From Hypomesus transpacificus (taxonomy: Eukaryota > Chordata > Actinopteri > Osmeriformes > Osmeridae): a stretch of 64,000 nucleotides of DNA. Positions 1 through 64,000 of the stretch are shown here, one piece after another. Position 1 is the stretch's first letter. Every line of letters begins with the position of its first letter. The DNA lies in contig NC_061070.1 of the NCBI RefSeq assembly GCF_021917145.1, forward strand, positions 11,132,078 through 11,196,077, read 5' to 3'. The notes under the pieces were generated by a model. The model saw only the letters and a list, made by a program, of their open reading frames with translations, searched no databases and was not told where the DNA came from. The translations under genes were made by a program, and so were the position numbers.

Positions 1-687
1 GGTCTGTGCTTTTTCTAATGTGAAAATGTTTGAATCATATTTGCAGTCTCCTTGAACTGCACAGATTAATATAACTTCTTTTTTTTATGTTAAACACTGG
101 ATTCTATCCTGAGTTAAAAGTTAAACATGTTACTAAAATTAGCTGCACTCTAGTTGAGTAGGAAGACACTGTAGCATCACTGATTACAAGTAGGGGGTTT
201 CAAAACATATGCTGTACCTTTTTAATAAGGAAAACATACCCATGTATAATGTATCTTATTTCAAATGAAATGATTGAAATGAAACTGAATGGATTTTTGG
301 TGAATGGGTTGTTGTAAAGGGTGTAAAACATCAATGTCCCCCCCCACATATAGCACCTATATGTTAAGGAAAGCAGGTGAATATTACAATGTCTTTCACA
401 CAAGCTTTATATATTAGAACAATGACAACTAGAAACACCATTGACCCACTTCTGGTTGCAGGTGCCAAAGGTTATATTTATTGCCACCACAGAGAGGCCT
501 GTTAGTGACAGCCACTACCTGAGAGGGTTAAAGTCACCGTGACTTTATTGTAGTTTTCCTGCAAGAGGGACGGTGTTTGAGTGAAAGAACAAATGTAGGC
601 ATCACATTACACACAAGTGACCAAACGCCCTAGATTAGTTAAACTAAAACAGAAATTTAAACAGAACCTTCTATGAGATTAGATCAA
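1..687. other. Intergenic, downstream of mrpl14
   Basis: AT-rich sequence beyond the mrpl14 poly(A) signal. I see no convincing coding exon, RNA gene or repeat family. A short C-run near 340 is the only simple sequence. The 67-residue open frame on the minus strand at 200-403 has no recognisable domain and looks random. Confidence 0.5.
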
Positions 688-693
688 TTTATT
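688..693 (-). terminator. mrpl14: Candidate poly(A) signal of mrpl14
   Basis: TTTATT on the plus strand reads AATAAA on the minus strand, about 140 bases past the mrpl14 stop codon. This is a sensible 3' UTR length for a small housekeeping gene. Confidence 0.6.
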
Positions 694-830
694 TATCAAG
701 AAATTTGACAAATGAACAGTCAATATACATGTGCATATCTGCATGATGAACCATAAACATGACAGGGAATTTACGTTAGAAACATCTGATTAAATTGTAT
801 GACATATTCCAAGAGAAGCTTCCTGTGTTT

Positions 831-1486
831 CTAGACAAATCTATTAGCAATTGCTAACAGTTTGGAATAATCTCCTTCCATTTTGCGCAGATGCGTTGGT
901 AGTGGAACCTTAATTCTAGTTCCTGTGGGGTTGCCATTGTCTTCAATAAGAACAACATTATTTGAGTCAAAACGTGGACTCATCCGCTCTCCAGGCATTT
1001 TCTGCCCAACAATCAGAGCTTTCTTCTTCTGTCCTTTGATGGCAAGTAAAACCCGGTCGCCTACCTTTCCAAAGCCATTCTTGGTGTATACATGAATGAC
1101 TCGAGGAGAACGATGGTGTGGAGTATTACCAAGGGGGCTGTTATCCACAACTCGCACTCTTGTCAATTTCTGAATGGCTGCTGCAGATGCTGACACACTG
1201 CAAAAAACAACAACTTCAGTACAAAAATGCTAATCCCATTTGAGTTGTTAAATTAACGTGAATGCCTTCATCCACGTACTGAGATGAACACAATATAGTG
1301 CTATAGTGCAAATGGTCGATGGGATTGAATTTACACGGTAGTATACCTATAGGTACACCCATCTCCTACATGCAGGCAGCAATAGACTACTGGGACAAGT
1401 ATGTAAGTAAGTTACCTGAAAGCCTTTTGTAGCGTTACTGATGGAATACCAGCCAGGAAACCACATAATGATCTTGAAACAGCCAT
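831..1486 (-). CDS. mrpl14: Mitochondrial ribosomal protein L14 (uL14m)
   Basis: Protein of the large mitochondrial ribosomal subunit, uL14 family, acting in the mitochondrial matrix. Two coding exons on the minus strand, 1416..1486 and 831..1197, join in phase to 145 residues, the same length I remember for human MRPL14. The first exon starts [15 protein letters not shown], a basic and hydrophobic presequence of the mitochondrial targeting type. The second carries the uL14 fold with [34 protein letters not shown] and the ending [10 protein letters not shown]. An acceptor-like site at 1510 just upstream of the ATG and a donor-like site near 1872 suggest an extra non-coding first exon. It is head-to-head with tmem63b, as the pair neighbour each other in human. 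I am confident of the identity. Confidence 0.96.
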
Positions 1487-1509
1487 GATTAAACGTAGCT
1501 GCAGCAGAG
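1487..1509 (-). other. mrpl14: mrpl14 5' UTR part of first coding exon
   Basis: On the minus strand a pyrimidine tract ending in TAG precedes position 1509, so the exon holding the ATG probably begins here. The matching non-coding exon would end at 1873, where a GTAAAG donor follows. Both sites are read by eye only. Confidence 0.4.
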
Positions 1510-1873
1510 CTAGGGAGAAATAAAAGCAAAACAAAATATATTCTTCATACAGCCATACGGAGTGGACGTATAAGCCTCGCCTAAACTGGTCTATAGCGAG
1601 CTTGGTAGCTGTATTACAAGAAATGATATAAAGAACCGTCTTGGGTAATATAAGACTTTTACATTCACCGTATCACAGCACTATTACCCTTTCCAATGTG
1701 GTGATTATCTACCGAGCTTTATATAGATCATTGATTTATGGGGTTGCCAGTGAGACTAAATTGATACTATGACAAATATTTGAGAATTTAATTAAATTGT
1801 ATTAAATGTACTAACGTTATGTTATTCCATTAATTTAACAAGCAAATTACCACTTGCTAGCTAACACTTTACC

Positions 1874-2289
1874 TTTCCTCAATGCGCCATACCAATGTCA
1901 AGCATGCGTCATAAATATGCGCCTTCTTTGAGAGTCAGTCGGTCGTTAGAAAAATAAATATTATGATTTATTTAATGTATATTATATCAAAAATAACATT
2001 TAGTTTAAATTTTTAATAATTTAATTTACGATTTTATATATTTTTTATAGTATGGGGAAGCCTTAGAATAATATGATTGGGGGTTTTCAGGGCTGTGTCA
2101 TCACAACGCGCCAGACTGAGGCAAAGATCTGTATGCATAGAATGTATACAACCGTCAAGCCAAACGAGCCAAACCCATCGTTAAGCAAATCGAGATTGAG
2201 CTCACAATCTATGTTATTATAGTTCTGTGTTATTTTGACGCCCCTAGTTAGACTTCGCTGCTTGGTCTGACTGTTTAGCTGCGTTGCAA
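1874..2289. promoter_or_regulatory. Bidirectional promoter region mrpl14 / tmem63b
   Basis: The two genes are transcribed away from each other. The inferred non-coding first exon of mrpl14 ends at 1873 on the minus strand and that of tmem63b ends at 2576 on the plus strand, so their start sites must lie in this few-hundred-base interval. The right side is rich in TAGCTAGC and GTTAGC words. No TATA box is evident. Exact start sites cannot be read from sequence. Confidence 0.5.
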
Positions 2290-2576
2290 GTCAAACCGGC
2301 TGTCAAGCCTCTATTGTGTTTATGTGCTAGCTAGATTAACGTTAGCTGGATAGCTAGCTAGCTTGTTGAGACTAGTGACTGCGTGAGTTAGCTGATACGA
2401 CCTTATCAATGCTTGGTCATGTAATCTAATATTCTTTGAGGAAAACTATTTGAAATCATACACCGTCGGGAATCTGGGATTAGCAACTCCACCGTGTGTG
2501 TCCTGTCGGAGCTCAGACTCACTGGTCTGAAATAAGAATTTAAAATCATATTGCGTATCGTCAGTCAGCTAGCCAG
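2290..2576 (+). other. tmem63b: Candidate non-coding exon 1 of tmem63b
   Basis: A strong donor, CCAG then GTAAGC, sits at 2576/2577, between the mrpl14 promoter and the first tmem63b coding exon, which has its own acceptor at about 6969. The left edge is a guess. A 4.4 kb intron would follow. Confidence 0.45.
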
Positions 2577-5500
2577 GTAAGCAATGAAGCATCGTTAGAG
2601 AACGAAAATCGTTAATAGGACGTTGGATATTGCTCAAGAAAATGTGTTAGTTGGCCAATGGCTATTGCCATATTGATGGTTAGCTGGTTTTATTTCTTGG
2701 CTAGCGTTACTCTTCCCGCAGAGATGGCCTCTAGTCTAGCGTTTGATCATTTGGACACCTGATACTAATGCTGGAACACATCGTTCCGTTTTACACATCG
2801 TTTGTTGGTGTACTTCTGGTAACATAAAAGGCTCGCTAAAACCTAGCTACCTATCTATCAATGTTTTGAATTCAGTTTAGCTAGGGATTAGCTCGCTAGC
2901 TAGGTAGTCATGCTGTAACATGTTCGCAGTTGTCTGCAAGTGCAACACACACGACCTAGCTAGCACAAGCTAACTATGCTAACTATTTTAGCTGGTTTCG
3001 CACTGAGCTACCGTGCCTGTCAGGGTGTTAAATTATTTTTCCAGAATTTAACTGGTTAACGCTAGCTTGTTACTTGCAAATTGTTCATCCAATGTATTCG
3101 TATCGACCGTTTTAAGGTCTACTGTATCTATATATGCTAGCAGTACTCAGCCAGTAACAGGCAATATTAGCAAGACAACATCTCGGAGGCATTGAATTTA
3201 ACGTTCTCCCTAGCCTCTTCTGTCAGTGTTGAAAATAATCCGCAGATTACTGACAGATATGTCGCAAACTAATCCTGATGACTTTATTGTATGTCCAGTA
3301 TCGACATGGATTTACAACCATATACCATGGAATTGTTCAGTGATTTGCTGGGCCAGGAACTCAGTAAATCTTAGACATGTGGTCCTTGGGCATCTAGTGA
3401 TGTTGGATGATAAGGCATGACCAAGAGAACATGAGCCACCTCGCCCATCTTGTATAGTTAAATTGCACCAGGATTTAGCGACAGGCTTTGATAAAATATT
3501 GATGTGCTGCCTCTCCGTAGGTAATGGATCCGACGTCTATCCTGACATTTTGTATCATGGAAACCTGTCTGTCTGTTGTAGTATACCGTACATTGTTTGG
3601 GTTTGTGCAGTTGAGGGAGCAAGTCAGTAAGGCAGGCTTGCTAGTGAAGGTATGCGTTTCCATTCATTTTTTCACTTCTGTGACGGTCAAGGAAAGCTTC
3701 AATTGTTTAATACCCAGGGCTACCATTTCTACTATAGTGCTAAACCCATTATCTGTTTGAGAGCAGTTCATTTCTGTCATAATATGATAAAGGGTGCTCT
3801 GGAGATTAGGCTGCTGGAGAAAACTGTGCCCACCTCCTTTTGCAGTCCCAGCGCTTGTTTACAACAGTTCTATTCTCCATTGTGTTCTGAAAGAGACAAC
3901 TGTGAAACTAAATAGTGGAAGTTGTGAGCCTACTCGCCTACTTGCCGATTTCCACCAGGATGTCACATCAGTCTGCACTTTAGATTAGTGCACCAAGTAA
4001 ACTAAGTTTAGACTCACTATGGCGAGTGAAGTCGTCAAGCCTCCGAAGTTGATTGGTTTATGTCTATATTCAAATGTTGCTAGTGATGGATGACTATGAC
4101 TCACTATCACCTTGTGATCAGGTGAGAGGATCACTGCTGAGGGTACGTCTGCTGAATGTTTTCTCCAAGTGGCAACACTGAGCGTTTGTTTATTTTATAC
4201 AACCTGGGTATTTTGAGTGTCCACTTTACCGGTTTCTCACGTTATATTTAATTATTATAAAATGTTAATCACAAGTATGATTGGTTTGACACAGGTAGTA
4301 AAGGCTGTGTTACTGACCTGTGTGATAGGATTTCCTCTGATTACCCTGGTTAAAGGCATTAGTCATCATAATCCTGACACTCAAGGCCTATGTTTTGTTC
4401 AACAGTATTGATGTTGTGCATCATGTACAGGCTATTACCCACAAAGAACGTCTATTCCAACCTGTTGTACATGTTGTTGGAGTAATCATTTGTCTCTTAT
4501 CTTAGGAATTCTGAACCAGCTGTAAAATGTGGTCAAACATGACAGCCAACCTCTCATTCTTAGCAAAGATTCAAACAAGTCTGATTAGAAGACAAACAAA
4601 ATGTACAAAAAAAATTGAATTTCTGTTGAAACATGTCCCTTAAACCCTGTCAATAGTGTACTGTGCTCTCTCACCTAGAAAATAAATCAGACCTGCAGCT
4701 TGTATGGCGTACACATGTCAACCTTGGTGATAAGCTCAAGTTTGTTCAGTGTTGTGACTCATCATACCAAGGGACGGAAAGAACGCCCGAGTAAACTGAT
4801 GTGCATTTCATCTGACAGGTTGAGGCAGACGGCTTGAAGGAGAAAATGACTAGACTAGGTACGCTGCTTTTACTGAGTCAGCTACGGCACTAGAAGACGC
4901 ATGTAGGACGTTTATAATCTCAGGCAGCTTTCACAAACTGAATTCTGTGGGTCCCTGAGCTTCTGTCGGACCCACATTTCTTGCCGTTATTTTAGGACAG
5001 TCTCTCTCTCGTTTACTTGCTCGCATGGTGATATTGCTGAGAATCTTGCACCAGGCTGATTTAAGTCACAGTTCAGCTTTCAGGGTTTTGCTAAACGATG
5101 CAGCCAAAAGCTATAGCCTTTAGCCAATGCTATTTGATTAGTTTCTAGGCAGCCTCACCGACTCACTGTGAATCTTTGCCAGCCTGAGGGGAATGTTTTC
5201 AGTCCAAGTGAAGTGACCCTCTGTTTTTGATTTAAAAGAAAGCTACGCTCTCTTGCATAATCAGACAAGGCAGTTATTTGTGGTCTTGCCAACTTCGGCT
5301 ACTTGTGCTCTGGGGAAGTGGTTTAGCTGGTGCTTGTCCAAATAGATTATCAGTATCAGCATGTCTTAAAAACCTGTGAGGTTTGTCTCCTGACGCAATG
5401 GTTTGACCACACATGGTCATACCAGGCTTAAACGGAATTCGTTTTGAATTCCCCCCCCAAAAATCTCCCTTGTCACCGTTCAGCCAATGTTTAAGACTCT

Positions 5501-5865
5501 GTGGCTAGCCGAATACGAGCTCATACTCTGTCTAACTTGTTTGAAAAGGATCATCATTTGGTTTTCCTCCTCATTTCCTTCGTCCCCCCGATGTTGTTTG
5601 TTTGTATTTTGAGAACGAGTGCCAGACATGTGGTGTCATAGCAACCAGCACTAGGTGGATAGGTTCCTCAGTGTTTTCCATGCTGAGTCATGCAGGGCAT
5701 AGAGGTGGCATGGCTCATGCAGACACTGTTGTGATGACTTTGATACTATTTTCCCGATGTGTATGTCAAGGTTCGATGATTGAAACGGGCGTCCAATTCT
5801 ATTGTATTCCTTAGTACAAGGTAGCCCAGTCCTTCAAACACATGATCTGTTTTTGTAGCTATTAT

Positions 5866-6034
5866 TACATTTAGTCATTTAGCAGATGCTCTTATCCAGA
5901 GCGACTTACAGTAAGTACAGGGACATTCCCCCGAGGCAAGTAAGGTGAAGTGCTTTGCCCAAGGACACAACGTCAAACCGGCAATCTTCTAGTTGCCGGT
6001 CCTACCATCATACTAGTATGGGAATGCTGCCGGC
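5866..6034. repeat. Teleost dispersed repeat in tmem63b intron 1
   Basis: Begins TACATTTAGTCATTTAGC and contains TCTTATCCAGAGCGACTTAC followed by a spacer with AAGTGCTTTGCCCAAGGACA. I know this sequence as one of the commonest dispersed repeats in ray-finned fish, often seen in introns and near microsatellites. I cannot assign it firmly to a SINE or a non-autonomous DNA transposon family. There is no coding capacity. Confidence 0.75.
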
Positions 6035-6993
6035 CTAATTTGCTAAGATTCCAATTCATTTATTCCTTTATTGTATTTTGCGTAAATGGATAGGGCTAGG
6101 CGCAGTCTACTGTATCCACTGTTCATGGGAGGCAGGCTGAGGGATCCAGCTGTGCGCTAAGGGACCCAGCGGGGCTGAGACGGGTCAGATTGAACCCTGT
6201 GTCTATTGTTCGGCCACAGCAGCCTCCCTCTCCAGTGATGTCACAGCATTCCAGGGAGAGGATAAATGAGTTAGTGTTGTGGCAGATGAGCAGCGGTGTT
6301 GGTGTTGGTGGGTCGAAGAACCGAGGCACAGAAGGGAAATTGTGCACTTGCCCGCGTCGCCGACTACCTTCCAGCCCTTTCCGAGCGCGGCCTCCGAGCA
6401 CCGCTCTGTCTCGATAAGACTATCCTCAGTTTATATTTAGCGCTGTCATTTTCCAGGTGGTTTTACATGAGGTAAAGGACATTTGTGTCCAGGTAGGCTA
6501 GATGTGGTCGGACTTTTACGGTGTTGTTGTTTAGCAACAGATCGGTGGAGTTGGAAGTTGCTAGGTGCCTCGTGTCCTGTGGACACATGTTTGGATAGAA
6601 CCAGTATTTCAAGTTCTCTCTGTGCATGACACATTGTATTATGTCAGTTAAATCCATCCGGCACTTTTTTGTATTTGGTGTTGCAAGATGTTGTTCTGAA
6701 ACCGACACAGAAGAATGGGTGTCCGGGTCTCAATGTTTTGGGGTTTATTGCAAAGGAGACCTGGGGGGGGAAAAAACATGACTTCAAAAAGCAAATGTAT
6801 TCATTTAGTGCACACGCTTCACCAAAAGTAGCTGTGCTTCCTTTAAACAAACTGGCCGGGCCTACTTTCAAACGTAACCATCTCCCGCGACAACAGTGTG
6901 ACCACCAGTGATTTCCAGAACCCCTGTGTGACTTCAGTTTCCCCCCTTCCACCCCCCCACCCCCCCCAGATCTCCAGGATGCTGCAGTGAGCC

Positions 6994-9359
6994 ATGTTCA
7001 GAGTGCTGGTCGTGATGGTGGGCGTGTGGGGGGCCCAGGCGTGCTCGGACCTGGGGAACTGCCCCACCCAGCAGGCCAACACCTCCAGGGACTACTGCTA
7101 CACCGCCCGGATCCGCAGCACCGTCCTCCAGGGCCTGCCCTTCGGAGGGGTGCCCACTGTCCTCGCCCTCGACTTCATGTGCTTCCTGGTGAGCATGACG
7201 CAGGACTGGAAGGAAGGGGGGGGGTGGCACCCGGCTGAGGGCATGTACATCGTCCTCTTAGGTCCCCCCCCCCCCCCCCCCCCCCGGCACTGTTGGTTCC
7301 GCTGTGTGTGCACACTCTTAGATTTATCCACCGCACGCTCCGTTAAACCCGACCCAGGCCGGTAAGACTGGAGAGAGGTTTCCGAAGCTCTCGAAAGCGG
7401 CGCGGTGATCGTTGGCCTGCGGGCCTCTGTGTGCACAGGACCCGCCCTCGTCTGTTCTGTCCTGTGTGTGACGTGTGGGGGGTAGAAGAAATGGCCTCTT
7501 CGTGATCACCATGGTTTTTTTCCCCCTCACCCTTCCCTCAGGTGCTGCTGTTTGTCTTCTCCATCTTGAGGAAGGTCGCATGGGATTATGGACGCTTGGC
7601 CCTGGTGACCGACGCAGACAGGTAACTCCACGCACCGTTTTCACACTCGCACACACTCACTCACACACACACAGATGGATGAACACTCGAGGAACCGTAA
7701 CCAGGCCAGCGTCGACCGAACGCAGGCGTGGACTCAGGAACAGTGATGTAGGACCGGCCAGGTGTTAGGATCTGCAGCTGCATCCCTCCCACGCTCCTCT
7801 AACGCGGTTAGCCCTGCAACCGGATACGCGCTTTGTTCAGCCCGCGACCGCTCTCTCCCTCCCCTTCCCCAGTGTCAGACCTCTCGAACGAACAGTCGGG
7901 CATAAATGAGTCACATCGTCCGTTTTTTTATCATCATCCGTCCCTTTTTCCCTGATTACATGGACAATACGGCGTATGTTCGCGAAGCCGTCAGATTTGA
8001 CATACGAATGAACAAGTCCGTGGCCGCGGTCGACGCCTTAGGGGTGGACTGCTCAGCTGGCTGACTGGGAGTCTGGGAGCAGGCAGCATGACGGCTGCCC
8101 CTCGTGACCCGAGCATGGGAGACATCAGTGGGTTTCCGTGACACATAGATCTGGGACCTCACACGGCTTCAGGCTCGGCTGTTGCCGGCCGCTCCTCCAG
8201 CTACACGTCCTCTTAGCAGTGCTCCCCCCCCGCCCCCTGGCCCTCTTCCCGCCCCCCCCTCACTTTCATCCAGCGGCGTGCGTTTGTTTGTTTGACTGAT
8301 AACGTCGCCAAATTATTTGTGCAGCTGACTGCCTAGAGAGAGGCGCTGAAGGACAGAGGGAGGGAGGGAGAGAGACGAAGTAAGGTAGAGAGACAGTGAC
8401 AGACTGAGGGAGAGAGAGAGAGACAAAGTAAGGTAGAGAGACAGTGACAGACTGAGGGAGAGAGAGAGACGAAGTAAGGTAGAGAGACAGTGACAGACTG
8501 AGGGAAAGAGAGAGACAAAGTAAGGTAGAGAGACGGTGACAGACTGAGGGAGAGAGAGATAGAGACACGTCGTCAGTCCCGTGACACTTGGTTTCAAGTG
8601 CTGACTCGGGTTCTGTGTCTGGTTTGTACTTCCATCATCTGGCTGGGGGGTTAACTGGGTGAGAATGTGCTTCTGCCGGCTTACTCAGCTGTAAAAAGTG
8701 GCAGGATGGAAGGTGGTTTCACCGGCCTGTTTTTCCAGCTGACTGTCCTGTCTGCCGGATTTGACTTGGACCTGTACGCGTGATAAAACAATCTGTGCCT
8801 TTTTGAGTTCCCAACGCAACTCTTGAGTATGACATGAATAAGTGATGTCCTTCCTCCCCACCCACTACCTCATTGAATTCCCAACAAGATGTCTCTGAGT
8901 TTCTGATCTGTGCTGCACCCACTGATTTGACTTGGTTTCCGTAACTTCAAATAAATATGCCTGTGTTATTTGATGAACATGATCGGCTGCTCTTCCGAGG
9001 CCTAGTTGACCTTCATACTGTCCTCTCTCTTCCCTCCTGAAGAATGGATCCGCGATACAGCCGCCTGGACGATCGGGAATAGTATGTCCTCCTCCGACGT
9101 CTTCCACCTTACCGTCTTTCTCTCCCTCCTCTCTCCTTTGTCCAGTCTTCTAGCCCTAACTCTTTCATCCTTCCTAACTAGGCTGCTGGTGGTTTTGCCC
9201 GCTCTGCTCTGTGGTGGAGGGTGGGGTGTTTCTTTTTCCAGGCTTACCTCTTCAACAGACCTGTTCGCCTCTATTTTACCTTGTTGTATCGTCCCTTATT
9301 TCTCTCTCTCTCTATGTCTCTGTGTAGTATACTCTGTTTCTCTCTCTCTCTCTCTCTCC

Positions 9360-9391
<32 letters not shown>

Positions 9392-12300
9392 GTGTAGTAC
9401 ACTGTGTCTCTCCTTCTCTCTCCAAGTTCTCTCTCGCCCTTTCTCTCTCTCGCCCTTTCTCTCGCTCGCCCTGTCTCTCTCTCTCGCCCTGTCTCTCTCT
9501 CTCGCCCTGTCTCTCTCTCTCGCCCTGTCTCTCCCTCTTGCCCTGTCTCTCTGCGTGGTACACTCTCTGTCCCTCTCTCCCGGGCTCTTTCTCCTTCTGT
9601 CTCCCCCCCCTCCCCCGATGGTCTAATCAGATCTGTGCGTGCTAATCTGTGTGCTGTGGCCCCTTTGTCCAGCTTCCTGTCCTGTGTGAGCTCACCGCAT
9701 GGGGAGTCGCTCAGACAGGATGCATAGTAAGGGAGAGGTAATACACCCTAACCCAGGGTGCCGTGCTGTGTCTGTGACCAGTCCTGCCCAGCCACGAGGC
9801 CCGTCATCCCAAGCTCATCCCAGGGGGGATAGATAATCCATCCTATTCAATTATTATTTATATATTTTTTTAAGTCAATGAGCTTTGGGTGACCTCATCC
9901 TCATCGCCTTTTCCTAAATGTCGACGACTCGAGCGAATGCAGCAGAGCGCAGGGGGTCCGGCCGACCTACAGGAGAGCACTTCAAGCCGCACTCCTCGCC
10001 CGGTCTCTCACGGAGGGGCCTGCGTGCGACCGAGTCGAGGCTTTGATGTGGACCGGCTTCCTCCCCCAAAAGCACACGCTCCGTGCGTCTGTCTGACCTG
10101 AGCTCTGCTGGATCGGCCGCGTCCCCACGTCTGTGGATATTAATGGCTCTCTGGTGGTTTCTTCCCCCCCCCCCCCGTTGTGATTCCAAGTGAATGCCCT
10201 TCCTCTTTCCTAGAGCTAGCACAATCCTCGCCCTCCCCCGGTCTGGGTCTTAACAAGCCTGGCCTTGGGACAGGACCGCGTGTCCCCGTCGGTGTTCTCT
10301 TGCTAGTTCCTGGTATCGCATGGAATGGGCCTGTTGAGGCTTTTGTCCCTGTCACGGATTCACGTCCGTCTGGGTGACTTTGGGCCGCAAAAACCTCCTC
10401 AGTCCATTTCAGGGCCCTGCTGTAACTACAGTGTTATCCTAACCCCCTGTGCATAGGCTGTAGGCATCAACACTAATGTATAAAGGATGTCCTTTACCAA
10501 GGTCATTTCCTCTCTTGACGTCCGTGGTAAATGTATGTCAGGGCCAACCTAACGCTGATTTCTGGTTGTGTGCACAGCGTTGCCTCGGCGATGACGACCG
10601 AGACACCCGAGCGCTACGAGCGCCTCACCTCGGTGTCCAGCTCCATGGACTTTGAGCAGAGAGACACCGTGAGTAGCCCTCTGTCTCCCGGGGCCACAGG
10701 GGGTGGGGGGGAGGGGGTGTTTCCAGAAGGAGCCGGAACACCACCTCCCCGCTCCTGAACGTTTTCTTTTCGTTGCTGTTTTTAGGGCTTTTGTTCCTGG
10801 CTGACGGCCATCTTTCGCATCAAGTACGTATTCCAAGTTTTCACACGTCGCTTATCCAATTCACTTTGCGTTGACGTCGCTTGATTTATTCGGGTGAAAT
10901 CCGTCGGGGCTACATCGTGTCGGTTTCTCCTCTGCAGGGATGAAGAGATCAGAGAGAAGTGCGGTGAAGACGCTGTACACTACCTGTCTTTCCAGCGCCA
11001 CATCATTGGCCTGTTGGTGGTAGTGGGCGTGCTCTCAGTGGGCATCGTGCTGCCCGTCAACTTCTCAGGAAACCTATTGGGTGAGTGGCCCTTTGGGGCG
11101 GGACTAACCTGAGAGAAGCATGTTCGTATGTGGCTTGTTATGCATTCGAAAAAAAATATGAAGGAACTAAATATACAGGCAGTTTATCTACTTAGGTTTT
11201 GAGATCTTAGAAACGATTTCATTGGGTGCTTTGTCTTGGGGCTTTACTCACCACATTAGATTAAAGATGAGCACATGAGCTGAATATCACCCAAAAAAAT
11301 GCAGAACACCAAAGGGATTCATGATTAGATTTGGTCAAATATTGGACAATCCACCATTAATTTAGGGTTAGGGTTATTTTTGACCAAAGCCCATTTCTGC
11401 TTTTCAAATGTAGAGCGTAGGTTTAGCCCTTTGCTTCCATACTAACATTCAATCTCATGAGCTTTCCTTGCCTCTTTGGAAAGCATGCGCTTCATTTCCT
11501 GAGTGTCATGGAAAATCCCGCCTTGACTATACAGTAGATACCGTCAACACTAGAAGTCTTGGCACCATTAGGAAAATATGAACACAACAGGCAAGAGGAG
11601 GACAAGAAAACACCCAGAAATAATAGTGTAATTAAAAAACAAGTCACAATTGAAGTAAATATAAAGGTTACATTAAACCTCGATTAACCTCGATTACACT
11701 TTACAATAAAAGTAATTTAAGTAACTAAGTCTTTGCATTTCCTTATTGGTATACATATCACCATTAGGGATGTGTTTTCAGTATAACAGTGTGTGTGTGT
11801 GTGTCTGTGTGTCCTTCATTCCCTACAGAAAACAATGCCTACAGTTTTGGGAGAACCACTATAGCCAACCTGGACGCTGAGTGAGTCATTCTCATGATTA
11901 GTCTTTTCTCTTTTTTTTTATTATTTTTTTAAATATTTTTCATTTTAAGTAAGACAATCCAACACACACACTCTGTGGTCTGACGTTTCTCTTGTTGGCC
12001 CTTCTCCCAGTAACACACTGCTCTGGCTGCACACCACGTTCGCATTCCTCTACCTGTTACTGACGGTGTACAGCATGAGACGACACACCTCCAAGATGCA
12101 CTACAAGGAGGACGACCTGGTGGGTGGCCTCGGCAGACGGGACATTTGCCCCATTTTTCCATTCCGGCCACGTAGCCTGTGGGCCACGCTGTTCCCTCCT
12201 TTTTTTCCGTCACCGAGCAGATTGATGGTGTTCTCTTTGAAGCTGTCAGATGGCTGTGTCATCTTTTTAAGGTTAAGCTCTAAACCCTCCGCTTCTCTGC

Positions 12301-15300
12301 TCTGCTCCCAGGTAAAACGCACTTTATTCATAAACGGGATCTCCAAGTACGCAGAGGAGAAACTCATAAAGCAACATTTTGAGTAAGTGTCTCTCCGGAA
12401 TGTTCCACATAGAGTTTTAGACAGTAATAACGTCAACAACAAAAAAAGTATTTGGCTAGGTATGAAATATGTCTCTTTCCTCCACTGGCATGTTAGTATT
12501 CTCTGCCGAAACAGAACTACATGTCTCTTCATGTTTCAGACCAGTAGTCCTGACCTGACCTGATGTGTACCAGTCCAGACAATGGCAGGCCTATCTTTAT
12601 AATTGTCACTAATAGAAGCCAGATGAGGCGGATTAAGTCATGAGTCATGCGGCTGCAGGATGGCCTAAGTGGGGCTGCTGGTGTTTCACCAGGCTCGACA
12701 GTATTAACCTCAATCGCATGTCTTCTCCGGCGTGCTGCTGCTGTGCTCACCAAAGACCCCTCCTCCCCCCTAGGCCAGCCGTAGAGTGTCCAGATGGGAC
12801 GCGAGGCAGCCAGGAGCCACACCTGTGAGACACGAGGTGTCTCTCGCGTCAGGAAGTCAGGGAAGACAGACAGACATGTGGTGAATATGAGGGTTTAGGA
12901 AGCAAGACCAGGGAGAACGGTGGCAGCCTTGGGATAACCACCGGACAAGTACAAACCTCATATTGATGTAGTGATACTGGACCTCAGTGTTACTACAATA
13001 GTATAATAAAGAAGGTGGTTAAATGTTAAAGGAAGATACACAGTGAATGTACAAACTGGTATTAATCCGCACATCTTTGGTCCAAAGTCTTTTATCCTGT
13101 TCTTACCTTGTGTAATGTAGTTTTGAGGCTTCATAATTTGCTTCAGAAAAGTGAACAGTTTAAGTACCTGAGGTTAGTATGAATGCCCCAGTGTTGGTAA
13201 GAAGAGTTAATAGGAAATACCGGTACTTAAATGTCTTCTCATGCTCTCTGTCCTGTAGAAAGGCCTATGAAAACTGCATTGTGTTGGAGGCCCGAATCTG
13301 CTACAATGTGGCCAAACTGATGGCTCTGAACTCCGAGAGGTAAGTAGTCCTTGTGAAGCTGTGTGCGTGTGTTGGGGTTTAGTGAGGCACAGTGGTGGGC
13401 GACGGGGGAGGCGGTGTCGACGCTCGGGTGGTGTTTGTTGTCACAACCCCTGCCCCCGGCGACCTGGGTCCAGGCAGTGCACTGGTACACGGGGTCATGG
13501 ACGAGACGTGTGTTTCCAGGAAGAAGACGGAACGCAGCAAGAAGTTCTTTACCGACCTGCAGTCTAAAGAGCACATACCCACCATGATCAACCCCAAGCC
13601 CTGCGGACACCTCTGCTGTTGCATCATCAAAGGCTGCGAGCAGGTGAGCGCCCCTCCCTCCCGGACAATACCTCTCTTGACCCCTTACCTCCAGGCCCAC
13701 AAACACAAGGTCTGGCAAACCGCTCATCATTTGGGTAAAGGTGGATGTTATGGCAATGTCAGCAGGTACCAGGGAGACACTAGTGTTGCACTACATGTGT
13801 GAGGCTGACTCTTCGACTGCTTGTCGACCCCAACAGGAGGAGGCTGTCAGTTACTATACTAAGCTGGAGTCCAAGCTGAAGGAGGAGTACAGGAAGGAGA
13901 GGGAAAAGGTCAACAGCAAGCCCTTAGGAATGGCCTTCGTCACCTTCCAGAACGAATCCATGACCGCCATGTGAGTGGATTGCATTACCGGAATATCCTT
14001 CTTCAGTTAATGGGGGCGGTGGTGAAGCCGAGCAGAATACGAGCTGCACTTTCTGCTGTTCCTGGCTTCGGGGACGTGGGCATGACATCAGTAATGTTGG
14101 CCTCATTTTGCATCTAGAATCCTGAAGGACTTCAACGCCTGTAAGTGTCAGGGCTGTGACTGCCGGCGGGAGCCCAAGTCGTCTCCCTTCAGCTCCAGCC
14201 TCCACACACACAACTGGACCGTCACCTACGCCCCCGACCCCCAGAACGTGTACTGGTAAGAGCACACGAGTAGAAAGTGCATGGGTTGAGAGTGCATCTC
14301 TGTGTTCTCTGTGTGTGTCTCTCTGTGTGTGTGTGTGTGTCTCTCTCTCTGTGTGTGTGTGTGTGTGTGTGTCTGTGTGCGTGTGCAGGGGCCAGAGGAC
14401 CAACCTCTCCTCTCTCCACAGGGAGCACCTGTCCGTGGGGGGCGTTCCCTGGTGGCTGCGCTGCTTCATCATCAACTGCATCCTCTTCCTCCTGCTCTTC
14501 TTCCTCACCACGCCGGCCATCATCATCTCCACCATGGACAAGTTCAACGTGACCAAGCCTGTGGAGTACCTGAACGTGAGTCTCCCCCCCCCTCCCTCCC
14601 TTCACCAGGTGTATACGGACAGTGTAGTGGGGGGGGGGGGGGGGGGGGCAGTACTTTGTGCTGGTCTTGTGATGTAACCTCAGTGTGTTTTCGTTCCTCC
14701 AGAATCCCATCGTCACCCAGTTCTTCCCCACTCTGCTGCTGTGGGCTTTCTCCGCCCTGCTCCCCACCATCGTCTACTACTCGGCCTTTTTCGAGGCCCA
14801 CTGGACAAGGTCTCTCTCTCTCACACACACACACACACTACAGATACTGCATCAATCATGGCTTGCTACACACACAGGGCGTGGCTCCCATACTGTAGAG
14901 TCTGTGTTCCTTTTGATTGACTCAATTCCCAACACGTACGGAATATTCTAGATTGGAGTTCTCACCGTGTCTCGTGTCTCCCTGCAGGTCTGGGGAGAAC
15001 AGGACCACCATGCATAAGTGTTACACTTTCCTCATCTTCATGGTCCTGCTGCTGCCCTCTTTGGGACTGAGCAGGTACTACAGGCATTCATTCAGCTCTG
15101 CTCACCCCGGTCACTCATACGTTCTTTCAAAACATTCGATTTCTCTTCCACTCGGATATTCAAATATTGACAAGTGGTTCCTGTTGCAGTTTGGATGTTT
15201 TCTTCCGCTGGCTCTTTGACAAGCGCTTCCTGGCAGACGCCGCTGTGAGATTTGAGTGAGTGGAAAAAGCTTATGTCAACATGTTCCCAGTTACGGCCCA

Positions 15301-17930
15301 GTCAACCGCCACACCAAACAAAGTTGTATTGATTGAGTTACGTGACACCAGCACATGATTCCCCTCTGAGAAGTTTTTGAAAAGTATTATGTAATGTGAT
15401 ATGTACTTTTTTTGGACATTGCACAGTTATGTTCCTGAAATTCCCCGCTTATCTCACCCTTTGATTCCTGCCCCATATCTTGTATCTCTTATCTTCCTCT
15501 GCTTGTCACGTAACAATGATCTGCTATGGGGGGGGAACACGTAGGACAATATCCACGCCCATCAACGTGTTCTCAGTGAACTCGACATTCCCAAGGAGGG
15601 GTGAACCCTCCGGCCTGCTCGTGTCGCCGCGGTGACCGCTCTCCCCTCTCTGCCCCCCCCAGGTGTGTGTTCCTGCCCGACAACGGGGCGTTCTTCGTCA
15701 ACTACGTCATCGCCTCGGCGTTCATCGGTAACGCCATGGACCTGCTCCGCATCCCCGGCCTGCTCATGTACATGATCCGCCTGTGCCTGGCTCGCTCGGC
15801 TGCTGAGCGGAGGAACGTCAAGAGGGTCAGTCCCCGATACCACACCCGTGCCCCCCCCCCTGTGGCCCCCCTGTGCAAAAAAGTAAATCATCATAATTTG
15901 TTTGTTTTTAATGTGCCCCTCTGATTAAACGCTGGCCCCCCCAGTAAGATTTGTCTAGAACTGCCACTGCCTTTACTTGATGTGACTTGCCTGTGTGTGT
16001 CTACAGCACCAGGCCTACGAGTTCCAGTTCGGGGCCGCCTACGCCTGGATGATGTGCGTGTTCACCGTGGTCATGACGTACAGCATCACCTGTCCCATCA
16101 TCGTGCCCTTCGGTGAGGTCCACGGTTTAAACGCTTGCCCCTCCCTCTCTCCCGCCTGCGTGTTCTTCTGCATGGTGACGGCCCGCTATGAACGGCCCCC
16201 ACAGTGTGTCGCCACGCTGTTAGCTCCGGCCGGGCAGTTTGCTCGGACCAGAGGCATTCCGTGAGACTTTCAACCTCGCGTGGAACACCTCCACTCACGT
16301 TAACGACCGGTAGTTAGCCGTTGGACAAATGAACGATTCAATAAACGAACAAATGGTCATCCGTTGTCACGGTGTCAGCAGCGCTTGTGGTACTGTGTGA
16401 CAACGTAGCGACATCCCACTCGAGCTCGCGCGTTATCGCTGCATGCAGCACGTCGGTCACGCCGTGCTGACAGTCAGCGATAACTCGCTGCCTCTCGTGT
16501 GGTATTGCTTCATTGTCACCCGGTTCACACAGGAAGGGGCCTGCTAGACATGGCTTCCCCTGCAGGAGGGCTTGGCAACAAGCAGAATAGGATTCTTCTC
16601 ACTGGGTTTCTTTTCCTGTCTCGGGCCCCCCAGGCCTGATGTACATGCTGCTGAAGCACCTGGCAGACAGGTACAACATGTACTACGCCTACCTGCCCTC
16701 CAAGCTGGACAAGAAGATCCACTCAGGGGCGGTGAACCAGGTGGTGGCTGCCCCCATACTCTGCCTCTTTTGGCTGCTCTTCTTCTCCACTGTGCGCACA
16801 GGTGCGACAGCCCCCACACACACACGCACACACACACACAGGCTGACTCGGGCCGTCGACCGCGAGCGACCTCCACGTCCAGTGGAATCGAACGGTCAAA
16901 GTCAACGTCTCTTTGCCCCCCCCCGTTTCCTCTCCCTCCTCCCTCCAGGCTTCTCGGCCGCCACGTCCATGTTCACGTTCGTGGTCCTGATCATCACCAT
17001 CATCATATGTCTCTCCCACGTGTGCTTCGGACACTTCAAATATCTCAGCGCCCACAACTACAAGGTAAACCACCCGAGTGCTGCAGAGACCTTTTCCTCT
17101 TCTCACAATAGAGGAACCAAGTTGTGCTGTGTCAAGCCCTGCGACGGCCTGGTGCTTGGTTGTTTTTTCACATTTTGCGGAACAGGTTGTCTGGAAATGG
17201 GAAGTTTGAAATGCATACAACGTTCATACAATTGGACATGCTGTTGTAATAATTTTTTTTATGGTAAAACCCTTTTCATTTTTTGGGGTCGTCTAGAAAG
17301 TTAGCTAAAAGAAACAGTATTAACAGAGCTTAGACTGCTGATCCACAATGAATGAACATGAACGAGCCACAATCATTTTTGCTAGTAACAGAACCTAAAC
17401 CCACCTACTGTCCCGTTTTTGGTTCTTAATTTGTAAATGTTCGAAAACAAGACTGAATATCCTTGTGGGTTTCGAGAAAATGTGAATGAGCGAGGACTAA
17501 ATGTTCCACTGTTCTGTGCATGTTTGGCCCAGATTGACACCCAGGAGGTGGATGGATTAGAGAACGGGCGCCCACCACTCACCTCTCCCTCCAACAAGTC
17601 TGCAGTAAGTATTTCCTCAGCGTATTTCCCCTGTGTCTTGCCGTTCCTTTCACCGTGTCATGCCCCCGCTGCTGTAAGGAATCGTGATCCGCATCCGATC
17701 TTGACTGTCTCTTTTCTTCTTGCCGTCTCCACCCCCGCCTCTCGCAGCAGATGTACATTGCCCAGGTGCTGCAGGATCCGAACGCAGACGAGCTGGGCTC
17801 GGGCAGCGGGGAGGACGACGGCCAGGGCTCCTCGCAGGACGAGGAGATCATAAACGTGGGGAACAGCCTCAACGAGGCCGACTTCCAGTCCGGAGAGGAC
17901 AGCCTCATTGCCAATGAGGTGCGTCACTGA
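6994..17930 (+). CDS. tmem63b: TMEM63B, osmo/mechanosensitive cation channel (OSCA/TMEM63 family)
   Basis: Multi-pass membrane channel gated by membrane stretch and low osmolarity. Coding exons: 6994..7188, 7542..7621, 9043..9081, 10578..10668, 10786..10823, 10938..11080, 11829..11880, 12011..12119, 12312..12382, 13259..13339, 13520..13643, 13837..13970, 14118..14255, 14422..14575, 14703..14809, 14988..15074, 15190..15255, 15663..15825, 16007..16112, 16634..16801, 16949..17064, 17533..17604, 17751..17930. All phases agree and give 837 residues; I remember human TMEM63B as 832. Family stretches include [20 protein letters not shown] after the N-terminus, the first membrane segments to about residue 200, a cytosolic domain with GHLCCC and CKCQGCDC, then the pore-domain helices ([32 protein letters not shown]). 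The C-terminal tail is acidic. Introns are short and GC-rich, with many homopolymer runs. Confidence 0.97.
7264..7285. repeat. 22-base C homopolymer
   Basis: An uninterrupted run of 22 C in the intron after the first tmem63b coding exon. The exact length is likely to be polymorphic or assembly-sensitive. Confidence 0.9.
8366..8565. repeat. Purine-rich minisatellite, about 46-base unit, four copies
   Basis: The word GTAAGGTAGAGAGAC recurs at about 8380, 8428, 8474 and 8520, spacing 48, 46 and 46 bases, each followed by GTGACAGACTGAGGGA and a GA tract. It lies in a tmem63b intron. The minus-strand open frames across it are artefacts of the repeat. Confidence 0.85.
9043..9081 (+). other. tmem63b: 39-base in-frame exon of tmem63b (candidate cassette exon 4)
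   Basis: The exon is 39 bases long (1 + 12 codons + 2), so skipping it keeps the frame. It encodes the 13-residue segment between TDAD(R) and VASAM. Its acceptor is weak, CTGAAG with a poor pyrimidine tract end, and its donor is GTATGT. Mammalian Tmem63b has a similarly placed small exon 4 described as alternatively spliced. The position and size match, which suggests the switch is conserved; this is inference. Confidence 0.7.
9298..9560. repeat. CT-rich satellite tract
   Basis: Alternating CT dinucleotides pass into a roughly 20-base unit, CTCTCGCCCTGTCTCT, repeated several times (9440-9550). It is in the intron after the 39-base exon. The long plus-strand and minus-strand frames covering it come from the repeat and are not genes. 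Confidence 0.9.
14300..14384. repeat. GT/CT microsatellite in tmem63b intron
   Basis: Interrupted TGTG and CTCT runs between the exons ending at 14255 and starting at 14422. Simple sequence with no coding meaning. Confidence 0.8.
14629..14648. repeat. 20-base G homopolymer
   Basis: An unbroken run of 20 G in the 127-base intron between the exons ending at 14575 and starting at 14703. Confidence 0.9.
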
Positions 17931-19521
17931 CACTGCCTGAGATTTGGAGAGACTACCGTGGGTACTGAATATGTGAAGAAGGAAAAAAAAAAAAAAAAAG
18001 CTACGGACTATATCAACCGCTCTGAAAGGTATCTCCACTAAAAGGCCACCAGAGAGGTACTCTACAATAATACACAGGATCACTACTTTCATACGGATTA
18101 CTGCAAAGGCTACTAAAGGATTCTTCCACCTGCTTCACTACTACAACTGTTGGCTTCACCTGGAACTTCAGAAGTCCACAGAGTTGGCAAAACAAGGACA
18201 TTGACTTCCATTCTGTTCAGACCTACTTCTCTTCTAACACTCAAGCATTGCACAGAGACCCAAACAGTCAGAAATACACTGAAGAGATGCACAAATGGAG
18301 AGTGAACAGTTTTTATTTTTTGTTTTTTGTTGCCTTGCCATGCAAGGGGGACTAGCTTTGTGTCTATATTTCCCTAACACTATTGCACTTGAAGGAGAAT
18401 GTTTTGTCTCCGTGCCCTACACTGGTGGGGTGCTGTGGCATGTGTTTTTCCCCCTCGCATCAACCTGAGTCTGGTGGACAAGAGTTTCAGTATGGTCAGG
18501 CGTGCCTCGGACTTCAGAGGGTGGAGGGCTTTCCCCACAATCCGTTGGCTTCACCACCCGTCGTCAACACTCGAAGCTGGGGTTGGATCAGCAGCTCGTG
18601 AGAGAGAACGAGAGCCGGAGACAAGTTGCGTGCCACGTTTGACCTGCGCTCTGCACATCTGAGGGCTTCTGTTTGAAGCCGGTGAAGACCACACTCTGCT
18701 ACTAACACTCCTAAATAGTTTTTTTTAGTTGTTGTTTTTTTTTCCGCTTGTGTTTAGATTGGGAAACATGTTTTGACATTGTACAGCTACAGAACTCTGG
18801 ATTTGTAAAATAGATTTTTTTTTCTTTTTTTTTTAATGGTATTTATTTATTTTTCGGCATGATATCTCAAGTTCAAAAAAATCTTTTTTGGGGAATGAAT
18901 TGCGTTCTACCCTCAAAACTGTGGATGAAGATTGTTCTCTGTACCTCATTGACCAGTCCCTTGTCTGGCCCTCATCGGGGCCTCTGTTGGACTGTTGCTC
19001 CTGCTTGGGGTCCAGACAGGTGAAGAGTGCCCTGGTGCACCCTCGCCTCCACCGGGACTGCAGGGACAGCGCTCCAACATGGAAGCAGGGCCTGGCCTCC
19101 TGGCCTGTGAGACCAGGACTCTCCTCCCCTGGAAGCAGGCACTGCTCTGCCCTGGCTGCCGTCTCTGTCTCCAGGCCCGGAGTCTGCACTCATCCACCGA
19201 GGTTCTCAACCAGGCCTCTTTATATTCTTTTTTATGTTTACGTCACTGTCAAGATTTTCACTCTTGGTTAGAATATTGTCATACGTGGTTCCTCTTAGGA
19301 CGAGCAGATGCCACATCTAGAGTTTTTAGAAAGAACAGGTTGTGTGTTCTGTCTGCATAGCTTCACCAAATGATATTGACAAGACACTTAATCATGTAGC
19401 ATATGTTTTAAATGTTTAAGCGATCATTGTTGCGTTACCCCCCCGCCCCCAGTTACCATGTCTCACGCTGTCATTGCCATTGGCCACATGTCCATATATA
19501 AGGTATTGTGGTTCCATTAAA
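17931..19521 (+). other. tmem63b: tmem63b 3' UTR
   Basis: No further coding exon follows the TGA at 17928-17930. The stretch carries T-runs and A-runs, and an ATTAAA at 19516-19521 is the best-placed poly(A) signal. The several overlapping open frames at 18,800-19,360 on both strands have no recognisable domain. Confidence 0.5.
19516..19521 (+). terminator. tmem63b: Candidate variant poly(A) signal of tmem63b
   Basis: ATTAAA, the commonest variant of AATAAA, lies 1.6 kb after the stop codon. A canonical AATAAA near 20,917 is an alternative if the UTR is longer. Confidence 0.35.
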
Positions 19522-19540
19522 AGGAGTCATTGACAGGAGT

Positions 19541-21900
19541 CTTGCAACTTACCCCCATTGATTAGGTGCTAATACTTTTATTGTCAGAAAAAAAACACAG
19601 TTGAGTCCTGATTATTTGATGATAGCCAAATGGATACTAATTGTATGCTTTTTATTTTTTTTTATCTCAAATTATATTGGAACATTCAGTTGTCATTTTA
19701 AGTTCTTCATTTCATTTTCAGAACCAGCAACAAGCTATGTTTCTTTTCAAATCACGCCTCTGGCAGAGAACACATGCTCATTGTCATTTAGATGTTTTCC
19801 TTCCAGTCAAGTCTTGGATCCACCTCATGGTTTAAAGAATAACCATGTTTCTCTGCACTAATTTGGGTTGTGGCTTAAACATATTAACTTGCTTTTTACT
19901 TTGTTATATCCTGTAATGCTATGTCCAGGAACAATAAGCCTAGACCAGTAACATAATCTAGTGCAATGTATTTTCTGTAGAACAATGACTCACTCAGGTT
20001 TTAGTTTTTAAGGCATTAGGGTTTTTTTTCACTAGTTCAGTGTCTTTTTCACTAGTTCAGTGTCTTCTTCATCATCTTCAACAAAGATCGTCCAATGAGC
20101 TTATTGAACACAGACATGGATGATTTAACAGACAGAAGCGCAGTGGTCAGAGAAGAAAGTTGACAGTCTTGTTCTGATTGGGGGTCATAAAAAGAACGAT
20201 CTGTTGTGTAGCTACTCGGTGAACAAAGTTGAGCAACACTAATGTCATGTTCACTTAAATGTATGCTAACAGTAACACATACTAATACTCCATGGTATGC
20301 CCATTGGTATAGGCGACCATTGTCAGCTTCGACATGATATGACACCACCAATGGCAAATTGTTTGGGGACGTCTGCATCTGGACTTTTCTTCATAACGAC
20401 AAGGCGATTTTATGAGCTTTCTTCAAATATTTTATAATAATGTATCCATTAAGCAGATGTCTAATCAAAGCAAAGCACAGGCGGGATGTGAACCTGCGAG
20501 CCTTTGATGTGCAGTCAAAGGCCTTACCACTGAGCTATGCCCATCCACATGCTTTGTTCTGTTATGTCTAAAACATATGACAAATGATTTGATGTTCCTT
20601 GTTATCTCTACTGACTAGAATGGATGTCTTGCTCTGAAGGAGAAATGTAACATTTGTAAACTCATGATTACATTTGTTAACCACTCAACCATTGTTGAAT
20701 CAATGGCCATTTTTTCCACCCCCTCAACACTGTTGTTCATCTCCGATAGAAACATTTACAAAGATGGAAGAAATTTTTTCCTAAGGAGTTCAATGTTCTG
20801 TAGAAGCCACTACTGATTATTTTTTTATTTTTGCATCGGTCCCTTAGCTGCCTGTGCCTACAGTGTTGTGACGTTATTTACCAGAATTAAGCATATTTTA
20901 ATTATTCTGGTAAAAAATAAAGTCTAGATTAGATATGTTATTACTTCATCTGTGACTCAGCATTTTTTGGTTTCTCACAGGAACTTATTGTCTGGTCTGT
21001 AGATTTTGTTTGTAAATCAGGAACTCCATGTGTAGGGCTGAGACTGGATCCCAGTTCATTTGTACAGTTCACTCAACAGGGGAACACCAATATGTTCAGG
21101 ACAGTTTTAAACGTGAATGTCTATTTTTTGCTTTGCCCTCCCTTTTTTTCTCGCTAGACTGCTTAGGGATAACAGTGACTGATCTCATTATGGTAGTTTT
21201 TGGCTTGACAATGTCTCATTATCTCCTGTTCCTCTCTAAGGGCTGTCTGTACAACAGATTTATCTGTACATTTCCACCAGTTCCTTGATCAATTAAATCT
21301 GTATTTAATCAATCTCTCTGAGTATTTGCCACAGAATTGTGATCAAGCAAATGAATCGGTTCCTTCCAGTGAGTACGACTCATTTCGTTCAAGTCAAGCA
21401 GGTAGGAAGCTTTGAGGACGAAAAAAAAAAAAAAAACGTTTTTAGTCATGTTGCTGTTTTCACAATCGACGCGCAGACTCGTGGTACTCATGCGTTTTTT
21501 GCAGCTCCCATATTCTTCAGTTCGCCAAGAAGCACCGCACCGGATGTACTTCCATCGGCTGTATACCAACCAAGGAGGGAGGCGTTCTCTTCATAAAGCA
21601 AGAACCCGCTGACGAAATGATTACTAAATGTTAATGTATGGTCTATAGGTACAGACACACCTTATTGGAATTTAAAAATCCTCTCTATACTGCATGAGTT
21701 GCCAGAGATATTTCGACGAATTGAGCGGTCTTAAATGTACCAAGACGTTCCTAGATTTTCGTGATAGTGACGTGGAAATGTTTAATCAAAGAGCAGGTAC
21801 GGGTTACAGGAATGGCAAGTTCGCCACCTGTTCTCGAGGCGGGCTGTTATGCCAAGTGTGACAGCTCACATGAAAATGGTAAATGATCCGATTCAAAATA
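19541..21900. other. Gene-poor stretch between tmem63b and the slc39a9 paralogue
   Basis: Holds a direct duplication of about 20 bases (GTTCAGTGTCTTTTTCACTA type) at 20,035-20,065, a tRNA-Cys-like relic at 20,474-20,544, and a 108-codon minus-strand frame at 20,052-20,378 that I do not recognise. The rest is AT-rich and featureless to my eye. Confidence 0.5.
20474..20544 (-). pseudogene. tRNA-Cys(GCA)-like relic
   Basis: On the minus strand the A box TAGCTCAGTGG is perfect, the anticodon arm TTTGA-CTGCACA-TCAAA has a perfect stem and a GCA anticodon, and the B box GGTTCACATCC has one mismatch. The T stem has one mismatch. The acceptor stem pairs at only about two of seven positions and the D stem is disturbed. 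It is therefore either a decayed tRNA-Cys copy or the head of a tRNA-derived SINE, not a working tRNA. Confidence 0.6.
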
Positions 21901-21929
21901 ACAATTAGAAGCAACCTAATACTTTCACC

Positions 21930-24580
21930 ATGGAAGGCGGAATAGCGATTGTTTTGATATCCGTCGCTATGTTTTTTGGATGTTTTTTACTAGGATTGAT
22001 TCCACTTTTGATCAAACTTTCTGAGGTAAGGGATTTTTCACGGTCTTCTCCTATAGCCTTGCCCTATGGCAACTTTTAGATAATAATCGTAATCCTAATA
22101 ATGTATGATATTCGTTGTATGCTATCCTGCTTCATCCACCTATAGGCATAGGGTCAGCGTTGTTTAGTTATACGCCTTCTCCCGTATAATCTCTTCACCC
22201 CAATTTCAAAAACATAAAGGTACCAGTGCAGTGATAATGTCTGCGTTATTTTAAGGTTTGATTGTGTAAGCTGTATTTGAACATGAATTCAAAGTGATTA
22301 TGCGTATTAGTAGCCTAATGACCATGATTAGAGCACATGAAAATACTTGTTTGCCACTGTGTCATTTAGTTGTCTCTCATGCAGCAAAAGCTGCATTTTG
22401 TCACAGTCTTGGGGGCAGGACTCCTGTGTGGCACAGCACTGGCCATCATTATTCCAGAGGGCGTGGAGTTGCTGGAGGAGTCATGGAGAGGTAAACTGTG
22501 CCCCGGGCCAGCAAAATCGGTTTCTGTTTGTCTGAGCATATACTCACTGTTTAAACCGTATGTTGATGTGCTCCAAAGCATAAATGCATGAGCACTTGGG
22601 TTGTCTTGCCAACTGTTCAGAATCAGAGTTCGGTTTATTCGCCTCTACGTTATACAAACACGGAATTTACTGTGGCAGGGAGGTGCAAAACAAAACATAA
22701 ATTAAGTAAAAGTACAAAAGTTTAACTATTTCAATGAACTAAACCATCTAAGAATAAAACAATATAAATATAAAATAAAATATATGTAAGAATAAGAATG
22801 AGCAGCATGAGTGGTCAACATAATGCAATCAGATACAATATATTGTATCTGATTGCACTAGACTATGTTATATATATATATATATATATTATTTAGTTGA
22901 GGTATGGAAATGTAGGTTTGCTTTGAATGGGGCTATAAAAGGACTGGGCAATCCTTACATATTCAGCTCCTTGAACCTCCATCCCGACTTTGTGATATAT
23001 GTCTGTGTTCCACTGCACAACCAACATATATGGGGTGAGGGTTGGTGATAATAAACCATTTATTTCTCCAGCGCCTTCCTGCTCTCTTGCATTAGCCAAC
23101 AACAACAGCAACCCCAAGGGCCTGGAGCCCCTCCCAGTCAAGGGGCCCCCAGCGCGCTTCTTCATTGGCCTGTCTTTAGTGGTCGGCTTCACCCTTATGT
23201 TTGTGGTTGACCAAATTGGCAGCTACTGCTCTATACATGGTAAAGAACTTCTTATAAATCTACATATCTGATTCATTCAACATCAGGTCTTTCTGGCTCC
23301 TTGAAATTGATGTTTATTTATTCACATGTGTTTTCTCATCTTAGACCCACAGACCGGCATGTCCAATAGCACCAGTATAACGGCCACACTAGGGCTGGTT
23401 ATGCATGCGGCAGGTACAGTGTTTCGCTGTCACACCAACTGAACATACATTTGAAGTCAGTGTGCTGGATAGATGTGTTAAAACACACACACGGAGCATA
23501 AGATGTGTCTGAAACGTTTGACTGAAGAGCCAGGCCAAGCATGGAATATTTCTCATACAGCCTTTGAGCAGTTGTGAACTTACTCATGTGACCTATCTTG
23601 TGACTGCCCACCCATTTACCCTGTTCACAAGGGCTCTTTGTGGAACTTATATAAAGAAGTGTCAATTCACAGGTGCTCTTCGAAGCTGATAAAGAAATTG
23701 TCATAACCTTAACTCACCAAGTGTATGTGTGAGAAAAACCTTATCATTAAAGTGCATGTAGTACTGTGAAGTTTAAATGTGTGCCCTGTTTCTCTTTTCT
23801 TCTGTAGCTGACGGTGTAGCACTCGGTGCTGCTGTCGCGTCCTCTGAAGTAACGGTTCAGGTCGTCGTGTTTCTGGCTGTGATTCTGCACAAGGTAGGAT
23901 CCTCACGGTTCAGCTAACTGTCATGTCAAAGTATCAATTATACACACTTAAAGATGGCCGTCTTCCCCGACTGTTTTTTTGGGGTGGAGTGTTCGGTTCA
24001 TTGTTCTTTCAAACGAGCCTTGGCTTCACCTCACGCCCACTCTCTGTCCCTTGCTGTTATGTCTCAGGCTCCTGCGGCATTTGGCTTGGTCTCCTTTTTG
24101 ATGCACGCAGGCTTCGAGAGAAAACAGATCCAAAAGCATCTTCTAGCTTTCTCAGCTGCAGCACCTGTGCTCGCCATCAGCACTTATTTCATATTGACTG
24201 CGGTAAGACCAATTCCACTCGTCCTCGTTATAAGAAGTGGTCGTTCAATACTGCGCGTGTCTGACCTGTTGTGATGTTGTGCTGTATATGTGGCTGCACA
24301 CAATGCCGTATTTGTGTTTGTTCTACAGACTGGAGGGTCGTCACGGCACCATCTTAGCGCCACGGGGATTGGAATGCTCTTCTCCGCTGGGACATTTCTG
24401 TATGTGGCCACGGTACACGTCCTCCCAGAGATTAGCAACAGGGGGCAGCAGCGCGGCCCTCCCCACACCAGGACAGGATCCTACCAGCACGGGGGTGGGC
24501 TGGGGGTCATGGAGAGCCTCACCCTCATCCTGGGAGCTGGGCTCCCTGTGTTACTGGCTCTGGGGCTTCATGATGACTGA
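21930..24580 (+). CDS. slc39a9: ZIP9-like zinc transporter (SLC39A9 family, divergent paralogue)
   Basis: Predicted multi-pass zinc importer of the ZIP superfamily; ZIP9 works in Golgi and plasma membranes. Seven exons (21930..22025, 22385..22490, 23072..23239, 23345..23413, 23808..23893, 24068..24202, 24329..24580) join in phase to 303 residues, near human ZIP9 (307). Hallmarks: [15 protein letters not shown] with PEGVELL (TM2), FVVDQIGS (TM3), the metal-site helix [12 protein letters not shown] (TM4), [17 protein letters not shown] (TM5), and [19 protein letters not shown]. The loop between TM2 and TM3 lacks the His-rich segment of ZIP9 and instead reads [16 protein letters not shown]. Transmembrane parts are ZIP9-like but many positions differ from the strongly conserved vertebrate ZIP9, so this looks like a fast-evolving duplicate. 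Its neighbour ccdc177 is also near SLC39A9 in human. Confidence 0.9.
22618..22760. repeat. Teleost dispersed repeat in slc39a9 intron
   Basis: Starts CAGAATCAGAGTTCGGTTTATT and continues through a TACAAACACGGAATTTACTGTGG-like stretch. I recognise the AATCAGAATC...TTTATT...CAAGGAATTT pattern as a widespread non-coding fish repeat; this copy is diverged. The class is uncertain. Confidence 0.6.
22824..22857. repeat. Perfect 34-base palindrome
   Basis: TGCAATCAGATACAATA is followed directly by its exact reverse complement, with no spacer. It is in the slc39a9 intron between the exons ending at 22490 and starting at 23072, next to the dispersed repeat and ten bases before a TA tract. Confidence 0.9.
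22868..22889. repeat. TA dinucleotide tract
   Basis: About eleven TA units in the slc39a9 intron. Confidence 0.9.
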
Positions 24581-25866
24581 TGTTTACACAAAGCAAAACT
24601 GACCTTGCACACCGAGTGCAGTATTTGTTTTAAGAGTCTATGTATTTGATGCAGTGTTAGCGTGAATACGAAGTGTAAGAAAAGGTTATCTGCAAGGTCC
24701 TCTCGATCGATCATATTTTATATATTGCCTGAGCTTGGCTGTAGCCTGGATGAGAGAGAACATGACCTTGAATGTGCAATACATGGAATCACAATTCTCA
24801 TAGCTGTTTACTAACAAATGGAGGGCTCATAACTGAACTAACGTTTTGTATTAGTTAGCTGAACATTTGGGAGTGTTTATAATATTTTGGCTGCACTGTT
24901 GCCCTGAACATGATATTCTATATACAGATATGCTTAAGATATCAAAGTAATATAAAGTAATATGAAAGGATATTGACATGAGCAATAATTGGATAGCAAA
25001 TAAGTCAAATAAGGAACATTTACCTTGTATTTGTTTATTTAATTGACTGAACAGTACTGTAATGATCAATACTGAAAACAAGTGATCTGAGAAATGTTAG
25101 ACCAAATTTGACATTACACTCAAATTTCCACCCCTGTTAAAGAATGTCAGTAGGTTAGATTAATGAATAGTGACACGTTAATAGATAATCGCTGTTTTGA
25201 AACAACATATCCATTATAACCTGATTTGTTCCCTTATTAATGTCTGTGACATCATTGTTGAGGTCAGTGGATCAACAAATACCTCATTATGTGATACTTT
25301 TTTGGCATAAAATGTAAATGGCTTGATCTCGAATTGGGGCTTAAACAAGCTTAGGAGTGTTTCTCCTGAACACATGGGGGCAACAAGGTGTTAAGTTACA
25401 GAAAACACTGGTGTAAAAAACTATTTTTTCAGAATTTGTTTTGTTTACAATACAAAAGTGTGGAAAAATACATCTCATAAACCACATAATTAGAAGTTAC
25501 AGAATGTCCCTAAAATATGAAAGTGCCTCTAAATCGAATGCATTATCACAACACTATAAATAGGAATAGTCTAGTGCTCATGTGTCTGTCAAACATGGCT
25601 CGGCTGACAAGAACATTTTCATACTTGATCTCAGCTAATGTGGCTGCATTCTAACTTGCAATTAGAAAGAATACTACAATCATGATTCAAACCTTGTCTG
25701 ACTGCCATGACTTACATACAATACATTTGACTCCTAAGCGCTACAGTTAGGTGATGATTCACATGAATACAAAAGAAATCATTTGAAACCACCCAGGCCT
25801 GTTTAGCCACAAACCACGAGGATCTCAGCGGTTGACTCTGTGCACGTGCACGCCTCGCCTACATGT
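24581..25866. other. Convergent intergenic interval slc39a9 / ccdc177
   Basis: 3' UTRs of the two genes meet here. A minus-strand AATAAA at 25034-25039 could end ccdc177, giving a UTR of about 0.8 kb. I see no clear plus-strand signal for slc39a9 and no other feature. Confidence 0.45.
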
Positions 25867-27618
25867 TCACAGTTTGATGCGCCCCAGGGAGGCTGTGAGC
25901 TGGGCCTGCAGGGCCATCTGGTCGAAGGTGCGCCTGTGCGTCTGCTCTCTCACCCGCTCCCTCATGTGGAAGGAGGCTCGCACCACCTTGCGGGCCTCTT
26001 CCTGCCGCCTCTCCCTCCGCTCCTGCAGCTGCTCCCTCCGGTGCTCCTTCATGGCGACGTGTGCCTGCCGTCGAGCCATCTCGGCCTCTTCCTCCCTGCG
26101 GACCCCGTCTTGGAGCCTTCGGTGGCTCCGCTGCCTCTCCTGGTTGGCCTGGCCGGCCTGCTGGGCTCTGTGACAGCGCTGAGCGTGGGCGTGCCGGGTG
26201 GCCTGCTCCATGCGCTGCTGGCTCAGCCGGGCCAGCACCTGCTTGTGTGTGAGCTGCTGCTGGCTCTGCTGCTGGGCCCTGCGCTGGCTCCTCTGGGCCT
26301 GCCGCTCCTCTCGGGCGGCGCGCTCCCGCAGCTCCTGCAGCCGCGCCTCCGTCGCCCGCGAGTGCTTTTCCCCGGAGCGTCTCAGCTTCTGCTCCAGAGC
26401 GCTCCTCATCCGGGCCCCTTCGGCCTCGGCGTCCTCCTCCGCCTTCTTCTTCAGGAGGAGGTGGTGCGACAGAGAACAGCGGTTCTCCCGTTGGCGCTTG
26501 TTCCTCTCTCTCGTTTCCCGGCACAGCTTGTTCCTCGTGGCCCTCTGCTCCTTCTCCCTCGCCAGCTGCCATTCCCCCTCCCTCAGCAGCTGCTCCTCTC
26601 GCTCCTTGCCTTGGAGCAGATGCTCCTGGTAGTGTTTGCGCCCCGCCGCGCTTCTCCGCGCCGCCTCCGTCCTCTCCCTCTGCTGGGCTTCCTGTTCCTC
26701 GGTCAGCCTTCTCCAGCGGTCTTCCTGCAGCAGCAACTCTTGCTCCCGCTGGCTGGCTAACTCCTCCACCCGACTCTCCCTCAGCCTTCTGCGAGCCTCC
26801 TGCGCGTCGCGCCACCGCTGCGTGCTGCGCTCCAGCTCTTGCCTCCTCCTCCTCTCGACTCGAGCCCGGTGGAGCTCCTCCTTCCTGCGGGCCTCCTCTC
26901 TCTCCCGCTCGTCCTGGTGGCTGAGCTTCCGGCGGGCCTGCTCATCTTGGTGTTTCACAAGCATCAGAGCTGCTATCTTGCGGTCTTTCTCTGGCACTGT
27001 GACCTGCATCTCTTTTTTGATGTCCTGGGTTAGCCTCTCTAACTGCCTCTCAGTGGCTGGTGAATGTCTGAAGTCACCCAGACTGATAGACACTGTGTTA
27101 TTGTGGTCATCTGTTCTCAACCTGATTGGTTGTCGGGTGTCAGGGGTAATGAAAGACCTGCACCGGCTAACAGATTTTTTTCTAAAGCCCTCATCTACAC
27201 ATGGATCCGTTCCCGGTTTCTTATCGTCTTCACCGCCACAATCTTTCCTAGAATTTGCATCAGAGCTCTCACTGTCTAGCTCCAGAACCGTTTGCAAAGC
27301 TGACAGTTTCTTTCCAGACCTATCCTCTGCCAGTTTCATCATCCTTTCCCTCTCCTCGCGACACAATCGCAAAAGCTTTCTGTGCTTCTTTTCGTATGCT
27401 TCATACAGGATAGACACTGTCTCGAACGGAATGTCCTGGTGCTCTTCAATAAACTCATTAAGAGATTGTATCAAAAGTTCAACTGGTTTGACACCTAGTC
27501 GTGCACATGATTCTAGTGATCGAGGACTGGTTAAAACATATCTGCTTCCATCAGCTTCAGTTTTATCGAAGTTGTTTAAATCTAAGATCAGCATTGGAGA
27601 GGGCGACCTAACCTCCAT
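25867..27618 (-). CDS. ccdc177: Coiled-coil domain-containing protein 177
   Basis: Single-exon gene of 583 codons on the minus strand; human CCDC177 is also intronless but longer (about 707). Function is unknown. The N-terminal block (residues about 8-100) has the conserved DLNNFDKTEADGSRYVLTSP and VKPVELL, then VSILYEAYEKKHRKLLRLCR. From about residue 190 to the end the chain is dominated by R, E, Q, A and K, with long heptad-compatible stretches of coiled coil or single alpha-helix. The ending is LGRIKL. GC content is clearly higher in the helical part than in the first third. The large antisense frames over this gene are shadows caused by its codon usage. Confidence 0.93.
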   Translation of the reverse strand: MEVRSPSPMLILDLNNFDKTEADGSRYVLTSPRSLESCARLGVKPVELLIQSLNEFIEEHQDIPFETVSILYEAYEKKHRKLLRLCREERERMMKLAEDRSGKKLSALQTVLELDSESSDANSRKDCGGEDDKKPGTDPCVDEGFRKKSVSRCRSFITPDTRQPIRLRTDDHNNTVSISLGDFRHSPATERQLERLTQDIKKEMQVTVPEKDRKIAALMLVKHQDEQARRKLSHQDEREREEARRKEELHRARVERRRRQELERSTQRWRDAQEARRRLRESRVEELASQREQELLLQEDRWRRLTEEQEAQQRERTEAARRSAAGRKHYQEHLLQGKEREEQLLREGEWQLAREKEQRATRNKLCRETRERNKRQRENRCSLSHHLLLKKKAEEDAEAEGARMRSALEQKLRRSGEKHSRATEARLQELRERAAREERQAQRSQRRAQQQSQQQLTHKQVLARLSQQRMEQATRHAHAQRCHRAQQAGQANQERQRSHRRLQDGVRREEEAEMARRQAHVAMKEHRREQLQERRERRQEEARKVVRASFHMRERVREQTHRRTFDQMALQAQLTASLGRIKL

Positions 27619-28231
27619 GGTTGTTCAACAGTTAGCCTAGGCAAACTAGCTAGCACTACATTATAACTAATGCAGTACTACATAATGTAACGCTAGTACA
27701 TTATCTCGCCTGCTAGCTAGCGCGGACAGTACTAGTACAGTAACAGCTGTTAACGGGTAGCTAAAATAGCTACTAGTAGATAGGGTCACATTAGCTAAGC
27801 TAGCTAGATTGGGTCACTCAGTACTGTAGCACACATTATGAACAAACCAAACAACATTTGCACTTCTGATATTTTTAAGGGTTTTAAGGATATTTATATT
27901 CCGACATTGAAACCAGCAGCAATGAAAAGATTATCTGGTGTGCGTTGGCGTTGCTGAGTCGGAGAAAAAAACTGGCAACGCTTTCAGTCACCATGGCAAT
28001 CTTAAAGTTAACGCACCATTTCCCCTAAGAAAACTACTTTGTACTACTACAGCGCCCTCTAATGAAGGATGACAGTGATGTAAAGACTCAATAATTGGTA
28101 CTTATTACCTAGCTGTATTGCATATCTTAAATTATGCATTAGAATACCATTGTTTCAAACATTTCAAACATGTTAAAAAGCCATCATAATGAAAGGCAAT
28201 TAAACAAAGATTCAATACACTTCATTACATG
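27619..28231. other. ccdc177 upstream region
   Basis: Contains a dense set of TAGCTAGC and GCTAGCTAG words at 27,630-27,810, the probable promoter of ccdc177, then AT-rich sequence up to the comtd1 poly(A) signal. No gene is visible. Confidence 0.5.
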
Positions 28232-28237
28232 TTTATT
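28232..28237 (-). terminator. comtd1: Poly(A) signal of comtd1
   Basis: AATAAA on the minus strand about 110 bases past the comtd1 stop. Confidence 0.65.
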
Positions 28238-28345
28238 ATCTTAATGTCCACGAGCATGTGATAATGTAATTGGTCTTGTCCTAGATGTAGATCAATAGTG
28301 TTCATTCAGTCAGTCCTTTGCAATGAAGTTTTTACTCGTATTAAA

Positions 28346-29842
<1,497 letters not shown>

Positions 29843-29910
29843 TTTAAGGTACAAATAGTTGAGACGGAGAATCTTGTGAGTTTGTAGAGTGAAAGCTGAT
29901 GCATTTCGCA

Positions 29911-29916
29911 TTTATA
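29911..29916 (-). promoter_or_regulatory. comtd1: TATA box of comtd1
   Basis: TATAAA on the minus strand, 69 bases before the start codon, in the context AGTATAAATGC. A transcription start about 30 bases downstream would give a short leader. This contrasts with the TATA-less promoters of most genes in the window and suggests regulated expression. Confidence 0.65.
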
Positions 29917-29929
29917 CTGAGAGGGTAGG

Positions 29930-30847
29930 AAAGTCCACATACTTTAATCTGTTTGTTTAAGGTGAACAGTTCAAGGGAGAAGCACCTTATTGATTATTAT
30001 GACACAAGTGTGTGTTTAACAAAAAAAAAGATGATAATGTGGCAAAATGGTATTCAATTATTATTCAGCGTAGCAATATTGACCGATTTGTGAAAATATT
30101 ATAATTTTACAGCTGATCTTGTTCATGTATACCGATTATTATATTTTTAGCATTAAGTTTAAAAAAAAGTTGATTGAACTTTGAGACTAGAGGTTTCCCC
30201 TTGTTGCTCAATGCTGTGCAGCAGGCCTACATTTGACTAAAATTGTACTTTCCAACTTTATGAACATACACGCTTAGCCAATGAACTGGTCCTTTTATCG
30301 CGTTCATTGCCCCTTCAAAACCAAATACAAACCAGCCATTGTATCCTACAAATGCACATCATTTGATATTATAGATTTTTTATTGACACAATATTCTCAT
30401 TCCTTAACTGCACGGAGAATCTTCTTGTTTAAATGAAACAATTTGATTAACTAATTGATACTGTTATGTAGGTTACCAATAAACTGACCAACTAAATGTG
30501 AGTGCATGTGTTAGGCCTAGGCTGCACATGAGCATCTATGGGCCAACAGTTTAACTAAACAGTTTTTGTTTTTTTCGAGATATATTGCATTAGACGAATG
30601 TAATGAACATTCTCTTTCAAGGGATTGGTACATGGAGGATTATGGTTGTGCGCATGGGATTAAGGTGGCAGGGTTGGTGAACATTACAGTAGGCTCTGTT
30701 TTAAGCGATGCGTTTTGACGTTGTGCTTAACGTCACAATATTCTACTCACTGTCAAATCGGTTGTGACATTCGAAGGTGTTTCGCACCTGCGTCCCAGAT
30801 AGGTCTGTTCATGAGCATATTATCATAGGTCACCATCCAGACTAAGA
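29930..30847. other. Intergenic between comtd1 and cnrip1 (divergent)
   Basis: Upstream DNA of both genes. AT-rich, no repeat or exon recognised. The proximal cnrip1 promoter would be near 30,650-30,830; no TATA box stands out. Confidence 0.45.
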
Positions 30848-32233
30848 ATGGGCGACGTTCCACAAATGGTTAAAATCGGGATTTCAATGAAAATGCAACC
30901 TAATAATAGTGCAGTTTTTTTCAAATCAGACGGCGCGAGGTTTGGGCAAACCAGGACGATAAAACTATTAACGGGATCAAAATACAAGATTGAAGTGGTT
31001 GTCAAGCCCGGAGCGGCAACTGCGTCGTGAGTAGCATATAGCTATAGACTGTGTTGCAATTTTGAGTTTAGGTCGACAAAAGAATTTAAAACCTTAATCG
31101 ATCGTATATACTAAAATGATCAAGCAGCCTACAATATTAAGATTTGTATAGAACTGTTTTGGATGTATGTCTTTATTCAATTTCGTTTTAGCATGGGCTA
31201 CAGCATACAACTGTCTACAACATCCTCAAATAATCAATCATGCCATTTGGTTCCATGTACCAATTTTAAAAGGTATAAAAAAGGGAACAATCGTTTCGTG
31301 ATAGTAACATTTTGCCAGATGGTGACAAGGACAGAGCCAGATTGTGTTTTCCGACTGTCAAATCCAAAACCGATTAAGATAGGACAGGACTGTATCGGCT
31401 AACCCCTCGTTTGTGGCAAAAACTGTAATGGGAAAATTATGCAATGTCATCATTTGCCTTTAGGTTAGTAGACTGACGTGATAATATGTCCCATCAGTCC
31501 TCCATAGCCTACAGGACACACTTTGTTCCCCTCCTCTTTTTGAATCAAGTTTATCTTGAGAACTGGGTAATGCATGGCAGACTCCTCACCTGTGTGTCAC
31601 AGGAGGTGAGGAGTGACATACTAATTGGATTTGATTGGTGGCCATACTCATTTGGAATTGTACATTCAGTACAATCTGTTGGTGACAAGCAATATCGTAT
31701 CCTGTTACACTATGGACCACACTTTTGCAGGTATCAAAACTCAGACAAAAGGTGGATGAGTTTCCATAAGAGTTTTTTTATGGTTCTGTCATCAGTACCA
31801 TGAGTGTGGGCGGGATAACCTTTCCCCTGGAGCAACAGTCTAAAGACCCACAAACAGTGGTGTACAGTGGGATGTACGACACTGAGGGAGTTACACACAC
31901 AAAGAGTGGAGAGAGACAACCAGTCCAAATCAACATGCAGGTGATGAACAATACTATTTCAGAACTATCTCAGTGCACTTTACAAATACCAGATTTTTCC
32001 AATATTATTTGGTGTTTATTATCCATGTGTTACAATTTCCTGAAGTGTTTTGTGTATTTGTATCTCAGTTCACAGACATAGGCCTTTTTGAGACCGTATG
32101 GCAAGTCAAGTATTATAACTATAACAAGAGAGACCACTGCCAATGGGGCAACAGCTTCAACTGCATCGAGTATGAGTGCAAGCCCAATGAGACACGCACC
32201 CTCATGTGGGTCAACAAGGAACTGTTTGTGTAA
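30848..32233 (+). CDS. cnrip1: Cannabinoid receptor-interacting protein 1
   Basis: Small cytosolic beta-rich protein that binds the C-terminal tail of cannabinoid receptor CB1. Three exons (30848..31026, 31796..31940, 32069..32233) give 162 residues against 164 in human. Conserved stretches are [53 protein letters not shown] and [19 protein letters not shown]. The N-terminal third is more diverged. Teleosts have two copies; I cannot tell which this is. It lies upstream of ppp3r1, matching the CNRIP1-PPP3R1-PNO1 order of human 2p14. Confidence 0.96.
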
Positions 32234-32846
32234 TTGACAAAGGGTTAGAGGTCAAAGATGTTCAGGTTCAGAGAAAACTAACAAACAAGGTCACGTAACT
32301 TTTTTGTTGTTGTCAGCAGGGAATCTATTAAAAGCTCTGCTTCTAATGAGTCAAGACAATCACACCTCTCTAGTTAGACGTAGCCTATGTTGTGGCATCT
32401 GTTAACCCGCAGGTAAATGTGTGTGTGTATGTGTGAGTGAGTGAGTGAAAGAAAAAAAGTGAGTGAGTATGAAAGAGTAAATATGTTTTCCATGTGTTGA
32501 GTACATTTTCCAGATTGTTTTGTAACTGTCATGTGTATAACTGTGTAGCCATATAATTGTGGTGTGCAATACCTCTTGAAAGTAATCATTGTAAGAAATA
32601 CTTATCAGTGAAAAATACTGTACAAAATCCTTGGACCAATTATGTTCATGTATCATGTTTAAAAAGTGAGCTGTTTTTGTTACCTCTCATATTAGTCTTT
32701 TGATATGTTCAGTAACAAATTATGCAATGAATTATGCACACAAATTCTGTATTTTTGTAAAAAATGATTTTAATTTTGTTGTTAAACTTTTGTAAAAAGA
32801 TATTTTGAGAAACAGACATTTTAGATATGCAAAGAAGAATGATACA

Positions 32847-32852
32847 AATAAA
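32847..32852 (+). terminator. cnrip1: Poly(A) signal of cnrip1
   Basis: AATAAA about 610 bases after the stop codon; the best-placed canonical signal. Confidence 0.6.
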
Positions 32853-33700
32853 GGAATGCTGCAAAATGGAATATTGCTAAATAACAAGTACACAGACCAA
32901 ATCTGTGATGTTGTTTGTCATATATTGTAAGGTTTTATATGATATAAGTGTTAACTTTTTTGGTGTTGCAGTACTGTATTTGGATAGTAAATACATTTTA
33001 AAGCGTGTGGTGTGACCTTTTTACAAAGAATAAGGAACTATTTATGTCCTACACCACCAAGGGTTTAAGGTCTCTAACAGACAGAAATAGTAACACTGAG
33101 GTGGATGTGGCCAGGGTTGGTTTCCTTGAACACACAACACAACACCAGGAAAATGTAATCCTGAAAGTGATGATCAAGACATTCCTAATTTGGCATATAA
33201 CTGCATTTCAGGAATGAAGCAATATCTACAATAGTTAGACAGTAACGTCAAACTGTCAAACAACCTGTTTAACAAACAGCTTAATAGGTTAGCATTGAGG
33301 GAATCGAGAAGTGACTTCAGCTTTAGTCAAGTCTAGTATTTAAATCTCACAGGTTTGGAGCTTTTTGGGGTAAATCCGACTGGGTGAAGCTCATGTGCCT
33401 TGTTAGTTTAATTAATCAAGAACAGGACTAACACCTGTTAAACAATTATGACAAAATTATTATACTTTATCTGAACAACAATGATTTAATTGGTGCATGC
33501 ATGAGTTTAACAAACTCATGGGATTCCCATGCAGAATCAGTTTGAGCAGCGTGTTCCGCTCATTTAGGAATTCACTGATCCCATACCATTATGCATGTAT
33601 GAATTGCAAATACTTTTGAAAGTTGAGGACACTTGAGGTGGCCCAGACACAAATCCTGATTGCACATTGGGCTTTTCACCACTGAGTGGTGCACATACTA
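32853..33700. other. Intergenic cnrip1 / ppp3r1
   Basis: AT-rich sequence without visible genes or repeats. The right end, from about 33,700, becomes pyrimidine- and CpG-richer towards the ppp3r1 promoter. Confidence 0.4.
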
Positions 33701-34011
33701 AAACAGAACAACTGTTGAAAAAAAAGAAACGGGTTCCCGGATGTGCTGTACTGCACCTCCCCCTTCTCTCCACTACCGCCCTTGTCAAACCGAGCCTCCT
33801 CCGCTTTACTGACCCCTCCCTACGGGTCTTCCTATGGCACTGCAGTGAAAGCGTCGGTAAAGGAGAGAGAAGCTGGGCATAATTCAACGGACAAACCCTT
33901 AAATAATCAAAAGCGACGCCTTTCTGTATCAGCTCGCGGCCTTCAAACACCCTAAAAGCCTTGTTTTTATTTCACATCCCGGGACCGCGTTTTCATCATC
34001 CAACCGGCAAG

Positions 34012-37000
34012 ATGGTAAGTCCCAACACCCATTTTCACCTATCAAAAAGCATATAAACGTCCAGGGGTTCGGCCTCCTATGTTGTCACATAGGCCCAGGT
34101 GTGTGGGTAGGGACGGGTTATTTGATTGCAAAATGTCATTTCTGTCGAGGGGAAAGAATGCCTTTCTAAATGCATCTCGTGCGATTGCGAGAAGCCTAGA
34201 CTGTGGCCCAGATAGCTGTCTAATTCCAACACAGTAACCCTGTATAATCATCTAGGCTACCCTTATCAAAGAGGGCAAACTCTGTCTTCAGGCATCCATT
34301 ACAAAGTAACATACCTACAGAATAGATAGCCAAGGCTGACACAATTTCACGCAGTTTGGCAATCACATTCGTGAACAGGTTGTCGTCCAGAAATTGCACA
34401 TATAGCCGTCAAGCATGTATCACAACAAACAATGATCATTTCAGAAAGGGCAAGCGTCCGTCATAATGTGTGGCAACATTGATACAAGTGCACAACTAAT
34501 CGAAAAAACAATGTTGCCAGCGGGATAATTTAGAGTTTTAAATGATCGAACGACTGGCCCAAAAGAACGTACAAGAGGAAGTATATTGGTCCCTATAAAA
34601 CATGGTCCATTTTGTCAAAACATCAGCAATGTATGTTACGTTACTGTAGTTTTAGAGTAGCCAACTGAACTTTTGGATGAAGTGAAGACCAATATTAAGC
34701 TAAATCATAATTAGCCAACCACATCACATACATACGTTTAAATACACAGCATACACCAAGGCCACTCGCTAAGCAAAGGAGTAGAATGATCTGATACAGG
34801 GAGGACCATATGCTGCTTTGCAATCAAGCACCACCCACATAGGCTACAGATGCGGCATCTAAGAGAGATGAAAGCCGTAGCGAATCACCAGCAGAAGTCA
34901 TGATCCACCCTGAAAACACCATTAAACCAGCCCACTCAATCAGGGATTATTCCCTCTGCGTTACAGCCACAACTCACATAATAGCCTACAGGTAGCATCT
35001 ATTGACACCTCAACGATGTATGTGTGTGGGTACGACATGTCTTTCTTTCTAATCGCATTTAATGCATTGATTCTAAATGAAGGCATAATTACATAAATGT
35101 TGTGTTAGTTTGCCTAATACGTTGGGGTCTGTAAAACATCTGCTTTGTACGTATTAGCCAGACATAGGGAGGCCAATAAATGACTGAGAGGATTAGCAAA
35201 GAATATTAAATCTACTGAGATTTTGGTAATTATTTTCATATGTTGGCGGTCTCTAATCCTTAACTGCTTGCACTTTTCCTATGAGTTAAGTTTTCTCCAG
35301 AATTCATGAGACATTGTTGTGTTTTTTTCTGGTCATTAATATACACACACAAACATGCTAACACATTTGCACACACCATCAAATTACAACTCTTAGTAAT
35401 TTAACTATCAAAGACTGTATGTCCACCGATGAGGACATGACATTTGAATTTCAGCCTCTTAACTGAGAGCCTTGTTTCTGCACCATTAGTTTCATTTATG
35501 AAATTGTGCCAGCCTATATGGACTGGATGTATGCCAACCATGCCCTGTCGAAGACTGTTGACCTTGGCAAACAAAACAGCTTGACACATCAAGCCTGTGG
35601 GACTGGTGGTTGAAACACAATCAGGTGTTGCAGTCAGACACCAATGTTTGACAGCAACTACAAACCTTGTAACATGCACTGCACAACATGTGGGTATTGG
35701 TAGATCATTTGACTGCAGATCTAGAGATTGCTGGTTAAAATCTCCCTTAGTGCCAGTTTTCCCACACTACCTATTTCAAATTCTGCTGCTCCCAATTTCA
35801 TACGGTTACAGAATGTTTAGCTGAGGCAAAGGTTGATCCTAATGAGACCCCTTATAGACATTTTGGTTTATACTATATACGACCATTATAAAATACTGTA
35901 GGTTGAATATGTTTTTAGTAAAGTAAGTAAGTAAGCAAGTCAAGTTTATTTGTATAGCACTTCTCGCAGATAAAATCACAAAGTGCTTCACACCAAAATA
36001 CAATATAACACTACAAATAAATACAGAACATTTAAATAGAAATAGAAACATGACAAACAACCATAAAAAACTCTCAACAAACTAAAAGCCTGCTTGACTA
36101 GCAAAGTCTTGAGATGCTTTTTAAAAGCTTCGACGGAAGTTACACACCGTTTTATCTATTGCATTAATCGTAGCAATGAGTGATGTAAGTTAATTTGAAA
36201 GCAGTCAAAACTGATTTATTGTCATTTTTGTTGGATATTAGACTAAGGGGAGGGATTTGATGGAACCAGTAATGGATAGGTACTAGTTGTTCAAGCACAT
36301 CGTCCCATCTTGTTTTGCTCATACGCATTGCAAAACGCACGTTGCGCACTGGAGTCTAATTGATTCTGAATGAAGCATGAATTATTGATCGGCAAACACG
36401 CACTGTCTCTCTCACTCCCTCTACCTTTTCTCTCTCCCTTCTGTCTTTCATGCTTTCTCGCCCATACCGCGCTCTCCCCATTTACATTTGAAGATGCTTA
36501 AAGTGTCTAATGTATGTTGTAAAAAGCAAACACGTTTTATTCCTGAAACAACCAGGCACAGTCCTGACCCGGCTTTACTTAGTAACTCTGTAATCCTTCA
36601 CACTAAATCTCCTTTGGGCAAATCCTCACCTCGCAGCGCCTTGGCTAAAGTAAACTACCCATCGGTCTCAAGCATCTACACTTGTAAAGCCGCGACTTGA
36701 AAAGGTGACATATCTCTTAAACAGAGATGATGTTGTAAGGATATTTAAGGATTTATGAGAACCTGTTAATATGTGTGAAGGGACAGAGCTTGCTAAATCA
36801 ATTATGGACACCACTCTGAAGAACCGGGAGAGTCAAATACTAATATGCTAATCCTTTCTAACCTCTTGCTCTTCGCTGTTCCTAAATACATTAGGACATC
36901 TGGAAGCAAGGCTACCACCGATGCTATGTACCTGTCTCTTTGTCTAGGAAATGTTTCCAACTGTACTGCATGTGTAACCGAGTTGAATCAAGTAGTAGTT

Positions 37001-38115
37001 CAGTATTAATGCCGCCCACCCAAGCCATCTGGGGGGGAGACAGTTGTTGAAGGTTAACTAGTTGTGTAATTTGAGTCCAACTAAATAATTATAAGCTTGG
37101 CACACTTAATAAAATAATTTTCAGAATGAGTGATTTTTAGGCAATGTTCACAGGAATATTGACCATTTTAGCTACATACAATATTTTGTTAAGAAATCAA
37201 TACATCCTGCCTGGCAACTGGTTTCATCCAGCAAAATGTGATCTATAATTAAATTTCCAACATAATCTAAAATTAGATTAAGACAAAATCTGCTTCTGTT
37301 TGAAATAAGTGAAAAAATTAGACAGGTATTCGGGGTATGTAAAGAATTTTGAAGGAGCTGAATTCTGTGATTGAATGACAGGAATCTTCTTCACTGAGCC
37401 AGTTTTGACAGACTGAGCCATCCTTTCCTTTTTTGTTCCTGTTCACAGGAACACAAGCTGTAGTTACAATACAGTTTCATGCAAAAAGATATGGAAAGAA
37501 CATGTTAACACTATCAGCAATGTGCCAACAGCCAAGCTGCTGTCTGAATCTACTACACAACTGTGAGAAATCAGTTAATGTGTTCAGTGGTATCCCTGAG
37601 TCATCCCAGTAGTATTAAGAGGCCTTTGTGTGGTATGAAAATGAGGAGTAGTCATGCTTACCACAGCTCCAGGTTTAGCTACAAAACAGATGCCTGCAGG
37701 TTGTAACCGTTGTATTGTATCTCGCTTGAAACAGTGTTTGTGGTAAATATACTATCTACAAAATAGACCTCAGACTTTCATGTCGCGGAAATAGCTTTAG
37801 TCACATATTTTAGACATTGTACAAACAAATATGATTGAATGCACACGTCTTACCTATTTTCCTCTTTCTTCTTTAGGGAAATGAAGCAAGTTACCCCCTG
37901 GAAATGTGTACACATTGTAAGTATTTTGTTTGACCATTGTTTACTGTTCAAATAACCACACAAGACCCAGCCATGGTTAGTTTTGTCCTATAACCCCCTC
38001 CACCCCCACCCATACACACACACACCCACATTCTTCTCATTAGTTGAGAAGTTGTCATTGTCTATTGACCTATAAAGGGAAGGTGATTGTCCTTGTACAA
38101 AAGATATACTCACTT

Positions 38116-38149
<34 letters not shown>

Positions 38150-41100
38150 ACGCTGTAAAGGTCAAAACCGCAATTCCGAAGGAGTCCGTTTTCCCCCTAT
38201 TTTTAGTAGTGATGCCCTATTTAACTTCTGTATTCTTAGTCTCCATAATCAGCTTTACGGTTTCTTTTCATCAGTAGGATTAGTTAGTGTACCCTCTAAT
38301 GAGCTCTGAGACCTGAAGGATCTCCTAAACAGCTAGGGACAACCTCCAGCTCCTCACACCACTGATATCAACAGTCCTGGCTGCGAGGGACTTCTTTGAA
38401 CGGAGCTCTCCTGGGATCAGGGCCACCAACATGGGGTGGGGAGGGGGGGTGGCTCAAGCAGTTTGGGTGCTTGTTGTCGGGGCGACTGGAGATAAACAGG
38501 TGCGGTCCCCAGACCCAGTGGTCCTGGGGGTGACCTTGGGGAGGGGAGCGGAGAGGTCATCACCAGTCTGGATTATTTCCATCTGCCCAAGACTTGCCAC
38601 GACCTGGTCTCTGTCTTGCACGTACTGTTTCTTGCTCATCCTTTCACACCCTTATCTCACTCTCTCGCTGTCTTCCTGTAGAACAGCTGCTCGCCTTATC
38701 AATCCCCTGGACAAGCAGGCATCAGCCCCTGTACTTGGCACTGCTCTGTTAGAGTCACTTAGACTTGACTCGCTGTAAACCATCTTATTGTACTGCGGTA
38801 TGATACTTGAACTAACACCTATAGCTTGGCCAAAGCCTGTGATTGGTCAGCACGACTTAAGTAGGCATCTTCGCTCGGGCCAAGCACAGCGCAGATCTTA
38901 GTTTTCCATAAGTGTGAGATGCCTTTGTGCTCTCTTGTTTATTGTTTACGGGACATCATCTTTTAGGAACAGCCAAGTGGCTAACTGATGGTGCTTATAA
39001 TATGAATAATAAAAATATAAACATACATCCATACCCCCACAGGCACACATACAAAAAGCACCAGAGCATTGTGACCTCAAACCATCTCAGCCGTCCCAAA
39101 ATAAACAGCAGAGTTGCAGGAGTTCCATGTTGCTAGGGGTTTCCCTGAGGGCGGGAGCAACGGCTGCTACGGGGGGTGGGGGGGGGGGGGTGTTGGGGGT
39201 TGGAGAACGTGGGGCTTTTCTCATGACCACAGGGCTATAAATATAAAACCGTTTCCCCTTGCTTTCACAGTTCAGTGTGTGCAGAGCATTCTTTGGCACA
39301 GCTCTGCTTGCATCGTCCGGCGTGATTGTAGCAATTTCACTAATGCATGGAGGGACTATTACATCTCTCTCTATTTCTACTCCTCCTCCACCCCTATGGC
39401 CTAGATAGAAGGGGCGAGAGAGGAAAAATAAAGTGAGTTTGTGTGTGAGAATTGTGCACTGAGTTTGAAAGTGTGTGTCTGTTTGCCTGTGTGTGTGTCA
39501 TGCTGTGTAAAATGCGCTTTTGTGTCCCTCTCTTCCTTTTACACCCCTATATTACACAGTCTTACTGTTGAACACACTGTTAACAGGTTTGGCCTTGTTC
39601 TGAGTGCTGCTTCCCTAAAGACAACAAATTTGAACTGTGCACCTCAATTTGTTTACTCCAGATTCCATTGTCTCACAATTACATAGTTTACTGTCACATT
39701 TCACCTATCCTACAAAATGATGGACATTGCATGTTATACCAATGTTGCCCGTGAAGGAAGTCATCATCCTGCAATAGCGATTCTCTTCTGAGATCAGTAA
39801 AGGCCATACTGAGCTAGTATCAACTGGCACCCTCCAATCCGTGATCTCTACTTGTAGGCCTGTGCCCTCATTGGCTCAATAAAAAAACATTCTGCTAATT
39901 GCAAGGGTGTCGTGTGTCGACCCTGCAGCGTAATTACAGTACTGTGCAAAGAGTCTTCTCTTGTTTACCTTCCCTCATACGGGTTATCAACACTGTCTGG
40001 ATCTGAGTGTGTGTGTGTACGGTACTTACATGTGTTTATATAGTGTATCACTAGCTCTCTAGTGTAGCACTGTAGCGTTTCTGTGGCTTTCACTATTATG
40101 GTGTGTTCGTTGTCGGAGTGTAGAAATGAAGTCGCCTTTCCTGTGAATATGTAGTGATTTTAGAGCATTTGTAATACACTATATGGTTCTGGTTATTCCA
40201 AGTAGGATTTCTGGGATATTCTGTTGATTTAATAAGATATTCTATTGTTTGTTGTTTACCAATCGAATGGACTTGGATTGAGAAGAACTTCATTTACATA
40301 ATTTACCAAAATAATTTTTCTCTAAATTCAGTCCAGGCACCAGAAATGATATACATATATATATGAGAACATTACACTTCCTCTCATTTGAAGCACAGAG
40401 CATATTGAAGTTATTACAATGATGATTAATACCCCATGTCTTCACTTGTATTTGTTCTTACCACCATGCTCAGTGCATGTACAGTCATTATGGTGCCTTA
40501 ATCTCACCACTGCTCTAATCACGCAGCCATTAATGCAGATATATGTACTGCTATTACAGTCTCCACTTGGATCTTCATTATATTGGGGGAGGGGTTGTAG
40601 TTTGGGGGCCAGTGGCTTCCAGTTGCCTAGTAACACTGTGAAGGGTGCATACAGCGTTTATGAACAAATGGTCTTTTCTGTGGTGGAGGATAAGAAATTC
40701 TCCATAATCATCTGACAAGTACACATGACGTCCCTAGACTCTCATTAACATATTTCTGTGAGGGGGCTCAACAAGTACATGTTTTGGCTGTAAGGGGATA
40801 TTGCACACAGGACATTGAATAAGGAAATGAGGCCCTTCTGATGCAGTCTACTACAAAAGGCCTCTTATGGCGGTCAGTAACAACAAGCATAGTCAGTCCT
40901 ATAGGACATGAAAAATACTACTTGGTATAACCACTTACCACATTGAGGTATTGATATTTTCTAAAATATGAAAAATATTATTCTAAGTGCAACATTTGTC
41001 ATACAATAAAACATATCTCCCGTTCCAACCAGTAAAGCAGGGAATTGGAAGTTTTTTAGCCAGTCGCACTCAATGTCTTCTTCTACCACATTGTACTGCT

Positions 41101-44100
41101 GCTACTTGTACAGGCGGCAGTCATCAGCTAGGATTGTGTCACCTGCCCTTGAACAGGAAGTGGTGTGCTGATAAGGAAGTGTTTTGTGTACAGTCCAACA
41201 GCATGTGCAGCCCTGATAATCACACCGAATGGGCTTGGTTTGACGGGCTTCAAGGGACCACTTGTGGCTGTATTTGTACACACGCGTCTGTGTGACATAC
41301 CGTCATTTGCTAGTTTTCATAACTACAGATAGCTGGGGTGAATTATGAATGTGTACCGTGTTCATTGGCATAACACTGATTTAGTTTGATCAAGATATTA
41401 TCCATCCCCATTCAAGATTAGATCTGGTCAGTCTTCGTCAAGTCTGCTCATTAGAAATCAGGGATTATGTTCCCTCGAAGAGGGACAAAGTACATTTGAA
41501 TAGGTGCATTTTTTTAAACCCTTGTATAAATCCAATGACATGGATTTTATGAGAGGCAGATTGCATACATGCTGTAAAAGATGCAGTTGTCTGCTGTGGT
41601 TCTGCCTGCAGTCACTGCTGTCTCTTCACTCATTCACCACAGACACAATCATCCCTCGGGTTTCTGATGAGTCACCGTGCTAATGTACACTGTTGAGCCC
41701 AAAAACCTGAAAACCGCAAAGCGAAGGATTTAAGTTTCTTCTTCCATTTTATTTCCCTCCCTTTTCTCATCAGTGTTCCTGGTTTCTGCCTGAGCTCTTT
41801 TTCTGTTGAAAAAATAATAATTCTGCCATATCCTCCTTTTTGTTTTTCTTTTTTGCTTCTTCAGCCCCCCTTAGTGGTTCACTCTCCTTTTTCTTGATTG
41901 TCCTTAACATTTCACCCTGCTATGTTATTTCCTTCTACAACTCTCTGTCTCTTTCTGTTTGTTAAAAGCTGTATACCATTCGGGAGCACAGATTAGAGTA
42001 CCGGTAGTAGTAGTAGGGGTGACAGACCAGATCATGTGACTCATGTGAATGAGCTTATACAGTAGTTAGCAAGTGGCTGGTTTTGCTGTGGGGTTGCTCC
42101 ATAAGCATTGTTCTCCAGCTAAGGAACTAGGAACTATGGCGGAAACTCAGGGTGTAAAGGGGAAACTTGTGGCACGACAGGACACCAGGGGGGATGCCTG
42201 GAAATGTAAGTTTGCAGGTGTGGGTTTTGGTTGTGTTGATTTGGTCTATGTTGGTGGGGGTGAATAGCCTCCAACACTAATTCTGCATTTATGTCTTGGT
42301 GTGTGTGTTTTAGTGTATTCTATTCTTTGTGTGGGTGATTATACTTCATTATGAAATAGGTTAGAACCACCTACTGGTGCAAGACTTTTCCAGTGGACCC
42401 ATACATTGGGATTAGTGTGTGCACATTGTTGGAGTATATGAGCTAATGCGATCCCCTCTAGTCCACCTGTTTGACCGTCCCTCTCCCACTTTCTCTTGTC
42501 TCCTACTACAGTCGATGCTGATGAGATTAAAAGGCTAGGGAAGAGGTTTAAGAAACTCGACCTAGATAACTCAGGCTCGTTAAGTGTGGAGGAATTCATG
42601 TCCCTGCCCGAGCTTCAACAGAACCCGCTGGTGCAGAGGGTCATCGACATATTCGACACAGACGGCAATGGAGAGGTGGACTTCAAAGGTAACAGTGCCA
42701 TGAACGTGCAGATGTGGTCGGCCATTCTCAGAAAACAAGGAGTTGTAACTGTTTATTTCAAAAATGAGACCCATTTTTTATACAAAAAAAGTGCTTTCTT
42801 TAGAACTTTGAGAACTCATAAGAATTAAAGCAGCTAAAATTGACAAAGCAGACCTGTAAACATCCTTTACATAACGTTGTATAACAATTGAACTGCATTG
42901 TTGTTTCAGTTTTAGGTATTAAAGATAATTTTATAAAATTACACCAAGAATGGGACCTGTGACTGCTCTGGCTCTGACACCCCCATTTTGTTATTCTGCC
43001 TGAGATTGGCATTTGCAGTAGCCAGAGTTTCACCAAACATTAATCACATTGCAAGATTAACAAAAGGATCTTTGTAACCACAGGAAACAAATGAGGACTT
43101 TGGCCCCTTACCCAATCTATTTACTATAAAATATTACCAAGAAAATTGTTTAATCAAGATTTCATTACACGCCACAGCAAGGTTCTGAGTGCAGCTAGTA
43201 GGCTATCTTTGATGCAGGTAGCAATGTTGGGAAATATCTGAAGAACTACTGAAAGTCAAGGTTTTATGCCTAAATTGATTCAAATGTGTGTATTTAAATC
43301 GTCCACAATTCTGTCCAGAAGTATTCATATTGTGTTTATCGTAGACTAACCATTCCTCTTTCCCCAGAGTTTATTGAGGGAGTCTCCCAGTTCAGTGTCA
43401 AGGGTGACAAAGAACAGAAGCTTCGGTGTAAGTAAAGCTCAAAGAATGCACGCGCGCACACACATTCATCTGTGGAAATGGTAATGTAATTCTTCTATGA
43501 GTGGGTCTCCTACTGTAATGGAACATGAAACAAACCCTTTTCACTTCTACCTATCCTCCATCTGCAGTCGCCTTCAGGATCTACGACATGGACAAGGATG
43601 GTTACATCTCCAACGGCGAGCTCTTCCAGGTTTTGAAGATGATGGTGGGCAACAACCTAAAGGACACACAGCTGCAGCAGATAGTGGACAAAACCATTAT
43701 CAATGCAGACAAGGACGGAGACGGCAGGATATCCTTTGAAGAGTTCTGCGCAGTAAGCCCCCCCCCCCCCCCACACACACACACACACTCATCTTGGAGA
43801 ACAGACATGCCAAAAAGCTGATGGCGCTCTTTCAGTGGGAGCAATATACATTTGAGTGCCAGCTCCCTGACTGTGCATTTTTCTATGGCTTACAGTATTA
43901 CAACATCCCCTTAAATGTTATTGCGATAGCTCCCATTGTCTACAATTAAATGTCTTTAGTTATTAGAATAGTTACTTGTGGGTACATAAGTGATGGCACC
44001 CAGAGAATAGACTGAATGTTTCGCTACGGGCTATTTCTTACATTTTTATTAATTTTGCATGTTTGTGATAAATCAATGTTGCTGGTACTCACATTATTAG

Positions 44101-44431
44101 ACCCAAGTTGTCTGTTTCATGCAATGAACTAAAGGATGTTCTGTTCGGGTAGTGTTTTTTCATTACTATACAGTTACAAGTTTGGAGCTTTTTTTTCTTC
44201 CTAACCTTTAAAATATTCCAAATCTTATATTCAAAAGACAGCCGTGAGCACATACAAGGTTTGTGGGAAGCAGCTTGTCTGTGTTGGAGACTATTTAGAA
44301 CCAGGGATGAGAACAGGTGGACGTTACAGAGTATCAGGTTCACACCAAGGCTAGGGTTGATACAATATTCTGTTTTCCTCTAGGTGGTGGGCGGCCTGGA
44401 CATACACAAAAAGATGGTTGTGGATGTGTGA
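34012..44431 (+). CDS. ppp3r1: Calcineurin regulatory subunit B type 1
   Basis: Ca2+-binding regulatory subunit of the protein phosphatase calcineurin, bound to the catalytic A subunit. Exons 34012..34014 (start codon only), 37877..37916, 42512..42688, 43368..43427, 43568..43752 and 44384..44431 give exactly 170 residues, as in human. Gly2 begins the N-myristoylation signal [10 protein letters not shown]. Four intact EF-hand loops: [36 protein letters not shown] and [12 protein letters not shown]. It ends HKKMVVDV. An exon carrying only the ATG is the known vertebrate layout. Introns 1 and 2 are 3.9 and 4.6 kb, the largest in the block. The 3' UTR is about 2.1 kb and overlaps no gene but ends close to pno1, which runs the other way. 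Confidence 0.98.
35690..35755 (+). pseudogene. tRNA-Cys-derived relic in ppp3r1 intron 1
   Basis: GGTAGATCATTTGACTGCAG matches the D-arm end and anticodon arm of tRNA-Cys(GCA), followed by a decayed variable and T arm, CTGGTTAAAATC, and a remnant of the 3' end. Part of the D arm is missing, so it cannot be a functional tRNA. Confidence 0.55.
35938..36145. repeat. Teleost dispersed repeat in ppp3r1 intron 1
   Basis: CAAGTTTATTTGTATAGCAC, then AAAGTGCTTCACA, then an A-rich part and CTTGAGATGCTTTTTAAAAG. I recognise this as a very common non-coding repeat of bony fish genomes; class not assigned. Confidence 0.7.
38115..38152. repeat. CA microsatellite
   Basis: About 13 CA units followed by CACG variants in ppp3r1 intron 2. 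Confidence 0.9.
42136..42205 (+). CDS. ppp3r1: Candidate alternative first coding exon of ppp3r1
   Basis: An ATG with A at -3 and G at +4 opens 23 codons plus one base ([20 protein letters not shown], then AWK), ending at a strong TGTAAGT donor. The phase is the same as that of normal exon 2, so it would splice onto 42512 and continue FDADEIKRL with all four EF-hands kept and the myristoylated N-terminus replaced. It sits only 306 bases upstream of exon 3. Alternative calcineurin B N-termini have been reported in rodent testis, but I do not know that this exon is homologous. No transcript evidence is available here. Confidence 0.45.
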
Positions 44432-45334
44432 GTGCCCTTCCCCCTGATACCTTCCTCCTCTCCTCGACACTCGCTTTCTTCTCCATCTTTGAAGATCTAT
44501 TTGACGCCTGGCAAGCACTCCCTGCGTATCTCAATGGAAGTGTTCTCTTTCTCTCTCTGTGAAGCCAATTTTTTTGAAAAACAAAACAAAAAACTAACAA
44601 AACAAAAACACGAGCCTCGTGGAGCCAACTTTGAAGTGTTATTGAACTCTGATCCTCTCAATAACTCAGTTGTAGCACTTTAAGAGACTTAAGGACAGCT
44701 ATATCTTGTTTGCAAGAGAATCTCTGAGTGGATATAAGGGCATGGGTGGAGAAGAAGGCAGGTTGTCTTGTTAATATTTTCTTCAATTTTTTCCCTTCGT
44801 TTTTTTTATTGTAATTCTTTTTTTTTTATATTTATTTTTGTTCTTGTCTTCTTATATATATATATAAATATATAAGAAAACAACTAGGATATCAATGGCT
44901 CTATGTGGGAAATGTGTAGTTAGCCGAGATGTTACTAAGTATACTTGATTTCATTACGACTCAAAAGATGGGTATGAAGTGCCAACCAGAACATATCCAA
45001 AAAATAGTTTTCATTATTATTGTCTACTATCGCTGTCCTTTTTGGAAAACTGGTTTGTGATGCATCAGCATGGTCACTACACATGCAAATGACACTTTCA
45101 AATATCTGTATATTGTTTTTCGTCTTGTCTATTTTACACTCGGACTGATCAGATCATTTAGGCTTTTTAATCATATTGAGAGAAAAAACATTTAAATGTT
45201 TTTCTTTTTTGCAAAGGGTGATTCAATATGAAATGTGTGATCAAATGAGTAGCGATAGATGCCAAGAAAGTTACAGTATGTCTTTGCAAACTAATGTGGT
45301 TTACTTAAAATGAAACAATTTGCAGAGTATAACC

Positions 45335-45359
45335 ATGAGACTGTCCCTGACAGTCTCAT
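45335..45359 (+). other. ppp3r1: Perfect 11-base-pair hairpin in ppp3r1 3' UTR
   Basis: ATGAGACTGTC, a three-base loop CCT, then GACAGTCTCAT. The arms match exactly. It would form a stable stem-loop in the mRNA; its role is unknown. Confidence 0.8.
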
Positions 45360-46177
45360 TAAAGGACATTTCTATAAAAAATCAATCAAAGCATTTCATG
45401 CATTTGTATTTTACTACCTTTGAACAGAGCTTAGAGGCAATGGGAATTAAATTGAATTAACAAAAAATTATAATAGCTAGTGAATGTCAGTGAATTTTGG
45501 AGAATATATATACAGGTGCTTCTGAGACTTATCTGCAGGCAGCGGATTGTTTTTTTTAACAACGATATATGTATATTAGATAACCACCGGTTTCTCATGT
45601 GCAGAAACAGCAGGAGGGGAGGAGCTTTGCGTGTTAAGTCTTGGAAACATTTACTATATGCAGTGTATGGAGGGTGGACTCGTCCAGTAAAGTAGAATTG
45701 CTCTACAACTTTTACTTGTTAGCATGATCAATGTGCAATGGGATATACTGTACAATTAGTCTGGAGCGTGTACATTTCAAAAGTTGGCTTCTTCTCCCAC
45801 TTTTCTATCATGATCACCGTCACTCCTCCCATTGGTTAAGCAGGAAGAAAAACTGGTGTGCACCTAAATTATATAGTCAGAAACGCTCCCTTAGATTATC
45901 AACCACAGCATCGGGTTTCTATTGTTACTCGATTACTGGTTTGGACAGGCGTTTTTGGATTGGAGAAACTGTAATGTCCCTTCCCTAAGCTCTGCATGGC
46001 TTGGGCCTCCCTTATACTTGCATGACATGGATATTTCTTTGTTGTTATGCATGTATATACATTTTGAAAAAATCCTATTGTTTACACATGGATGGTAATG
46101 TTGATAACTATTTAAGAATTGGTATACAATATGGATGTTGCCAAACTTTGGTAAATGTACACATGAGCAGTAATCCA

Positions 46178-46183
46178 AATAAA
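46178..46183 (+). terminator. ppp3r1: Proximal poly(A) signal of ppp3r1
   Basis: AATAAA in the 3' UTR, 1.75 kb past the stop; may be used for a shorter transcript. Confidence 0.45.
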
Positions 46184-46536
46184 CTGAACTACATGTAACT
46201 TTTGTATTTTTCCCAGGTCAGTGAGATGCTTCTATTCCAGTAAAGATGCATAACTGATCCTGTCTCAAACTGCCACACTGTACTCAGAGGGGACATTTTT
46301 GAAGCTTTTCTTTTTTGTATGCTAGTATTAGCTAATGCCGTTTCTGCTCTCTATAGTACAGGCCACGCTTTATTTTGTCTGTGCTTTTCTCTGACTGAGT
46401 GGGTTCTTTTTTTAGTTTTTGTGGGAAATCTGAAATGGATGTTTAACAAACTGTATTTTTTCCCCCTTTCTCTGCATGCTGCATCTTATGCTGTGGGACT
46501 GTTGGAAACTTGATACTGTATAAAAATGAAACAGAA

Positions 46537-46542
46537 AATAAA
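46537..46542 (+). terminator. ppp3r1: Distal poly(A) signal of ppp3r1
   Basis: AATAAA just before the convergent end of pno1, only about 130 bases from the pno1 signal. Confidence 0.6.
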
Positions 46543-46674
46543 CTTTTAAAAATGGAAAGTGATGGTTTTCATAACTTATTTTTGCAAACATTTCGTTGAG
46601 TTTGAAAATACATTTCCTGCCTTTCAAATCAAATCCACACTTGAGGATTGAACTTTTTACATTGTTAATTGCAC

Positions 46675-46680
46675 TTTATT
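46675..46680 (-). terminator. pno1: Poly(A) signal of pno1
   Basis: AATAAA on the minus strand, 270 bases past the pno1 stop codon. Confidence 0.65.
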
Positions 46681-46949
46681 GTGAACAGCCTTTACACCAT
46701 TAGACTGCTATAGATCCTGTAAGTCTATTTACTTCCTCCTTGGACCAACAGCAGAGCATGAAAAGGTAAAAGGGAGCAATTTGTAGAACATCCCCAAAGC
46801 TAGGAGAATGACCAGACCAAACATCTGGAGGCAGAGAAGGCCATCCTCAGCTATGGCTGGCATATATAAAGACACCACAGCAGGATCATACCTAAAAGTT
46901 CCACCACAACCACTGAGGGACAAAATAAATCCATGCTGCACATTGGTCT

Positions 46950-48750
46950 TCAAAATCTCTCAGCGGTTCGGCTGGCCACTGCCCTGATATTTCCATAGAC
47001 CTTCGAAGGTGGACTACCTGTAGAAGACACACAGCTAATGTCACTTTCTGTAGCTTATTACATGTAGCCGGTGCATTTCCTTAAGCAATGTGGAAGTGAT
47101 TCTGAGATGTGACATATCCATTCCTTTACCTAAGATGAGGTTGCATATTGCTGTCCGTGCCATCTTGATATTCTGGAAAGATCCTAATATGTGTATTTTC
47201 CTGTGGAAAAATTAACACAAAAGTTTAGAACTCATATATAATGCTGAATACATAATGATACTGAATATGAGTAAATCACAATCTCAGTAAGAAGTCTAAA
47301 CTTGCTCACAGGAACAGAAGGCTACTCACGTGTCTGCAAGCACAATTCGTGTCTTGGTGACATTTTCAATTGTGAATTTCGTTTTTCCTCCTTTCCCTGC
47401 TATCCTTCCAATAGCTCTAGACAAATGGTCTCCCTTCAGTGGTTTTACTGTCAAGAAGAGACATGAAAACATGAACACATTAAATACAGGATAGCAGAAT
47501 ACAACAAAGTAATACAGAGTGTTGAATCGTAAAATGACGGAACAGCAGTGAGGCAGTTTCTTACCATCAGTGACCTCAAAGGTTTCAAGAAAAAGTTCAT
47601 CTAATCTGATGAGGGCTAGGGCATCCTGGAAAAGAGACAAGACAGGACTCTGCAGTCAGACACTTTCAAACATTATAAAAAAGAAAAGAACATCCTTAAA
47701 AAAACAATTAACCAAACTTCCAGTCCACACAACAAATGGTATGTATTCATGTAATTCCTGGTCGAGAGCTAGTTACCATGCATTAAACTTCTTAATGAAG
47801 GTGCTTACCTCAACTTGGAATCCTAGAACAAAAGCCTTAACAAAATCTGCAGCTCTTGTAAGGGACCCGATGTCCTGTGTCTCTTTACATGTCTGGAACA
47901 TTGTTTGTAAGGTTAGCTTCATCTTAAAAGGTTGCATCATGTTTCATGATGCTAAAGTGATTAATACTTTGTGGATGGATAACTCAGGAAAAAGTGGTTC
48001 CAAAAAATACAGTTTAACAGTTAACTACTGACTAACGGATTAATATGCTTCTAAAAGGAGGTACAATCATGCACCGAGGAGGACTGTGTCATTGCACTTA
48101 CTTTTATTTCAACATTTCTGGTTTTGAGGTTAAATCTGACTTGAAGTTGGAGGTTCTCCACAATGGGAGTGAAAATCTTCAACCAGTTCTCTTTCAGGGG
48201 CGTATACCTGTGGGCTGGGACAGCTACTTTTCGCATCTCATCTATGCCACCCTTTAAGGATAGGAAGAATGGCGTTTATATTATGTATTTCAAGACGATC
48301 ATTAATGCAGTTCAATTATGAGTCACCACGTACAAAACAGGTGAAAGTAGCAGAAGGGTTCAGAAAAAAGACATGGTAACAGCATAATGTGTGACAGGCG
48401 CATAACAGTGAGGTTTTCCATGATCCATCTGCGCACGCGCGTGGCCTTGCATGACGGCAACCCAATTACTATGTTTGATCATCTAACTAAATACATTTTT
48501 GGCCATGGCAAAACATGTAATTACATTAAATTAAAGCATTCGATTACTATACCGTAAGTTTGTCGCCTGAAATTGGGGGAAACTGGGGTCGCTTGCATGC
48601 CACGGAGTCCTCTGGATCCATGTCTACTACATCCTGCTCGCGTTTTCGCTTTTGAGTCTTTTTTGATTTTACTTTTATGAAATCGTCTGCTGTGCTCTCA
48701 CTGTCCATTGTGGCAGTAATAGCTGGAGTTGAGTTATTGCCAGTGTCCAT
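46950..48750 (-). CDS. pno1: RNA-binding protein PNO1 (40S ribosome biogenesis)
   Basis: KH-domain factor of the small-subunit processome and partner of the NOB1 endonuclease in 18S rRNA 3'-end maturation; nucleolar and cytoplasmic. Seven exons on the minus strand (48553..48750, 48102..48251, 47809..47892, 47565..47625, 47330..47447, 47130..47200, 46950..47017) give 249 residues; human has 252. The first about 65 residues are a low-conservation acidic and basic tail. Then [58 protein letters not shown] with the GxxG KH loop, [20 protein letters not shown] and the C-terminus [14 protein letters not shown]. Shares a promoter region with dnaaf10. Confidence 0.97.
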
Positions 48751-49168
48751 TACGAATTTGATCTCTGATGAGAAAAATTTCGTGAAATTCGGGACGAGTA
48801 CCCAAACCTTGACATGCGGTTGTTCCCGTGTTGGTGTGAAAGACCTTATAGTGGTTCAACACGCGCCTGAAAAATATAAAATACAACCTCTGTGCTACTA
48901 TGAGTCCGTTGTGACAATTCCAAGTGCCTTTCATGTCCACAATTTAGAAAAATATGTTTGTTAATACTGAAGACAAATAAGCAAGAGATTTTTTATACAA
49001 AATACATTGCAACCGTTCACATTTTATCAGGCGAATATGTAAACAGCTTCAAGTACGGAACTAGGAGCACGTCGTTGGTTGTGTGGACGTAAGTAGTGTT
49101 GACAAGTTGTGGAAACAAGCTGAAAGCCAGTGCTGTGATATACTTGTCCTTATTATTTACCAGTAAAG
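48751..49168. promoter_or_regulatory. Bidirectional promoter pno1 / dnaaf10
   Basis: The start codons of two divergent housekeeping-type genes are 418 bases apart. The same head-to-head pair exists in human 2p14. No TATA box is visible. Confidence 0.7.
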
Positions 49169-52100
49169 ATGACAGCGCCATTTGAGAAGCCTCAAATCAT
49201 AGCTCACATACAGAAAAGTTTAAACTACACAGTGTTTGATAGTAAATGGATACCATGTAGTGCAAAGTTTGTCTGCATGGGAAACTTTGCAAGGGGGACT
49301 GGGGTGATGCAAATTTACGAAGTGCAACATGGAGAAGTCCAACTTGTGAAAGAGGTATATTTTGTATTTCTCTCGGCTACGTTTTAAAATACTTTACATA
49401 TATATTTTGCTGTTATTTTAGTTTGATACCGTGAACTGCTGTTTTGATAAATTGCTAGCCAGCTAGCTTCCTAACCTCAGTCTTCTGGAACAGTCCTGGC
49501 AGGATCTGTCTGTTACCATAGCAACTTGTTGCCAACAAGGAAAGAATACCCAGTATTAACTGTCTTAGCAAGCACACCTATAAACTATCAACTAGCCTCC
49601 TTGGTCATGCATTTTTCTTGAGTTCTGAATCAATCACATCAATTGTGTATGTTTTAGATTGAGAAAGCAAAGCCCATAAAGTGTGGGACTTTTGGGGCCA
49701 CATCTCTTCAACAACGGCATCTTGCAACTGGGGATTTTGATGGGACTCTCAACATATGGTATTCCCGTCATTTAAATGTATTACAGCTAAGCCTTCTAAC
49801 AATCACTATACCACAAACCTATTTTTAGACACCAGCTCCTTAGCATTAAGCCACCTTTACATGAGGGTATGGCTTATAACACCACAGCTATATCATGGAA
49901 CCCTTTGAAAGACATGCATGAATGAGTGCAAAATCACTGTCAAGGCCGGGATACATTTTGTGCTCTGATCTACAGGAACCTAGAGGTGCCTGAGGTTCCA
50001 GTGTACTCAGTGAAGGCTCACAAGGAGATTGTGAACGGCATAGATGGTGTTGGAGGCCTTGGGATTGGTGACGGTGCTCCCGAAATAGTCACCGGGAGCA
50101 GAGATGGTAACTTGGATATGACCATGAAATGACTGCATGTGCTCCAGTCCTTAATAAATGGTTGATTCTGTGTCCGGAATCTGTAGCTTATTTGTCAATC
50201 CTGCTTTGTTATTCGCAAGCAACTAGGCTTATTGTCTGTACATTTTCAAAGGATGATCCGCGGGAGTAAAGCCCATATTCTTCTACTGTGTGTCACTCCT
50301 CATCAAGACAAAGAAATGTTTTAGCCATTTCATTAAGTGTACTATTATGGGATTCCCGTTGCTTTCCAGGCACAGTAAAGGTGTGGGACACCCGGCAGAG
50401 AGACTCACCCGTGGCCAACATGGAGCCAGGGGAGGGGGAGCCCAAGAGGGACTGCTGGACTGTTGCCTTTGGTATGCAGTAGGAGGTTATGCCATACATG
50501 AGCAAAGTCTCTTTGGTTTTAGCTTCTTATGCTTGTTCAAGTCCACCATATAAATGAGTTGAATTCATTGAATGATATAGGATTGGTTTAGATACTATCA
50601 CTCAGTTAATCTAACTGACTGTGCCCAAGAGAAATGTGTCCCATCAATTTCAAATTTCAATATTAGCTTATTCAGCATCTGACCTTTTATACAAAATGGC
50701 TACTCAGGTCATGCTTTTAATGACCAAGACCGCTGTGTCTGCGCTGGCTATGACAACGGTGACATCAAACTCTTTGACCTCAGAAACATGTCTCTACGAT
50801 GGGAAACCAACATAAAGAATGGGGTGAGTTTCTTTGTTTGTATGCTTCCTAAAATGAAACCTGGTAGCATAGTTCCCTCTAACAGTGTAATCTTTCCAAT
50901 TCCAGCCTTTGAAATAAGAATTTACTAGATTGACTGTCATTATTGCCTCTGACTGAGCGGATCATGAATATTGTTATTCTTCATTCTGAGATAATGAGGT
51001 TAGACGTTTTCTTGTGTTATTGATGGTGACATTTAAATGTTTTGCTAAAATATGAGTGTCTGTCATGCACTGTATAAGGGCTCAGAATATTCCTTTCAAT
51101 ACTTTGTTCTATATACAGCAGTAGTATGGATATGTCTTAATTCTAAGTGTTTAAACCATATTTTTTGTGCTAAATTTCTTTCTCTAGTATTTATATTAAT
51201 GGCCGAGTACTACCATCACTTTCTACTTCTGTCACTGTCCAGGTGTGTTGCGTGGAGTTTGACAGGAAGGACATTAACATGAACAAACTGGTAGCCACTT
51301 CATTGGAAGGGAAATTCCACGTCTTTGACATGAGGACCCAGCACCCCACCAAGGGCTTCGCGTCTGTGTCTGAAAAGGTAATTCAGTCGGATATTCACGG
51401 GAGGGAGGGCTATGAAGTCGGCCTTTTAACATTTCCACAGCTGGAACTACTTTGCCGTGTTTGTCCAACAAGCTCTTTGGTCAGAAAGCAGCTTGTTGCC
51501 AAAATGGACAGTGAGAAAAGGGCTGTGTTGTGTTTTCTTTCTGCCCATGTGAAAATGCTGTGAAAACACACTTCACTTCCCTGAATGCACAGCTGAGTGT
51601 TTAGAGCTCTCAGTGAGGCTTCAGTAAAATTAACTGGTGGCACACACATTTCATGGTTTAAAAAAAAGAATAATTTATTAATATTTTTTACTATGACATA
51701 TAATAATGTTTTTATGTTTTACCTCTCCTCCTGCTGTTAGTTTAATTAATTCATTAAATTGCCCATGTGTGATAGTGTGACAAAAATCATTTTCAATACC
51801 ATTGTCTATTACGTAAATAAGAGGAAGGCTAGCAGTATATAAAGTTACATTATTTTAGCTAGGTTTGTTTCTAATCCACTTTGTGATTTCAGGCCCATAA
51901 ATCTACTATCTGGCAAGTAAGGCATTTGCCTCAGAACAGAGACATCTTCATGACGGCAGGTGGAGCAGGCAACCTGCATCTATGGAAATAGTAAGAGCTA
52001 TTATAACTTTGTTGATGTTGTGCTGCATCAATCCTATTGTCCTTCTAAAACCTGGAAATGAACACATATTGCCTGCTCATCCAAAAAATTGTTTCACTCC

Positions 52101-52313
52101 TTTAGTGAGTACCCTGCCCAGAGAAGTAAGAAGGATGCAGATGAGGTGGATATGGGTGTAGCTGGCACAGTCAACCTATTGCAAAACGTCACCCTGTCAT
52201 CCCAGCCAATCGCCAGCCTGGATTGGAGCCCTGATAAGCAGGGCCTGTGTGTTTGCTCAGCCTTCGACCAGTCTGTCCGTGTGCTTATTGTGACCAAGCT
52301 CAACCGCGTGTGA
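49169..52313 (+). CDS. dnaaf10: Dynein axonemal assembly factor 10 (WDR92)
   Basis: Seven-bladed WD40 protein that works with the R2TP/prefoldin co-chaperone to preassemble axonemal dyneins in the cytoplasm. Eight exons (49169..49354, 49658..49758, 49976..50106, 50370..50471, 50708..50823, 51243..51377, 51893..51990, 52106..52313) give 358 residues against 357 in human. Blades are visible as [67 protein letters not shown] and the closing [19 protein letters not shown]. All family motifs are intact. Confidence 0.97.
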
Positions 52314-52797
52314 AGTGGAGTAAGCAGGAGGAATGCAGATAGAATATTTAAATGTATGTCTAGGGGCAACACTCTGAACTGGACATGGCTTTATTGACAT
52401 TCTTAGTATTTGTCATCCCTTTAGTTTACTTGGAATGCCCTGATTTTTCAGATGGTTTCCCTGAAACAAGCTTCTGCTTATTGGAGCCTTGCTAAACACA
52501 AAAAACAATCTGCATATATAGAATTGATGTTTGTTTTCTGATAGAAGAATTCCCCACCCTTTTTTCATTGGGTATTGTTAGAATGAGCTTTCCTCTTCTC
52601 AATATGTTGTGGGGGTCAAATGTCCTTTCTTATCCACTCTCAATATTTGTACTGATTGGAAAGTTCATGTTCACTCCAAAATTAATTGATATTGAATGCT
52701 GCTGAATCTTAATATATTGCTGCAGTATGTGTCAATGTTTATTTCTTTATAAGGGTGGTCCTCTGTGTTGAACTATTGTCAATTGATGTGTTTTCCA

Positions 52798-52803
52798 AAT
52801 AAA
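52798..52803 (+). terminator. dnaaf10: Poly(A) signal of dnaaf10
   Basis: AATAAA 485 bases past the stop codon. Confidence 0.65.
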
Positions 52804-52978
52804 TGGACTTTGAGAAAATCGATAAGACTGTCTGACTTGCATATTAATTATAGGAGAATGTTGTTAATAAACCAAAGACCCTGTATGTGTGTTTTGTAAA
52901 AATGGCAATGGAAATGCACCAGCAGGTGCTGGAAAAGAATGGCAAAAACTTCAGCTTTTCTCTTTGTGTGAAATTACA

Positions 52979-52984
52979 TTTATT
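52979..52984 (-). terminator. Poly(A) signal of the U-box/TPR gene
   Basis: AATAAA on the minus strand, about 100 bases past the stop at 53086-53088. It lies under 200 bases from the dnaaf10 signal on the opposite strand, so the two genes end almost tail-to-tail. Confidence 0.6.
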
Positions 52985-53085
52985 TTGTTCAAGCAAGATG
53001 TGACTATCCTGCCTAAGTCACCGCATCACAGAATAAAGGCATCCTCATAGAAGTGAGCAGAATCCCATTATCAAAGCTGGGGTTT

Positions 53086-56000
53086 TCATAGCCAGCACTT
53101 AAACTTGAAGAAGTCCTGCAGGTCCTTGTCATCCACTGACTTATTATGGATTCCAGCATAAACGCTTTTCAGAAGATGAGTCTTGAATTTCCCATCCAGG
53201 ATATCGATGTATTTCTCTATGCAACCTTGAAAGACAAATCAAGTATTAAAACTATTTAGTAGGCATATTAATAGGATAAATGTCAGATAAAAGTGTCTTG
53301 TCATCGGCTCAGTGCAATGAAACAATCAAACAACAATTCAAACACATTCTTTCCATTCACCACTTTCATCAAGGTCCTACTTTCTTAAAATGTACACTAT
53401 GTTCCTATAATATCTTCTGTACCACTGCCAACAATGTTTTGTCAGCACAGAATGACTGAAATACAAAAGGACTGGCTATATTGTCTACTTACACAGGGAA
53501 CTGTGACTGTGAGGACCCTATGAATGCACCATGTGAATGCCAACCAAGTCCACACAATCCAGTACACAACCATAAACCTTAAGATAAGAACCCCCAAAAG
53601 GTGTCCCTCTTACCCAGGCCCATGACCTTCCCGTAGGCTACGAGGTTGGGCCCTAACTGGGGGTGGTCATACAACTCCAGCTTCATGAGGTTGCGGATGA
53701 TCTCGCCCGTGATGAAGGCGTCGTCAAACGTCTGCTCGGCCACAGGCCTCAGGGGGAACCTGCAGTACACCTCCACGGCAGCCAGGGGGTCTGACTTCAC
53801 CAGCATTTCCGCCAGCTCAATGTAAGCATCATGGACCTGGGCCATCAAGCAATGGGGGGACCGGACGTTCAAATGGGCATCAAATAAGCTCCGCTACTGT
53901 TGTTTCTCAGTATATTTTGCTCGTACCCCAGTGGTCTGGCTAACACACTGACTGACCTCTGGTGCCATGGAAATGACTTCCTGGTAGAACTGGCAAGCCT
54001 GGTCCTGTGTGTCTGCGTTGCGAGAGAGGGCGCGGGCCAGGCCTAAGCGGGGGGCGTGGGACCGGCGGTTCACAGGGGTGGGGCCACCAGGGCATTCAGC
54101 TGCTGCCGACTCTGCAGTGGAATTATTTTCATGTTGTCACAGGACAGACACAAGCACATGCACAAACAGTTGGATGTTGACATCATCAAATAAATGGACT
54201 GCTATTTAGTAACTGGGTATGATAAGAGGATGTATGCGTGTGCAATCCTGATAGGAACTGGGATTCTTGATCCGCCCCACCACCATCCCACCCCTACCCC
54301 ACCCCTACCACACCCCTACCCCACCCCCCTTGCTCCCCCTTTCCCCAGGGCTGTGGAGCCTACCCTGTGGAGCTCCTGCTTTGGTAGAGCTGGGGGAGCA
54401 GTCTGTTTTGGACTTGCTGGGGGAGAGCTGAGTCTTGGAGCTGGGCTTTGCCGGGGCTCTGGATGATCCATCCGTCCTTGGTCCCGCCGCTGCTCCAGCT
54501 CGCCCCCTACAGGGGAGATGTAGAACTGTGACCGGGGGCAATCGCAATGCCTGTGGTCTGATTTTGTGCTCGTGCTTTTATTCACAATGCAAGGACGATG
54601 TATTGCAAACAGTCTCAAGTTCAAGCTGAAACAGGAGCAAATCCTCTTTCAAAGCACGGAGGGGTGGATGGATTAACTTAGAAACGCAATATGAGTGTGG
54701 AATATTTATGACTGAATAAATCATTGTGTCCGTGTCTCTCCAGTTCATAAATGTCACAACTCATCCTCATCACCTATCGCTATAACCCGTCAACACTCTG
54801 ATTCTGCTCCTTTGACGTCTTTACTCATCTGACTCACCTGGCCACAGGGGGCTTGGCGCAGGGGGCGGCCCTGGCCCCTCCTTTAGCAGGCGCAGTGGCC
54901 TTGGCGACCACTGTAGCCCCCCCTCGACCGGGGCCTCCCCTGCCACGCCCACTCCCTCTCCCAGCGGCCCCTCCGTCGGAAGGCCCCGCGGTCCCCGTGG
55001 ATTGGCTGGCTGTCTGCTTGGCGTCTTTCTCCTTCTCAGAGGCCAGCTTTTCCTGCCACCACTTCTGCTCTGCGAATAGCAGGGGGAGATGGCACAGCCG
55101 GTCGCACAGGGACACGCTTTTTCAAGCGGCTAATACGCGTGTGCGTGTCTACGTGTGTGTTCATTCCAACAGGATTATGATGATGTACGTTATAAGGATT
55201 GCTAGATGATGTCGCGCATACGTCCACACGCGTTTCTCATTGGTCAGAATGACACACAAGCGTTTCTGTCTTACTGGTCAGCTGGACGGGGGGGTCCCCG
55301 CCCTGAGGCTTGTCCTCCAGCTCGAGGCTGGCCTGGAAGCTGAGGCAGGCGTCGGCCAAGTTGGCCTTTGACCTTTCTGACTCAGGGTCGTTGTCAAAGT
55401 GAGCCAACTGGGCCAGACCCAGGAGGTACAAGGCATGGCCGTCACAAGGAGTGGTCACCACTGCAACCTGGCACACCTGTGCAGAGAATTATACTGATCA
55501 TAAAGATTTAAGGATATACTACTTAGGGTCCATGTTAAACCCTGCCACTATTTTACCATTCAACAGCATATGAGGCTAGGTTTATGTGTACAGTGGCCAC
55601 TAACACTCAGGAGTCAACACCAGTAGTCAAACACTGCTTGACTATTCACTTACAACCCCATCCAAACTCACATATACAGTTGGTGATCTGAGGCAACTGG
55701 ATGCACCACATTACTCCATGATGGTCTAACCTTCTCCTGCATATCCAGCAGTTCCCTACAGGGGGCGATGGCGGTGAGGCGGATGAGGGCGGCGAGGGCC
55801 TGGCACCTCTTGGCCACCGAGGCCTGTCTCTCCGTGCCAGGCTTGGCCAGCATGAGACCCTGGAGAAGGGCAAAGTGGGCATCGAGCAACACCCACTCCA
55901 ACTGTTGGGCCACCTCTCCCCGACACACACACTGACACACAGCCTGGGCTGCGAGCACTGCAATACTTGGGGGAGAGAAGGAGGGATGGGTATATAAACT

Positions 56001-58087
56001 CGGGCACACATAACACAAAGATAGAATAAGATACATGCTAACTAACACGGGTAGGTATATCCCTTTTTGAAAATAAATAAGAAAGAAATGAAGTAACTTA
56101 CATGTGATAGACTTGCTGTCCACTCATGGTCTTGCCTGGGAGAGTGTTCTTCTTTTGGAGGGCGGCCCCTTGCACGAGGCAGCCACGCAGGAAGTGAGTG
56201 CTGGCGCTCGACAGAGGCTCCCAAACGGCCTGCTCCACGCCCCTGGGAACGACAGCCGAGTTCATCCCAGGACCTCGCGTCAGCTCCAAACACCCGCTCC
56301 CACTCCCACCCCGGTACCTGTCGCTGCAGTACTGAGCGATGACGTGCTCCAGTCCCTGCTGCAGGAACCCAGCCGCCTCACTCGCAGCCTCCTCCGAGGT
56401 TCCGCTCCCCTGTCGCAGAAGAGCCGAGCCTGTATAGAACCTACAAGGACACACACAAACACGCCTCAAGAACATAAACACACATTCCGCCCAAACTCGA
56501 CCTACGGTTGAATCTCGACTTGACGTTTAGACATCCACTGGGTGTTGGACATCCAAGTAGGGGATGATTCTTGTAGGTAAGTGGGTGTTGCGGCTCCATG
56601 CGGAGGCCTCCTTACCTGAGAGCAGGCTGGGAGGGTCGTAGGGCCAGGCCGGTCTGCAGGTGCTGCAGGGCCTCCCGCTCCAGCCCCTGCAGCAGCAGCA
56701 GACGCCCCGTGTGCAGGTTAAACTCCCAGTCGTCGGGGCTCAGAGACCAGGCGTCCAGGTACTTCAGAGAGGCCCTGTGCATGCAGCTCTCCTTGTCCCT
56801 GAGGCCTGCACTGCCATCCTGGGACAACATTGGTCGAGAGCAAAGGGTTCATGTTGTTCTCCGTCATTCATCTTGAGTACTATGACATGGCATTGATAAG
56901 GAATCGGTTCGGCTCATTTTGAATCAAGTCTACTCATAGTATTGGTTACAGGGAAATACACTCTGGCTGTACATGATCTTTATGTTGCATACTGTTCGCT
57001 TAAAATAATATATAAGAAGGCTCTTAGATTTATTTTAGGCACTGAATGATGAATGGCATTTCAACAGCCAGCGAAGTCTTCTGAAGTCTACTCTCACCTT
57101 TCATCTAACAGCCATTGATCTGACAGTTCAGAGAAGGCATGGAGATCACAGACACACACACACACCCACCGACACACACACACATACACTCGCGGACACA
57201 CACACGCCCTGCAGAGCTACCATCACATTATTATTAGTGACGGTGGAAGGTCCTGTGTCACTGTCTGAGAATGGGGACATGAAATTGATCTGTCTGGTAG
57301 GGACGGAGGGTACGGAGCGTCGTCCGAGTACCTTGCCAGCCCTCTTGGAGAGCCAGATGTAGAGGGTTTGGACGTAGTCGGCCTTGCCTGACTGGTCCTG
57401 TTCCTTCAGCTGGTGGTACTCAGTGTCCACGGCCTTCAGCTGCTTCTCCAGGGTCGGCGTGCCGGTGAAACCATGGAGCTTACAGAGAGCCAGGATGTCG
57501 TCCTGAAGGCTCGTTGCCTTGGCCCCTCTCAGCTCCTCTGAATCCCCATCTGCCTGATGACATAACATATCAGTGATCCTGAACTCGTCTTTATGAAAAA
57601 TGAGGATTGGTTTTGATGTTTGGTTAGAAGTCTCAGGTTCAAATCCTTGTGCATTCAAAGCCCCCGGTTGCGCGGAAAATATGCTGCTGCACGATTATGT
57701 TGCACGAAGAGCAGCAACAGTAACCTGGGTTATACTACAATAGCAGAGTTATACAGCAATACTATAGCAACGAATGAACGAATGATGATGATCAACACCG
57801 CACCATAATCCCAAACAGATGACAGTGTATCTGTAAATTACTTTTTTCTTCAAGCCATACATCTCTGTGGCATGGTGCTGTTCCTCCAGAGCCTGCCCCA
57901 GCAGGAAGTGGAATCTGGGATCCTTGGGTTTCAGTTTGATGGCTGAGGCGTAGTGGATGGCAACCTGCTCCAGGCTGTCTAAAGGAGACTGGCCCTCCTC
58001 ATACTGTAGCATGTCACCTGGAGAAACACACAAGCAGGCACTTAGTACACACACACACACACACGCACACGCACACGCACACGCACG

Positions 58088-58158
<71 letters not shown>

Positions 58159-61100
58159 GCGCGTACGAGCAGGCCAGGCAGGCAGCCAGGCTCTCACAGG
58201 CAGGCTCTCATAACAAAAAAGGAACATGGTCTTCGTGTGAGAGCCTCTTCTCTTTCACTTATGAATCATTGCATGCATCTTTTTGGCATTAAATATTCAG
58301 TGAGTGTAACTTGTCTTGGCAAAAACGCCTATTACCTGTCACCCTGCATTGATGTCAACATGTTTTACATCCCGGAAGATATAAACAAGCTTCACCCTGA
58401 CCCCGCATAAAGATTTGGCAACCAAGTGTTCAGAATTGGTCTGAATTCAGTTTTCTGTTGGAGATACTTTTGGCATTCCTTGAGGGTTAGATTTCCTACC
58501 TCAATAAAGACAATTTAAGATGTATTTCCGGAAGTGTTTTGTGTCGACCAACATGCACACAAAAACATAAACTCCCTCTCGAACATTTGAACCTAAACAT
58601 TTTCTACCTCAACATTCAACATTGAGCATTTTGTTAAAGTAGATTCCTTGTATTTATTCAAAGGTTGGGCTCTACACCCCAGCCTCTCTCAGGTGTCAAG
58701 AATTATGTTTCAAGGCCAATGACTCCTATCCAATACTCTAGGATCAGTCTCTGATGCCACTTATCATGTCACCACTGACAATTAGTGGCTTAAAAAAGAC
58801 TAACAGTAACTTGAGTGGCTGCATGTCAAGAGAAGCCTTTTAAGCTAACGTTAACTAGCGCTTCTTCATGTATTTTTCAATGGGTACGGCTAATCCACAA
58901 TGATCTGGGACAGTTGCCAGTGTAGCAGGCAGCCTTGGAAACTGAAACATGCCTGGTTTAGGTAGGCGCTGCCTGTACAGTTTCAGATGGTCTTGGGCTA
59001 AGGTACATAGATTATCTACGCTGTCTTCTCCAATTGCCTTTTGTAGTTTCTTCTCCCAGTTACGGACCTGAAGAGACAAAGAAGGCAATCACCATTAACT
59101 TATCATCATCCTCATCCTCACTTAGTAGATCCATACCTTCACAAGCACATAATAAAGTTTGACTGGCTGTATGATATTGAGGTCTTGGTAAGTAAAGTCA
59201 GTGTCCCTCCAAAAGGTTTCATTACCTCAAGAGTGTGCTTGGTCTCTATCTCTAAGTTGCTAGAAGATGCAAAATACTTCTTATACCAGCTTGTCTCTGT
59301 GACATCCTGAAAGAACAATTGCTTCTTGATCAAATATATTATAACAAAATCTGACAAAAGCTTAGTTGCAGTAGTGAATGTCAATAGAATTGTATCCTTA
59401 AGAGCTATAAAATAAACTGTTATTTTCACAAATACAAAACAGAGATATCTGTAATGAACTGCTTTGTCAAAATACGAACTCTCTTGATTAACCAAAACTT
59501 TATACCAACTCATCTTTATGGCAGTGTCAAAACCTAAAACACCACTGCGGTTAGACCAAGTCGTCTTTGCAGTGACATAGTAAATAAAGCATGAGGTCGA
59601 GCCTGGCTCACTGGCTGTGATTTTGGCCCTTTGGTCACACGGCTGCTCAATCATTCATGCTGACCTTTGCATCCAGGTCCGCTGACGGTTTGTGGGGACA
59701 CCGCAGCGCGTGTGAACCCACCTCGGCCAGTTTCACCAAACTTTCACATCCTTTCAAAAGACGTCAGGCAGAATTATCACCTAGCCCGTGTATGATACAC
59801 TCGCTATTAAAATATAATTAAAGAACAAAAAGCAGGAAGAAAAAATTGTAATGACAACCAAGCCTAATTACCAGTCCAGATAATGTATGTGTACTATAAT
59901 AGAATGGCATAAAAACAGAAGAAAAATAAGATATTCTACTGATATAGCCTATTTGACAGTGTTTAGTACCTCTGTATGCAAAGAAACATTTGACAAGAGC
60001 TGCGGACATTTTCCCATCCAGGTCTGGCTCTAGAACCTTCCAGCTATCTCCCAGAGGACACTCATTTAACGGGTCAACTTTCGACCTACGTGCCAGCATG
60101 TCAATGTATGGCCCGGAGAAGATGTGCTTAGGTTCACTGCATAAAGACAAGGTAACCCAATTAACAAGGATCAAGAGCTTATTGGGGAGGTTCTTTGTCC
60201 TGACAGGTTACAGCATGTTCTACCATTCTCACTTGTCCCGCACATTACAAAAACAACAGTATTTCAATTACGAGCGATATGAGACGTTTAATCCTCTCTT
60301 AAAACGATATGCCTTTCTTATTGCATGATATGCATAGTGTAGTCAAACGTTATCACTTGTTTGACTAATCCAGGAGGTTCTTGGAAAATTACCATTCCTT
60401 ATAGGTTTATACCACATATACCACTTGGTGGAATTATACCTGTTTTCAGTAGATACCTCCTATACCAGCTCACCTCTGGTAAATGGAAACAGGTCTGTAG
60501 AGGGCAGTTAGAGACACAGGGCACTCATAGTCCACACAATCTTTTGCATCACTGAAAGTCACAGCCATGGGAATCTGCTCCCGAGTCACTGACACTGTAT
60601 AAATCTGGGGGAGAAGAAACCGGAAATAGTTAAACAGTTTAACAATAGTGCATATGAAGTTTCCCGCCTCTAATTTTCATTAAAGATATTAGTATTTTGC
60701 CTAATTTGATTTTGTAATTCATCTCTTCAGCAAGACAGTGATGAGACCAGAAAAATATTATCTGGTCATAAATTCTATCAAATGTTTCACCAAACATCTC
60801 ATATTTGATAATTACTGAGGGTAAAACAACAGTATCAGTTTACCTGTGAATTGCTGCCATCTGCTGAGCAAACCTTGATCTCTACCATTGTGTCTCCAAC
60901 GTTTAGTGAGACGAATTGAGAGCTGCTCTCTCCATTCACTAAAACCTTCATGTTTTTATCAGGTACTTTGGGCAGCATGGTCATAGTATTACAATAGAAA
61001 GAAACTGTGCCTATAGAGAACAAAAATCAATGCATAAGTGATAGTATTAATTATCAATGAGGGTACATTTTATTTTTTTGCCCTTTGCAAGGAAGCTAGG

Positions 61101-61757
61101 CTATATATCAACTATTAAATAGCTTTCTTAGAATGAATGACAAAATTGTAATTATCAGTCCTCTAAATTACTGTATTGAATAGAACTGAACTATTCATCA
61201 TACCCTGACTTGAAGCAATATCGCTTTTATTATAAGGTAATAAATTAGGCAACCCACTTGAATATTCATAAATGTTTGCAGAAAATGCAGGATGCAGTTG
61301 AACATCTCCCTCAATGGACAGTTCACTCAGCACTGCGGTCCTTGCAGACAGTTTGGAGACCTCAATGCTGTATTTCTTAGAGGTGCCATCCTCAGCTACC
61401 ACTTCTATATCAACCACATTTAATCCATCATTTAGTTGAATGGTTTTGGAACCGTCTCCTAAAAACTGAAGGTTGAACAAAAAAGCATTGATTGTAAAGT
61501 GTACAGTATAACGTCTGATAACTCAATCAGATAGCTCCGGTTCAGTGGTACAGGTTGTCACATAACAATTTTTGAATGTAGGTTTTAGCTCTACTCACAA
61601 TTTTGTAGGAAGCACCACAATCACTTGTCAGTAGGTCCAGCGTAACGTTGTTGACATTGCTTGCAACAGTGACTTTGTAACTTGTTACACTTGATTTGAA
61701 GGTGGGCTGTAACTTCCCTCCTGATATGGAAAGCTTTTCTAAATCACAGTTATCCAT
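53086..61757 (-). CDS. Unrecognised cadherin-like beta-sandwich / U-box-like / TPR protein
   Basis: Twenty phase-consistent exons: 61599..61757, 61204..61465, 60844..61010, 60474..60604, 59970..60136, 59665..59750, 59226..59306, 58953..59067, 57842..58017, 57332..57553, 56616..56818, 56318..56440, 56102..56242, 55731..55965, 55275..55476, 54838..55069, 54364..54506, 53957..54111, 53614..53836, 53086..53225; 1,120 residues. Residues 1-93 and 95-205 look like two tandem cadherin-like beta-sandwich repeats (LEKLSISGGKLQPTF..., closing KYSIEVSKL and IYTVSVTRE). Residues 220-290 resemble a U-box (CP at 224-225 and again at 266-267, no zinc ligand set). From about 390 on come TPR-type helices (HYASAIKLKPKDPRFHFLLG, LSPDDWEFNLHTG, GHALYLLGLAQLAHF), broken by an RG/Pro/Ser-rich linker at about 840-950. 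The join of exons 8 and 9 uses a GC donor. The domains suggest a ubiquitin-ligase scaffold; that is inference. Two separate genes remain possible. Confidence 0.8.
58046..58157. repeat. CA microsatellite with CACG interruptions
   Basis: Over 100 bases of CA repeats in the intron between exons 8 and 9 of the U-box/TPR gene, immediately upstream (in transcription sense) of the exon 9 acceptor at 58018. The open frames over it are repeat artefacts. Confidence 0.95.
58653..58658 (-). terminator. Candidate intronic poly(A) signal for a short U-box isoform
   Basis: AATAAA on the minus strand about 200 bases after the in-frame TAG at 58855-58857 that ends the read-through of exon 8. It would produce a 421-residue protein with the beta-sandwiches and the U-box-like region but no TPRs. 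Confidence 0.4.
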
Positions 61758-62575
61758 TTTCTCCTTTTCCTTACACCTGGCATAACTCAAGATACCTGTC
61801 ACAACTCTTTGTAAATGTCTTAAGGCTAAGACACCAATCTAGCACACCCTTGAGTCTTGCATTGCTGGACTTTCCGTCGACGCTCAATGAAACCATAGTA
61901 ACGTCAACTCATCCTACATGACATGCTCACTTGCAGCGACCTGATTAAAAACAATACAAACAATCCAAAAACAAATCGAGGGTGACTGTCTGACAAAATA
62001 AAACATTATTTTAATCAATAAACCACTTTATTTATGGTAGAACACAATATACACAATGGAGCGATAAAAAAATCTACGTGTTCCTCCAGTAATTCCTCCA
62101 ACACTAGACGGCGACAGAGCAAGAAAGGAGCTCCAGTTCTTCTAAACCGGTTTGTTGTTGGCTGTTCCATCAATTCACTTCCTGTCTCCGGTCTACAACG
62201 TGTGTTGGATTGAAAACATTTTGCAGTCCAACTGACAAGCTGTATTGATGGTAGCGATATACACAAACTACTCATATGTGTTGCACTAAAAATAACGGCA
62301 GCATATATTTTAACTGGCCAACATTGATTGTATGGCTTTGCGTTTTAAAATGTGCATATTTGCTTTTTTGTTGGTTGTCAGGCCGGCTAGCTGTAGACTA
62401 GTGTCAAATGAGAATGGAGTTATGCTAGCTACCATAGTAAGATTATGTATAACACGTTTTATCAAATGTATAAATAGCTTCTAAAATATATATATAGCCT
62501 ATAGCTAACTAACTGTTCGGTAATTAACGTTTTGCTACATTTCTGACTGACTAATGTCTAACGTTACGATAGGAC
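61758..62575. promoter_or_regulatory. Bidirectional promoter region, U-box/TPR gene and c1d
   Basis: Start codons of two divergent genes are 818 bases apart. An acceptor-like ACGATAG just before the c1d ATG points to a non-coding c1d first exon inside this interval. The part at 62,380-62,510 has GCTAGCT and TAGCTAAC words like the other promoters in the window. Confidence 0.5.
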
Positions 62576-63701
62576 ATGGCAGAAGACATACCTGAAGACT
62601 ATCCTACAGAGATTGAGGAGCAGCTCAAGGGATTCGAATCTTCAGTGGCCTCTGTGAACACAATGGTACAGACTGTGTTGTCAATGCCCAGAAAGGAACT
62701 TATGGAAAAGGTAAGGCCTTTCAAAGGCAGTCATTTAATCTCATTGTAATGTTTCTTGATAATTGCCTACCGCAGCTAAAGGTAAAAGACCTGCAACAAT
62801 CAGTCTCAAACTGTCTGAGCTTTGCTTTTGCAGATAGGCTACTAGCTAGCAGATCAGCTCTCTAAATTGCATACTGATGGTGGGTATAGTTTACTCTTTC
62901 TGTGTGTTTACTTTGTAAAATTATTATCTCTTGTCATTTTTGGTAGCTGGACCCTCTTGAGCAAGCTAAACTGGACTTGATGTCTGCATATACCCTCAAT
63001 TCATTATTCTGGAGTAAGTGATGTTTTCTGATGTGACTTTGTAATTGTCAATAATTTAATGTAAAGAATACATTTCTGACCAGCCCCCTTAAAAAAACAA
63101 TTTCTCGGTTACAGTGTACCTGGTAACACAAGGAATTAACCCTAAAGAACATGGAATCAAGCAAGAACTGGTACGTTGTTTTTATCCCACCCTAACTCAT
63201 TCAACACCAGGACTGTGTTTAGATGAAGTGAACCAACATTCCCTCTTTAAGGAGAAGTTAAAAGTAAGGTTCTGACCGGTGGCCAACAGAATTACACTGT
63301 TTAAATCTAGTTATATCATCTGTCTTTTAACTTAGGTCGATAACTAGTACAGTAAGTATTTAAACAAATTGGTTAGGTTAGGATATTTCCAGCGTTGAGT
63401 ATCTATTTGTGTGTGTGCATAAGAAAAGTCCCCTATCTTTGACTCGCTACAGGAGAGAATCAGGACATACATGAACAGAGTCAAGGAGATCACAGACAGA
63501 AAGAAGGCAGCCCGTCTGGACAAAGGAGCGGTGTCTCGCTTTGTCAGAAACGCCCTGTGGGACGCTGAGGAAGCCGCTTCCAAAAAAGAAGGGCAGGCAT
63601 CCAAAACGGAAGGGACGTCGTCGAAAAAAGAATGGCTGTCAAAGAAGCACAAGGACACTCCAGGTCGTGGCCAACACTCTAAGCGCCCTAAGTTGAACTG
63701 A
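62576..63701 (+). CDS. c1d: C1D nuclear RNA exosome cofactor / corepressor
   Basis: Small nuclear protein of the Sas10/Utp3/C1D family; it supports the RNA exosome (Rrp6/MTR4) in rRNA processing, and was first described as a DNA-binding nuclear corepressor. Four coding exons (62576..62710, 62947..63013, 63115..63170, 63453..63701) give 168 residues. The helical domain is plain: [49 protein letters not shown] and [20 protein letters not shown], then [20 protein letters not shown]. The lysine-rich tail is about 27 residues longer than in human C1D (141). It closes the C1D-WDR92-PNO1-PPP3R1-CNRIP1 block seen at human 2p14. Confidence 0.97.
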
Positions 63702-64000
63702 CTCAAACTAGCAATGTTAAAACCAGCCTCTTTTCTATGCTCGAGACCCTTTTAGTTGCCTCTTATATAAACCTACCTTTAAAAACGTTATTGTTGTTCC
63801 ATTGCTGTCTAAGTGATGTAATCAATACCATTTTGCCACACACCTGTATGGTGTCTAGCGCTGTGAACATCAGCCATCTCCAGTGCTAGTCACATTACAT
63901 TTCTGAACTTAGGGAGGTCACAGCAGACAATGAAGATTTGTGTGCCAGGGAAATGATCTTTATTTTTTTTATTGCCAGTGTTTTAGGTTTTGCATCACAA
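63702..64000 (+). other. c1d: c1d 3' UTR
   Basis: No canonical poly(A) signal is visible before the window ends, so the UTR probably runs past it. No other feature was seen. Confidence 0.4.

Follow-up and report, generated by a model that had tools for sequence, protein, structure and literature searches.

The window, a stretch of 64,000 nucleotides from the smelt Hypomesus transpacificus, carries on its minus strand a single gene (61757 to 53086) of 20 exons and 1102 codons, whose predicted product combines two N-terminal cadherin-like domains with TPRs in the C-terminal part. Between them lies a CP...CP segment resembling a U-box. Tentatively, and with slightly less than even confidence, we regard the product as an intracellular scaffold of 1102 residues that carries a degenerate U-box-like module and may act as a ubiquitin ligase.

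Structure of the gene

The 20 exons join into one open frame without internal stop codon, in agreement with the coordinates originally given (Table 1). Of the 19 exon junctions 18 are of the GT-AG type, the exception being the GC-AG intron between exons 8 and 9. As read from the sequence, the start codon has A at -3 and G at +4, and an AATAAA begins at 52984 on the minus strand, beyond the stop codon. The gene looks real, one working vertebrate gene that is presumably expressed. The exon ends of the model were chosen by hand, which could favour a pseudogene or a false gene model; however, the open frame of 1102 codons, the reading phases, consistent at all 19 junctions, and the two strongly scoring domains, each spanning introns, make this very improbable. 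Because the gene contains 19 introns, bacterial contamination was rejected.

The join of the head (exons 1-8) to the TPR part (exons 9-20) hangs on the single GC-AG intron. If only GT donors are allowed, exon 8 continues to a TAG and the head stops after 403 residues. None of the 10 GT sites before this stop was accepted as the donor of exon 8, as all score below -3. Nor did a further exon between exons 8 and 9 find support: the only acceptor scoring above 3 within 57842-59067 is exon 9's own, which is good. GC-AG introns are often used alternatively, and an in-frame ATG lies five bases into exon 9. These features would suit two transcripts or genes: the first would encode a cadherin-like/U-box-like protein of 403 residues and end at 58855, and the second would encode a TPR protein of its own, beginning near the ATG at 58012. 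The fusion would then be an artefact of joining. We consider this quite unlikely: the GC donor, with a score of 5.67 (GC itself was not penalised), is the top GT or GC site within 58700-59067 and has the phase required by exon 9, only 15 of the 3028 GC dinucleotides on the minus strand score at least 5.6, and the acceptor of exon 9 is as expected of an internal exon.

Table 1. Features of the minus-strand gene (positions in the window)
Feature	Positions	Strand	Remarks
Exon 1	61599..61757	-	start codon ATG at 61757; cadherin-like domain 1, first half
Exon 2	61258..61465	-	cadherin-like domain 1, second half; start of domain 2
Exon 3	60844..61010	-	
Exon 4	60474..60604	-	end of domain 2; first CP of U-box-like segment
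Exon 5	59970..60136	-	DP...CPL portion of U-box-like segment
Exon 6	59665..59750	-	
Exon 7	59226..59306	-	
Exon 8	58953..59067	-	ends at GC donor CCAG/GCATGT; unspliced reading meets TAG 58857-58855
Intron 8	58018..58952	-	GC-AG type; contains long CA repeat
Exon 9	57842..58017	-	TPR (residues 393-420); in-frame ATG at 58012
Exon 10	57332..57553	-	
Exon 11	56616..56818	-	TPR (residues 527-570)
Exon 12	56318..56440	-	followed by 75-base mini-intron, itself open in frame
Exon 13	56102..56242	-	
Exon 14	55731..55965	-	
Exon 15	55275..55476	-	
Exon 16	54838..55069	-	start of Ala/Gly/Ser/Pro/Lys-rich linker (linker residues 806-945)
Exon 17	54364..54506	-	linker
Exon 18	53957..54111	-	start of C-terminal TPR
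Exon 19	53614..53836	-	continuation of C-terminal TPR (952-993)
Exon 20	53086..53225	-	stop codon TGA at 53088-53086
Cadherin-like domain 1 (PF12733)	61352..61739	-	residues 7-91; split by intron 1; E 7.4e-15
Cadherin-like domain 2 (PF12733)	60578..61327	-	residues 100-187; split by introns 2 and 3; E 5.3e-13
U-box-like segment	59970..60535	-	residues 202-278; intron 4 inside; weak evidence

Cadherin-like domains and TPRs

Judged by the Pfam matches, the assignment of two tandem PF12733 cadherin-like domains to the N-terminus is certain, and the repeats of this type proposed from the sequence were thus recovered. Domain 1 scored 55.6 bits (profile positions 2-88 of 89) and domain 2 49.7 bits (2-89 of 89), both above the cut-off of 24.2. 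A PDB sequence search with the head gave a single match, a chance one at E 0.55.

With the whole protein, TPR_11 (E 2.1e-8, 34.1 bits, cut-off 26.8), TPR_17 (E 8.7e-8, 32.3 bits, cut-off 24.4) and TPR_14 (E 1.4e-5, 25.8 bits, cut-off 23.5) passed the Pfam thresholds, which supports the prediction of TPRs in the C-terminal part. TPR_16 (29.1 bits, cut-off 32.7), TPR_19 (21.5 bits, cut-off 25), TPR_Slam and TPR_6 stayed below theirs. The best stretches were residues 393-420, 527-591 and 952-993; the TPRs that had been foreseen were therefore found, but not as an unbroken array across 390-1102. At E up to 1 (best 0.00049) a PDB search with the TPR part retrieved 12 sequences, of which six are engineered, designed or consensus TPRs; the others are three diacylglycerol acyltransferases, two OGT and one I432-1-CC. 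The domain order, two cadherin-like domains, then the CP...CP segment, then TPRs, was as originally described.

The U-box-like segment and the proposed function

The claim that the CP...CP segment is a U-box was not confirmed in that form: hhalign gave a weak alignment in the expected register, but Pfam reported no PF04564 match for the protein at E up to 10, whereas 6/6 known U-boxes were matched as controls (HMMER filters discard most matches above about 0.1). Against the U-box profile, the CP...DP...CPL segment aligned with the CHIP box sequence used here (its residues 11-53) at a weak score of 19.4, which was reached by 1 of 600 shuffles. In leave-one-out alignments the six true U-boxes scored 47.3-88.8. 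Dropping one U-box from the profile brought the score of the segment to between 16.7 (without PUB14) and 20.4 (without CHIP). The U-box label is possible, at a level below accepted thresholds.

It is quite possible, if doubtful on balance, that the same gene encodes a pure intracellular scaffold whose CP...CP segment does not work as a U-box, being instead a spacer, a MIZ-like fold or the dead relic of a RING-fold. The silence of the Pfam U-box profile favours this. The segment has just one weak family match, to the MIZ-type finger zf-Nse (E 0.13 and 0.17, far below cut-off), which also favours it. Decoys aligned equally well to U-boxes in 3 of 300 cases, all with higher scores (24.3, 23.8 and 20.3; two overlap in one frame). 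In the hhalign register Val, Pro and Glu occupy the positions of CHIP Ile235, Pro269 and Arg272, which we take to be E2-contact residues; Arg272 is presumably needed for activity, and the Glu in its place points the same way. On the other side, both the DP...PL signature and the register of a U-box are retained in the alignment, and among 69 windows of the protein the two highest scores came from the two that cover the segment most fully. A PDB search with the segment yielded two chains of ribosomal S17, with E near 1, and an AlphaFold model of one exon (pLDDT 53.9) supports nothing.

Since neither a signal peptide (best 10-residue mean 0.89 within residues 1-69) nor a clear membrane helix (best 19-residue mean 1.54) was evident by hydropathy, the protein is probably intracellular. 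In the scaffold that we favour, partner proteins would be held by the cadherin-like beta-sandwiches and by the C-terminal part, which contains the TPRs and a flexible basic linker. The degenerate U-box-like module between them would adopt a RING-fold, probably zinc-free, and would most likely dock a ubiquitin-conjugating enzyme; the protein would therefore act as a putative ubiquitin ligase, with the TPRs selecting the client.

Like CHIP/STUB1, the protein has TPRs and a possible U-box within one chain. The order is reversed, however, since CHIP has three N-terminal TPRs and then a C-terminal U-box (PMC3087547). The TPR-containing part is far longer than the three repeats of CHIP, two beta-sandwich domains are additional, the U-box match is below threshold and Arg272 is replaced. 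The comparison with a reversed CHIP is fair as far as the domain order goes; the protein is no more than a possible member of the U-box family. No CHIP chain appeared at E up to 1 in the PDB searches with the head or the TPR part. Divergent or lineage-specific U-boxes are known from the non-canonical proteins Nv_UBOXa and Mb_UBOXa-e and from Act1, but none of these is described with cadherin-like domains and TPRs in the available part of PMC3087547.

Neighbourhood and relatives

The gene sits between likely WDR92 and C1D. In the available part of a published neighbour list for human and mouse, no gene is named between these two (PMC5501828), which agrees with the earlier statement that no such gene is known at the human locus. 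Loss in mammals is a plausible candidate scenario. No relative was found in viral contigs (queries: residues 1-430 and the C-terminal 172 residues) or in prokaryotic genome contigs (query: residues 1-278); the collections being viral and prokaryotic, these searches are uninformative on vertebrate orthologues. In the open-licence PMC literature no paper was found that joins U-box, tetratricopeptide and cadherin-like domain, or cadherin-like, U-box, TPR and teleost, nor, among the matches listed and by title and abstract opening, any on such a gene.

A 2010 survey counts seven main human U-box ligases and a doubtful Act1 (PMC3087547). A vertebrate protein uniting PF12733 with TPRs, perhaps a U-box, and probably intracellular is absent from the lists in the available parts of PMC3087547 and PMC2824669; it would add an unstudied scaffold or ligase, possibly lost in mammals. 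A more far-reaching and rather unlikely proposal is that fish have kept, and mammals have lost, an undescribed family of vertebrate ubiquitin ligases that combines intracellular bacterial-type cadherin-like domains, a U-box and a TPR array, and in which the GC-AG intron at the border of head and TPRs might switch between the full ligase and a TPR-less form of 403 residues.

One stretch of ~100 residues present in Cronobacter plasmid records is matched by both cadherin-like domains (best E 1e-9, ~37% identity), a likeness to bacterial autotransporters with this repeat; those, however, are bacterial surface proteins, and the match is limited to the repeat. We take C7orf58 to be CPED1. A 2010 paper (PMC2824669) found PF12733 in only two groups of eukaryotes, the metazoa and the chlorophyte algae, and proposed lateral transfer from bacteria; C7orf58 is given there as an animal protein bearing the domain. 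The C7orf58 subfamily differs in having ATP-grasp and PC-esterase domains, neither of which Pfam reported here, and PC-esterase proteins have signal peptides, in contrast to the hydropathy result above (PMC2824669). The sea urchin LOC580673 is another metazoan protein with PF12733 in that source (PMC2824669), and could be an orthologue of the smelt gene.

Gene model and intron 8

The 20 exons of the gene were placed by hand from open frames, the sequence, three-frame translation and donor and acceptor sites. When joined, they gave 1102 stop-free codons, which by sequence is strong evidence for a gene but not independent evidence, because the exons were chosen by the analyst. Splice sites were scored with a matrix built from general vertebrate frequencies, in which the rarer GC donor carries no penalty. 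GT donors were found in 18 of the 19 introns (scores -0.8 to 8.5). All ten GT sites preceding the stop in exon 8 scored below -3. The GC donor CCAG/GCATGT at 58953 scored 5.67, is among the 15 of 3028 GC dinucleotides on the minus strand scoring at least 5.6, and has phase 1, the phase required by exon 9. Because the GT sites score low and this GC site is high-scoring and in phase, intron 8 appears to be of the GC-AG type. Its retention would yield a short form of the protein stopping after 403 residues.

Features of the gene and its surroundings
Feature	Position	Strand	Remarks
Gene	61757-53086	-	TGA at 53088-53086
CP...CP segment	59970-60535	-	residues 202-278
Intron 8	58018-58952	-	long CA repeat
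Mini-intron	56243-56317	-	75 bases, itself open in frame; retention could add 25 residues
Gap between ATGs	61758-62575		818 bases; GC 38%, CpG observed/expected 0.76
WDR92-like frames (presumed)	50683, 51174	+	no Pfam match
C1D-like frames (presumed)	62576, 63423	+	63423: sole Pfam match ISG65-75, unrelated, sub-threshold
EF-hand frame (Pfam)	42475		presumably PPP3R1
DUF4659 frame (Pfam)	25870-27624	-	585 residues, nearly full-length match, E 3.7e-84
RSN1_7TM frame (Pfam)	16591		channel family, E 0.0011, below cut-off; presumably TMEM63-like
UnaL2 LINE 3' element	5869-5922	-	Rfam RF00436, E 6.8e-10
Ribosomal L14 domain frame (Pfam)	834-1229	-	E 1e-13; presumably mitochondrial MRPL14

Cadherin-like and TPR domains

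Pfam recognized both cadherin-like beta-sandwich domains (PF12733) of the original prediction, with E values of 7.4e-15 and 5.3e-13 for the separate domains and 4e-26 for the full chain. The TPR array, predicted over residues 390-1120, stood in part: TPR_11, TPR_17 and TPR_14 were above the cut-offs in the whole chain (TPR_16 and TPR_19 were below), but the continuous span is an extrapolation because regions between the strongest stretches (393-420, 527-591 and 952-993) have no Pfam assignment. Residues 806-945 form a linker in which Ala, Gly, Ser, Pro and Lys are abundant.

A tblastn search of plasmid records with the N-terminal 195 residues matched 48 records, 30 of them from Cronobacter. 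In the best match (37.5% identity, E 1e-9) both cadherin-like domains align to one 303-base stretch, and six of the eight matches listed carry autotransporter annotation. In the excerpted source, bacterial partners of PF12733 include FNIII, SLH, cell-wall-binding and glycohydrolase domains, and the C7orf58 subfamily combines it with ATP-grasp and PC-esterase, the latter found in secreted proteins (PMC2824669). Since a crude hydropathy test detected no signal-peptide-like or membrane-helix-like stretch, the protein studied here is probably intracellular.

The U-box-like segment

PF04564, the Pfam U-box, was absent from the results for the full chain at E up to 10. The CP...CP segment, proposed to be a U-box-like module, gave no PF04564 match when scanned alongside six known U-boxes, whereas all six matched (the weakest, yeast PRP19, with E 1.9e-5). 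Aligned by hhalign to a profile of the six, it scored 19.4 over 42 columns (hhalign probability 9.8%) in the register CP...PV...F...I...DP...PL. One of 600 shuffles attained this score, and the top two of 69 windows along the protein both cover the segment. It was outscored by three of 300 decoy windows (24.3, 23.8 and 20.3, the first two overlapping), drawn from open frames of at least 77 residues across the whole 64 kb, mostly non-coding. Real U-boxes, each tested against the other five, scored 47.3-88.8. Any P value is further weakened because the segment had been picked by eye in the original prediction; the likeness is suggestive and no more. Its only other weak Pfam match, zf-Nse (E 0.13 and 0.17, below cut-off), is shared with PUB14 and both PRP19s and is thus compatible with a RING/U-box-type fold.

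The original observation was mostly right, and the domain architecture is an unusual one; a U-box was not established, and U-box identity, ligase function and mammalian loss are putative. The excerpted survey of animal U-box ligases names seven main human genes, a doubtful Act1 and six lineage-specific ones, none described there with a cadherin-like, U-box-like and TPR architecture (PMC3087547). The gene is undescribed in the open-licence literature searched, which does not mean unsequenced: we expect that databases very likely already contain uncharacterised orthologues.

Neighbouring genes

The gene lies tail to tail with the likely WDR92 and head to head with the likely C1D, and the short gap between its ATG and that of C1D is a possible common promoter. 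Compact introns, the UnaL2 LINE tail and the gene order point to a ray-finned fish as host. The MRPL14-like and TMEM63-like frames, as we presume them to be, recall human 6p21, not 2p14. The human and mouse order is PPP3R1, PNO1, WDR92, 'CD1' (read as C1D) and ETAA1, with no gene named in between in the excerpted text; its zebrafish list stops at wdr92, short of this gene's place (PMC5501828).
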